A stretch of DNA of 64,000 nt from Gonapodya sp. JEL0774 (lineage: Eukaryota; Monoblepharomycota; Monoblepharidomycetes; Monoblepharidales; Gonapodyaceae), in NCBI GenBank assembly GCA_027604505.1, contig JADIIX010000042.1:62001-126000 (forward strand), in the 5' to 3' direction. Under the pieces are notes generated by a model, which ran no database searches, was not told the DNA's origin, and was given only the letters and a program-made list of their open reading frames with translations. Positions within the stretch are counted from its first letter, which is position 1. Every line of letters starts with the position of its first letter. Shown one piece after another: positions 1 to 64,000 of this stretch. The translations under genes and the position numbers were made by a program.

Positions 1-1
1 A

Positions 2-398
2 AAGATTGACCAGGATGCAGAATGCCCTACCTGCTACGAGAAGCTCGTCGTGAGTCTTGACAACTATCCCCGTAAAAATGTTGAAACCCGTAGCAAAAGT
101 TTATTATGTGAATATCTGCCAGGATCCGAACAGACCAACAGCGTGGTGCTTGACCTGCCGCAACAGTATACACAAAGATTGCCTGGGAACGTGGAGGGAC
201 GCCTGTAGATCTCAACACAAACCAGTTACATGTGTTTATTGCCGTTCAGAATGGATTGAACTGAGTGTGGGTGGGGACCGGGCAGCTGTTGCCAAAGTGG
301 GAGAAGATGGTTACATCAACCTTGGAAGAGCTGCGGGACTCCCCACTACCAGAGGTGTGTTGTTCTTTTGTCATCGAAGGCGTGCTCAGATTTCGTGA
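2..398 (+). CDS. RING/SWIM-type zinc-finger protein, 3' part
   Basis: The 5' end lies outside the window. Exon 2-49 reads ...AECPTCYEKLV, followed by a GTGAGT intron (50-122). The next exon starts DPNRPTAWCLTCRNSIHKDC and continues to VTCVYCRSEW. This gives a CxxC...CxxC...HxxC...CxxC zinc pattern with the Cys-rich spacing of the RING domain in SWIM-RING proteins (ZSWIM2-like). The following GYINLG...GL stretch resembles the short conserved tail after the RING in fungal members. Such proteins are probable E3 ubiquitin ligases; that role is inferred from the family. The last residues before the stop at 396-398 do not match the family, so a further small intron near 354 is possible and the true end may lie a few tens of bases downstream. 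Confidence 0.6.
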
Positions 399-1022
399 GG
401 ACTTTTCTTGTTGGAAACATTTACAGATACTTCCACGTATAGCATTTGGTCTGGGTTGTCTGGAGAGAGATGGGGCTACTGAGTACTAAAGCGGGCACTC
501 GGAACTATGCATTTCATTTTGATGTTGTTGATTCGAATCCATTCTTTTCGGTCAGATTTTATTGTATTTTAAAACTTTTTTCATGGCTGCGGTCCCCAGC
601 GGCCTTGGAGCAACTCACGAAGTTGGTGAAAGGGACGCCAAAAGACGTCTTTGGCTTCATGCACCTGAACTCGTTGGGGCATCGGTAACTGATCCACTCA
701 GACCAGGAAAAACGCAGATTCGCGTGGTGGTAGCTGGTTCGTGAAGCACGATGGAAGTAGTGTAATATAGAATTTACATTGTTCTTTGGGTATTCGGATA
801 TCAAGACATCGGCATCATTCACATTGTCTCATGCAATTTTCATTTTCATTTGTGCGCGATAACAGATCTCAATACATTCAAAAGCGCCGGTAAAATTAAT
901 GAATGTCGAACAGACGTGTTGTAGTCCCTCCAAATTCATTGGACCCACTCTTTCCAGTTTCGCTACTTTTCAGGGAGCAAGTGAGAGAACGGGCTGGGGG
1001 CGGTGAAGGAGGTGCTCCCCAT
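399..1022. other. Intergenic, convergent 3' ends
   Basis: This stretch lies between the end of the RING/SWIM gene and the stop of factor A. Short open frames on both strands show no recognisable domain. I see nothing further in it. Confidence 0.5.
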
Positions 1023-4000
1023 TCATGCGTGGGTGTTCAAGTATGTTGTGTTACTCGCTCCATTTGGTGATTGCTGGTACAGTATCTGCAATGCGTGATT
1101 CTTCTCCTGCGATGGTATTGTTATGAAAAAATCATGATCAACTAAGGGATTCAACATAGAGCAACACTCAAAACTCACTGCAAGCAGGTGAGTCACATTC
1201 TGCTCGTTCCGCACCCAAAAGGATTCCAATTGTGTCAAGTGAGCAATATGGATATCTAAATCTTCAACAACTTGAACCAAGTCCTCCAGGCGACCCCGTA
1301 TCCTCGCCACATGCACAAGCCCTGCCCTATATATGGCAGTCATCTCGAGGCACGAGCTATGATATGAAGCCGTTTCCGACAGGCGGAGCAAATCCGTCAC
1401 TCCTCTTGCATGCGCAACTGCATTGTGGAACGCCAGTGAATTGAGCCATTGTGGAGGTGAGACTCCCAAGGTCAGAGTGAGCGGAGATGAAATCGTAAGA
1501 CCGATCAAATCGTACAGGAGCGATATGCGGCGAAAACTCGGGTTTGACCACGTTGGGTTCGAATACGTCGCAACGAGTTCAAAGCGCCATTCAGCAAGTC
1601 GCTGGACAAACAGATTGTATCCGGGAAAAGCTGCTGGATTCGATGGATCGAAACCAGAGACCACAGCGTGCTTCCTAGTTTCCAGGAAGTTAGAAAGAAT
1701 CTAGCAGTGGGGAAGCGAAGAATTGTGCAGTGACAGCTATCACACTAGAAGATGTTGCTTTCGACTAAATGGAATCCTGACCTGATAGAGTCCAGGCATG
1801 TTGACAATTGTGGTGAAGGCAGCATTTGGTGACGTGCCCAAGTATCCTTCCCACTTAATGTTTCTGCCGATTAATGAACATGGAAGAAGAAGAAGAACAA
1901 CAGGGATGTAAGTATCTGATCTTGCTTCTACCAATCAAAGACGAGGAATGCAACTTCAGCAACTGAAAATCACGAGCAATCTCTGCATCTACAACGCAGC
2001 GCTAGTCTGCAGTAAAACCGTGCCAACCTACTCACAGAGTGGCCGGTCTGAGAGAAAACTCGGATTCTTCAATTAAAGGCATTCTATCGTCAATGAGTGA
2101 GGATTGGCGATCGTACAGGTACACTGTAGCGTTTGTGTCACATACAAGGAATTCAACCACACGATGCGGAACAGATGAACAGATGAACGTGTGAAGGAAG
2201 GCACGCTAAATGGGTGAGAAGAGAGGAATTGACCGATTACCCACCACTCCATCCTGTCCTCCTTCTGACTTCGTCGCTAACGGATTGCTCGGATTCGCTC
2301 ACATCGTCGCTTCGCATCACGGGGCTCTCTTTGAATAGTTCCATCCTGTGTATAATGAGAATGGCCAAACGGACCATCCCACGACCCAAAAAGGAATTTG
2401 ACATTATTTACAGCTTCGATGATTCCACCACACAAAAAACCCCATCAACGGCACCAGAGAGCACTCACTCTCGAGCAATCTTCACTGCGACCCTCATGAG
2501 AGGCAAAGTTACGTTCGGGAATCTCAGTGTCGCATACCGGGCCAGAAACAAGACTGCTTCCACATGCTCCAACGCGCTTCTCCCCGGCTGCGCATCCGCC
2601 AGTGCGGCCGTGGTCCTCATCGCTCGAGCGAAGTAGTGGTCTCCGAATCGCTTGCTGACAGCCGGGGGTAGCAAGGCGTGTGTGGCGGGGGACCATGCGT
2701 GCACCGTTGCCTGAGCGGCACCAGTGGGGAGGAAGTGGAACGAGGAGCGGTCCGGGTCGGTGCGGAGGGCGGTGTGTGACAGTGCGCGGCGGATCTCCGG
2801 GGCGAGGCAGGGGAGGTTGGGTTGGCCGGAGACCATGGCGCCAATACAGAGGAGGGAGTTCATGAGGTAGTGGTTGGGACGGGTGAAGGAGGAAGGCAGG
2901 AATGATGGAGAGGTTGGACTAGCGTAGCGTAGTATGGGGAATGGACGCCAAGTGTAAGGGAGTCCAGCAGAGAAGCGTATGATGGAGAGTTCGTGCGGAG
3001 AAAGCAGTGCCGTGCCACACGTGGTTGAAAAGCAGTAGCATGGGTGTGGGGAGTGGAAGTGCAGGAACAAAAGACGAGCGTATCACTAGGAGAACGTACA
3101 AATCGCGCTAAGGATTTCTGTGCAGTGTGAACAGATTCATCGACTGAACACACGGGTCCCACAAAAAGTAATCACATTGTCCCACCTCCTCCCTCAAGCC
3201 ACACCCTGACGTTCACCACCCATTCTTGTTGCCCGCTCCTCCATCTCACCACCTCCAACCCCAAACCCCCTCTTCGAAACCTTGACTCACTAAATATGCC
3301 TATAAAGCAAAAAGTATGAAAAGGACCTCAAGAGGAACAGGCTAGCGACCTCGTTGTTCGGCACTGAGACGTAGTACCCAAACCAGAGACGGCGGGGAAT
3401 CGTAGGGGAGAGTGCGAGGTGATGTGGGAGGTGGGGTGGGTTTGAAACGCGGTTGTTAGAGAGTTGCGGCAATCGGTGTTCTTTCTCCTTCTCCCCCCGA
3501 TTTTGACACCCCAACTGCATCCAAGCAAAATACAATATCAATATTCAAAGCCTGACTCACCCGGTCCCAAATCCTCGAATCCGGTCAGATGCAGCGCGAA
3601 CGGATCTGGAAGTGGTGGTACGCGTGAGACGGGGCTCGGGATGTCGAGGTCGAGGTTGGGAGTGGGGACAGCGGCGGTGGAGGCAGGGGCGGGGGTGGTG
3701 CCGGGAGTGGAGAAGTCGAGGGTTCGAGCTTGCGGTTGGGACTCGGGACGCGAGTTTGGATGGGAACTAGACTGGGAGTGTGGTTGGGACGCCTTGAGCT
3801 GCCTTGCTTTGTCAAGGGAGACGGGTAGAGGGCGCTGGAGGAGGTAGTGGGGCTGGAGCTGGACAGATGCGTGGCCCTCGCACTCGAAGTCGCCCACGGG
3901 CGAAGACGCGCACGGGGACCGCCACGGGTCTCCAAACGCGGTTTCCACCGCGCAGCTCTGTGGACGGTCATCGTGTGGCGATTGGGTGTGAAGGTGGTTC

Positions 4001-5507
4001 GTGGCCTCTGTATCTGCGGAAACAGACGAGTCCTGCCCGTAAGGAGACAGCGAGTGTGGAGTGTGATCGGTGGCGACGTGAGGCAAAACTATTGGTGCGT
4101 GAGATAGTGTGGGTGTGGGTGTAGGTGCTGGTGCTGGTGCTCGGGTGGAATTGTATGTGGATGTTGTCGTGGCCGAATCCGACTGGCATGTTGGTCGAGG
4201 TCCGGGTCCTGGATGGATCGCAGTGGGTCCGCTTGCGGCTGCTGCTCCGAATCCGGAGGAAGATGGAGAGGAGGAGGATAAGGAAGGATACGTGGGTGCG
4301 TCGGGTGCACCAGGCTCGTCAGCGGAACGTGGAGTGTCATCCACGGCTGCCACGATCGAGTGCGGACCCATGACCACCGAGCCCGCGACCCAGTCACGGT
4401 GCGTGTGCGCATCGACATATGCGTTCGAGTCGGAAAGAATGAATCCCGCCAAGGCCTCAAAATAAGTTTCCAGACGGGAGAGGGCGGCGTCAACGAGATC
4501 AAAGGTTGGTTTGGCGGTGGAGGAGGAGGGCTCCACAAAGGGCACCTGATGCGGTGCTTGTCGTTGTGAAGGTGCGGTGGTGGTGTGATTCTCGGTCGGG
4601 TTTCCAATATGGGCTCTACTGGTTGGGGAGGCGATCGGAGAGGTGCTTGTTGCAGTGGAGGTAGAGGCAGCAACGTGAGCACGAAGAGCGTCGAGGCGGA
4701 GTATGCGGGAATAGAGGCCGGATTCGAGCCAACCCTTTTTTGGACCGGGTTTGCGGAGGATGCGCACTTTGTTCAGGAAAGGCAAGTTGCAAATAGTTGG
4801 AAGGAGTCAAGATGGATCAGGGAAAGTGGTAGGGTACATTTGGGACGAGTTTTTTTTTGGAGGGGGGATAGAACAATATCATTGACTTGGTGACTGTATC
4901 ACTCGGACAAGAAGAAGTGGTGGTGAAAGTGACTCACCCGCAGTGCAGGGAATATTTTTGAAGATGCAACGTGCGCAAGGATCATTCATGTCACTAGAGG
5001 GTGCAAGAAAAGAGACAAGAGCGCAAGTTATATGAGTTTGTTGAATCGAGTATGAGTGTGGTGAACGAGTGTGCGCGTGTCCATGCCCACCATCGTTCGC
5101 TGTGTTTAGGTTTGGTGTCGAGTTCGATTACGGCACAAGCGGGATGAACACAAAGCAGGGTGGAGAGAACAGATCCAAGGAGTGGCAGAGATGAATTGCT
5201 TAACTGTGGGAGGGGAAGGAAATATGGGCGGACGGACAACACTCACCGGATCGATCGACAGCCATCACAGGGCTTTTGAAATGCAGCAGCACCAGCGCGT
5301 GATGGACGGGGACATTCGTAGAACCGGGCGCAAAACGAGACATAGAGTCGGAAAGTGCAACATGGACACGCTGTCCACACAGGAGGAACCCACGATGGCA
5401 CGCTTCCCCGGACTGTGCGGTATCTGTGCATTCTGCTGATTCTTGACGTCACTGTATTTTAGCGTTGGGTATGGCGAGTATTTTGGATCAGTCCCCAATG
5501 GCGGCAT
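1023..5507 (-). CDS. Zn2Cys6 fungal transcription factor A
   Basis: A nuclear DNA-binding regulator; its targets cannot be read from the sequence. I place exons at 5394-5507 (MPPLGTDPKYS...SPGKRAI), 5247-5272, 5091-5099 (9 nt), 4938-4993, 3561-4766, about 2465-3100, 2245 to about 2360, 2036-2123, about 1780-1870 and 1023-1700. The first exons spell CDGCRSIRERCD then PCARC and IPC, a complete six-cysteine binuclear cluster. It is followed by the linker RKPGPKKGWLE, about 350 disordered Ser/Pro/Thr-rich residues, then the middle homology region (VEAVLFLARYA, RRRTGWSVYLYDRQ) and a helical C-terminus. Factor B at 21057-23802 aligns along its whole length and shares intron positions, which supports this model. 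The splice path around 2950-3150 is the least certain part. Confidence 0.8.
5091..5099 (-). other. 9-nt microexon in factor A
   Basis: On the minus strand CGAACGATG is flanked by ACACAG upstream and GTGGGC downstream. Joined to the exon ending at 5247 (...ATCCG) and the one starting at 4993 (TGACATG...), it reads R-E-R-C-D and supplies the third zinc ligand. Exons 5247-5272, 5091-5099 and 4938-4993 total 26+9+56 = 91 nt, exactly the length of the single uninterrupted homologous exon of factor B (21221-21311), which encodes the same RERCD. Confidence 0.8.
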
Positions 5508-6478
5508 CTGTCTGACAGTGGGAGACGATTCCCTCGGTTCTGCTTCCAGGTGTTTAGAAACTGAGTGTCCTTCTAAGGTCCGGTCTGTCCCTTCCCCCTA
5601 TTAAGAGCCCCTCGCCATGCAAAACTTTAAATTGGGGGTTTGATGAATTTACTAAGTCCAAATTGCTTTAGTTTATTGGATATCGTGCGATGCTAGACTG
5701 ATGGTGATATTCCAACGCCGATAGTATCGGGTATGGACAGCTTCGTGATCCAATGAGAAACGGGCTGCACCTCCGTGCCGCGCCGTGCCGTGCAGGGATA
5801 TCAAACCTTGGTATGCACTTGCTTTCCACCATGACGAGCCCTGGGTCCTTTGATCCGTCCGGGTTGCCTGCACCGTCTGTTGAGCAGACACTGTACACAC
5901 TGTGGCGTCCACTGTCCTTCCCCACTGTCTCCCGGTGCTATGTATCCTCTCCACTATTTCTATGCACATGGTTCCGCATCTGCTCCGGAACCCCTCCTCC
6001 TCTCACCGCCACACTCGGACTCCCAGCCTCATCACCCACCGCATCCCCGTAAACATCATTCGAGCTGACCTTGGCCTTGGAGTGCGCAATTCCGTTCCCA
6101 CTTGCACCTTTGTTGGCTTCTCCGTGTCCATACACATTCTCGCCTGCTCCGTCGTCCGGCTGGTCCCGCAGCTCCACACCCAGCATAGCGTACCGTGCCG
6201 ATCCACTTCCACTTCCCCGCCCTGACCACGGCCAGACTCGCCGCCCAAGCCACCCTAGAGTGTCATGCCAACGCATCCCGGTCGGCCCACTATCGTCGTC
6301 GGACCCGCGGGTCAGGTTGACGTGTTCAGAGTGCCCACCCACGTTTGACCCTGCTGCTCCCTTGGTGCCAGAAAGAGTATGCACCACCGAGAGCACATCA
6401 TCGACACACCCTAAAGGTGCACAAACAAACGTGCCGAAAACAAGCCATATCAAGCAAAAGTGAGAAAAGAACCATCAC
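5508..6478. other. Region upstream of factor A with one unassigned open frame
   Basis: This stretch lies between the start codon of factor A and the probable stop of the transporter, so it should hold factor A's promoter. A 171-codon frame on the minus strand (5938-6453) begins with a hydrophobic segment (MIWLVFGTFVCAPLG) and continues Gly/Asp-rich. It could be a small secreted protein or a misplaced transporter tail exon, or simply chance. Overlapping frames on the plus strand are equally open, so I do not call it a gene. Confidence 0.3.
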
Positions 6479-8597
6479 TTAAACAGCGTCGCAGCCTTCC
6501 CCCGAAACACATATTTCACCCGCCTCACCTCGCCACTCTCCGCGATTCCTCACCCCAACCCACCACACCACACACCCGCTTGCCAACACCCCACCGCTCG
6601 CCAGACCCTCCCTCGGCGCGCCCGCCACGCCCACGACGACCAGCATGACCGCGGTTGCCAAGAACGTCCCCACCACGACAGCAGGCGCGCGGTACGGACG
6701 GACAAGGTGGGCGTGCGTCGTGCGCAGCCGGATAAGTGAGAGGGTTGTCGTGGTGTAGGAGAGCCAGCCGGTGGGAGCAAGCCTGGCGGGCGCAGGTGGA
6801 ACGGTTGCGCAAGTGAGGTTGGTGGGCGGAAACGATCAAATGCAAACGCAAGGGTCTCAAACTACGAGACTTCGCCGACACACTGCTTCCAAAGAGACGC
6901 TCTTCACTACCCACAAGTTGACCAACCCCTCATATGACCCGGCGAGCACGAGCGCCGAGCTGATCACCGCCTGCAGGATCAGTGCTCGAACCGGTATTCC
7001 CGTTGTGGGGTCCACCACCGCAAAGTACTTTGGCGCGTTTCCATCGTGAGCGACTTTGGCAAGTGTGCGACATGCGGTGAATATAGTCGCATTGCACGCT
7101 CCAAAGGTTGCGATGAGGACGATCTGAAACCACAAGGAGGCAGGTGGGGGCAGGGAGATGCGGAGTACGAGGATTGGGAACAGACGCAAGGGTTGATCAT
7201 ACGTTGCTGGGGAAGATGACCCAGCTACGCGCAAGCCTCACTCACTAGTGGAAAGAGATGCCCTGTCGCAGTCCCGAACAGCCGGACACCATAATCCTAG
7301 GCACAGGGAGTCGACCAAAGTCGGCGAATAGATGTCACCAAAAATCCCCGTCAAGAGTACCACTACGGTTCCTGGAATTAATTCCCCCCACGACTACTCC
7401 ACTCACCACCACTACCACCACACTGCCCCTAACAACATCCACGCCCACGACTCCCAGATACGCGACATTCGCCAAAACATACACAGTCGTTACCAGTGCG
7501 CAGGCAATGGCGACAGCGCGAGGTACAGTCTTGCCGGGATTCTTCACTTCGCCGGCAACATTGTTCAAGTTGTTGAACCCATCGTAGGCAAAGAGGACGG
7601 AATATAAGGCCAGAGCGAACAGGCGCGGGTCAGAAGGAACCGGAGGCGGCGCGGGGAGGGCAATGAGAGGGTGGAAATAGAAGTAAGGTGCGGTCGCGCC
7701 GATGCAGAGAAGGGCAATCATCTGTTGCGTGGTAGAAAATATTGATTCGGGTGGAAACCTTACAAAAGAGACAACGAACTACTGACCTTCAAAACGGTGG
7801 AGACGTCCCCTACAACTGTTCCCCATCTACCGCTTACTGCATTGACGACAGTGAGAACAAGCACACACCCAACGGCCGACACCCTTTTCAACAAGTCGGT
7901 TATTTCCCTGTCTGAGTCGTCTCCTCGATATCCCGCCATTCTCACGAGGTATTCTCCGAACACAACGGCATCGACTGCGAAATAATAATAAGAAATGAGG
8001 TGGAACAAATCAATCGAACGCGCTCTGGGAATGACTCACCAGCAACTCCTCCGGGCCGACCGAGAAGCACAATAGTCCAGTCATACAGAAAAGAAGGCAA
8101 AGAACCAAATGCTAAATGGATATAGGTGTGGTCGCCACCAGAGTGCTGGAAGGTGGACCCAAGTTCAGAATACTTCCGAAAGATCGTTGGTCAGTGCGAA
8201 GATTCATGGCAGAGTCAGGGATTGATGGGAAAGGGGATTAAAACTCACAACTAGCCCACCAGCAATGGTTACGAGTCCTCCGATCAACCATATAAGCAAT
8301 GCGGCGGGGTAGTTCCCTCGTAGCAAATTCAAGACGACTCCTGGGCTAGCGAATACTCCCGAGCCGACAATCTGCCCCAGTACAAGACTTGTAGGTTTGA
8401 GACGTGAAAAATTCCCGTTGATGGGAAGCTCGGCGTGAGATTATGTCGCGAGTAAAGCGGGCGATGGCTTTCACTGACTTGATCGATGTGAGCAGCCCAA
8501 TCGTCCGAGGGGGCCCGGGGTGCGCAGTTCCGTTGCCATCTAGAGCAATTGCATCATCATCGTCGATATCAACGGTCTCATCGCCGGTCAATGGCAT
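6479..8597 (-). CDS. APC/LAT-family amino-acid transporter
   Basis: A multi-pass plasma-membrane permease of the L-type amino-acid transporter group (AA_permease_2). The start is MPLTGDETVDIDDDD at 8597, an acidic cytosolic N-terminus. After an intron comes the TM1 signature LVLGQIVGSGVFASPG, then LIWLIGGLVTIAGGLV. Later exons give GGDHTYIHLAFGSLPSFLYDW, the long exon with FAYDGFNNLNNVAGEVKNPGK (the conserved TM6 region), ATFGACNATIFTACR, and finally VRPYRAP followed by the last two membrane segments. At least six introns interrupt it. Substrate specificity is not evident. The family often pairs with a heavy chain in animals; fungal members usually act alone. The last few codons before 6479 are uncertain. 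Confidence 0.8.
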
Positions 8598-8972
8598 GAT
8601 CACGGGGATATGACTGTTGATGTACCCACTAAGCCTACACCTTCGCACAACGTGTACATGCGCACAGCCGGCTAGATTAAGCCTACTACCAAAAGCGGCG
8701 ATAAAATGTTCGAGATTAATTCCTAGGTTGATGCCGGCCAGCGAGTGCTACAACTGAGATTTCATCCAACAACAAGTGGTGGTGTTCACTCCACCGCCGC
8801 GTATCCTTAATGGTGCTGCTATTGTAGACAATAATGATCCATTAGAGCTGAATTGATTGTTGTGAGGACATCGGCACCAGGGTGATCCCTGGATGTAGTG
8901 CTGGTGAATCACTTGCTCCCGTTCAGTACTATCAGCCATGTTATAACACTATTTCATGTCAACAGAAAGTGT
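8598..8972. promoter_or_regulatory. Transporter upstream region
   Basis: This is the gap between the transporter start codon and the acetyl-CoA synthetase stop, both on the minus strand. It must hold the transporter promoter and the synthetase 3' end. I recognise no specific operator or box in it. Confidence 0.35.
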
Positions 8973-11900
8973 TCAAGAGTGTACTTTAGATATGAGTACT
9001 GCAACTATACTGGGATCGGCGAGAGTCGACAGGTCCCCGAGTTTAGACATTTCTCCTTCGTCGGTGCTCTTAATTTCCCCATTCGCAACCTTTCGCAAGA
9101 TTCGTCTCATAACTGCTCGCACAAATGGCACAGGGTCACGCATGAAAGGAGGTCGTCTGCTCGGGGAATCAAGGCGGTCACTCACTCTTGCCACTCCGTG
9201 TTTTCGGTAGATCTGGCGACAGCACAATTCTCTTGGGTGTCGCAAAAGGTCCGATATGTTGACGCACCTGCATGGAAGCAAAAGATTCCAATCCAATCAC
9301 GTCCCAACGTCAGATCAGACAGTGACACCCCCAATCAACCCAACGCATTAGGGAACGGACCTGCTGCACCAGCTCCTGTGTCGTCTTTTTCAGAACATCT
9401 GCTCCGTCTGGGTGTGGCATTCGGGCCACTGATGTGGCTAATGGTGAAGTGGTCGTCTGAGGAGTGTCTTTGAGAACTACATAGCAGAAGATCGCTTGTC
9501 CTGTAACATCATCGTTGATTCCAATAACCGCAGCTGTAGATTCAAGTATGAAAGCGCGGAGATTAAGCTTATCGGGACGCCGTAAATGCAAGAGGGCATA
9601 ATGAACACGTGAACATACCCTCGGCAACTTTGGGGTGTAAAATGAGCGCCGACTCAATCTCAGCGGTGGAGAGGCGGTGGCCAGAAACATTGATGACATC
9701 TTTGAAACGAATGTTGGGTCGGCGCTATTTTACCAAAAGCCCACAACCGCTCTTTCTTACCATCGACTCTACCGCGGATCCAATAGTAGCCGTCCTTGTC
9801 TCTGCAGGAAGGAATTATTACGCTCAATTCCAACCACGGAACAAAGTCATCCGAAGACCAACCTCGTGACCTTCATGATGGAAAGCATTGGGATTAGTGT
9901 CATTGCAAGATTGTTACCAAGAATTGCACACTCACACCGTCACCCGTGCTAAAAAGGCGCGTTCAATAAAAAATGCATGGGTCAGAAAACACTAGCTACC
10001 GGTCCAGACATCATTGACTTCCAAAGACCTCACAAATAGTATCCCTTGTATGGCTTCATGTACACGTCAAGGTATCTGGAGTGGTCCCCATAAACCGTTC
10101 TCGCCATGCTGGGCCATGGTCTTTGGGAAGAAAAATCGTTGGAAGAGAAATCGTTTAGAGCGCGGCACTCTCGCGCCTAACTAAGCCTTTTGGCCTTTAC
10201 AGACTTACCGTTTCAGGCATAGAACACCTGTCACATCGTTTCCGTGGAGCTCTTGCCCCGAAGTAGGGTCCAGAACAGCCGGCTCAATTCCCCAAAAGGG
10301 TATAGTCGCAGAACCGGGCTTTGTGGGGGTGACGCGGGGTTGAGGACTGATGATAATGGAGCCTGTTTCGGTTTGCCCTGGAGAGCACAGATGGAGCGTG
10401 GAAGTCCCCATAATCTCCGATTATGAAAATGCAGCAGTCGATTACTCACAGTAAGTGTCAACGATCGGGACTTTCCCCTTCCCAATCTGTTCGTGGTACC
10501 ACAACCATGCCTCAGGGCTTGAACAGAAGCAAACCACGTCAGGAAATTAGAAATTACACAAATTGAGATGCCTCTTCATACTTGATGGGCTCCCCCACGG
10601 ATCCAATGACCCTCAAAGAGTCCAACTTGTATGGTTGAACGTGCGCGTCACCTAACCTTCGGAGGGCGCGGATTGCGGTTGGAGCCGTGTAAAATTGAGT
10701 GATTTTGTGGGTGTCCTAATTCAGCGAAAATTCGTTCAACAGATTGCTTTGGATTCTCATCCTCGCTCGATAACACCCACGACTGTCTGCCAGTATCGCC
10801 CCGGGTTCGGGTAAGTGGGCATGGATTCAAAGACAACGGTGGTAGCACCGTTAAGAAGGGGACCGTACAAAATATAGGTGTGTCCAGTGATCCAACCTGA
10901 ACACACGTGGCATCCGGTTCGCTCGCAGATCGGTGAAAGTTACACGAAATTCATCAGCAGCTCACAAACGTACCAACATCAGCCATGCAACCATAAACAT
11001 CATCCGAATGCACATCAAAAATGTCCTTGACCGTCAGCGCTGCTCCTAAAAGGTAACCCGCGGTGGTGTGCAGGACACCTTTGGGTTTGCCAGTGGAACC
11101 CGACGTGTACAAAATGAACAGGGGATCTTCTGAGTTGACCAAGGCTGGTGGGCAGTAAGGGCGCTGTTTGGCAATTTCCTCATGCCACCAACGATCCCTG
11201 CCCGCATGGAACGGTGTGGCAAGGACATCACCGGTTCGCTGGAACACTAAAACTTTCTGTACACCAGGCGAAAAGAACAAATGATGAGAACTTTCTAAGT
11301 CACAAAAGGGAGTATGTTCAGCTCACCTCGACACAGGGGCACTCTGCGACAGCCTCATCCGTAATCTTCTTAAGCTGCGAACGCTTGCCCCCACGCACTC
11401 CTTGGTCTGCGGTGATGACGACCTTGCATGCGGCATCGTTGATACGGTCACGAAGAGCGTCGGCGGAAAAGCCGGCGAAGACGACGCTGGGGATAACACA
11501 TTGGTCACGAAATGCCGATTCTCATTTAATTGCGCTCGCGTTGATTGTGCACTCCTGAGCTGGCCCAGAACATATGCTTCACTGCAGATTGTGACTTCCC
11601 AAAGCAAACAGGACCAACTTTTGCGCTGGTAACCTTGTTTCAAACCTTCCCACAGCAGAGTTCCGGATTCTCTTCACGTACCTGTGGACGGCCCCAATTC
11701 TCGCACATGCCAACATCGCATACAATGCTTCCGGTACCATAGGCATGTAAATAGCAACTACATCGCCCTTTCTGATCCCGAATCCGAGCAACACATTCGC
11801 AACAAGGCAGACTTGCTTGAACAACTCCGAATAGCTGATGGTTAGATGCTGGCCAGGCTCATCAGATTCCCAAATGATGGCAGCCTGGTCGCGTTTGCGT

Positions 11901-12494
11901 GATGATGTGAAGATATTTGTGACACGTCGGTTCGGAACGAGCTGACCGACTACAAACACACCTTCTTCGGATTCTTGAGAGCCCATCGATCCACAGCATT
12001 TTCACAGGCATTGAGGTATCTGGATTTTATCCATGGAATGAAGCGTTTTTATGCGGTTTTGAACGAACTTCTGCGAGGGCTCAGAAGATCCGATAGAGCA
12101 TACATACCCATCGTGGAACCAGGAGACATCTCCGTCCTCAAATCCACCAGACCGAACAGTAGTAAATGGAATCGTCTATTTTCCGGGTACCAATCCATCC
12201 GTAATACATTTCATCGGCGAACCAAGCAGTAAATGGAGCATCAAACCGTTTCCATGAGACCGACAACCGAATCCGACTCCGCGGTAACCAAAAACGAACC
12301 CATTTCAGTGTGTCCCTGGCTGCTTTCGCCCAGAAGGCGTCACCGTCTTCAATGGACTGTTTGTACTGTGTTTCGTACTGCTTCTGGGTAGCAATGTTTC
12401 CAGTCGGCCAGCCAGGCTGTGTCTGTGGGGGAAAAGTGGGAGATTCGCCTGAAGCAGTGGTGGCAAGAAGCCCGTCATCCGCAGCGGCGGCCAT
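8973..12494 (-). CDS. ACS1: Acetyl-CoA synthetase (AMP-forming)
   Basis: Converts acetate, ATP and CoA to acetyl-CoA, AMP and pyrophosphate, in the cytosol or nucleus for this fungal type (FacA/Acs). I take [10 protein letters not shown] at 12494 as the start because the family N-terminus follows ([15 protein letters not shown]). Later exons give [40 protein letters not shown], the ATP-binding P-loop [28 protein letters not shown] (read across frames), [12 protein letters not shown] and TGDGV. The C-terminal PKTRSGKIMRRILRK contains the catalytic lysine; an intron splits that motif between K and I. More than ten introns interrupt the gene. Carnitine acetyltransferase in this window (44287-47323) would shuttle its product. 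Confidence 0.9.
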
Positions 12495-12680
12495 GATGAA
12501 TTCGGTGTTTTGCTTTAGATATGGCGTGAACCGAAAGTGCCGATTTGTGCACCTCAGAAAACTGTATCTATTCTTCGTTCTTCTACGTCTCCAAAATTTC
12601 ACTCAGTCGCTCTTGTCGGTGATCATCTGACGACATTTCATTTTGACAAGGCGTAATAATGGCACTTTCTACAGTACATT

Positions 12681-14814
12681 TTACGATACCTCCATCGCAT
12701 CTCCTGCCGGCACAACCTCAACCAGTTCTCGCAAAGGCTTTGTTTTCAAAACGGCTGAAAAAAATCGGTTGGTCACCATTGTTGTCGGTGAAGCGCACAG
12801 AGGCAACGACCAAATGGGCAAGACCACACACACTTGCACCCACACCATTTCCCCTCCCCTCAAACATTCCAGACACTTCCGGAAAAAGCTGAACGCCACG
12901 CCACGGGCACCATGTCCTAGTACGCCGCCCCCAATCTCATCTACAACTTACCTGTTGCGCCCCTTTCGAACTTATAGCTCTTCTCCTTTGTCGCCCTCTC
13001 ATTCGGCTTGGCAAAGTTTCTGTACCGGTCAACTTTTCCCTTGGTTATAACTGTGACGTCCACGTTCGAACCAGAGCCGAGATCGTTAAAGATACCGGCC
13101 TCGATGGCTTCACGGACCAGGGCAATAGCTTCCTCACGCTGAATGAAAGTCGGAGGAAGAGACGAACGGGTACATTAACACAGATGAGAGCATGATGGTA
13201 AAGGGGTGAGAGATGGTAGAACGGTAAAGAGCGAGGAGGAAGGAATATTGAGAGAGAATTCACCACCATTCTCGCTTAGTATTCAGCAGACAGACATTCC
13301 ACTCACCTCTAAGTCCTGCTTCCAACCCCTCTCAAACACCGCCATGGCCGCCAGACTCCCACTGCCCATTGTCACGTACGGAAGTTTGTCGGTGGATCCG
13401 TGAGGGTAGATGGTGAAAAGTGACGGACCGTTCAGGTCGTATCCCCCGAGAATCAGCGCTGCGCCGATATGCCCTTGATACCTGGATTGGAAAGTGAGAG
13501 AATTGTAGCCGGAACGTAGGTGGAACTGAAGTTAGTAGCAGGTTAACGATTATCTGACCAAGTCGACCGTCCGTTCGCTTTTGTTCCACTTTCACAAACG
13601 CGGTACAAGAAACGGCTCAACATCCATCCATCATCCCCCTCTTTGTGAATTGAGAGAGACTTATTCTCCGTGTCACTTTCCATCTCCCAACCCAACTTCG
13701 TTTACAACCAATCTCACCTAAACAACATTTGCTTCAACATAGTTAACGCTGTGGCAACTCTCGCCTCCCTTCCTGTGCTCATCCGGTGCATCTCCAGTTT
13801 AGAGCTGATTAGCGCGGTGGTGAACTCAGTGTCGGCAGCTGTGCCGGCGCCGCAGCAGTACATGTTGGGTGCCAGGTAGTGGATTTTTTCGCAGTTCTTG
13901 TCAGCGACGATGGGACCTTCGGTTGCGCGAGTGTCAGCGCCGAGAACAATGCCATCCTGTGGTGAATGAAGAAGGGAAAGAATCCACTGTGAGCTGAGCG
14001 CACCAAATCGCCATTCCCAACCCAAGGGAGCTCAGGCGCTCCCGGACAAACCACTCGCTCCTTTCCAATGTTATGTCGAAGATAAAAATGGGACTTTCCA
14101 GCAAAGACACTCTTCTGTGGGTCTCCACCTGTTGGTCTGCCTTCAGCTACTTTTCCCCAACGCAGTTGCAAGTTCACGCTGCCTATCTTTTTCATTTGTC
14201 ATCGCCATTTTCACTAGTATGGCAATTTTCTTCCCAAAAATGGCCACCGGATATATCACGATACCGGCGTGCTCCTTTGACTGTGTGGAACTCAAACAAT
14301 TGTTCTGGAGAAGCTGAGCCATTCTCTGAGTGATGATAATCCTCTTTGCAGCTTCGCCTATCCTCAGAAGCGCCAACACTCCTGAGGGAGTGTGAATCTA
14401 TTCTCGAATACACCAGTTGGTAGTTTCCTCAGATTGCAACACTTTCGAGCATATGAACCGTCCAAAACCACTGTTCACCTCGACGCCAAAAACAAATCCA
14501 CGATAGCGAAATACTCATGCGCGTATCTTGAGTGTCTCACCTTGAAAACAAGACCGCAAATGGTGGTTCCAGTCTTGCGAGTGATTGGTGCTTTGACGCC
14601 CTTGCTCTCGAGAACAGAATTCCTGAGGGCCGAAAGCGCAGAAACACAAGCGGTAAGAATCAACATCGGGAGGATTCAATGCGGAGAGTTGGGGGATTCA
14701 GCGGAAGGAGCTTAAGTTTCAACAGCCTTCACCAGAAGCCAGGGAAGTTAGAATGCACCTGAGGAAGTTTTCGAAGTTGAAGCCCCCCTGGAAATTGGGC
14801 ACCGTCGACGTCAT
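12681..14814 (-). CDS. PUP1: 20S proteasome subunit beta-2 (trypsin-like site)
   Basis: A catalytic subunit of the 20S core particle with trypsin-like activity. Exon 1 (14759-14814) reads [17 protein letters not shown]. The next exon gives [17 protein letters not shown], then [10 protein letters not shown], where the first Thr after Gly is the N-terminal nucleophile exposed by propeptide cleavage. [20 protein letters not shown] includes the conserved Asp17 and Lys33 equivalents. Later exons give [29 protein letters not shown] and a Ser-Asp-containing [11 protein letters not shown]. The final exon, [17 protein letters not shown] to DAMEV, is the long C-terminal arm typical of beta-2 that wraps beta-3. 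I looked for a PACE (GGTGGCAAA) element upstream and found none. Confidence 0.93.
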
Positions 14815-14961
14815 TGCGAATTGTGAAGAAGTGGTAAGGGAGAGTAATGTTGATACAAACTTGCGCTACCTGTGTAGTTCACCACAAACACACGCACACA
14901 TATAAGTACCGAGGACATATTATGAGCACATAACGAGTCCACAGACAAATCACGAAGCACG
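14815..14961. promoter_or_regulatory. Bidirectional promoter PUP1 / AN1-UIM gene
   Basis: Only 147 bp separate the divergent start codons of the proteasome beta-2 gene and the AN1/UIM gene. Both act in ubiquitin-proteasome quality control, so shared control is plausible. There is an AT-rich ATATAAG at about 14900. No known proteasome-gene element is visible. Confidence 0.5.
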
Positions 14962-16467
14962 ATGGAGCTACCGCATATCGGTGAGCTCGAACGCAGCGGT
15001 CCCGCAATTTGGATTGGTTTAATACGCGGATGGAGGGCAATTCTCGCGATCGGGATGCTAAGCTCACCCATTCGATCGCTCACATCAACTTCTTTGATTG
15101 TTAGGGGTGCAGTGTGCTAATGCTACGTGCTCCCAGCTCGACTTCCTCCCATTCACTTGCCAGTTCTGTAAGCGAAAGTACTGCTCAGACCATTGGAAAC
15201 TTCAGGACCACGAATGCCCCAACAAAGCCGACGCATTACTATTGGATCACAGGGCTACCGTTTGTCCATTGTGTGATAATGTAGTACCTGTCGCCAGGGG
15301 CGAGGATCCGAATGGAAAGGTACTTATGTAGGATATGTTAAAGGAAGCGGTTAGAATGGATTCAAGTCACCGACAACATTCGCCACTATGGTGGTTCACT
15401 TAAAGAGCTTGGGATTCCAATGGACGGATCCTCGAATTGGGATTTCGTTTATAGAAACAACGAAGAATGCTAGGCCGTCGTCTTGGTGGAATGAGTCTGG
15501 AAGCGTTCCATGTGTCACGCTGTTCCGGAACGAGTTAGAATCTAACGTTCGGGAAGCTTGCGATACTCACGCTATTCGGGATGAGCCAGAATCTAACATG
15601 ATTCTTCCTTTACCTTGCGAAGGTGGACCTCCACATCCAAAACGGCTGTACTGTAGGAATCTCAGGTGGTGGTCCGTCGCGAGGTGGTCTGGAGGGACGC
15701 TGCGGGCTTAAAAAGTGTGGGCAAAAGAGCACCGTGATGGTGCGATGTGAGAACTGCGGAATTATACATTGCGTACGGCATAGGAATGTGAGTAATGCAA
15801 CACTTACTATATTTTGGAAAGGCAACTGCGAGTGGAGGGTTGGAATTCCGAAATTGTGTTGGAAAACATGGGGAGTCACTTCGGAATTCGTGTGAAGGCA
15901 CGGAAACCGGAAACTTCCTTTCAGATCGGTCTAATCGCATTTTGTCTATTTTGCAAGCCCCGTGACCATGGCTGTCCCTCCTTGTCTCTCCCAGCGTCGG
16001 GTCCCCAATCGCGCACTCCGTCCCCAAACCCGTCCTCCTCATCTTCCAAAACACAACCGCAAAATCAAGCCAAACCCTCTGAAACTAGCACTTCGACTCC
16101 TGCTGCTCGTGCGGCCTTAGCGCGCCAACAGGCCTCCGCTACCGCCCGAGGCACACCTAGGTCATCTCAACCTCCGATACGCACACCTCCAACCCGCTCC
16201 AATCCATCTCTCGCCTCATTACCCGCCACTTCGCTATCCGAATCTGATCAACTCGCGCTCGCACTGGCCCTGTCTACAGCCTCCACAGACGAGGATGAAC
16301 AGATGCGGTTAGCGTTGGCGCTGTCTAAGGCTGAGGCCGATGGGTCTGTGGCTGGGAGCGCAAACAATCCCGGAGCACAGAGGAGTAGAAAGGGCACAGA
16401 GTCGTCAGGTGGGAGTCGGCGGAGCGGTGGAGGGAAGAAGGAGGATGAGGGTTGTACTGTGACATGA
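14962..16467 (+). CDS. AN1-type zinc-finger protein with UIMs (ZFAND2-like)
   Basis: A likely ubiquitin/proteasome or p97-associated stress factor. Exon 1 (14962-14980) encodes MELPHI plus one base. Exon 2 (15104-15319) gives GVQCANATCSQLDFLPFTC and completes the first AN1 finger through HWKLQDHEC. A second finger, KKCGQKSTVMVRCENCG...CVRHRN, is joined over an intron to PRDHGCP. After a disordered Ser/Pro/Thr linker come two ubiquitin-interacting motifs, SDQLALALALS and DEQMRLALALSKAE, matching the ZFAND2A/B layout. The protein ends in CTVT, which fits a C-a-a-X box as in human ZFAND2B. The path between 15320 and about 15690 is unclear. A UIM-less paralogue lies at 39818-40316. Confidence 0.82.
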
Positions 16468-16879
16468 TAGTGGTCTTCGTGCCCAGTCGCCTAGGCGTGT
16501 TTCGTAAATATATTACTGCGTGTGAATGTCAAATTATTACATGACGGCTTGATGATCTCAATCGATGAGTTTCAACTTCGGGGTGCGAATTCAGACTGGG
16601 TGCATCCAAATCGCGCGGAACATCATGAGACAGTGAGATGGCACAGAACAATGCAACGAATTGAAAGTGAAAGGATTGAAATAATGTTGATTACGTGCTA
16701 TTTACATTTGGCACAAGTGGTGATATATGCTATGCACGAGTACAGACTAGCATTAATGACCTCCCCTCAAATTTGAGACTCAAAACTTTCGCCAGCCCGC
16801 TTGACGACGACGGTAACATTGTGTCCTTTCCCTGCAACCATGGCTTTAAAGTTCCTGCATCTATGCCTTCAACAGAAAG
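16468..16879. other. Intergenic, convergent 3' ends
   Basis: This stretch lies between the stops of the AN1/UIM gene and the zinc-ribbon gene. Open frames here are short and without recognisable domains. Presumably 3' UTRs. Confidence 0.4.
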
Positions 16880-17713
16880 CTATCCCACCCGGACCTCGAG
16901 AGGCGATATCTCTGGGAAACCTGCATCGGGAGACGGAGACCTCGTCACACGCGTATTCGCGGAGACGGGGGATTCACCAGGCATATTCGAATCCTTTGAA
17001 TGTTTTCGAGTGGCGGTGCTATAAGGTTCGGAGGAACGCTGGCCTCGAAGAGCAGGCGAGGGCGACCGACGCATAGGCCCGGAGCTATCAGAGTTAATGG
17101 ATGCCTGGCTACGACGTTTGGATGGTGTATAACGACGGCGATTATCCTGGCGTAAAGTAAAGTGTGCGCTGAGTTGAGTACTCATAATCTATTTTCACAA
17201 CCAAAGAACCATTATACACACCTCTGGAGCATAGTAGAATGAGTGAGAACTCTCCGCAAAGACTTGAAGTGTATTGATGAGCCCGCATTGCGAGCAAACG
17301 ATGCTTCCGGAATCCTCAACTAGATGCGCAGCAGTGCGGCAGTCCCGGCATACTGTAGGGGGTAACTTCGCTTCGGGCATCTCGACATCCAACACCGCAG
17401 AACCTTTACGGGCCTCAATAAGGGCTTCCTCGGCTAAGCGGAACAGATACGAGATGCTCACTTCGGTTCCTGGAACAACTGTCATCTCTCGGAAACAAAT
17501 GTGGTAGGACAGTGAAGAGGGTTTGACAACTTGATGTTGATTGAGTTGATGTTCTTCTTGCACGGCTCTAGAAAGAGGGTGCTGCGATTTGACTTGGACT
17601 TGATGGCGTCGAATTCGTGGATTTCGAGAATGGCTGCGCGTTGGCCCTTTTATGCTTGCCTGTGCCACATTCGCCACAAACAAAGCTTTCAGAGTTTCAC
17701 TTTTATCAAGCAT
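16880..17713 (-). CDS. Zinc-ribbon protein of unknown function
   Basis: Not recognised. The start may be MTVVPGTEVSISY at 17485, or further upstream (17713). The clear feature is VCRDCRTAAHLVEDSGSIVC followed by SQCGLINT, a CxxC-x15-CxxC zinc ribbon with the spacing of TFIIB/Brf-type N-terminal ribbons. No cyclin fold follows. Instead an intron (17219 down to about 17148) joins SFYYAPE to DNRRRYTPSKRR, and the rest is a basic Ser/Pro/Arg-rich disordered tail ending PLEVRVG. The upstream 76 codons are basic, low in conservation signals, and may be 5' UTR. It could be an accessory transcription factor, but that is a guess. Confidence 0.5.
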
Positions 17714-18127
17714 CGAAACGCTCCAAATCGAGCGAAGAAAATACGGTACACGACTGCAATGAGTGTAACAGAGATGCGTGAGACAGAGCTGGAAGTTCTA
17801 AATGGGAAACCGGCATACCGACTCCATCGGTGAAGGCTGTTTCAAATCACGCCAGTCGCACTGAGATTGTGCGATTTAGCTGAGAAAAGCTGCAGGCTTC
17901 ATTTAGCTACTGTGGTGGGGCTGCCGATAGAAGGCTGTTGGTGTGTAGAAATTTTCACACTGGTATGAACAGTGCCTCCAAGCCGTCAACTTGTCATCAT
18001 CTATTATGTTTCGTGATGGTGTGCAGCGTGCAGCATCAGTGGAGAGTGACGATTGGTTTGAGTTTGTGCAGCACGAGAGCAAGAGACCACCTGAGCCAGT
18101 GATACAACATCCACTCCTCCCCTTTCA
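17714..18127. other. Divergent intergenic region
   Basis: This stretch lies between the zinc-ribbon gene (minus) and bL35m (plus), so it should hold both promoters. I see no recognisable element or domain-bearing open frame. Confidence 0.35.
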
Positions 18128-18752
18128 ATGGCTTTGACCCTGATCGAATCTTTGACTCGGCCTGCGATGCGCGCGACAACTGCGTGCGCATTGCAGATTC
18201 AGCTGAGCAGATCAACCTTCTCTGATCCTCCATCCCAAATCGTCAGTCCTTCTCCCGCACACTGGAGTAGAACTCACCGAACACAATTCAGAATGGAACA
18301 CATGCAACGACGTGGAATAGCGTCGGTGTCACACCAGTCCCTTCGTTCCTCGGTTGCATCGCCCTCTTCCTTCATCCTTCCCTACCCTATCACTCTCCCG
18401 CCAATCGCAACAAGCACCGTCCAGTTATCCTCACAGCAACGCTCTATCGCTATTTTTGGTCGCAAATATAAGCTGAAAACTCATTCTGGCGCCAAAAAGC
18501 GGTGGGTGACCGTGAATTTGTCCTTCGTATTGAACAGACATCACGCTCCCCCATTCTACCCATCGCACCCGACTTGCCAATACCCTCAGCTTCAAACCCA
18601 TTTCTAATGGACAGTTCAAACGCTGGCCCTCTGGTGGCCACCACAACAAGCGCAAGCTTCGAATAAAGTCCAGGCGATTGAAACGGAAACCGATTCTTGT
18701 ACCACACGCATGGCAGCGAAAGGTGCTGAGGAGACTCATGCCCTACTCGTAG
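18128..18752 (+). CDS. MRPL35: Mitochondrial ribosomal protein bL35m
   Basis: A structural protein of the mitochondrial large ribosomal subunit. Exons are 18128-18501 and 18590-18752. The first about 110 residues are Ser/Arg-rich with few acids, as expected of a long mitochondrial presequence. The mature domain begins near RKYKLKTHSGAKKR, the bL35 signature. The second exon continues FKPISNGQFKRWPSGGHHNK and ends in a basic segment LKRKPILVPHAWQRKVLRRL. I place the donor at CG|GTGGGT, which keeps the frame and gives the family motif KKRFK. Start choice between 18128 and the internal Met at residue 14 is open. Confidence 0.88.
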
Positions 18753-19075
18753 ATTTGAGGGTACGGAACTTGTTTTTAAGATGGGACTGTGAGGTGGTGC
18801 GATGGCTGCTGTTTGTGGAACACTGGAAGATTCACCATGGCTGCCAGCGGAGACGGTGCTGTTGAAGAGACAGGCGGTTATCCTTGCCTTTTGGAAGCGG
18901 GAGGTTTCTATACCTATTTTTCTCGCGTTCTTTCATGGACGACGTCACTCTTATGTAAATGGCCACTGCCCAACTTTAACACCTACACACCTTGAAATTT
19001 GTACATGACCATGTCAATGACCAGCTATATACATTAAACAGGAAAGACGTCCCATTCCAGTCCCCACTGTGACTA
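18753..19075. other. Intergenic, convergent 3' ends
   Basis: This stretch lies between the stops of bL35m (plus) and SLD5 (minus). Two overlapping 68-codon frames occur here without domain signals. Probably 3' UTRs. Confidence 0.4.
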
Positions 19076-20363
19076 CTATAAAATCTCAATTGACCCAGTC
19101 TCCAGCAATCTTCGGACAGTCCGGTACTTCATAATGTACACATTGTTAGCCTGCATGTCCACTGCATCAGGACTGTCGTGAAGAATGTACAAGTGAGAAA
19201 ATGTGTGGATGGAGGGGGTTGGGGGTGGTAAGGGATAGTATGGGATGTGTGAAGTCATCGAGAAGGAGTGTCGTGCCGGTGGACAAAATAGCGAAAGAAA
19301 TTCACGAAGCCATCGAAGAAAGGGTGTGCCGGGAGGACAACAGGATGTGCGACGTGATGGGAGCGATGTCCTCTTTGAGAGAGCAAACATTAATTGTGTG
19401 CTTTGGAGTCGACCCACCCATCGTCCACCACAAAGTTCCCAACATTCCGTTTGACTCTAAAGTAGACGGACTCCGTGAAATCAGGCATGCTCACTGCGCC
19501 GCATCATCCGAGTAGTCAGATTGTTGCCGATCACGGGGAGATTGGAGGGACCAAGTCATGAGACGTAGTGTCAGCTAGCTTGATAACCTGAAATAGCCCG
19601 TCCAACAAAGGCCAAGCTCACCCATACTCAGTCCCTGCGAACGTTCGTCCATTCTCTGCAAACTCGCGGGTAACCTGTCCAGACAGGCGCGCCGATAAAC
19701 GCGCTCCTGAAGGGCAACAAATCTGTAGTGGGTCCGGAGTATGCGAATATGGGTTGGAGTAATGGTCCACTCTCGCGAGGAGTGGCATTTGTAAGTATAT
19801 GCCAACTTACTGTTGTGCAAATGCCTGTTCGTTGAGTGACATCTTCGCCCGCTCACGGTCTGAGGAAAGAAAATACTGGGCAAACTTCTCTATCTGTCGT
19901 TTTTCGTGGGGAATTGTGTTGGTAGTCGACCAGAATTCTCGAATCAACTCCCCAACGGTTGCTCTGAACGAAGAACATCTCACCTTGTCCAACCTCACCC
20001 TCAGCAAACTCCGCATAAGAAACTTCAGCTGCTCTACCTCCTCCATTAGTAGCTGTGCGACGAACGCCTGCTGGGGATCTCCCCCTTGATTCATGTCCTC
20101 GATAATCTGACCCTGGTCTCGCTGTTCAATGGCAACATCCATAACTAGCACCACCGCCAGGAATGGTTCACCTGCGTTTCAATCATCTCCATAACATCAT
20201 GAACGAGATCCTCCGGGTAGGCACGAAGCTCCGGTGCGAAACGCTCGGCAATCCACGCCTGGACGAGTCTGGGAACATCCTCGTTCTCGAAACTTTCGCC
20301 AACAATGTCAGCAGGGTCCAGTGAGGAATCGAATGTTAAGTCGAGATCGGCATAATTCGGCAT
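19076..20363 (-). CDS. SLD5: GINS complex subunit SLD5
   Basis: A subunit of the GINS tetramer, part of the CMG replicative helicase with MCM2-7 and Cdc45. The probable start is MPNYADLDLTFDSS (20363); an in-frame Met at 20393 is possible. The N-terminal part has the SLD5 signature DVPRLVQAWIAERFAPELR followed by EDLVHDVMEMIE. Next comes the helical A-domain with MEEVEQLKFLMRSLLRVRL (DKV). The B-domain at the C-terminus is MPDFTESVYFRVKRNVG joined over an intron to VDMQANNVYIMKYRTVRRLL and GSIEIL, the usual end of the family. It is encoded 13 kb from MCM3, another CMG subunit. At least four introns. Confidence 0.87.
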
Positions 20364-21056
20364 AGCCGATGCTGGAAAGGAGGAAGGTAGCATTGCAGAT
20401 GTCGGATGAAATTCGATTGCACGATTTATTTGTGTTTCGAACACATCAGAAGGCTGGAAAAATTTGAGACACACGACACCATCGTGTCGGAACTATCCTT
20501 CTGTTCTTTAGATCGCGCAAGACTTGGAGCATTCAACGGCAATACATCAATGTTCCTGGACCACTGGGGTCTAGTACAGTAATTGCCGTGTATGTATGCT
20601 TGCTTTGAGCGTTTGGGTGTGAACTCACTTTCGAATGTCGAATTCAGAGGTGAAAATGTTGATACGTCAGAGGTGCAGAGAAAATACGAAACTCCGCGGA
20701 GATCACTTGTTCACACCACATTATTGCTCAAACAAACGGGCCACAGGAACCACATGCATCTTAGAGTTTACAACGGGAACTCACACTTGACTGGCTTGAT
20801 TATTGTAATGTCCGTTTTGACCCAGAAATTGAGGGAGATATGATGAAACCAGCACAGAGGAAAACCTGACAAAATAAGAATAAACCAAGAAACACAATAT
20901 TCAATCTCCACAAATGAAAACGCAAACACATGTGCGCACTCCAGAGTTGGTGGGGAACACGGGTGTCACCTGCTGTCCTCCTCTCCCACCCGGTGCCTCC
21001 CGACTGTCCCGCTCAAACGATTCAGGCCTTTTTTTGCAGCGAAAAATCCCAGACAA
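20364..21056. promoter_or_regulatory. Divergent promoter region SLD5 / factor B
   Basis: About 690 bp separate the start codons of SLD5 (minus) and factor B (plus). It includes short open frames without domain signals and an A-rich segment at 20860-20920. I see no MCB (ACGCGT) site near SLD5. Confidence 0.35.
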
Positions 21057-23802
21057 ATGCCTCCCACCAAGAAGCCACCAAAATCGACATCTGGAAACTC
21101 TCAGTACGGGGCAGCAAAGCGAGGACTGGTGGGCATTGACGACGAAAGGGGGACCTCCTGTTGATTGGCATATTCTTACCTACGAATCATCCTGCGGTGA
21201 CACACAATTGGACCGATCAGCCGTGTGATGGATGTAGGCAAGCACGAGAACGATGCGACAGGAACTCGCCCTGTCGCCGGTGCCATGAAAAGGGGATTCC
21301 ATGTGTCACGGGTAAGGGGGAGCTCAATCACGTTGCCTGAAGCCTCCCTTCGCCACGTCAACATACTCTCACTTGTTGCTTCAGAGCGAGAGATCCGTCG
21401 ACCAGGACCTCGAAAAGGCTGGCTTGAGTCCCTCTACTCGCGTGTACTCCGAATCGACGGGATGCGGGCACAACTCGACAAGTCTGCATTTGCTGAGTCG
21501 TTTCTGGGGGACAAGACGACATACGAGTTAGTGGAAGCAGCACTAAGGCGAATTGAAAGCTACTTTGAGGTTCTAGTGGCGTCGTCGTCGGAAGCGGGCT
21601 ACCGACACACGAGCATCACGGCACCGGCGTCCACACCAGCAACTGTTCCTCGTCTCGGCCGACCGTCATCATCAAGCGATGAGAGCTCCGATGAAGACTT
21701 TCCGCACTATTTAGCACCACCTGCAGTACCGATAGCTCCACCAAGGATTTCTGAAGCCGCGGATATTAATGTGAAACAGTACATGGAGGTCTTCAACACC
21801 CCTTCCATGGAGCTTCCCCTAGAGCAGTATGCTATGTCCCTGCAGGCGCAGAATGACTCACCGGCTATGCCATTCGGAGGGGTGTTCGAAGTTGCGTCAC
21901 CGGTTTCCTCTGACTCCTCCTCCTCCTCCTCTTCTGATGGTAACACCAATCGAGGCTCATCGTCTGCCGCAGCTGATGCCATTGCAAATTCTCCTGGAAC
22001 TCTGACCGTATCGCCCATCGCCTTGCATCTTGATGAACACGCGAGTATTGGCCCTGGTACGTCCCACTTGTCGATCTCGACTTGCTATGGATCGTGCTCA
22101 ATAAGTTGGATCCGTTTCTTTCTTAGTGCCGAGTGTGGACGTGGCAAACCTTTTTCTGATTCGCTCATTCGCCTACCTACTGACCCATCGCACACTGTAC
22201 CCAACATCGCCGAGGTGTGTGCTGGCCGATTCTTGGTCCACCGCTTTGTCTCTGCCCTGAATCACGAACGACATTCTCTTTTAGCTTTCGTCCAAGCTCG
22301 TTTGCACAGCCGAACCCCTTTCTTTCACACGGTCTCATGTGTTTGGGAGCGATGGTATCGCTCTACCCCCACATGAACCGTTTATCCGCAGAATTTACCG
22401 GATTGAGCTCTCAGCCCATTGTCCAGACGAAATCTGGCAGCCTTCAAAAGCTCCTGACGCAGGGTAATCAGCCGCATACCCAAGACTTGAGTAAATTGTT
22501 CATCTGGACAACCGCCGCTGCCGCAATCATTACCCGGGAAGAGTGTCAGCGATTCGGGGACTTTATTCTCTACCGTTCCCTGCGTATGCTCCGGTGTATC
22601 TTGGACGCACCCCCGGCCACCCGACGACTCGACACGGTGGAGTCCGTCTTGTTCCTCGCGCGGTACGCGAATCTCACAGCACCAGATGCTGTGCTACCCC
22701 TAATCTCCGTGGCTGTGAAAATGGCGAGGGAGCAGGGCTTATTCAAGGAGACTTCACCATATGTATTTGCGGGCTCGAGTGAGCGCGACCGTGTCGAGGA
22801 GGAGGAAGCAAGGAGAAGAACTGGATGGTCAGGTGAGTTGAAGTCTTTGTGTGGCTTCTTCGTAGGTGTGGAAGAGTGTGAACGGCCTGTCGAATTGCGT
22901 TCGAACACAGTCTACCTTGCTGACCGACAAACTGCGATCATGCACAATACGATGCCTTTAATCGAGGAGTGGGAAATGTCATTGAAGATGCCAACTTTGT
23001 GAGTACTTTCGGTTTTCCCTTGCGCCCATGACTAAACTAGAAGGTTGTAACGTCAACTTGAAGGTCAATTGAATGGGAACAATATTTGGGAGCGTCGCCG
23101 CACACTTATTTCACGATAAAAGTGAATACAACGGAGCTGTACCGGGTGAGTCGAAGTCAAAGATGGGGCGTCTTCCCTCTTGTTTGTCCGGGTCGTATGG
23201 AAGTGTCAACGTCGTGTGCTCATTTCGTTTCTTCGTCCCAGATTCTTTCTGGCTTCCTCGAACACCGCAAAGTCTCGATCCAGCTAGGCCAGGACCCGTC
23301 CGATCCCGGATCTCTTCCCAATTACTCAGCCTTTCAACAACGCCTCGCCACTTGGCATGCCGACTTAATTCTCAATGTGGAGCCTGCACCCAAAAACGCC
23401 ATATATCGACGGACATTCCTACTCTTCCATTTCATCGCCATCATCATTAGTTCACCCACAGCAATCATGGACATGCCTGCCGTCTGGATCTCGAGTATCG
23501 CGTTCGCCAACGCCGTGAACAATGCCAAACAGATTGCAGAGCTTCTGAGACTTGAGGACTCGATCATTCACCACTGTAGTTGTCTCGAGATGACTGCGGT
23601 GTACTGGGCCGCAATTGTGCATGCAGCGAGAGCGTTGACGGGGGCCTTCTCTGAGGGAGCTTTGCAGGATCTGAACACACATATTGAGCACCTAGAATTC
23701 ATTGCCGACTTCTGGGTTCGGGTGCCCGTTTACTTGCGCGACTTGAAGCATTTGCGAGCGAGTGTTCTCTGGAAAACAAGTGGAATCTCGGTAAACTCAT
23801 AA
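21057..23802 (+). CDS. Zn2Cys6 fungal transcription factor B
   Basis: A nuclear DNA-binding regulator, full-length paralogue of factor A on the opposite strand. Exon 1 (21057-21128) encodes MPPTKKPPKSTSG...AAKRGL. Exon 2 (21221-21311) encodes the whole cluster: CDGCRQARERCDRNSPCRRC, then IPC. Exon 3 starts at 21385 with EREIRRPGPRKGWLE and runs through a Ser-rich disordered region to 22056. Exon 22127-22214 and the exon from 22285 form the start of the middle homology region (TSPSFRPSSFAQPN, MCLGAMVS), followed by VESVLFLARYA. An intron at 22833-22910 gives RRRTGWSVYLADRQ. The last exon begins near 23243 (ILSGFLEHRK) and ends at 23802. Each splice joint is mirrored in factor A. Confidence 0.85.
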
Positions 23803-24570
23803 GTTCTCCATATACATCATTCATTTACAAATCACGTGGTATAACATTTGCATCTCCTTCTGAGCAATCCTGCCATAAGTTGTTTTCTTTTTTTTGTTGT
23901 TTCAAAAGAATATATAACCATGAATGAGCGAAAACGCCAACCCGAATAAGAGTTGTGACACGCGCGGAGGACTGTGAGCCGGCTTCTGTGTTCTGTTCCC
24001 ATTCAAATGCAATACGCATTTTTAAACCACTTGATGAGCGGGAAATTTCTATTGCATTCTCAGATATCTTTTGTCACTGATTCCTCCTCAAGGAGTGCTT
24101 GCAAGGGGTGCGGGCGAAGTGATGGGGAGCCACACCCACTTTCCAACCTTGACTCACTGAGCGCTGTGTGAGGCAAAATCCTTTTATAGACCGACGATTC
24201 GCCGTCCACGTCTTTTTTGCAGTCGTCTCTTGACCGTACGCCGTCCACATTCGGCAACTTCAAGGTGAGAGAGAACGCGGAAATCTCACCAAGATTCACC
24301 TTCATACGGGGCTGGAAAGGAAGTCGAATCTCTGGCGGCGGGGTCAACGAAATCGTGAATCGGCGCCTGCGGCTCATGGGAAAGTTCCACGGCGGCCGTT
24401 GGGTGCAGTTTGATTGGGTCAGGAACGACGACGGACGGCTGAAACGACATGTCACTGATGTCCAACCGTCAAAATACATCTCTCACACCATTTTCGATCA
24501 CGACCCGCTACCCTTCATCTCCATCCAAATATGATAGCCTCTGCTTTTATCTGGATCGAACTACGGTTTC
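23803..24570. promoter_or_regulatory. ERG1 upstream region
   Basis: This stretch lies between the stop of factor B and the squalene epoxidase start. A 139-codon minus frame (24060-24479) overlaps a 105-codon plus frame; neither has a recognisable domain, and both look like chance frames. A partial sterol-element-like ATCACGAC sits near 24498, too degenerate to call. Confidence 0.3.
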
Positions 24571-26803
24571 ATGGCCTCCAACATTGTCACCAATGTCGCA
24601 GACATGCCCCGGCGGTTCGATGTGATCGTGATTGGAGCCGGAGTTGCAGGGAATCCTTTGGCGGTTGTCTTGGCGAAGCAGAGGAAGAATGTACTTTTAA
24701 TCGGTATGGGAAGCGCGTCGTGTGGCATGCACCGCTGTGTGTTCAATTTCAATTTGCTCTGCCGGCTCATGTGTGCCATCGAATCAGAACGCGACCTTTC
24801 ACAGCCGGATCGGATTGTGGGGGAGCTCCTGCAACCTGGAGGTGTTCATAGCTTGACGGCGATGGGAATGGGAGGTACGCTGTCGTCCTTGGTCGGCCGA
24901 TCCCATTGCCCGCGAACAGCCTTGTATAAAACGGAAATCTATCACAGACTGCCTCTCGGGCATCAACGCTGCCCCTTGCTATGGCTACGATGTTATTATT
25001 CCCGCCACAGATGATCCATCTGGCCAACCCTACCCTGATAACATCCGCCGATCCGTTCTCCTTCCGTACCCAAAGAATGGCACCCTTTCCTCCCCATCCA
25101 AATCCGCAAGCTCTAATGGATCCGAGGGTAGGGACAGTGGATACTTTCCCGAGGAAGAGGCTTCAGTGGCGCCCAACATTGGACAGGGTTTCCATCACGG
25201 AAGGTTCATATCGAGGTTGAGAGCTCGATCAACAACCACAGAGGGGTAAGTAATCGAGCTTAGAGTCTCTCATGCCGTGCATTTCTGCTGTGTAAACCAA
25301 ATCTAACGGCATGTTGCGGCCGACGCAGAGTCACCACATTGGAAGCGACTTGCACTTCCCTGATCAAAGAGCCCACGACGGAGAGGATTGTCGGCGTCAC
25401 CGTATCTATCAAGGGCCAGGCGGAGGAGATTGAGGTAATAATTTGCATCTTATGTGCCTCTTATCGTGATTGGAGTCCATTCATATTGTGCTCGAACCAC
25501 AATCCCGCACACGCGGCCTCTTGCACCAATTCATGCCATCAAGTTCTTCGCTTCCCTCACCATGGTCGCCGATGGCTGCTTTTCCAAATTCCGGCGGGAC
25601 TACATCCCCACACCCGTGGTGGTCAAAGGACACTTTGTCGGAGTGGAACTGCGCAACTGCCCCTTACCGGGTCCCGAGCACGGCAACGTCATCCTGGCGC
25701 ACCCTAGTCCTGTGCTCTTTTATGCAATTGGAAAGTATGAGAACGATACGGGCCCGATTGACGAGGATGGCAACAGGGTGTGGAACGAAGTCAGGGCGCT
25801 GATTGACATTCCAGGCGGGGATATGAAGAAGGCGACGGGAGGGGACTTGAAGGGATATCTGGAGACCAAAATTCTGCCACAATTGCCCTCAACGATCCAG
25901 GTATGTGTTGGGAGAACTGCCGAGTTTTCAGTGTTCGTACTGGTACCACAAGGAGTCACACTACGTCCTCTGAACTCCTTTGCACTATCCAATATTCTAT
26001 GGCAACCTATCAATGCTTTATCGCAGCCTGCATTCGCCAAGGCAATCGCCACATCTCGTCTCCGCAGCATGCCGAACCAGTACCTCCCGGCACCTAACCA
26101 AAACTCCACCTTCCCATCCGGTCTCATCCTCGTCGGCGACTCCCAAAATATGCGACATCCATTGACGGGTGGAGGCATGACAGTCGCGTTTGAAGATGTG
26201 CGATTGCTTGGGGAGGAGATGGCGGGGCTTTCGGCGGAAGAGCTGGTGGACGAGAAGAAGGTAAGGGGGGCGGTGAAGAGGTGGATGAGGAGGAGGTTGG
26301 GGATGTCTGGTGTCGTGAATGTGCTGGCTATGGCTTTGTACGATTTGTTTGCTGCGGGGGATGGTGGGTACACTTATGGAGTGCGCTGTCCACTGTGATG
26401 CTGATAGTTGCCGTCCTTGGTAGATGAAAACCTGAAGACTTTGAGAGACGCAACGTTCTCTTATTTTGAAGTCGGTGGAAATTGCGTCGCTGGACCTGTA
26501 TCGCTGCTTGCAGGGTGAGTACACCATTCGCAGTTTCCTTACAAAAGTTCATCTCCTCACTCACACCTTGCCGCCCTCCTCTACCCTCCACATTTCGATT
26601 ATAGAATATTGAAGTCACCCGTCTCTCTATTGTCCCATTTCCTCGCCGTTGCCGTATATGGGTCCTTTATAATTGTACGGAAGGGTGGTCTCTTGCGGGC
26701 ACCCTTGAGCATTGCCCAGTGCACGCAAGTCATGTGGCGGGCAGTGAGTATCATTGCTCCGTTAGGATGGAAGGAAGGTTGGGCGACAATGGCTTGGCGA
26801 TAG
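24571..26803 (+). CDS. ERG1: Squalene monooxygenase (squalene epoxidase)
   Basis: Oxidises squalene to 2,3-oxidosqualene in ergosterol synthesis, an FAD enzyme at the ER or lipid droplets and the target of allylamines. The start MASNIVTNVADMPRRF precedes the FAD dinucleotide motif DVIVIGAGVAGNPLA. Next come LLQPGGVHSL, CYGYDVIIP, the central ADGCFSKFRRDYIP, then GHFVGVELRNCPLPG and the second FAD motif LVGDSQNMRHPLTGGGMTVA. C-terminal exons are hydrophobic (SLLSHFLAVAVYGSFI) as in membrane-anchored family members, and end at MAWR, 26803. A disordered insert (SSPSKSASSNGSEG) interrupts the segment after CYGYDV, a place where fungal enzymes often vary in length. At least six introns. Confidence 0.93.
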
Positions 26804-27132
26804 CGACGCGCTTGTGGACATATGAACTCTGTGATGTGTACCGTGGGGGCTACCATTTACATTTATTATTTTCTTGTGTAGAAGACTACTACCACGAGAC
26901 TCTGTGAGTCCGATTTAGTTCACGAATATAGACGAGCGCAAGCAAAGTTGACCGAAATGACGTTTGGCTGTTTCCGTCCCGACAACAAAACTGGCACGAC
27001 CTGGTGAGGTGAGCCAGACTCCCAAATTTCCGACGAATCCCGTCGACATTTCCTTCACACTTTTTCGTGGATTCGTCCCATCGATCACGCCGATTTTCCC
27101 CTTTTTGTCCTGCTTACCCCGTATCTCCAGCA
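26804..27132. promoter_or_regulatory. LSC1 upstream region
   Basis: This stretch lies between the ERG1 stop and the succinyl-CoA ligase start, tandem on the plus strand. It should hold the LSC1 promoter. I recognise no specific element. Confidence 0.35.
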
Positions 27133-28836
27133 ATGCATCGCTCTGTTGCCTTCCTCCGCCAAGGTCAGCACGACTCCATGAATGCTTTGCGATTTTATCC
27201 CGGGAGTTGTCATGAATTGACGCATTGCTTTTGATATCTCTATCGCTTGCGGTTTTTGATGGCTGCCTTGCCGTCGATTATTTCCGCGTGTTGGTTACCC
27301 GGAATTCGTTGTTCGCGCGTCACGGTTCCGAACACAGCCCGAGGGTACGCGACCTCTTCATCCCTCTACGAGCAGACAGTGAACAACCTCAAGCTGAATG
27401 AGAACTCGAAAGTTATCGTTCAGGGATTCACGGGCAAGCAGGTGCTACCAACCACAATCCAATGTTCCTCTGTCGAGTCATTGGACTCACACCTGCTCTT
27501 CCCCGCAATCCCTCACCCACTCCCCACCGCTCTCTTCTAAATTCTGCATTATCTTAAATTGCAATCGTTCAGGGAACGTTTCACGCGAGGCAGGCAATCG
27601 CGTATGGGACGAAGGTTGTTGGAGGTGTGTCACCGGGAAAGGGAGGACAATCGCACCTGGAGTTGCCCGTGTTTAACAACTGCAGGGAGGTGAGTGCCTC
27701 AAATATTAAGTCGGGAGGGTGAATCCGGCATTGTGCCAAATGGCATCACCAAAACAAAACTCGAATACACGTTGTTCTTCCCCACACGTTCCAAGGCCGC
27801 CCGAGTCCTCCAACCCCACGCCACCGCCATCTACGTTCCTCCCCCTGGTGCAGCTGCCGCTATTCTCGAGGCCATCGAGGCGGAGATCCCACTCATTGTC
27901 GCCATCACCGAGGGTATCCCGCAACATGACATGGTCCGTGTTGTTGACGCGCTCAAGTCCCAGAACAAATCCCGTATGGTGGGACCCAACTGCCCTGGAA
28001 TCATCGCCCCTGAAGCGTGCAAGATTGGAATCATGCCTGGTCACATTCACAAAAAGGGTATCATCGGTGAGTCACTCCACTTGAACAACTGGCGTTCCAT
28101 CACAAGAGCGCATGCCCCACAGAGATCTTCAACGAACCTCTTTATTTTTGAATTGCGTCATTAGGTGTCGTCTCCCGCTCCGGTACACTCACCTACGAGG
28201 CCGTCAATCAGACCACCGAAGCCGGTCTGGGCCAAACCCTGTGTGTCGGTATCGGCGGTGACCCTTTCCAGGGCACAAACTTCATCGACTGCCTGAAAGT
28301 ATTCCTCGAGGATGATAACACCAAAGGTGAGTTGTGCAAGGTTGCAAGACCCAAGGTCTTAAGGCGCGGACGATTCAACGGACCGGAGCGAGGCGTCGGA
28401 GCACCCTCAATCGTTACATAGACTAAACACATCGCGATTTCTATTTTGTTACGTCGCCACCACTACAAGGTATCATCCTCATCGGTGAAATCGGCGGAAG
28501 CGCCGAAGAAGCCGCAGCTGACTACCTGAAGGCCTACAACACCTCCAACAAGCCGGTCGTGTCCTTCATCGCCGGTCGCACCGCTCCTCCGGGCAGACGA
28601 ATGGGACACGCCGGTGCCATTGTGTCTGGTGGAAAGGGAACAGCAGAGGACAAGATTCTGGCACTCGAGAGTGCGGGAGGTACGTTCTCAGGGTTCTGGT
28701 GAGGGCTATTTGTTGGTTGGCTTCCTCTAATAACATCTTGCCACAGTCACTGTCATTCAGTCGCCCGCAAAGCTTGGGAGCACGATGAAGGAGGTGAGAA
28801 GTTACATCCGGTGTTGTTTAGGCAATCTCTCGATAA
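27133..28836 (+). CDS. LSC1: Succinyl-CoA ligase, alpha subunit (mitochondrial)
   Basis: The TCA-cycle enzyme subunit that carries the phosphohistidine and binds CoA, in the mitochondrial matrix. Exon 1 (27133-27163) encodes [11 protein letters not shown] 174-nt intron then leads to exon 27338-27441, giving [15 protein letters not shown], a typical presequence and cleavage region, then [10 protein letters not shown]. Exon 27573 on has [20 protein letters not shown] and NNCRE. Later exons give [46 protein letters not shown] and [10 protein letters not shown]. The active-site histidine lies in [20 protein letters not shown]. The last coding bases are uncertain: after KLGSTMKE (28793) several acceptors each give a plausible short tail, so the end may be 28836 or up to about 28955. 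It converges with GCNA. Confidence 0.9.
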
Positions 28837-29039
28837 TCATATATTTTCTTTACTTCCCGTAAGCTCTGCGTATCTGCTGGAATTGTCAAGGCTTAGGTGC
28901 CTGAGTGTCTTTCCATCATCCTCTGTAATAGTGGTGGTGGTGGTACTCAGTGAAGATTGCGCGATAGTTTGTGTATGTGAAGCAATATATACGATCAGAA
29001 ACTGAATAACAAAAATAATTGTGTCGGTTAGCCCTGTGG

Positions 29040-32000
29040 CTACAGAGCGGTGGCCTCCGTCTCGCCAACATCGTCGGTAACACCAAGTTTCCGGTATTCT
29101 GCGGTCAGTAACTCCATCACAGTTTTGTGAGAAGCCCCTTGATTTTCGGACCTCAACTTGGCAAAGTTGTCCTATTTTTGAGTAGATAAATTGAGAAAAC
29201 GGTGGGTGCCACGTTGAGGATGCGCACTGACCTTCATAAACGTTTGAAACTTCGATGGGGCACGGGGAGTTCCATCTTTTTTCAACTTGTCCTGGAGAAT
29301 AAGGCGGCTGCAACATATAGTGAGGTGAGTCCTTCTTGCCAAATTCTCTGTTGAGGCTCACCCTTTGCATTCCCCACAAACATGAACTTCAACATTGATA
29401 GACTTGGAGTGGCGACCGTATCTAGTTACACCCAGGATGTTCATTGAATTATCAACTGTGACCGCCTTGGACACAAAACTGCAGTGCATTTTCAACTCAC
29501 ATCTTACCACATCCGGTGCACTGGTATTTAAACTTATAATCAATTTCATATGAATGGCACGTTGTAACTTCCAGATCCGGGTACGCTCGGGAGGCTTTTG
29601 CTCCCCTAAAAAGAAGTGGAATCTCCGTTTTGAATGTTGGAATCAAGGGAGGCATCATGATCTTGACAAACGTACCAGCTTTTGAACACTCGTCCATGTG
29701 GAGGCTTGTCTACATGATTTATGAGCCATGTAGCGGCATGACACATCTGCCAAAGAGACCTGAGTCGGTTGGTACAGTTTTGGCATATTGGATGTCTCAC
29801 CTCATGAACCAGTGTGCTACGTAATTTCTCTGCGATTTGGACCGCAAACTTCATTGAGTCACAAGTCTGTTTATTGCAATATCCGAAAAGCATACCTGTG
29901 GTGTCTAGAACTTTCGTTGACAATTCGATTCTGGCAGAGAAGAGCCAGTCCCCATCAGAGTACTCCCTAGAAAGCATAGCATATCGTTACAGTTTCAGTT
30001 TCATAAACTTAACACTAGGACGATAACTCACCTCTTCGTATAACAGCGACCTGCAGTGGTGTTGAGTCGCTTGCTCCATTCAACGCGCAAATTTTCGGGT
30101 AGTTGATTCGAAAACACATTTCGATTAAATTCAGCGAATAGTTCGCGAGTAAGCTTTTCACGATCTTGTTCTCTCCTCAGCACCATGGGCTTTGTGGTCG
30201 ACTGTGGCGTCCGAACCGCAGGAGAACCAAAAGACGGAGTCTTTGGTGGTCGTCCGTACGTGGGCGTCGACAGCAGACGAGGAGTTTTGGGGGTTCCTGA
30301 ATCAACGCAGTTGAGGTCTTCCTACCGAAAATCACCCTCTGATACGAACTCACCAAACTTTGAGGTGGGTGCATGGGGCACGCTACATTCTGGGCTCTTG
30401 CTAGGTGTCCAAACGTCGGCTGCTGGTCCTGCTGAATGGTCCTTCCTCGGGGTGCTGCGATCACAGTCTAATTTGAAGGGCTTTCGTGACTTGGAACCGG
30501 GGCTTTCATTGGCGGCGAGAGCGCTCCAGATCCCACTAACAAATCATTTAAGAACGACCACTCACAAGGTAATGACTGCGGATGAAAAATCGTCATCATC
30601 AGAGTCCAAGTCCACCGACTGAGAAGAGTCCTCTGGACCCAGTTCAACACGCATTTTAGAGTTCTGATTTTGGCAATCTTGAAGACTGCTATCCGCCATG
30701 AGGCTAGAGTGCAAAGGACTTATCACTTTTGGACGGGTCTTGGTTCGCTTAAGGTGCTCTGAAGGACTTTGCTCGCTTTCGCTGTCCGATATTATGATTG
30801 GCGCAACAAAGTTTGTACCCGTAGCTGTCGTTGCACCTTCCTCATCACTGCTGTCGTCGGAGATAACACGAACCCTTCGCTTTGCTCTTGACGGCGTCAT
30901 CGGGATCAATTCAGCAGACTCGCCGATCACAACAGAAGTGTTGCCAAACGCAGCGGGAGAGTCGGCGGGTTTATCAAGAACGTCAAAGCTCGAGGAGCTT
31001 TGTCCCACAGGTATTTTTCCAAAACGCAATTGCGTGCTACTCGGATTAGAAAGTTCCTCTTCACAAGAAGCAAAGCTCTGAGGGCTTAAGCTGAAAGGGG
31101 ACGTGCTATTGGAGGAGTCATTTGGAGCATTTGCGCCGAAACCCCCGGAGAGTTTTGGAGCATCTGAAATGTTTATGAACTCCGTGTGTAACAAGGGAGT
31201 GTTTGCAGCACTGCTAGGCAGGGAAGATGTCTTGAGTGAAGCCATCGCGATCGTCAGTCGATCAAGAATCGATGTAACCCCCTCGTTGTCCCCAGATGCA
31301 ACTTGGCGATCCAAATCACGCGTAGGTGCTGCAGCAGCCATCTCACCGGCCGAATGGACTGCCGAGACGACAACATGAAGGGTTTCCGTAGTGTTGGCTT
31401 CCGTACCGTGCAAAGATTGGGGAGAGTGGAAGTCACGAGCATCTTTGAAAGAATCTTCGCCACTATCGCTGTCATCAATAACCATAGGCCGTCGTCTCCG
31501 AGGTGTGACCTTCGTCGCCGAATGTGATGTTTTGTGCCCCGGCGATAGAGGTGCAGGTAGTGCTGTTTCATCCATTGCCGGAAACGATCTGAAATGGGGA
31601 GTCGGAGAACCATCGCCGGCCAGGCTTGTCCGAGGTCTTCTGAGCGGTGTCCGTGATGTAGTCGCAGCGGGGGACTCGTCGGAGTTAAGCATGATTTGCG
31701 AAACCGTTGGAAAGCTGGAGGTTGGTGATGCGACAGACGGAGACAGCAAAGAGTCTGAGAAATCTGAGTCGTCCTTGTTACTGTTACCCTCTGCGAGCTC
31801 GGTAGCCTCTCCACGTTCCCTCCATAGCCTGAAACTACCGTCTGGATCTTCCTCATCTTCTTCGACCTCACAAAAAGAATCCTGTTCATAGTCATTGTCC
31901 GTCCATTCCCGGCTATCCTCGCTGTCACTACCCAGGTCTCGGGCATGTCTTTCATGCATTTCATCGTTCGAATCAGGATCAGGATCTGAAAGGTCTCCCT

Positions 32001-32792
32001 CTCGAACCTCCACAGCAAACGAAACTCGTGGTCGTACCCGCGAGATTCCGCCTCGTTTGGGGCTGCTTCGCCGCGCACCTCCACGGGGACGAGATGGGAT
32101 ACTAGTCTTAGTGGAACTGGACTTTCCTGATAGGGCATGCCGTGTTCGTGAAGGTGCGCTTGTAGAAGAGGCTGAGTCCTCAACTTGCTTGTCCGTCGGG
32201 ATATCGTCACCGCTGTCATCAGACAACACAATTGCTTCCGTCACCGTTCCCGCTCCCAGGGGAAAATAACACGATGATGATCCCAACAGTTTTTCGGCGC
32301 GAGAGGGAGTTTGCATCGAATCCAGAGTCATAGATCTGTTGAAAGAGTTCTCAGAAACACTGTCGGAGAAATGCATAAAATTCTCCTGTTCCTCTGGATT
32401 TTGCACTTCCGCTTTCTCCTGAGATGCGAATGACTGATCCCTCCAAGTATTCTGACCGGTGACTGCGTTGGGACGCGCCTTCGCGGTTCCCAATGAGACA
32501 TTGTCCAACTCAGCAGCAAGATGGTCCACAGAGATTTCAGGTGGGGTGTTGACAGAGCGAGGAGCAAGAACGTTGGTTTGGAGAGGTTTCGGTTTTGGCT
32601 GGGTGTTGTTACGCGATTCAATCGCAGCTTGCAGGTAAGATTCCGGTGAAGGAAAGTCATCATCATCGCTATCCCCGATGGAAATTGCCCACTGAGGATC
32701 GTTGGTTGGACTTTCGATGAGTAGGCTGCTCCAGAGTTCTACCTAACGAGACTCACAGGCTTGAAAGGAGCACCAAACTTTCGTGGTCCCAT
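29040..32792 (-). CDS. GCNA: GCNA-like SprT metalloprotease with acidic disordered N-terminus and HMG-box tail
   Basis: A candidate DNA-protein-crosslink repair protease of the GCNA/ACRC group, acting on chromatin. Exon 1 (32757-32792) reads MGPRKFGAPFKP, and an intron joins it to WAISIGDSDDDDFPSPES. The next exon runs to about 30570 and is about 700 residues of acidic, Ser-rich disorder with repeated hydrophobic-acidic SIM-like patches (EAIVLSDDSGDD, RVRVISDDSSDEE, PIIISDSESE). Downstream, SprT exons give LFAEFNRNVF, then ARIELSTKVLDTT, and LVHE is joined by an intron to MCHAATWLIN, reconstituting HExxH. A zinc-ribbon pair follows (YQCTGCG, HVCGECKG). The last exons, GTPRAPSKFQTFMK and AEYRKLGV, resemble the HMG-box of GCNA. 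The stop is at 29040-29042. It lies immediately downstream of MCM3 on the same strand. Confidence 0.85.
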
Positions 32793-33265
32793 CGGCTTTG
32801 TTAGCCGAGGGGGAAAAGTGGCTGAATTGAAGGTTAATCAAGCGAAACTGAGTGCCCGGAGGACGGATGCAGAAGATGGAGCGCACCTTTCTCGTGGGAC
32901 GACGAGCCTCGAGCGCGCCCAGAAGAGATCTTGCGAGGATGTCGCGCGTTTTCCTTGTCCCGCATGGCCGCTTTGTGGGTAGCGTTGTATCTACCACCTT
33001 TCCAAGCGATGGCATGATATGCGGTGAATGCCTCCATCGATCCCCTCTGCAAACACTCAAGTTGAGCTAACTCTTACTTTGAGCACTTTGGCCTTCCATT
33101 CCGTGCAATCGGTGCCCGTATACAATCGAAAATCGGAACTCTGATCCAGTATATGGGGATCGTGTGGCCTCGGCACTACACATGAAACACACTCTGTCAT
33201 CTCTTCTCAAGCGATTGATAAAAAAATCATTATACAAGGGTATAGGACACCAAGTCAACATATGT
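32793..33265 (-). promoter_or_regulatory. GCNA upstream region
   Basis: This 473-bp gap separates the MCM3 stop and the GCNA start, both on the minus strand. It contains open stretches on both strands but no domain signal. It should include the MCM3 3' UTR and the GCNA promoter. Confidence 0.35.
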
Positions 33266-36861
<3,596 letters not shown>

Positions 36862-36971
36862 GCCCAAGAATGCAACAACTCAGTGGGTTGATTTGATTGA
36901 ATGGGAGACTCAAACGTGGAGAAATATGGCGAAGGCTCTGCAACCGTTCAGAAACGCCAAATTGGAGGTGG

Positions 36972-36980
36972 TCGCGTTTC
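36972..36980 (-). promoter_or_regulatory. Possible MCB/E2F-like site upstream of MCM3
   Basis: On the minus strand the sequence is GAAACGCGA, about 110 bp upstream of the MCM3 start codon. ACGCG is the core of the MBF (MluI cell-cycle box) site that controls MCM genes in other fungi. A single degenerate copy is weak evidence. Confidence 0.25.
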
Positions 36981-37126
36981 AAATCAACGAGCTTTTGGTG
37001 AACTGGTGTCCGATGTTTGGAAACCTGAGGTCACCGTTGCGAAGTGAACAGTGCTCGGTCCACCGGCCATATTCTGAATTCAAATTGAGCTATTCGTCGT
37101 TGTTAAGCTACAACATTGAATCTTCG

Positions 37127-39599
37127 TCATTCTTTCTTCCCGCAGCGTTCGCACTCGCATATGAATCCCCAACCTGCCTTCAAAACTTTCCTCCGTTCCT
37201 CTGTGCTATCGACGGAATCTACATCGATCCACGCCAAACTTACTATTTCCCCCTCCTTTATGTCTCGTTTCGCCACCACTCTGCATTTGGCAGTCTCGTC
37301 AGGATGTGTAAGTTCGGCACTAGGGTTACATGAGTGAGAGGCGTAGGAGCTGACCAAATAGAGTGCGGTGGCAGTGACAGGATTGGCAGTCAGACTCTTA
37401 GCAGAGCGAATAGGGCGTTTGGTGGGCTTAGTGGGAGATGCTGATGACGGAGCACTGTCCTCCTCGACCGCAGAGTGTTTCCCCGATGCGGGAGGGACTA
37501 CACTTGTGACATCGGAGACATCAGTTTCGGCAGTGGTGGTGGGTGCGGAAACTGCGAGTTCCGCAACTCCTGTAGGCGACGCCTCAGCAGGTTCGGTGTC
37601 GACAGCAGGGGCTTCAGCGATAGTGTCCTCAGCCGCAGCGACGGCATCCACATCAACAGATTTTGGGGTTGAAGTCTCCGCAGGTGCAGGGAGTCGAGTC
37701 GGGTTCGGGTTGAAATGAATGCCGTATGCATTATACAACAGCTTTCCTCTCATCTTGCGATACTGTTCTTCATTTAGGACTGAGACATGCGTATCGCAAT
37801 GAATAGTTAGTGTATGCACTAAGGAACGATTCGAAAAAGGCGTACCTTCTTCGAGTCCTGGTAATTGAGGACCCAATATCTCCGTGATCATCTCAATTTC
37901 TTTTGCATCCGCCTCAGCAGCACCATCCTTGTCCTTCTCGAGAGCCTCCATATCGATGTATTGCATCCTCTCAAGATGCGCAAAAACGCTGACCTTCTTG
38001 GCCTCTTCTGGATCCTCCGTTGGTGCTTCACCCCCCGCGTCAATAGCAGCAGCAACTTCGGCCAACTTTCGCAACTGTGAGCGGCGTTCACCAACTAGAA
38101 GAGCGTAGAATCGTGCGATAATGAGGGGGTGCGAAGAGTTGAGTTCTCCGTTGTGTTTGAGCAAACGAGCGAATACCGCTCGAGTTGAAACAGGGTCAAA
38201 TCCGAGGGGATCAAGATCAGCGTCACCAGGCTCTCCCTCCAAGTCGACGCCAGATTCAGACGACGGTGTGAGGAACTAAATGTGCAGATAAAGTCAACAC
38301 CGACGCGTTTTGGCACATGCAAATGGGCACGTCAGTGTTGAGGCCTCAACTACAAACCTGATCCCAAAGTTCATTGCTTTTGTCCCGGCAGACTGCAGAA
38401 CAGAATACAAGTCCATTCTTCTCGATTTTGAGACCGGATGCAGTGGCCTCATTCGGCTCTGCTTCCCCTTCATCGACGTGCCCATTTGCATTTACGTCAA
38501 TGCTCTTGAGGCACAGAGAGCAGTAGTCACCAGTACCCTAATCAAGGTGAAGAAAAAATAAATATCATTTGAATCATTCACGAAGCTTCAGCTTTTACCT
38601 CGTATCTGGCTTCCAAACCAGCAATCAGTGGTTCTTCCACGAATAGCTCCTCACCCTGTGCGAAATCTTTTAACGCGACAAGGGATCTTTTGAGAGAACC
38701 ATCCACAAGCTTCTCTTGCACTTTAACTGGGAACTTTGCGGGGTCGGGGAAGTGTTTGAAGTATGCTTGGCGACGTTTGGTCGATTCCCGTGTGGTCTAT
38801 GTCGAGCAAAAACTGATGAGAAACACCAGTACGTCATGGGCCACCCAGTGACTGCGTGAAGAACTCACGTAGGCTTTGAACAGATCCAAAATAGAAATGA
38901 GCACTTCCTCAGGAATGCTCCTCTGCAGTATCATCAGCAAGTCCATCGGTCTCTCGTAGACCACAAGGGCCTTGAAGAATGCTACAGCTGAGACATCATT
39001 AAACTGGGGCCCCTGCCTGAACAGCATTTCTCCCTGCAGAATATGATTCTTGCAGTATGTCTCAAACTCTGTCGGGTCTGTAGGCAAGGGGTCCTCCTTG
39101 TCCTCTTCCATCGCCAAAATAATACTGCTGGCAGCTTCCGCGCGCTCCTCTGCGTTCTTGGCGGATGCGAATGGCTGCCTTCCAACACCAGTAGGTAGTG
39201 AAGACCCTGGTCCAGTGAGAATCGAGGCAGGTGAGGCATCTTTCTGTTTTTTCTCCGCAGCCGCTCTCTGCTCTGCATGGACTTTTTGATTGATTTCTGC
39301 CTTCTTCCGCTCGCTTTCTTGTAAGGTGTGTGAAATGATATCAACCACGATTATTGGCCACCACATCACAGGCAAGAAGCAAATGAGGTAGTATTACAGG
39401 TCAAAAGATACGGCAGGTGGGTTATCGATTGTCGCAACTTTGGGCATCGCCCCAACGTACTGAGTTTTCGGCGGAACTGGGCATTGTTCCGTCGTTGGTA
39501 GTCAAAGTAAAGAGCGTATCCCACGACACCGGCGGCCACGACGGCAGTTGTGCCAAGAAGCACATTACGTGTACTCCATGTGTCCGAGGGATCCGTCAT
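37127..39599 (-). CDS. Predicted TOM20-SET domain fusion (SET5/SMYD5-like)
   Basis: The N-terminal half is the mitochondrial import receptor TOM20. It reads MTDPSDTWSTRNVLLGTTAV with one membrane segment (GTTAVVAAGVVGYALYF), then FDYQRRNNAQFRRKL, and over an intron KSERKKAEINQKVH, followed by the cytosolic presequence-binding helices (DPTEFETYCKNHILQGEMLF, AVAFFKALVVYERP). A phase-0 intron (38797-38868) joins LDLFKAY to TTRESTKRRQAYFKHF and a SET5/SMYD-type lysine methyltransferase: SLVALKDFAQGEELFVEEP, a MYND-like Cys region (YCSLCLKSI, VFCSAVCRDKSNELWD), a long disordered Ala/Thr/Glu insert, then YASHSCNPSAEL, EGEIVSLAWID and the Cys-rich CECERCGKKE. No ATG begins the SET half in its own frame. 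The fusion is inferred from splicing signals and is not proven. Confidence 0.7.
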
Positions 39600-39817
39600 C
39601 GCGATGAAAACAAGAGGAAACGTTACGCGGATGCGAGATAGAGAGGGAAATTCTTCACCTCATCAAGCATGACGAATCGCATCCCCCCCGCCAACAAAAA
39701 AAAAAAAAATCAAACGATAATAAAATATCGACATGAATTCCCAGCATCTTTGGGTGTATTATGTACAGTGAAAGTAGGATAATCAAGTTTGACCGAGTTT
39801 CGGCTCTTTTCAGTTCA

Positions 39818-40316
39818 TCAATGGGACAAAATCGCACGCCGCATTGCCGGCAATTGTTTAACGGTACTGGAACATTTGTGATCCTCTGGGAAGCGATGAC
39901 TGGGGTGATGGAGCAAATGAATGAGTGTGTAGAATGAGTGAGACACCAACATACAGAAGCACTCACGAGAAACAGAAGTCTCGTCGACAACCACGGCACG
40001 TCACTCGCTGCCATTCACTTTTTCGACATCCAGGAAGAGAGCATTTTACTTTCACTTTCTCCTTTTTGCATCCCCCTGCTATATGTCGGTCCATCGCATA
40101 GTCTGCTGTTTCCCCCTTGACCGCCGGCACAGGAGTTCCACATAACGGGCAATCCAGGGCCACGGCACTGTGAAGACCCGGGCATGAAGGGTGGTAGCGG
40201 GGATCCCTATGCTCAAGGCATGTCACAAGCGAGCAGTGGGAACAGGTGAAGGGCAAGAAGTCGAGCTGGTTGCAGTTGGGAGCGTTGCAGTGTTTTCCGA
40301 TATATGGAAGCTCCAT
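39818..40316 (-). CDS. Small AN1-type zinc-finger protein (Cuz1/ZFAND1-like)
   Basis: A predicted 143-residue protein from exons 39967-40316 and 39818-39899. It consists of two AN1 fingers only: MELPYIGKHCNAPNCNQLDF through LEHRDPRYHPSC, then VKCSLPGCRKSEWQRVTC, CRGCRRDFCFS joined over the intron to HRFPEDHKC. The splice restores the H-x5-HxC ligands, which supports it. Yeast Cuz1 and human ZFAND1 link the proteasome and Cdc48/p97 during arsenite stress; assignment here rests on domain layout only. The N-terminus and first finger resemble the AN1/UIM protein at 14962-16467 (MELPHIG, QLDFLPFTC), so the two are probably paralogues. There are no UIMs. Confidence 0.85.
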
Positions 40317-40781
40317 CCTAGAGTTAGATGTCTGCTTTTGCTTGATGTGTTGGGGAGACGAATGTCCAGGCTGAGCGATTGGCAGAGGAGAGAAGAAGAT
40401 GTTGGGTTCTGAGTGGCGACACAGGGCGCGTTGAGAGGATCGAGAATTGTCAAAAGACGTCGAGTCCCGCAAGGGAGAGCTGAAATGTTGAGTTTCTTTG
40501 AGGACGATTCATTGATTTATGTGAAGGAAGGTTACGCAAGCAGACTGAGTTGTATAATCGGAGCATCGGATTACGAAATGGGTCCTTTCGTTCGCCTTCT
40601 CCGGTCTTCCATCTTAAGGGGATCACGAAAACGTCGAGCATCAATGAGATTGATGGTAGTGAAAGTATAATGCCAGTCTGTTACATGTGGTGGGCATTGT
40701 CATCAATGGTTATGTAGTAGGGGGAAGGGCCGGAGGTGGGGCTGGGGGGTTGCCTTTACCAAAAATTGAGACTTCGATTAT
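40317..40781 (-). promoter_or_regulatory. Upstream region of the small AN1 gene
   Basis: This 465-bp gap lies between the stop of the DUF4326/2H gene and the start of the AN1 gene, both minus. No recognisable element or domain-bearing frame is visible. Confidence 0.35.
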
Positions 40782-42135
40782 TCACGGTAGCGATATATTC
40801 TCAACTACAGTGTATCCGAGCTCATCAGCACCCATGGCACACAGTTGCACACTCGGTATTCGCACAGTTCCGAAATCGACACTCGCACTTTTCTTCATCA
40901 AGGGGGCAGCATGAAAGGGAATGCGATCTCTCGTTGTTGAACGTGGCTGTCGGTGGAGAGTGTTCACTGCGAAGGGCGGGACGGGGGGGTGGGCAGTGCA
41001 AGGTCAATCAATACAAAACGGGCAAGTTACTGTCCAACAAGCGTTCTCCCGCCCGTGCACCTCCAAGAAGACACTCACTGATAGTCATGTGCAGTTTCAA
41101 ATCTCGCTCCGCTTCCAAGTCCGGGAATCCTGCCTGCACGAGTCCTTGCTTGACCATACCAGCAACCTTCGCCGCCCTCCCCTCCATCGCCCCTCCATCT
41201 TGGATGCCAAATCCCTCCTCTGCCACTCCCACATACACAACGTGCGCTGATTCCGCAGTTCCAACCATGACGTTGAGTCCGCGAATCCGGACCATTAATG
41301 TTCGAGTATCCAAGGCATCGTATACCAAGGAGGACAAACCTCGCAAAACTTTGCGGGCACGCTCAATGTCTGCGGTGGTCGGAAGAGAGAGCACAGCGAG
41401 AGTCAGATGAAGGCGAGCGGGGGGGATCAGCAGCGACTCGTGGAATCCGGCCAGTTTCAGTGTCCGAATATCGGAGTAGAGCGTCGTGACGCGCCGAACC
41501 AAGTTGGCGTCAGTCCCGAGTGGAAAGCAAAGGAAATGAGTTGGGCGGGACCGCCCGTTGGCTGGTTGATGTGTAGGGGTTGGAGAATCTGTCCCCTTTA
41601 ACTCGTCAACCAGCTTCACCAAAACGTCGCCGTGGCATGCTTCAGGTCTGCACCAACATGCGAGTACCTTCCCGTCTAGTGCCAGAATTCGATCTCGTAG
41701 GCTCGGCTCTTTGAGGAGTCTCTCTCGAATATATTGCTCATACTGCGATATTACAAGCTCTCGAGGGGAATCAGGCCCAATCTTGAACGGATTTCCCCAA
41801 TCCGAGCCAGGTATTGCAGGAAAGCGCTCTCCAGCAGGCATTGCTCTACCGATGTATGCGTGACTGGGATCCTTCATCCATTCGAGTGGATTCTGAACGG
41901 ATTTGATGTTGATCACAGTCGTTTTAGAGGACTTGTCCGCCGCTCCTTGCCCAGAATGTGCTTCCACAAAGATTGGCGGTCCACTGCTCGAGTCCATCAT
42001 CGTTTTTTCCTTGCTTTCCTTTGAAGATGCAGGAAGCAGAGTGCTATCGGAAGGGAGACTGGCAGTGGCGACACGGAAAATCCGTGGGCCGATCGGGACT
42101 AGTGTCACATTTTTGTTGGCTGCGAATGAAGACAT
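40782..42135 (-). CDS. DUF4326 + AKAP7-like 2H phosphoesterase fusion
   Basis: Residues about 72-180 fit DUF4326: VINIKSVQNP, YIGRAMP, DWGNPFKIG, then LACWCRPEACHGDVLVKLV with the conserved C-x-C...CHGD. Residues about 198-360 fit the AKAP7/ASCC1-type 2H phosphoesterase fold: THFLCFPLGTD, then the first HxT as LHLTL (His243, Thr245) and the second as LHMTI (His349, Thr351). A small intron after LHMTI leads to the last exon, IPFHAAPLMKK and VDFGTVRIPSVQLCAMG, the usual domain end, stopping at 40782. Relatives cleave 2',5'- or 2',3'-cyclic phosphodiester-type RNA ends; the role of DUF4326 is unknown to me. Both HxT motifs are intact, so catalysis is likely. The first about 70 residues are disordered, and an internal start (MMDSSSGPP) is possible. 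Confidence 0.8.
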
Positions 42136-44286
42136 CAGAGCAGCCGTTTCACAAGTACGATTGAATGGCGGGGATGTGAAGACTGCGTTGGTTTTGCACC
42201 AGAGGCGAGTGGGGGTGCAGTGTCAGCGTCACGCTGTGGCCTGCCACACTTGCTGTTTATCCACCTTTCCCGAAGACCTCCCTCCCTGGCACCCAACAAC
42301 TTACTGATGCTTTTGAGGGCGCTGTTGGTGGCGCTGTTGATGGGTGAGGTGTATTGTTGCATGGTAAAAACTTCATATGTACATATACAGAACAATCATA
42401 TTAGTACCATATAGCGGTGGTCCAAGTTCCAGAACTAATAATCTCGTAGCCATTAATCCGTAGATGTATCAAATGTGCACTTGATTGACGTCTCCCTGTA
42501 CTAATATTTGTGGCTCTACCTTGTGCGTGCATGGACTCCAACCCTGCTGCATGTGTGTCTTTTACAAACTCGCTTTAGCAGAATAGCCGACAGGCAACCA
42601 GGTGTACCTGTTGTCAATGTACACTTACCACACTCGGCACTTGAACGACAATTCTTGTCATCTGGGTTTGGAATCATCCTCCCAACTTCAGGACAGGACC
42701 AACACCGATCTTCTTCAAACGCTCCATTGATGGTGGGAGTCAGCACCCCTCAATTTTCACATTTTTCTTCGCAACATAGTTCTCCCCCTGCACATGACTT
42801 TCCCTCACTTGAGGTCAATAATGACAACTCTACACAAGGCAAACACCCTGACCGTTCACCGTAGTACGTCTGTTTTCTCATTTCCCTACCTCGGGACAGG
42901 ATACGCCACAGTGGGGCAGCCACTTGAGCAAAGAATCACGATGGTCATGATCACGACCAGCGACACAAAGGTAACTAACTACGCACCTGCCCCTGGTGTG
43001 CTTGTGGTATGGGGATTGCTCCAACCCAGCCTTGCACTTGGTGTACGATATGCACCCACTCTCTTTTGTTGTTTCCTCCGTTTCTGTTTTCGGTCCATGT
43101 TGTGTGAACGCCGGTCCCCTCCCAACCCGAGTGACAACTGCACCACTCCAGCTGGTCCCACGGTTGCATCACCCTTGACCTTCCTTTCTCTTCGCTCGGA
43201 ACTCGGAGGTGGCCCACTCTGCATCCATGTCCGTGTCCATGTGGTGCCGTTTGGTGCTGGTACATGCTGTGCTCTACAGATCATAGGCGTGGTATCTGAT
43301 CCCGCCCGACAAGAACTCTGTGTGGTGCAGTTGTTGTGTCCCCATATCACTTTCGCACACACGGCGCGGTCACACGCGTACCCAGACGACCTCTTCTTCC
43401 CGTTAAAACGCCATGGCGTACCCACCTTTACCTCCACCTCCACCTTCGTTGCTATTCCTACAACGTCCATCAGCACATACATCTCACATCCCAAATCCAA
43501 CCCACGTTGTCCCGGGAGAGTTCTCTGGTCCCTTTGGAGCAAAGCACTGTATGTACGAAGGTGCCCACACTGCCGGCAGAACCAGGGGTGGAATGATCTG
43601 GTACGAAAATACGCTACAATACAAATATGTTGGAGATTTGAAGTGGGAACATTTGTGGGCTGTGCGGCTGAGGGGTGTCATGGAGCACCGTGGGAATGAA
43701 CGCAACTTGAGGGCCGGTCTGCGGGCATCCGCCACATCGTCGCGGGTCCCAGCCATGGAGGAAGTGGACCTCCGGGTCATCTGGACCGTATCTCCTTCCC
43801 ATGGACCAACCCTGCAGAGATCAAGGTCGGGATGGCATGACTCTTGGCTCAGAGAATCCATCCCGCGCGAAAGAAAAGCCGAAAACTGTTTCGCCCTAGG
43901 CGTGCGATGAAGTTCCAACTACGAAAAAGTGAGAGGTTTGTATCTATCCGTACCTGCTATGGCTCTCAAGGTCCGTGGATGATCAATCGACAGTCGAATC
44001 GACTCATTCACACCTTGCACACAACTCAAAAGGAGAAGCAACAGAACGACCTCAAGAATCACCCTTCTCCGATGACTTGGCCGGAGGAAAACAAACCATT
44101 TGCTGATGGAGAAGGGGGATGACTGGGTCATCGCTCCTACGGATTTCACATTTTCTCGAGCGAACCTCTCGTTTCATGCAGGCACTTTGCAACTTTCCGA
44201 GAATACAGTACAAAAACAGGATACGCTGCTACAACATCTCTATTTCCTTCGTCGAAGGACCGAATAATCCCCCAGACCACAAACAC
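42136..44286. other. 2.1-kb region without a recognisable gene
   Basis: The sequence between the DUF4326 gene (start at 42135) and the end of carnitine acetyltransferase is open on both strands: plus frames at 42794-43699 and 43413-43910, minus frames at 42979-43542, 43484-43918 and 43919-44149. None has a domain I recognise. The 43413 frame starts with a proline run (MAYPPLPPPPPSLLF); the 43919-44149 frame has a Leu-rich signal-like segment. Rival frames on opposite strands argue for chance openness in CA/GT-rich DNA, or an unrecognised fast-evolving gene. Confidence 0.3.
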
Positions 44287-47200
44287 TCAAATCTTCGCCT
44301 TGGGGGCGGGAGCAGTGGCCAGGAGAATGTCGCGAATATCAAAGAGAGCCTCCTCGATGTGAGCTTTTAGTCGGTGAGGTTGCATGGGTTTGAGCGAGGC
44401 CACGTTGAAGTGCATGGAGTCGTTCTTGATCATGTAGGCAATTCTAACAATAATATATCGGTGAAGACATGATTGAACGCCAAATGAAACGTCGACAAAC
44501 ATCGTTTTCTGCTTTGACGACTCAAAACTCACCCGTAACCATCCGGAACGACTTCTCCCCACCCGTACCCCTCAAAGTAGTCGTTTGGAATCTGCGACGT
44601 GGAAAGACGCCAGTGGGAAGATTTTGTGTATGTGGGGTCGGTGAAGATTTCAGGTTTCGGCTCGTCTGGTTTCAGGATCAGGCGGAGACCTATCCGGTGC
44701 AACGGTACGCTTGAAGTGGGGAGTTGTTTGGGAGGCTCCGTACTCGACACGACTCACCAAGCAAGTGCCTGTCCACCCCGTGACCTTCAAGCGCGTCGTT
44801 CATGTACGCAACATGGGCGTCAACTGCAGCTCGGCAGAGTTGACCCTTGATCTTGACCTGAGGTATGTCCAACCATATCATCGAAGAACCAATTGAGCAC
44901 CCCACGACCCTTGTGTTTGATCTCGCAGTGGACACTTACCGGGATGGTAGGATCAACCATGGCAGCAGTCCATGCCTTGCTAGCGTCAGAGAACGTCCGG
45001 ACGGTCTCTGTCCGACCCTCGTCGAATTTGCGGGTGTTCGCGGTCTCGTACGTTGCACATCCAACACCGTGCATGCGGAAGAATGCCTTAACAAACAAGT
45101 CGGGTCGGTTCAACGGTGACAAACAAGTCGGGTCAGTTCAACCGTACACCGTGTCACAAAAAGCTAGCAGCAACACACCAACTGCATCGCCATCTGCGCC
45201 AATGCGTCGGGTGACACCCCCATCTTTTTAATGAGGTTCTTTCCGTAAGCGTATGAAGCCAGTACCGCAACGTCGTGCTTGCTGATGAGTTCGTCGAACG
45301 ATTTCTGAGCCTGGGCGATTGCGGTGTTGAGGGCAGGGGTCAGAACAAAGTCAAGTTTGGTCGGGGTCGGCACTGAGACGGGTGAGGTGGCTGTTCCGCG
45401 GGGGATTTTGTTGTTGATGGTCCTGCGGGTTTCGAACAACATGCACAATCACAGTCAGAGAAGGAGAGGGAGACATGGTGAGCACGACTCACTGATCCGC
45501 AATCCAGTCGAACATCTTCGCGGTCGGGGTAGCGTCGATCATCGAGTGCTCGCCCATGAAGGCTGCCTTGCCGTTCTCCCACACAATGATTTGAGAGTGC
45601 TGCGAGAAAATGGAGGTGGGTCGGTGAAAAGGTGTTCCCACAGACTAACGAACTCAAAGTTGTGTGCTTACCTTGTCATAGTAGCGGGATGCGGCATCCC
45701 CGTGCCATGCAGATCGAGCACACTGGGACAAGATATCAAGACATTGACACTCAATACTACCCAACCACGAGACTCGACACATTGCACCAACTAATATCTC
45801 CACTTACCTCCTCACGAGTCACAGGGCTGTCGCTATCCAAGCACAACACAAAGATCGAAGTCTGAATGGCATCCAGTGATTCGATATTGACAGGGCTCGC
45901 AGCACGCAGAGCCTCGTAGTTCTTGGTCCAGACATCACGGTTGTCAGCTACAAGAACGCCGACTGCAGGTCCTTTCTTGGATCCTGCAAGCTCAACCACT
46001 CGCTGGAGTTGACTGGTTCATCGGTATGCTGTTAGATTAGAACTGCTGTCGGGTTGGACAAATTACTCACATTTCGAGCTCCGCAGCGCTGAGTTCTTTT
46101 CCATCAGTGCCTACGGTGGGTACCTTGAAGAACTGGTTGTTGCGGATGACGACAATGAACTCGTGTTGGGCGGGATCAGCAGACAGGCAAACATCGTCGG
46201 GAATCTTGGGGACACGGCAGGCGTTGAAAACACTGAGAACGAGCGTGAATTTATTTAACAAAAGGGATTTGGGGAAGGAGCGTTTCTTCAATCAAACTAA
46301 AGGGGGCACGTGTGGGTATGTTGTCAACTCACAAGGCATATTGGCGAGAATCCATGGCGCTACCACGCTGCATTTCCGGCTCCAATTCGCCCCTACCATT
46401 GGTTAACGCGTTTAAAAATCTATGTCGACCGATTTTTAACTCAAAACTCACGCGTTAAGGAGTTTCCTGTAAGCGAGTGCTCCTTTCACAAGGCTCGCGG
46501 CCCGCACAACCTGGTTGGTCCTCGCCTTATCATCGCGCATGACATAGAAGTACGAGACATTGATAACGATGGGATCTCTAATGGGTTTGCGGGAAGATTT
46601 TGTTGAGAAGTTAGTCCGGGTAGTTGCCGCAGAAACAAACGACTTCCATGACGCCAGAACGCGCTTATTGCTCGCAAAACAGCACACATGTAAATAAAAA
46701 CTAACTCATCGATGCCGCTGGTTCACTTCAAACGATCCTCGCGTGCTATCCCGCTATCCGGAGCGATTCCGATCCCGGGGGAGTCCAACTACCTTCCCCA
46801 TTCCGGAATCTCACCTGTAGCCCATGTATGCATAGCTGAACCACCAATCCGCCTAGAAAAGATTACCAATGAATTCAATTGTGAGCCATCGACACTTTCG
46901 GAACGTCATTGAACCCACCAGCCAGCTCGGGTGCTCCTTGCCTCTCTTTTCAAGCCTCGTCTGTAATTCCTGTCCAATGCCTCCAGGTTTGATAAAGTCC
47001 TGTACAGCCTTAGTAGTCTGTGCGAACTCCTTATCGTTCAAGAGTGGGCGCACACTCTTGAGGTACTTCGCCGCGGTGTCCTGCAGTTTGGGTACCGGAA
47101 GGCGAGGCAATTTGCTCTGGCCGGCCCAGAGGGGTTTGGAGGGGTCCATCTTTACAAAAGTCTCCTTGTAGGAGACCTTTACTTTTGCGGCGGTGGACAT

Positions 47201-47323
47201 GGCGCGGGATGGGGTCTGGTCGGGAATGGTTCCGGATGAGACATGACACGGTGAGCAGGCGCGTCGACGATTGCAGTTTCTCACAACAGGAGAGAGCCTC
47301 TGAAATGCAGTCTTAAGGAACAT
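44287..47323 (-). CDS. CAT2: Carnitine O-acetyltransferase (dual-targeted)
   Basis: Transfers acetyl groups between CoA and carnitine to move acetyl units across organelle membranes. Two in-frame starts exist: MFLKTAFQRLSPVVRNCNRR (47323), a basic acid-free mitochondrial presequence, and MSTAAKVKVSYKETF (47200), just before the conserved KLPRLPVPKL. The body has DPVVINVSYFYVMRDD, RGSAMDSRQYA, CRVPKIPDD and the catalytic histidine in FMGEHSMIDATP. Then come MAMQL joined to AFFRMHGVGCATYETANTRK, and GRTETVRTFSDAS. The C-terminus PAPKAKI ends in AKI, a known variant PTS1. This is the arrangement of yeast CAT2, where start choice directs mitochondrial or peroxisomal import. About ten introns. Confidence 0.92.
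45091..45146. repeat. 28-bp tandem duplication inside a CAT2 intron
   Basis: Two adjacent 28-bp copies, 45091-45118 and 45119-45146, each begin ACAAACAAGTCGGGTC and differ at three positions. They lie in the 92-nt intron 45087-45178, next to its acceptor, so the presumed branch-point and pyrimidine region is duplicated. Confidence 0.85.
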
Positions 47324-47742
47324 GGAATTCCGGCGAGGTGCGCCGGCGAGGGATTGATGGGAATGAAAAAGTTTGTCGGGAGGATTCTGAGAGAAGCGCC
47401 AGCCTCTCGTCACCTCAGCCGGAATGTCAGATAAACGCAAACAATAATCTAATGGTCACAAGGACATATATGTCAACAGATCGCAAAATTTCTTTCGCGT
47501 ATAGTTCACCACTATGTTGCCCTATTTAAATCACTCAGAGGCGACTAAAGAGTTGCCACTACCCCCACTTACCCCACGGGTTCATCAATACTACGTTGAT
47601 GATGACCTGAAAAACTTCCTTTTGCGCCGTGGCATTGGATAAGCTTCTGATTTGGTTTCTTCCCCTGCTCCTTCAATGGATCTGAATGGGTGTTTCTATC
47701 TCGCGCTTTCCTTCGATTGCTCGGATGCCATTCCAGAGGTGT
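47324..47742 (-). promoter_or_regulatory. CAT2 upstream region
   Basis: This 419-bp gap lies between the CAT2 mitochondrial start and the stop of the phosphoribosyltransferase gene, both minus. The frame upstream of 47323 stays open to 47440 but looks like 5' UTR. No element recognised. Confidence 0.35.
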
Positions 47743-48825
47743 TCACTCCTCCTTCCTCCTTTCATTTGCCTTCTGGAGGAGCTGTATCACTTCCTCGTCT
47801 TCGGTTTGGGTGAAGTCCTGTTGCGCGAAAGGCATGGTGACCAATCCGCCATTGCAGGAATTGGGAGGCACCAAGTACCCACGTCGTAAAAGGCTCCCAC
47901 CCCTCCCAAATCTTTGGGCTCTGTCACGCATACCAACTCATTTCCAATCCCGTCCCTCCTGAACGCCCTTGCGGTGTCTGCGGCGGCGACCGGGACGGCG
48001 AGGATGAGACTATCACACTCGGCGCGGCGAATAGCGAGTGCGGCCGATTTTATAGTAGCGCCGGTTGCAATCCCTGAAATCCATTCGATTCCAGGTGATA
48101 ATAAGGTGTATGTTTGAAAGAAGAAAACGCGAAATTTGAAGCTGAGATCCGTTCCCCACCGTCATCGACGAGCACAACCGTTTTCCCACGAACAATCGGC
48201 GCAGGAGCCCCGTTGCGATACCTTTTATTGCGGCCTGAGGTAGAGAGCAATGAGTACAAGCAGACTCGTTTGTGATGGTGCGAAGTGTGGGGATGCAAGA
48301 ACCGACCTGCCCTCCTCCATCAGATACTTACGATTCAATTCCACTTCCTCCCTCGCTCTTGTTTGATCGATGACTTGTTGTGGAACTTTGAGGAGCCTAA
48401 GGATATCGTCGTTCATGACCACGGTCCCATCCATAGCGAGCGCTCCTAAAGCCCTTGACACCCAGAAGTGAAGAACGAGAGGACACGTCGAAAATGGAAG
48501 TAAAATAGCTCACAGCTCCTCGTTATGTGGTGCTCCGATCTTCCTAACGATGTATAGATCCAACGGAGCTCCCAACCGCTGGGCGATAGGATACGCGACG
48601 GGAACGCCGCCTCGGGGAAGAGCGAGAACTATGACGCTCGAGGTCGGGGTAGAGGAAAGCCTGAAATCAGATGTTTGAGACGGGTGAGTGAATTGGCTCG
48701 GCTGTAGGAGCGTGACACATATTTTGCAAGCGTTTGCTTTGCACTCACGCGGCTGAGCTCATCAGCTTTTCTGAAAGTCGAATACCTGCATCAGCGCGAT
48801 TTTTGAAAGTATGTTGCGTGTACAT
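47743..48825 (-). CDS. COG1926-type phosphoribosyltransferase
   Basis: Start [20 protein letters not shown] at 48825 matches the family N-terminus (F-x-n-R-x-D-A-G). Later exons give [36 protein letters not shown] and [17 protein letters not shown] phase-1 intron splits the PRPP-binding loop between VVLVDDG and IATGATI. The end is LGGVGAFYD joined to [15 protein letters not shown], the usual family C-terminus. The fold is a type-I PRTase; the base or substrate accepted by this group is not established to my knowledge. The family is best known from bacteria, so an old horizontal acquisition is possible, though at least four spliceosomal introns show it is fully adapted. Divergent from the aminotransferase at 49264. 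Confidence 0.8.
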
Positions 48826-49263
48826 GTTGCGTTCACGTTGGAGTCACTAGTCGGGGCCTCGTGGGTTCGTGGTCCGTGTCGGAAGCGGATAAAATTGGTT
48901 GTCCGACCCCAGACGTACAAAACGAGAAGCTGGGGAACAGGTGAAATTGTGCTGCAATTTTCAGAGTATTGGGTAAGTTCTCAGTAAAAAAATGGCGCTC
49001 CACGTTCGGTCAACTCTCTTGGGCTTCTGAATCGATCGGGGCTTCCTCACTCAAAATTAGAAACGTAATAACTCTTGTGAGATTTAATACATAGAGGTGT
49101 GCGTGGAGTGATGGGAGTGGTCTTCGCCACATGTGTGTGCTCTCCAAACCACGAGCTCCCAGTGAGGGCACAAGCTTTCCCCACCCGATCGTCATTTCTC
49201 ACGGACTCCGGCTTGAGTCTCTCCAATTTTCTTCATTCTCGATACGTGAATTTTCAATTCTTC
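48826..49263. promoter_or_regulatory. Divergent promoter region PRTase / aminotransferase
   Basis: 438 bp separate the divergent start codons. No recognisable element is seen, but the arrangement permits shared control of the two genes. Confidence 0.4.
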
Positions 49264-51677
49264 ATGCCGGCCAACTTCAATCCCGGGCTCCAAACAAGAT
49301 GCCGTGAAGGTGGGACAGATGTTCCATATGAGCGACGCCAGGTGTCCACCAGAGCAGTGGGCTGGATGAAGAAAATTGCATCAAATCCGGTTCGGGATGC
49401 CTACATGAAGTGAGTGACGGGGAAGTGTTGAAAAATGCCGATAACCCGGCACCTCGGAGCTCACATCGCCGATCGAACGCTTCTGGGAGGAGCGCAAATA
49501 TTCTCGCTATTCTCAATGGATTTATATTGATAGTAATGGCAATTTTGTAATAATGCCTGTATCTTCACCCTCAGATACATCACGAACCAGTATGACAGAA
49601 GGTCCAATCCTAATGGGTGCGTTTTGTTGTGACAAGATTCCACCAGAGACTACTACGAAATGATGCAATTCGCGCTATTGCCATCCCCTTCGCAGCATTA
49701 TTTCCCTTGGCGCCGCGGAGAACCGATGTATGTGGGACGAAACCGTCGCCCGATTCGCTCAGCCCGGAACGGTTGCGATTTCCCGCTCCATGCTTTCGTA
49801 CGACTTGCCGCAAGGACCAACCAAACTGAGAGAAGTATGCAAGCTTATTCACTCCTTGTCGCCTTCTCCGTCACATATCTTTTCGGCAGTGTGATTGACC
49901 GCTCCAAACTTTGTCAAACCCAGGCCATCGCTGATGTCTGGAACACTTACATGGGCCCGCTCCTCGTCCCACTTACTGCCAATAATGTCACCGTTCAAGC
50001 TGGGTGTGGGCAGTCGATCGACGCGTGAGTTCCGTGGTGTGTGAATTATTTCCAACCAAAGTTCACGGTATGCAGTGCTTGTGCTGATGAGTCCACCTAA
50101 GCTAACTTTTGCTCCTTTACACTTAACAATTTTAGTATAATGCAGGTCCTCTGTGACCCAGGGGAGGGCGTGATGATTCCCGCACCCTACTACAACGGCT
50201 TTGGTATGCGTTCTGCCGCTCACGTCCGTTTCAAAGCCGTGCTCATTTCCCAATGCTTTTCTTCGTCTTTTTTATCATGATGATGTGCCTCGTGACAATC
50301 TTTGGCCCTGTTTTGTGAACCCAACACCGCCATTTCCCCTTTTCAAAGACGGCGACGCCACAATGGAACCCGGAGCAATCCTTGTTCCTTGCCCCATGTC
50401 ACCTCCGTCTTTTCTCTTCGACATCGCCTCCTGTCGGACGTCATATGACGATGCCATTGCGCGAGGAATAACTCCTAGAGTGTTCTTACTGTGCAACCCA
50501 TTGAATCCTTTGGGGCGGTGCTACAGCAAGAGCGAATTGATGGAAATAATGGAATTCTGTGGGGAGAAGAAGTTGGAATTGGTGGTCGATGAGGTGGGCA
50601 ACACTTGTGCGAACTGTCAGAACTGCACAGTATCGGTAGATTCACAAATGAAAACTCGCAGATCTACGCCCTATCCTACTTTGGTGATGCCACACCATCC
50701 ACCTCGTCTGGTTGGAGCACCAAGTCTCGCTCCATTGTTCCTTCCCCCAACTCAAAACCGTCTGTCCTACCAGCGTATACGTCAATATTTTCAATGAAAC
50801 CGCCCGCGACGTTACCGGCCACGTCGATCCACGTACTGTGGGGACTCTCTAAAGACTTTGGACTGAATGGTGTCAGAATGGGAGTGGTTCTGTCTGTGAG
50901 TCGAGGACTCGCTGTGTTCGGTGTTTGGCGCGAAGTCACTCGGGAGCGATCATGAAGACCGGGCAGATCCTTGCTCATCCCGTATCCCATTTTTATATGC
51001 CACGCCGCATTCCACGCACCACTCCACTACCTACCTCAGTACTCCGCGCCCGTCCTCAGTGCGCTCTTGTCCATCGCAATCCAACACAATGTCAGTGTCC
51101 CCATGGGCCTTGCTGTAGCGAAGCTCCTCTCGGACAAAGCCTGGGTCGCTTCGCACGTTCCCGAAAACAAGAGGCGGATCCGGGGCATGTACGAAGTGGT
51201 GAAACAGTGGATGGACGCACGAGGTGTCAATTTCTGTGAGGCAAATGCAGGATTTTTCGTATTTGTGGACCTGAGGAAGTGGACAGAGATGGTGGGAGCG
51301 ATTAATGGGGGCGTTGGGGAGGCGTTTGTAGTTTTGGATGAAGGGGACGCTGACGATGCAGGCAGGGAAGTGGTGGGGAAGGTAGATAGGACGGCAGAGT
51401 ACGATTTGTTCGCCAAGTTCGTTGATGGCGGGGTTTTGTGTGTAAATGGAGGAAGGTGAGGTGCTAGTTCGGATATCCCCGTTCTTTTGCGTTTTCACCG
51501 ATCCCTTCGTTTTCCAACCCTATCGCTTGTAGCTACGGTTGTAGTGAGATCGGCTGGTTCCGTCTTGTCTACACTGCCGTCGACAGTACGAGTGATCTCC
51601 AGCTAGCGCTTTCGAGGTTTGGTAAGGTGCTTGATGATGTAGAGAGTGAGCACATGAACAAGGTTGGGGCACTGTAG
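49264..51677 (+). CDS. ACC-synthase-like PLP aminotransferase (class I/II)
   Basis: A fold-type I PLP enzyme related to 1-aminocyclopropane-1-carboxylate synthases. Start MPANFNPGLQTRCREGG (49264). Splicing gives RDAYMK joined to YITNQYDRRSNPNG and IISLGAAENR, the N-terminal ACC-synthase-like signature, then MLSYDLPQGPTKLR. Next are TANNVTVQAGCGQSIDAIMQ, IPAPYYNGF and LLCNPLNPLGRCYSKSEL (Asn-Pro substrate region). The PLP-lysine motif is LWGLSKDFGLNGVRMGVVLS. The C-terminal exons end with SEIGWFRLVYT, which includes the carboxylate-binding arginine. Fungal members may act as ACC synthase or as ordinary aminotransferases; I cannot decide which. About seven introns. Confidence 0.87.
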
Positions 51678-53300
51678 AATGGTAGTGATGGAAGAGACTT
51701 GCGTCCTGTGTCGATGGCACAATGAAGTTCTGATCGGGTCGTTTTTCTTGAACTGTACACATTGTTGAAAAGCAAATTTGTCAATCAATATCCCAATATG
51801 CGAGAGGGAGCCAGGGAGGTGGAGTGGAGGGGAGTGGTACTTGCTTATACTCGGTCTCTCCCCTTTCATGCTCTACTATTTCCTCTATTTCTACACATTT
51901 ATGATCAAAGTTCACTACTTTTACTCAAACCCTCTGCGGCACCTTCATTGTCCCCCACTCCGTGTGTTTCGTCGCTTGCAATTCCACTATCCATGTAAAC
52001 CATATTATTTGTTCCTGAAAATGTTCTTGCTGCATGAAAGCAACAAAGGACATTGATTTGACTCCACTCAATTTCAGGAGCTGCTTGATATAGTTTTCTG
52101 TTCCATTACGTCAGTGCAGTGGTTACCGACGTTCTCACTTCTCACAAACTTCCCATTGCGCTATGAAGAAGTGATCACAAGATCCCCTTCTTTGGGACCC
52201 ACGCAGACAGCGACAAGTGCCTTCATTGGGAAGCCAAGCCTCCTTATCGTCCGGACCATTTGTGAGTTTCTCCGCGTCCCCCGTATGGAGTCACACAAAC
52301 AACCTCCCTGAGCGGATGACGCAAGCTGACCCCAGTTCTCTAGGAAATGGGAGTGAACATTTAGATCCCGATTGGTTTTCAAATACTTTTTGGGCTTCCA
52401 AAGTGTTCTGATATGGCGTTTTCTTTGTGGCCCCCCCCCAAACTTGCCATCTCCTTTAGCTGGACAAGTGTGATCTTAGGTTTTCCCTGCGGCTCCACAG
52501 TCGCTTAGTGTGAGAGACGTGTACACGAGTTCCTTCAGACATACATTATTGGTTTTCGGGACAAAACCGTCGGTCCCACCGCAGACGCTCACTGCTGAGC
52601 CGGTTTAATTTGTTTTGTTTCACCTCATTTGCTGTCGGTTATCTGCCGCTTCCATGTCATAATGTGATGTCCTGCACTAGAGATTTAGGACGGTAGATAC
52701 TAGATGTATCGGTAGACAATCATACACGTGTGGCTGCTACGCCTGTATACGCCCTCACATGTGGTCACGCCCCCAGGACACTGGGTATACCGCCCTCCCC
52801 CATCTTCTTTCAGGTGACGACCTCGTCAGTCCAATACACTCGTCCGTAACAGGCAACAAAGCTCTGCCGTAATGTCGTGCTATGCACAACAGCAAGACGA
52901 TCATGTTTACCCTACCACAACATACAAGTGTGTAGTTCATGCTGTTGTGGTGTCACGTTCAAAACTCAGTAGAATTCTCATCACACACGTGGATATTTAA
53001 TATCTGACTCATCTGACAACACCTTAAGAGTGCTGCAATACAGTAATCTCATGAGGATGGAGTGCTGGCCTCGGAGATTCGAATGCCATAATTCCAAAAA
53101 ATCCTTTCGGTCTGTGCACTATATTCTCCTTCGTCGTGTTACACAACTGTTGCAATGTGTAATGCAGTCAAAAGACGTCGCGGCATAATGCTCCACCAAA
53201 CAAGAATATACAAAATCCTTCCCGTCCTTTCAAACCCGTCGAGTATCGTCCAGAACATGCAAGCTGACCTGTCGCACGCCTCGGTTATATCCATTTTCCG
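51678..53300. other. Gene-poor 1.6-kb stretch
   Basis: No open frame longer than about 90 codons and no domain signal are present. There is a run of nine Cs near 52431-52439. The DNA is otherwise of ordinary composition. I found no tRNA-like fold by eye; a noncoding RNA cannot be excluded. Confidence 0.4.
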
Positions 53301-54698
53301 TCATAATCCTCGATGCCAGGCCGAGCCATCATCCGTTACATCCACCCCGTCTACACCTGTTGTCATCTGTTTGCCCAACTCCTTCCCCCTCCGTTCCATC
53401 TCGGGGAGGAACCGACTGCGCCACCACGGGTAGATCTGACGCAGGTCACTATAGTACGATCCCAACGAGAGGTGGATGGTGTCGCAGGGTAAAACCTCCA
53501 CGACCTCGGTCCACATGCGGGCTGCGGACTTCACGACTCGCGATGCACCCTTGTCCTTGAGTCGTTCCACGGTGAGTGATATGCGAGCGTGCTGGATTTT
53601 AGCACAGTGTCCGGTGATGAACCTGACAAAAGCCTTGCACTGTCTCTCCATCACAGACGGAGAGAAAATCGTGCTGATTCCATAGTGCCAGCCCACGATG
53701 CCGATCGATAGGGGGTGCGGGTACTTGTGCTCGATCTGGTTTGTTTCGTCATCTGCAGCAAGGAGCACCCACGTGAAGTGCAAGAGATCGAATTCTCCGA
53801 GGTACTTGAGGTTGGGCAGTGCGGCGAGTACACTGCGGAAAAGTTCCAACACGTGGGTCGGTGTGGGGTCGATGGATTCAAAGCCTTTTCCGAGAAGGGA
53901 GCCTCGAACAAAGGGCATGCTGAACGAAGTGAGGCGACTCCACTCTGGGAACGAAACGCCTTGTGGAATGGGAGACAGGTATGCCGGTTTTCCGTGCAAG
54001 TGAACCTCGTGCGCGTGAGGGAAAATCGCGACGGTCGCAGTGATCACGTTCTGGAGGTCGACGACTTCAGACTGGCAGACGTCAACACGGCGGACAGATG
54101 TGCCGAACATCTTGAAAAGTACACAATCCATTGGATCGTCCTTGCGGTGGCAGAGGTTCCACATGCTCAAGATATTGTTAATGTCCTCAAAGACGCGAGA
54201 CGCTCCGAGAGCGAGCACTCGAAGCACCGTGATCAACCAGTATTGCTGTGCCGAGAAATATTTGGTGAATTCTTCAGAAGGGGGCGAGAGTCCGTCCATC
54301 TTTGGCAATGTGAGAGAATGGATCACAGGAATGAGTCCTTTCCTGGCAGGTCCGATCCCCGGATACACTTCAGCGAATCTCTCCGCGAGATGAGCACGAA
54401 CCCGCTCTGGTTCGCTCGCTAGCTCCGGGCCGTCGACGCTCATCCGTCCGATGGTGAGCACCTTGTCTCTCTCCTTGCTCGACATTCGCCTCCCCTCGGA
54501 ATAGAGCAGACAGGGGTCGTAGGCACCGATACCAACTTCCACAGCCACTCCCAGCATACCTTCATGTCCGATTGCGAGCTGGACTGCGTCGTGCCAGCGG
54601 CGGCAGACGGCTGGGAGAACGGGGAGGAGGGTTGTGACGGGGAGGAGACGGAAAACGTCGACAAGGAGCTCCAGTGGGAGGTCGTGGATACGGGCCAT
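53301..54698 (-). CDS. F-box protein
   Basis: A single-exon gene, unusual in this window. Start MARIHDLPLELLVDVFRLLP (54698; an in-frame Met lies 13 codons upstream). The F-box fills residues about 4-40 (LPLELLVDVFRLL, VCRRWHDAVQLA) and should bind Skp1 in an SCF ubiquitin ligase. The remaining about 420 residues hold hydrophobic-patterned segments such as LLAALPNLKYLGEFDL but no clear LRR or WD repeat. The substrate is unknown. The lack of introns might suggest a lineage-specific, recently duplicated family member; that is inference. Confidence 0.75.
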   Translation of the reverse strand: MARIHDLPLELLVDVFRLLPVTTLLPVLPAVCRRWHDAVQLAIGHEGMLGVAVEVGIGAYDPCLLYSEGRRMSSKERDKVLTIGRMSVDGPELASEPERVRAHLAERFAEVYPGIGPARKGLIPVIHSLTLPKMDGLSPPSEEFTKYFSAQQYWLITVLRVLALGASRVFEDINNILSMWNLCHRKDDPMDCVLFKMFGTSVRRVDVCQSEVVDLQNVITATVAIFPHAHEVHLHGKPAYLSPIPQGVSFPEWSRLTSFSMPFVRGSLLGKGFESIDPTPTHVLELFRSVLAALPNLKYLGEFDLLHFTWVLLAADDETNQIEHKYPHPLSIGIVGWHYGISTIFSPSVMERQCKAFVRFITGHCAKIQHARISLTVERLKDKGASRVVKSAARMWTEVVEVLPCDTIHLSLGSYYSDLRQIYPWWRSRFLPEMERRGKELGKQMTTGVDGVDVTDDGSAWHRGL

Positions 54699-55816
54699 GG
54701 CACGCAGAGTGGGAAAGAAAATGTCGTGGGCCGCCAAGTGTGTGCTGCAGAAAGAAAACGACTGATGGGTGGACCTTGGCGGGGAACTTCGTGTCAGTGG
54801 TCATGCGCCGATCACTAGGAACCCCTCCAGAACAAAGAACAACCTCCGAATGAAAAAATGAATTACAATAACCGCAGTCTCCTTGAGTAGGATAAGAGCA
54901 TAAAGACCACAATTTAATTAAAGCTTACAATGTCTGAATTCCATGGAGCCGGCCAGACACCTAGTAGTATACACCCCTACGCTCTTGCACAACCTTTCCA
55001 CCCTCCTGAGTGATTCGGAGAAATGTCCACCAAGAGATGACGCTTAACTTGCAAGGAGGCCCCTCTGCAGACTGTGCTCACTCGCATTATCGAAACAGGG
55101 ATGCCGTCGAGCTCATCACTATGTGAGCAAGGCCCGCCCGCGCTGACGAGGAACGAGTAACCACCAAACCCTCGATTATCACGGATTTTGAGGGTTACCT
55201 ATTGGAGATTGGAGTCTTGTGTGGCACTGGTGTGGCCCCGCTCAAGGATTTTGAGAAAGAGTCGACAGTTGCAACCCCAGACGGCACGGATTCCACGAGG
55301 CACGAACGCCACGACACGGAGGTTACCGTGGTCGGAAGTGGAAGCACAGCATATCAGCAATTTGAAATCCGCGATAGAGGATTCAAATGGCAATCCTGGG
55401 GCACCCTTTCTAATCCATTGATGGGTACTCTAACAGGGGAAGGACGGGAAAGTCAAGCAGGACGGGAAGTCATTGCTTTCTTGGGGTATGTACTTGGTCA
55501 GAGACAGGAATAAGTGAATGAATTGCATGGTTGGTACTGACAGCGTGGATATCGGATATCTTTTATTAAGCGGACTCGATGTAAACGTAGGTTGAATCAG
55601 ACTGGAAATTGGAAAGCGCAGACTGACTGAGCGACTTCAGCATATCCTCTGAATAGCATCGACCCACCGAGTGTCGCTACATAAGAAATGTGAAGCAAAA
55701 ATGTGCAGCTGCGCGAAGGAACATTTCCATGTGGAACGCCGAACTCTGCAAAAGGTTGCTTGTTGCTGTGGCCTAGTCGTCACTGTGGGTCTGAAAGAGA
55801 AGATCCCCACTCGACC
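54699..55816. other. Intergenic region
   Basis: This stretch lies between the divergent starts of the F-box gene and the DUSP12-type zinc gene. The longest plus frame (55202-55513, 103 codons) is acidic and Gly/Thr-rich with no recognisable domain. In particular it is not a dual-specificity phosphatase domain. Confidence 0.4.
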
Positions 55817-56887
55817 ATGTCCGCACCGGAATCCAACGTCGATTCCACGGATCCGTCGATTCCCGCTGTGACTGTCGCTTCCATCAGATGCCGAAAATGT
55901 CGCCATGTTCTTCTCAACGCCGACATGTTCGCTCCGAAGGCGACGGTATCGCCAACGACGAACCGTGATCCTGCCGCAGCTGTCGCGGCCGCCGGTGATT
56001 CTCCAGGCGACATAGCGCGTGGTTCTGCGACTGCTCCGTCTCCCAGTACCGCCGCCGCCGCCGCGTCCTCTTCGTCTTCCACTGGACTCCCCTCACCCCC
56101 GCCTTCCACACCGCCTGCCTCCTCCCCATGCGTCCCCCTTCTGGACCACGTTCCCGGATCCCACGACTTCTCCCAGAAAAACCGCCGTGGTCTCCGGCCT
56201 GCCCAGCCGTCTGCCGCATCCTCGTTCCTCTCCACCTCGTGCAACTCGCTCTTCCTTGCCTACGACGTGCCAGACCCTGACGCACCCGAGGACACTCCTC
56301 AGGATGCCACTCCATCAAGCAGAGCAGATAGTGGTGGAGCTGGCGGTGGTGGCAAAAAGGGCAAGCGCAGCGGCGGAGGGAAAAAGAAACCATCCCCCGC
56401 ACCCCTGCCAACCGCCAAACTCCTCTCGGACCTCATACCCTCCCTCCACCCTGCCCAACTCGGGGACCAAGACGGACGCATAGACTGCCCTAACCCACGC
56501 TGCGCCGCCAAACTCGGCCACTGGACCTGGTCCGGCGCCCAGTGCTCCTGCGGGACATGGGTCACCCCTGGGTTTGCCGTGCAAAAGGCAAAAGTTGACA
56601 TCACGTACGGCAGCGGCGTGGGTATGGTCGAAGGGAAAGGATTGAGCTCTCGTGTGGTCGGGGCGAGTGCAGCCGGCGGTGCGGTTCAAGGCACGGCACC
56701 GGGAGGGCTGGTCCGACCCAGAACGTCTGGGTCCGGGCCTGGTGTCGGTGTTGCCCCAGCTGGGTTGGCGGCCCTATTGCAGGGCAGGACTATTCTCGGC
56801 CCAGCGGGCGGCGTTGATTCTGAGATGGCGGTGGCTCGGCCTGCACCTGGTCCCGTCGCAGGTACCGTCCGTCTTGGACTTTCGTGA
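55817..56887 (+). CDS. DUSP12/YVH1-type zinc-binding domain protein without phosphatase
   Basis: A 356-residue single-exon protein. Start MSAPESNVDSTDPSIP. The first zinc pair is IRCRKCRHVLLNADMF (Cys25, Cys28), followed by a Ala/Ser/Pro-rich spacer of about 150 residues and STSCNSLFL. The second zinc part is IDCPNPRCAAKLGHWTWSG, then QCSCGTWVTPGFAVQKAKVD. This is the C-terminal zinc module of DUSP12/YVH1, which in yeast acts in 60S ribosome maturation by displacing Mrt4 without needing the phosphatase. No HCxxGxxR phosphatase loop occurs in the protein or the 1.1 kb upstream. The last about 90 residues are Gly/Pro/Ala-rich and disordered. Confidence 0.8.
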   Translation: MSAPESNVDSTDPSIPAVTVASIRCRKCRHVLLNADMFAPKATVSPTTNRDPAAAVAAAGDSPGDIARGSATAPSPSTAAAAASSSSSTGLPSPPPSTPPASSPCVPLLDHVPGSHDFSQKNRRGLRPAQPSAASSFLSTSCNSLFLAYDVPDPDAPEDTPQDATPSSRADSGGAGGGGKKGKRSGGGKKKPSPAPLPTAKLLSDLIPSLHPAQLGDQDGRIDCPNPRCAAKLGHWTWSGAQCSCGTWVTPGFAVQKAKVDITYGSGVGMVEGKGLSSRVVGASAAGGAVQGTAPGGLVRPRTSGSGPGVGVAPAGLAALLQGRTILGPAGGVDSEMAVARPAPGPVAGTVRLGLS

Positions 56888-57339
56888 GGAAGCCGTGCAG
56901 AGGTGCGGGCGGGGAAGGTCTGTGATACGGCAGGCCCGGAAGATCCCTTCAAAGTAACCTGGTCGCAAGCTTTCGTGGAGCTGGTGAGGGTGCCCGCGCT
57001 GTGCTCCCTGCATTCAACAAACCATGCGTGGCTGCCGTTTGTTTGAATGAACGGCCGCGACATCATGGTCTTTCGTTATCCGTTATCCAGGCAGCGGGCT
57101 CATGTATGTAATAATGATTGAAGATAAACAATTACATGTGCCGTTCACGTTTACGATACCCTCCATCTTCTCTGTATCCAGAACAAATGGCCAACAGTCA
57201 ACTGGTTGGCCTCCCCAATGCCCGAACCGCGATATCCAATCTTACAAGGTTACATGGTCAAACTACAAAAACCAACAGTAATATAGTGCTCGGCACGTTC
57301 CTGTTCCCACCGTGCCCAAATCCCGACATCCCGACGGAC
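56888..57339. other. Intergenic, convergent 3' ends
   Basis: This stretch lies between the stop of the DUSP12-type gene and the SNX4 stop. No domain-bearing frame is seen; it presumably holds both 3' UTRs. Confidence 0.4.
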
Positions 57340-60292
57340 CTACTCCGTGGGCAACTCGTACGCCTCCAACTCCGGCACGATCTCGTCCCACAACTTCTGT
57401 ATGTCGCGGAAATATTTCGCTTGGGCCCTGGCGTGGTCGCCCAGCATGTGCTTGAAGTCGGCCACTTTGAGCGTCTGGAAGAGGTCAATCTCCCGCGTGA
57501 GTGAGGCGGAGAAAGCGCGGCTGATAAGCAGGGATTGTTCGCAGTTTTCCTGGAGCTATTTTCGAATTTGTTTTGTTTTGTTTTGTTGGCGAGGGTGAAA
57601 GGGGGAAATGGGAGGAGGGAGCGGGGAGGATTTTTGTGAATGTCGAACTTGCCGAAATCCCAAAAATCCTTAGCACAAATCATCCCAACAGGCTCACCTC
57701 CCCCGCTCTCCTTTCCAGCTTTGCAAGCTTCTCCTGCCTCGCAGTCTCGGGGTTCACCCCCCGCACCGCGTCGATCTGGTCCTTGATGTACCCTGCGACG
57801 CCACCACCTCCTGCACCGCCGCGGTGGCTCAAAAGCCGGTCGCGTTCTGTAATCGTTTGTTGGTAAAAGTCGGACAGGTCTTGGTGGTCGAGTTGCTTTT
57901 GGTCTCGGAGTTTCAGCGTTTCCTGAACGATGAGGAAAACCGAAACGTTAACACGGACGAGTCAAATATTGAGGTCAATGAGGACTGAAAGCACAATTGC
58001 AAACTCGCCTTTGCTGACTGGCAGTATGCAAGGTATTCATGAACACCTTGCAAGAACTGAGTCTCATCTTTGGTGATCTGACGTGAGAGGGAGTGGCAAT
58101 CAGGACGCCAGTATTCGAAGTTCAACAAGGGGTTTGTTCCAGACAGGGTCATTGTTCAGCTCATTTGTACCCCCATGGAACTCCACCTCACCTTCTCTCT
58201 TAACCGCTCTGTTGTCCCTTGCACAGCGTGCGCAAATCTTGACATTGGCCCTGTTAGGCCAGTCTCCATCTTACTCAGCTCCAACATACATAGAGCAAAC
58301 TCGGCAAGATCGTGGTCGAGATCTATAGGCAGTTGCGAGGATGGTATGTCCCACCAAAGCAGCAGTGATAAGACACCTTTGCAGTGAAGTAAAAACGTCA
58401 AAACACGCGCGGCACCGCTCACCCTTCTCCGCCTTGGTTATCTTTCCTCCAGCTTTTCCAACGCCACTCATGGCCTCTTCGAGTCTCGCAATTTGTTCCC
58501 CTACTTGAGCGAACCGCTCGTCGCGGGTCCTGAGCTTTGAAAATGCGTTCATGAGGGTATCGGACAGGTTGTCCAAGACTGCAGCGGAGCCAGTGGGGGG
58601 CGATGTGCCGGGAAGCGAAGAGTTGGTAGGAGGTGGAGAGTTCGGGGAACGGGAAAGGGGCTGGAACCGTGATGCAGGAACAAGGAAATGCACGGGATGA
58701 ACAATCGCATCGGCAGGGCTGCGGACAAAAGAGCAGCCGCAAATGGTTTGTCGAACATCGTACCTCGTCCTGTTCAAGAAATCGTTTAAGAGCCTTACTT
58801 CGCTGCAAGGTGGGGTGTCGGGCGACTCGCTCAAGGTAGGTTTGCAGAGCACGTCGACGCTCTTCCACGAAATCAGGATCGAAGCGCGATCCAGTGACGT
58901 AAGACTCTTGATAAACAAGAGTGAGCGCACGGGTGAGGTGGGAGGTGGGATTGGGAAAGTGTGAAAGGTTCAGGTGGGACAAAATGACAATCTTGATATA
59001 AATGTCGAACAGAGTTGCCATGATCCATAAAAAATCCGTGTATGTACTTCCTTCACTTCCAAAATAACTCTCTTTGATTGAACAGTCTGTACCTGCAGCC
59101 CTTATTGAATTCAGTATCACAACCCCACCGCGACCTGTTTCACATCTGCGTGTGTCCTCCCAGTAACACCTTCGCCTCCTTCCATTAACTCACCCAATCT
59201 CCTCCTTCCCGGAAGTGGCGGTAAAATGCATGCAGGAGATTCCTCCGCGAGCTCTTTGTGAAGCCACGTGAACTCATTGAAGCGACGGCGGACAGATAGT
59301 TGGGGGCGGGTGAGAAGGTCGTGTGGAGACTTGGGAGGGAATAAGAGGTTGAGACAACAAAGTATGGAGAAGGAGGAGGATTGGCAAAGGTGTTGTCACA
59401 ATCGAATAACCCCCCCTTTGCCGGATGCTCTCCCGAACCTATTCCAGAAGCCAGTTCCAGCAATGTGTGTTCCATTGATACTTTCCTCGTCACTCGTTCT
59501 TCAACATTTCGATTCCGGTTCCAAAACACCACCTTACTTCTTCTTCCACGCACTCACTTTCGCGGAAACCAAATAACTCGTGTGTGCCTCGGTTCCTTCC
59601 CCATGCTTTTGGGGATCTGAAACTGTAATTTGGAGCGCCTCATTCGCTACCGTGGCGAAAGACGTCAGCGAGGGCTGTTTTGGGAGAGCGGACAGGGACG
59701 GTGATGACGAGGACGAGAGGAACGTTGCAGTGGGAGGGATGTACACGGCGGGTTGAGCTGGAGAAGGCGTTGGTGATAGGCGTGACGAAACAGAGGAGTG
59801 GCCGGGCGGAGCTAACAAGTGGGTTCGGAGGTAGGTCAGGCGAATAGCATCGGGGAATCGCGACCCGTTGAATCACGATCGCAAACAAGGTTGGGCCAGC
59901 CATCCACAAATTATGTCCCGTGAAAAGAACAACGTCGAGGTCATAAGAACAGTTTTGAATACTTAATGGAGACAATTTATCCCGAGGTGCTTGTGCAAGT
60001 TCGAGATGCATCACTTGGTCACCTCGCCCGCGCTGTTCAGACCGCTTCAAGAACGTATCTACCCACATCCTTGCGCCAAGGGATCTCTCCCTACAGCTTG
60101 TTGTTGCCTCCCACCATGAGCAGATGCCCCGGGCCCGCTCTCTGTCGGCACATCCCACGAAACCGTCGAGAACTGGGACATGTTTCGGCGTGGAGGAGTG
60201 CTCTGTCCAGGCCCGCCTCCGGTCACGGCGCCTGCGCCAAGGAAAAAATCTTCATCGTCGTCGAGTCCCAGTGGTGTTGGAATATTGCTCAT
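57340..60292 (-). CDS. SNX4: Sorting nexin SNX4/Atg24 (PX-BAR)
   Basis: A PI3P-binding membrane-curving protein for endosome-to-Golgi retrieval and selective autophagy. Start MSNIPTPLGLDDDEDFF (60292). A disordered N-terminus (STPPRRNMSQFS, SSVSSRLSPTPSP) leads to the PX domain: LQITVSDPQKHGEGTEAHTS, then YLSAVRRRFNEFTWLHKEL and CILPPLPGKEEIG, joined over an intron to SYVTGSRFDPDFVEERRRAL and HPTLQRSKALKRFLE. The RRRF arginines and PPLP loop are the phosphoinositide-binding elements. The BAR region follows (NLSDTLMNAFSKLRTRDERF, DLAEFALCMLELSKMETGL, EYLAYCQSAKA) and ends with FKHMLGDHARAQAKYFRDIQ and YELPTE. About eight introns. Confidence 0.88.
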
Positions 60293-61424
60293 TTGGATTC
60301 AGGTGGTATGCGTGGGGCCGGCTCAACTCAAATCAGCGCAGTGTGTTCTTGGGAACGGACCCGTGAAACAACCCCCCATGCAGTTCATTCCTTCTAAACC
60401 ATTTTCACATTTCACATTTCTCTTACACAGTGTCAGTATCAAGACGTCGCAAAACTGTTGTGCTTCTGTAGGAAAATACGATTTCTCTTTCTATCCCTAT
60501 CCGCAGGAAAGTGTTGATGATCACACTTAATGCTTAAAGACCGATGTACGAGGAGAGGGTGAACCTGTCGCTAGCAATCTATAAGCCACTTTGAGACGGG
60601 TATGCAGTCCCGTTGACTGTACGCCGGTGGGTCCCGCTAATGCCGCCAGCTGTATGCTCTCAACTCGAACACCGATGATTTCACCACCATGATCCAGAGA
60701 ATGGCACCACAAGCCAAGCACTCATTACGTAACCTGTTCTATTGGATTTGTGCTTTGCTCGTCGGATAATTCACGAAACTGAGGAGCAACAAATGATGAG
60801 TGACTTCCTTCAGTGTGACGGCAACTTAAGACACGACGACACACTTGTTGTTGCACTGGAGGTTGCCTGACGGTAACAGTATTTGGAGCGCTTCGAAGAA
60901 CATTTTTTCATGGTGGAGAGCGAGTTTCTCAAGGAGAAGTTGAACAGGCAAAGGAATGCTGTGACAAAAAGAGCAGCCAGGCGTTGATGGAGTGGATGGA
61001 AAGATCGCAGCACCGGCGCGATCGAGGTTAATGTACTACAGTAATGATCTGTTAGTAGTGGGTTTCAAAGTTCGTCCGAATAGTGAAGGCCGGGGGTTCT
61101 AATTTAATAGGCCGGAAAAGGACACTGGTTTGCCAAAGTTCACACACCGCCAGCTCCACACGCCACCGTAGAGTTATACAGCCAGCCACAACCACAGTAA
61201 GAGCTGCACTAGAATCAGGAGAGTAATGGGGTCCCGTCCCGAGCTGCTCAGCCGAATAAATTAATTGTTTGATATTTTTTCAGTTGGTGCATTGAGCTTT
61301 GAGGATGCAGCCTTCGGTCCGCCTGAACTCTTGATGCACTCAATAAACTGTTCTTGAACCATACTATATCTCTTTCAAGAACCCACGAAACACCGCCGAT
61401 CTTTCCACCATCGCTCCTTCGGTG
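60293..61424. other. 1.1-kb region between SNX4 and the FkbM gene
   Basis: This stretch holds the divergent promoters of both genes. Two short minus-strand frames (60527-60721 and 60810-61013) occur; the second starts with a hydrophobic stretch (AALFVTAFLCLFNF) and could be a small secreted or membrane peptide. Neither is recognisable, and I do not call a gene. Confidence 0.3.
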
Positions 61425-63018
61425 ATGAAGATACCAGTCATAGTCGCTATAGGCGTCATCATAATCGGCGGGCTGTTCGGTACTCGTTTTTACTTGGATC
61501 ACAGAGAGCATGGACCCCATGGACCATTCAGACCACCGGGACCACATGGACCACATGGACCACATGGTCCTCCTCATGGTGAACGTGAGTATGTGCTCAG
61601 AAAGCGTACACGCTTTTGTTTCGCATCGATTCTTACAGGCTACCCTTTTGCCGCCACGATTTTGATCGCATCCCATTTCGACCTCCATTATGCAATGCTC
61701 GTTCAAACAGAAGATTCACAGCAGTCTCATAACGCAAATATGAGGGAAGAGTTTTTACACATTATGAGGGAGCAGTGGGCAAGGAAGATGAACGTACAGC
61801 TGTTCGCGGGGTTCTGGGACGTGGAGCTCCTCACAGCACCGCTGGCCGCGTGGTATGAGAGGGAGACGGTATGGACGAATCCTACCGTCCCTGTGGACTT
61901 GTTTATTGACATCGGGGCCAATGTGGGACGGTGAGTGTAAATCATATATGTTCGGTCAGTCGGTGGCCTAATTCTCATACCCTCTTCCCGCCTCTGTCTT
62001 GAAAACGAAAAGAACGAGCGAAAGATTTCTATCCCATTTCAGCTCTTACACCTGTTTCGATGAGTCTACCACCATTAGCCGGTGGATGGACTGCCGTGCT
62101 ATTCGAGAGTACTTCTTGGCGTTCGAGCCCGTGCCCTCGACATACAAGGTGATCACGGGACGTGCTAAGAGGCTGGGATGGGACCGGGGTAACTGGGTTG
62201 CTGTTCAAGCTGCCGGTATGTTTCCTTTTGCTAAGTACCATCACCGTTGGTAGCCCTAGAAGCTGAAGCTGGATCCCAATCAAACCACCTTTCGGACACT
62301 ACCAGCCAGCAACTCCAATGGCGTAGTACCATTTTACGCCTCGGGGGATACTGGAGACGAGCAGGCCAGCTTCGACAAAGCCGCCTCTCTCAATGGTCCC
62401 GAAATCCAAGTCGCGACCATTCGTTTGGACTCAATGCTTCTCAACGGGGCAGAGGAACTACAAAATCTAAAGAAGCAGGGCGTGGAGGTGGGGTCGTTTG
62501 GACCGTTGGATCGGATGATTGAGTTCCTCGGCAATCATACGATCACGCGCGCGGGGCGGAAATTCATTGATTCGTCCGCTGTTAGGATATACGTTCTTAA
62601 AAGTGAGCTTTTGTGCTAGTTTTTTTTTCCGTCTTCAACTTTGGCGACAATACCCCCCACTCCCTCCCTTTCTGCAGTTGATGCCGAAGGCTTTGACCCT
62701 GACGTCATCCGCGGTGCCGAGGGTACCATCCGCACTCCTGGCCTCGTGAAGTTCCTCGCCTTTGAGTACAATGACAAATGGTTCACTGCCGGTCGTACTG
62801 AAACCCTTCAATCTGTCGTAACCATGCTGGACGGCTGGGGTTTCAAATGCTTCTGGGTGACCCCGCACGTGCTTGCTCCTTTGTGGGGGGAGTGGTGGGA
62901 TCCGTCCTACGAGATTCGTGGCTGGTCCAATGCATTCTGTGCCAACGATGCGGATGAAAGTGCGAGGGCGTTTGTTGCAAACTACAATCGGGGTTTGGCG
63001 ATTCCTGGATGGAATTAG
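61425..63018 (+). CDS. Membrane-anchored FkbM-family methyltransferase
   Basis: A probable type II single-pass membrane protein. MKIPVIVAIGVIIIGGLFGTR is an uncleaved anchor, followed by a His/Pro/Gly repeat spacer (GPHGPFRPPGPHGPHGPHGP). After an intron the catalytic domain begins. The SAM motif I is DLFIDIGANVGR, split by an intron before SYTCF. EYFLAFEPVPSTYKVI is motif II, and VDAEGFDPDVIRGAEGTI is the diagnostic FkbM motif. The C-terminus, LAPLWGEWWDPS to NYNRGLAIPGWN, ends at 63018. FkbM enzymes are SAM-dependent O-methyltransferases; the substrate of fungal membrane-bound versions, perhaps a glycan in the secretory pathway, is unknown. Four introns. Confidence 0.85.
61509..61580 (+). 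repeat. Short tandem repeat coding Gly-Pro-His
   Basis: The 9-bp unit GGACCACAT is repeated three times perfectly at 61539-61565 within a longer degenerate array (CATGGACC-type units from 61509). It encodes the collagen-like GPH spacer of the FkbM methyltransferase. Confidence 0.85.
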
Positions 63019-64000
63019 GACTTGACGTTCCAGTAATCTCCACTGGCATATTGCAGACTTGTTTTGTAGGTTTGATTGTGGGGTCTGCAGTAGTACTACT
63101 TCACGTTTGGCATGTACTTGAACTCTTATCTATGGCACTCTAATACCCGTAAAAGAACTTTTTTTCAGATATGGAGTTCATAATGTCTCTCCGTGTTTAC
63201 TGGAAATGTTGATTGCCGCCACGTCGTCATACATTGTGTACGCGACACCATCTCAGTCCCCACAGAGATACACTACTATGATGCAGAGCGTATAGAATTA
63301 CATTAGGTATGGGTAACGCTATGCGAGCCGGGGCCTCCATGTTGGATGCTTGCCGGCATGGAGCGTCACGCGGACCCAAGCGCCGAAGTGGCAGTTAAAA
63401 CGATAGGAGAAAGTGACACATAGGCCCACTTCTCCAAAGTCGAAGGGTTTAATAGACGACGCTCCATCAAAGTTTCTCCGACAGTCTTGCACCGTGCACG
63501 ACCGAGGTGAGCCGGCCAACAAAATGAATTATAAGTATTGCTTTATCTCTCGAACCTCAGAGACAACAAAAATCATAGAACTCTTCGGTCTAGGTGACAT
63601 AACGAAATGGAGTATCCTGTCGCTTTCATGAGAATGTGTCCTGCCTTCCCGGCAAACAAGCTAAACGAGCTATCTCAGCATCAACGTAGCAATATTATGG
63701 TTCGCCGTTACGTCTGTGCACTGAACTCAGACGACTGTTCTTCTTTGTGCTCTTGTGATGTAATGATGCACCGTTGTGAACCTTTGGAACTGATGACGGG
63801 TTTCCCCATAGAGACAGATATTATTCTTTTGTTGGGAGCACCCCAATGTCAATGAAGGCCGTGCCCAGAGTCAGTGGAGAGGAAGAAAAGCAAAAAAATC
63901 GGATGCTCCGTCATCGCCTGTCGTGCAACGATCATTCGCCGTGATGGAAACCCTTCATGGCGGCGGCAGCGGGTAGTGTTTGCACCTCAAGAACCGCGCC
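63019..64000. other. Right edge without a recognisable gene
   Basis: After the FkbM stop no domain-bearing frame is seen. A plus frame (63607-63855, 82 codons, Cys-rich near its middle) is unrecognised and likely chance. Confidence 0.35.

Follow-up and report, generated by a model that had tools for sequence, protein, structure and literature searches.

The window analysed here, a stretch of 64,000 nucleotides from Gonapodya sp. JEL0774 (Monoblepharidomycetes), holds on its minus strand a gene for a Zn2Cys6/Fungal_trans factor (positions 5507-1023), which we call gene A, and further along on the plus strand a paralogue, gene B. Gene A was modelled by hand as 12 exons that encode 936 amino acids with zero internal stops, and in this model a Pfam search finds Fungal_trans (PF04082), a common but not obligatory companion of Zn2Cys6 clusters, at residues 492-704 with an E-value of 8.2e-10. 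The zinc cluster is spread over exons 2 to 4, the middle one of which has just nine bases. An initial annotation of this DNA had placed this exon and its two neighbors, and the coordinates, splice dinucleotides and frame are all as it claimed. Table 1 collects the features.

Table 1. Features of gene A and paralogue B, in positions of the window.
Feature	Position	Strand	Length	Content	Basis
Gene A, exon 1	5394..5507	-	114 nt	N-terminus MPPLGTDP...GKRAI, ends in phase 0	homology with B and C
Gene A, exon 2	5247..5272	-	26 nt	PCDGCRSI(R), Cys1 and Cys2; followed by GTGAGT	sequence and model
Gene A, intron 2	5100..5246	-	147 nt	GTGAGT..CACAG; missing in B and C	
Gene A, exon 3 (microexon)	5091..5099	-	9 nt	CGAACGATG, between CACAG and GTGGGC	
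Gene A, intron 3	4994..5090	-	97 nt	GTGGGC..TCTAG; missing in B and C	
Gene A, exon 4	4938..4993	-	56 nt	after CTCTAG; last base of Cys3 codon, then DMNDPCARCIFKNIPCTA with Cys4-Cys6	
Gene A, exons 5-12	1023..4766	-		linker RKPGPKKGWLES, low-complexity region, Fungal_trans, stop	hand-built model
Paralogue B	21057..23802	+		8 exons, 733 aa; Zn_clus and Fungal_trans	hand-built model; Pfam
Paralogue B, exon 2	21221..21311	+	91 nt	uninterrupted, entire cluster PCDGCRQARERCDRNSPCRRCHEKGIPCVT	

When exons 2, 3 and 4 of A are spliced in silico they give PCDGCRSIRERCDMNDPCARCIFKNIPCTA, with the cysteine spacing CX2CX6CX5CX2CX6C. Fungal Zn2Cys6 clusters (Zn_clus, PF00172) have the spacing CX2CX6CX5-12CX2CX5-9C, and the cluster of A fits this rule. 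It is a predicted binder of zinc and DNA whose nearest solved structure by sequence is LEU3 (2er8, E 0.0011), the match to Gal4 having an E-value of only 0.59-0.64. In the microexon the final base of an arginine codon is followed by the codons for ER and then by TG, to which exon 4 adds the T that makes up the Cys3 codon. The description of the microexon as the supplier of a zinc ligand is therefore right to the extent of two of the three bases of that codon, and with them the cluster is complete. The 5' boundary of exon 2 was set from the homologous exons of B and of a third copy, C, and the frame upstream of it stays open even without intron 1. At the exon 1 junction the three copies agree in phase and have similar residues. 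Between the zinc cluster and Fungal_trans, positions 3561-4766 (minus strand) hold a long low-complexity stretch of A that is rich in Pro, Ser and His.

The length of the interrupted cluster was one of the arguments of the initial annotation, and it holds. The exons of 26, 9 and 56 nt add up to 91 nt, which is the length of exon 2 in B, and copy C, which lies on contig C18, matches as well with a single exon 2 of 91 nt. The residues RERC are identical in the three copies, and the nine bases in register with the microexon are CGAACGATG in A and C and AGAACGATG in B. Seven introns are common to A, B and C, and the gene layout is the same at them. Four introns of A have no counterpart in B and C, two of these being outside the cluster, and the median intron length is 123 nt in A against 73 and 62 nt in B and C.

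The deposited gene models give a different picture of these proteins. The model of A, HDU93_006952 (about 3538-8750, minus strand), omits the cluster, since it has neither the microexon nor exon 4. In it part of A is fused to an amino-acid permease that lies upstream, and the model runs into intron 5 before it ends. The deposited B, HDU93_006955, starts in a different frame across the cluster, and the deposited C, HDU93_002778, lacks the cluster. Because the models of B and C are without clusters too, the omission in A looks like a fault of annotation. Two protein searches, with 7995 candidates scored in each, listed as matches just these three deposited proteins and one relative from G. prolifera, M427DRAFT_139735; an orthologue of A was not found among these matches. 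The G. prolifera protein aligns across the whole searched part of B and keeps a cluster with the same spacing, CDRCRQLREKCDKGIPCQRC. With the C-terminal half of A as query nothing appeared at E <= 0.001 among the matches listed, which carries little weight: that half is missing from the deposited A protein, and A itself is unlisted among the 7995 candidates.

How easily such an exon could arise by chance was estimated in the 253-nt interval between exons 2 and 4, which were held fixed, with 1-40 nt allowed for the microexon and 40 nt or more required of the intron on either side. The interval holds two in-frame, stop-free microexons of 1-40 nt between AG and GT, and the 9-nt exon alone completes the cluster. 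The other, a 33-nt microexon with the same acceptor, was considered as a different splice route to an intact cluster and was rejected, as it fails to complete one. When the dinucleotides were shuffled 20,000 times, some completing microexon was present in 573 shuffles, one with [RK]x[RK]CD in 11 and one with RERCD in 0. A splice-aware profile model scores A at 47.8, and the top score of 150 shuffles is 24.1. In all the sequence tests that were run, the nine bases come out as coding.

Skipping of the microexon would join ATC CG to T GAC, so that IRD is read and the peptide runs CRSIRDMNDPC, in frame and with Cys3 lost, just as had been proposed. The Pfam Zn_clus score is 28.3 bits with the microexon, in the 936-aa model, versus 15.4 bits without it, in a 211-aa N-terminal piece, with the cut-off at 21. 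Losing a ligand cysteine abolishes DNA binding in Gal4-type clusters. A product that lacks the microexon would keep its frame but have its cluster broken. If intron 2 or intron 3 is kept a stop follows, and if exon 2 is dropped, alone or together with exon 3, a stop comes immediately or no more than three codons on. Of the three ways to omit one or both of exons 2 and 3, only the loss of exon 3 by itself leaves an open frame.

The splice sites were ranked against a reference of 57 introns by leave-one-out, a small set in which 32 of the 57 were picked by our own model. Against this set intron 2 has its donor at the 91st percentile and its acceptor at the 40th, and intron 3 has its donor at the 18th and its acceptor at the 42nd. 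The splice sites of A are within the ordinary range of other introns. An intron that skips the microexon would measure 253 nt, more than most: two of the 57 introns are that long or longer. One of these two, at 372 nt, is in A itself, so a length of 253 nt would be feasible.

To place the microexon among the other zinc clusters of the genome we took a census. Of the 40 genomic matches to Zn_clus it took in 39 (the fortieth is B), to which the C23 locus, A and B were added to make 42 loci, and the splice-aware cluster model was run on each. One locus (C37), whose model was not settled, was left out, leaving 41 clusters. The Zn_clus search gives best candidates only and missed A, so more finely cut clusters will be absent from these counts. 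At least one intron lies between Cys1 and Cys6 in 27 of the 41 modelled clusters, and seven of the 41 have two. Inside the 33-nt arm from Cys1 to Cys3 are 30 of the 34 cluster introns, a ratio that overstates the number of independent events because related genes share positions; the count of distinct positions, 14 in the arm against 2 in the remaining cluster, is safer. The intron density is about 22 per kb in the arm (41 clusters), whereas genes A, B and C have 3.3-3.4 per kb elsewhere. This concentration may come from a general 5' bias of fungal introns or from K/R codons that are prone to splicing.

Some of the census models deserve less confidence than others. Shuffle tests cover 13 of the 41 loci, and most of the single-intron models are outside these. 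For C68 and C191, respectively 9 and 10 of 150 shuffles scored equally well, and on account of these scores their short upstream exons (9 nt and 11 nt) were left uncounted. Their in-cluster introns, two in each, were also read by eye and are kept among the 34; with both loci removed, 28 of 30 introns in 39 clusters are in the arm. The counts likewise leave aside a second C114 intron, the zero-length parts of C34 and C191 and the end artefacts seen at C124 and C164. In copy C the splice-aware model has an upstream intron of 333 nt versus 79 nt in the model built by hand, the acceptor being the same, and because of this difference in the donor the donors that the census model places before Cys1 are unreliable.

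The view that an exon this small at a metal-ligand codon is unusual among fungi goes too far for this genome, where the clusters are often cut by introns and several have tiny exons. Twelve internal exons of 32 nt or less occur in 10 of the 41 loci, a count that includes the 26-nt exon of A and excludes C68 and C191. We call a small exon forced if, unless both adjacent introns are spliced out, the frame runs into a stop or the cluster is short of a ligand cysteine. Six are forced: the 9-nt exon of A and those at C44:18142 (15 nt), C23:165470 (16 nt), C18:204954 (27 nt), C195:5965 (28 nt) and C18:145204 (32 nt). The six unforced ones could be longer exons and come from homology or splice scores (A, 26 nt; C14, 25 nt; C75, 28 nt; C23, C69 and C71, 11 nt each). 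The C14 exon was tried as a forced exon and rejected, since another acceptor could lengthen it. All ten counted loci outscore all of their 150 shuffles, narrowly in the case of C69 (45.6 against 43.5) and C71 (39.4 against 37.4). The other five forced exons resemble that of A in that each bears at least one ligand cysteine, whole or as part of a codon. They differ from it in having other intron positions and in all being longer than nine bases, and two of the five are multiples of three. Over all twelve small exons three are multiples of three (9, 15 and 27 nt), which is about what chance gives and therefore no sign of selection for exons that can be skipped in frame; the three of six among the forced exons are too few to tell. 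The exon of A is the smallest of several microexons in the intron-rich part of the zinc-cluster genes.

The simplest reading of introns 2 and 3 is that they were gained in A, and the alternative direction could be a loss in the common ancestor of B and C. Introns 2 and 3, out of the four extra introns of A, were also searched against the genome with simple repeats and very common words skipped, and each returned a match to itself only at E <= 1. An introner origin of the two is for that reason without support.

The closest precedent is Xlr2 of Trichoderma virens, a factor with Zn2Cys6 and Fungal_trans domains in which, as in A, a tiny exon of the cluster bears ligands. This 20-nt microexon encodes PCRRCE, the form of the message is reported to depend on glucose, and the domain was missed by annotation (PMC11121469). 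In both genes automatic annotation missed the exon, and without it the DNA-binding domain is incomplete. The differences are also considerable. The Xlr2 exon has 20 nt, is not a multiple of three and carries two cysteines (Cys4-Cys5), whereas that of A has 9 nt, is in frame and carries Cys3. The former is conserved in the Trichoderma species analysed there, and the latter is absent from paralogues B and C. The alternative form of Xlr2 is made as separate transcripts. The authors saw no reads that link exons 1 and 3, so Xlr2 is not a case of simple skipping (PMC11121469). At C195:5965 onward, the 28-nt exon supplies Cys5 and the last base of Cys4, and it overlaps the region of the Trichoderma microexon. 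Other very small fungal exons are known from P450 genes: RNA reads confirm a 1-nt exon in a conserved motif of Fusarium CYP621A, alongside which a Phanerochaete P450 is cited for an exon of 8 nt (PMC12940212). These are like the exon of A in being very small, inside a conserved motif and needed for the frame or the motif, and the CYP621A exon was likewise recognised with the help of an intronless relative. Unlike A, CYP621A is a P450 gene, its exon is confirmed by RNA reads and regulation is not claimed for it in the passages concerned (PMC12940212). No paper on zinc-cluster microexons in chytrids was found among the matches listed, in a search that had most subscription journals outside its scope.

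We consider it probable that the nine bases are a genuine coding microexon that is constitutively included, lies between two introns in the hot spot and was missed by annotation. The splicing of the exon into the message, the constitutive nature of its inclusion and a mechanism of intron definition are all inferred. A cluster on one 91-nt exon would have been divided in A by two extra introns nine nucleotides apart, into pieces of 26, 9 and 56 nt. The introns of 147 and 97 nt would each have a length that allows recognition across the intron, and if both are removed separately the microexon would be retained, as an intact cluster would require. What speaks against constitutive inclusion is that the donor of intron 3 is weaker than most and could allow some skipping, that the size of the skipped intron is plausible next to the 372-nt intron, and that HDU93_006952 lacks the microexon and exon 4, though this model is clearly wrong elsewhere. 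The same weak donor, at the 18th percentile of 57 introns, together with the tiny size of the exon would suit neutral mis-splicing, in which the microexon is mostly included and a small skipped fraction is unregulated and without a role. With both introns short and separately recognisable we find this very unlikely. That the nine bases are unused, the protein having no zinc cluster or the gene decaying and the match being a relic or chance, is extremely improbable; the deposited model does omit the cluster and no orthologue of A was found among the matches listed, but the frame runs through 12 exons and 936 amino acids with Fungal_trans, the shuffles gave RERCD in 0 of 20,000, and the deposited B and C also lack clusters, which points to the annotation.

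The initial annotation went further and suggested that the microexon could be a switch between an active factor and a dominant-negative form. Of this interpretation the coding exon, the ligand codon and the in-frame broken cluster are supported, and the regulated inclusion and the dominant-negative form are not: the splice sites are ordinary, 3 of 12 small exons are multiples of three, B and C have no introns there and the matches listed include no orthologue of A. On such a reading, skipping in some condition or stage would give a protein with a dead cluster and its other domains kept, which would interfere with the active form or its partners. It could draw on the omission of exon 3 being the only one that keeps the frame open, on the fairly weak donor after the microexon and on the glucose dependence reported for the zinc-cluster microexon of Xlr2 (PMC11121469). 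However, we judge it unlikely, as the two closest copies have no separate exon at this place, the share of multiples of three is near chance, exon skipping is comparatively low in fungi according to a study whose references include the G. prolifera run SRR427152 (PMC6142364), and in Xlr2 itself the authors saw no reads joining exons 1 and 3 (PMC11121469). A regulatory switch is by analogy a possible and reasonable hypothesis, with one published parallel. A broader version, in which the hot-spot exons between Cys1 and Cys3 would act in Gonapodya as a joint splicing gate on DNA binding and the variant in A would yield a competing inactive protein, seems to us decidedly unlikely. If it were true, slowed or altered splicing would cause many Zn2Cys6 factors to lose their DNA-binding domain together, as reported for Xlr2.

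These findings suggest that fungal zinc-cluster factors can have their DNA-binding domain concealed in exons so small that automatic annotation overlooks them. The deposited A, B and C are all without clusters that the DNA encodes, and in B and C no microexon is involved. Because deposited models drop clusters in this way, counts of Fungal_trans proteins without a zinc cluster may be inflated in such genomes. The concentration of introns in the Cys1-Cys3 arm also raises a testable question on how introns are gained where coding sequence is basic, K/R-rich and close to the start of a gene, and the census supplies genes among which one could look for control of DNA binding by a splicing switch. 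A relative of A is found at C23:165470-165703 (minus strand), where the cluster is cut by a 16-nt exon with Cys2 and probably by an 11-nt exon with Cys1 too.
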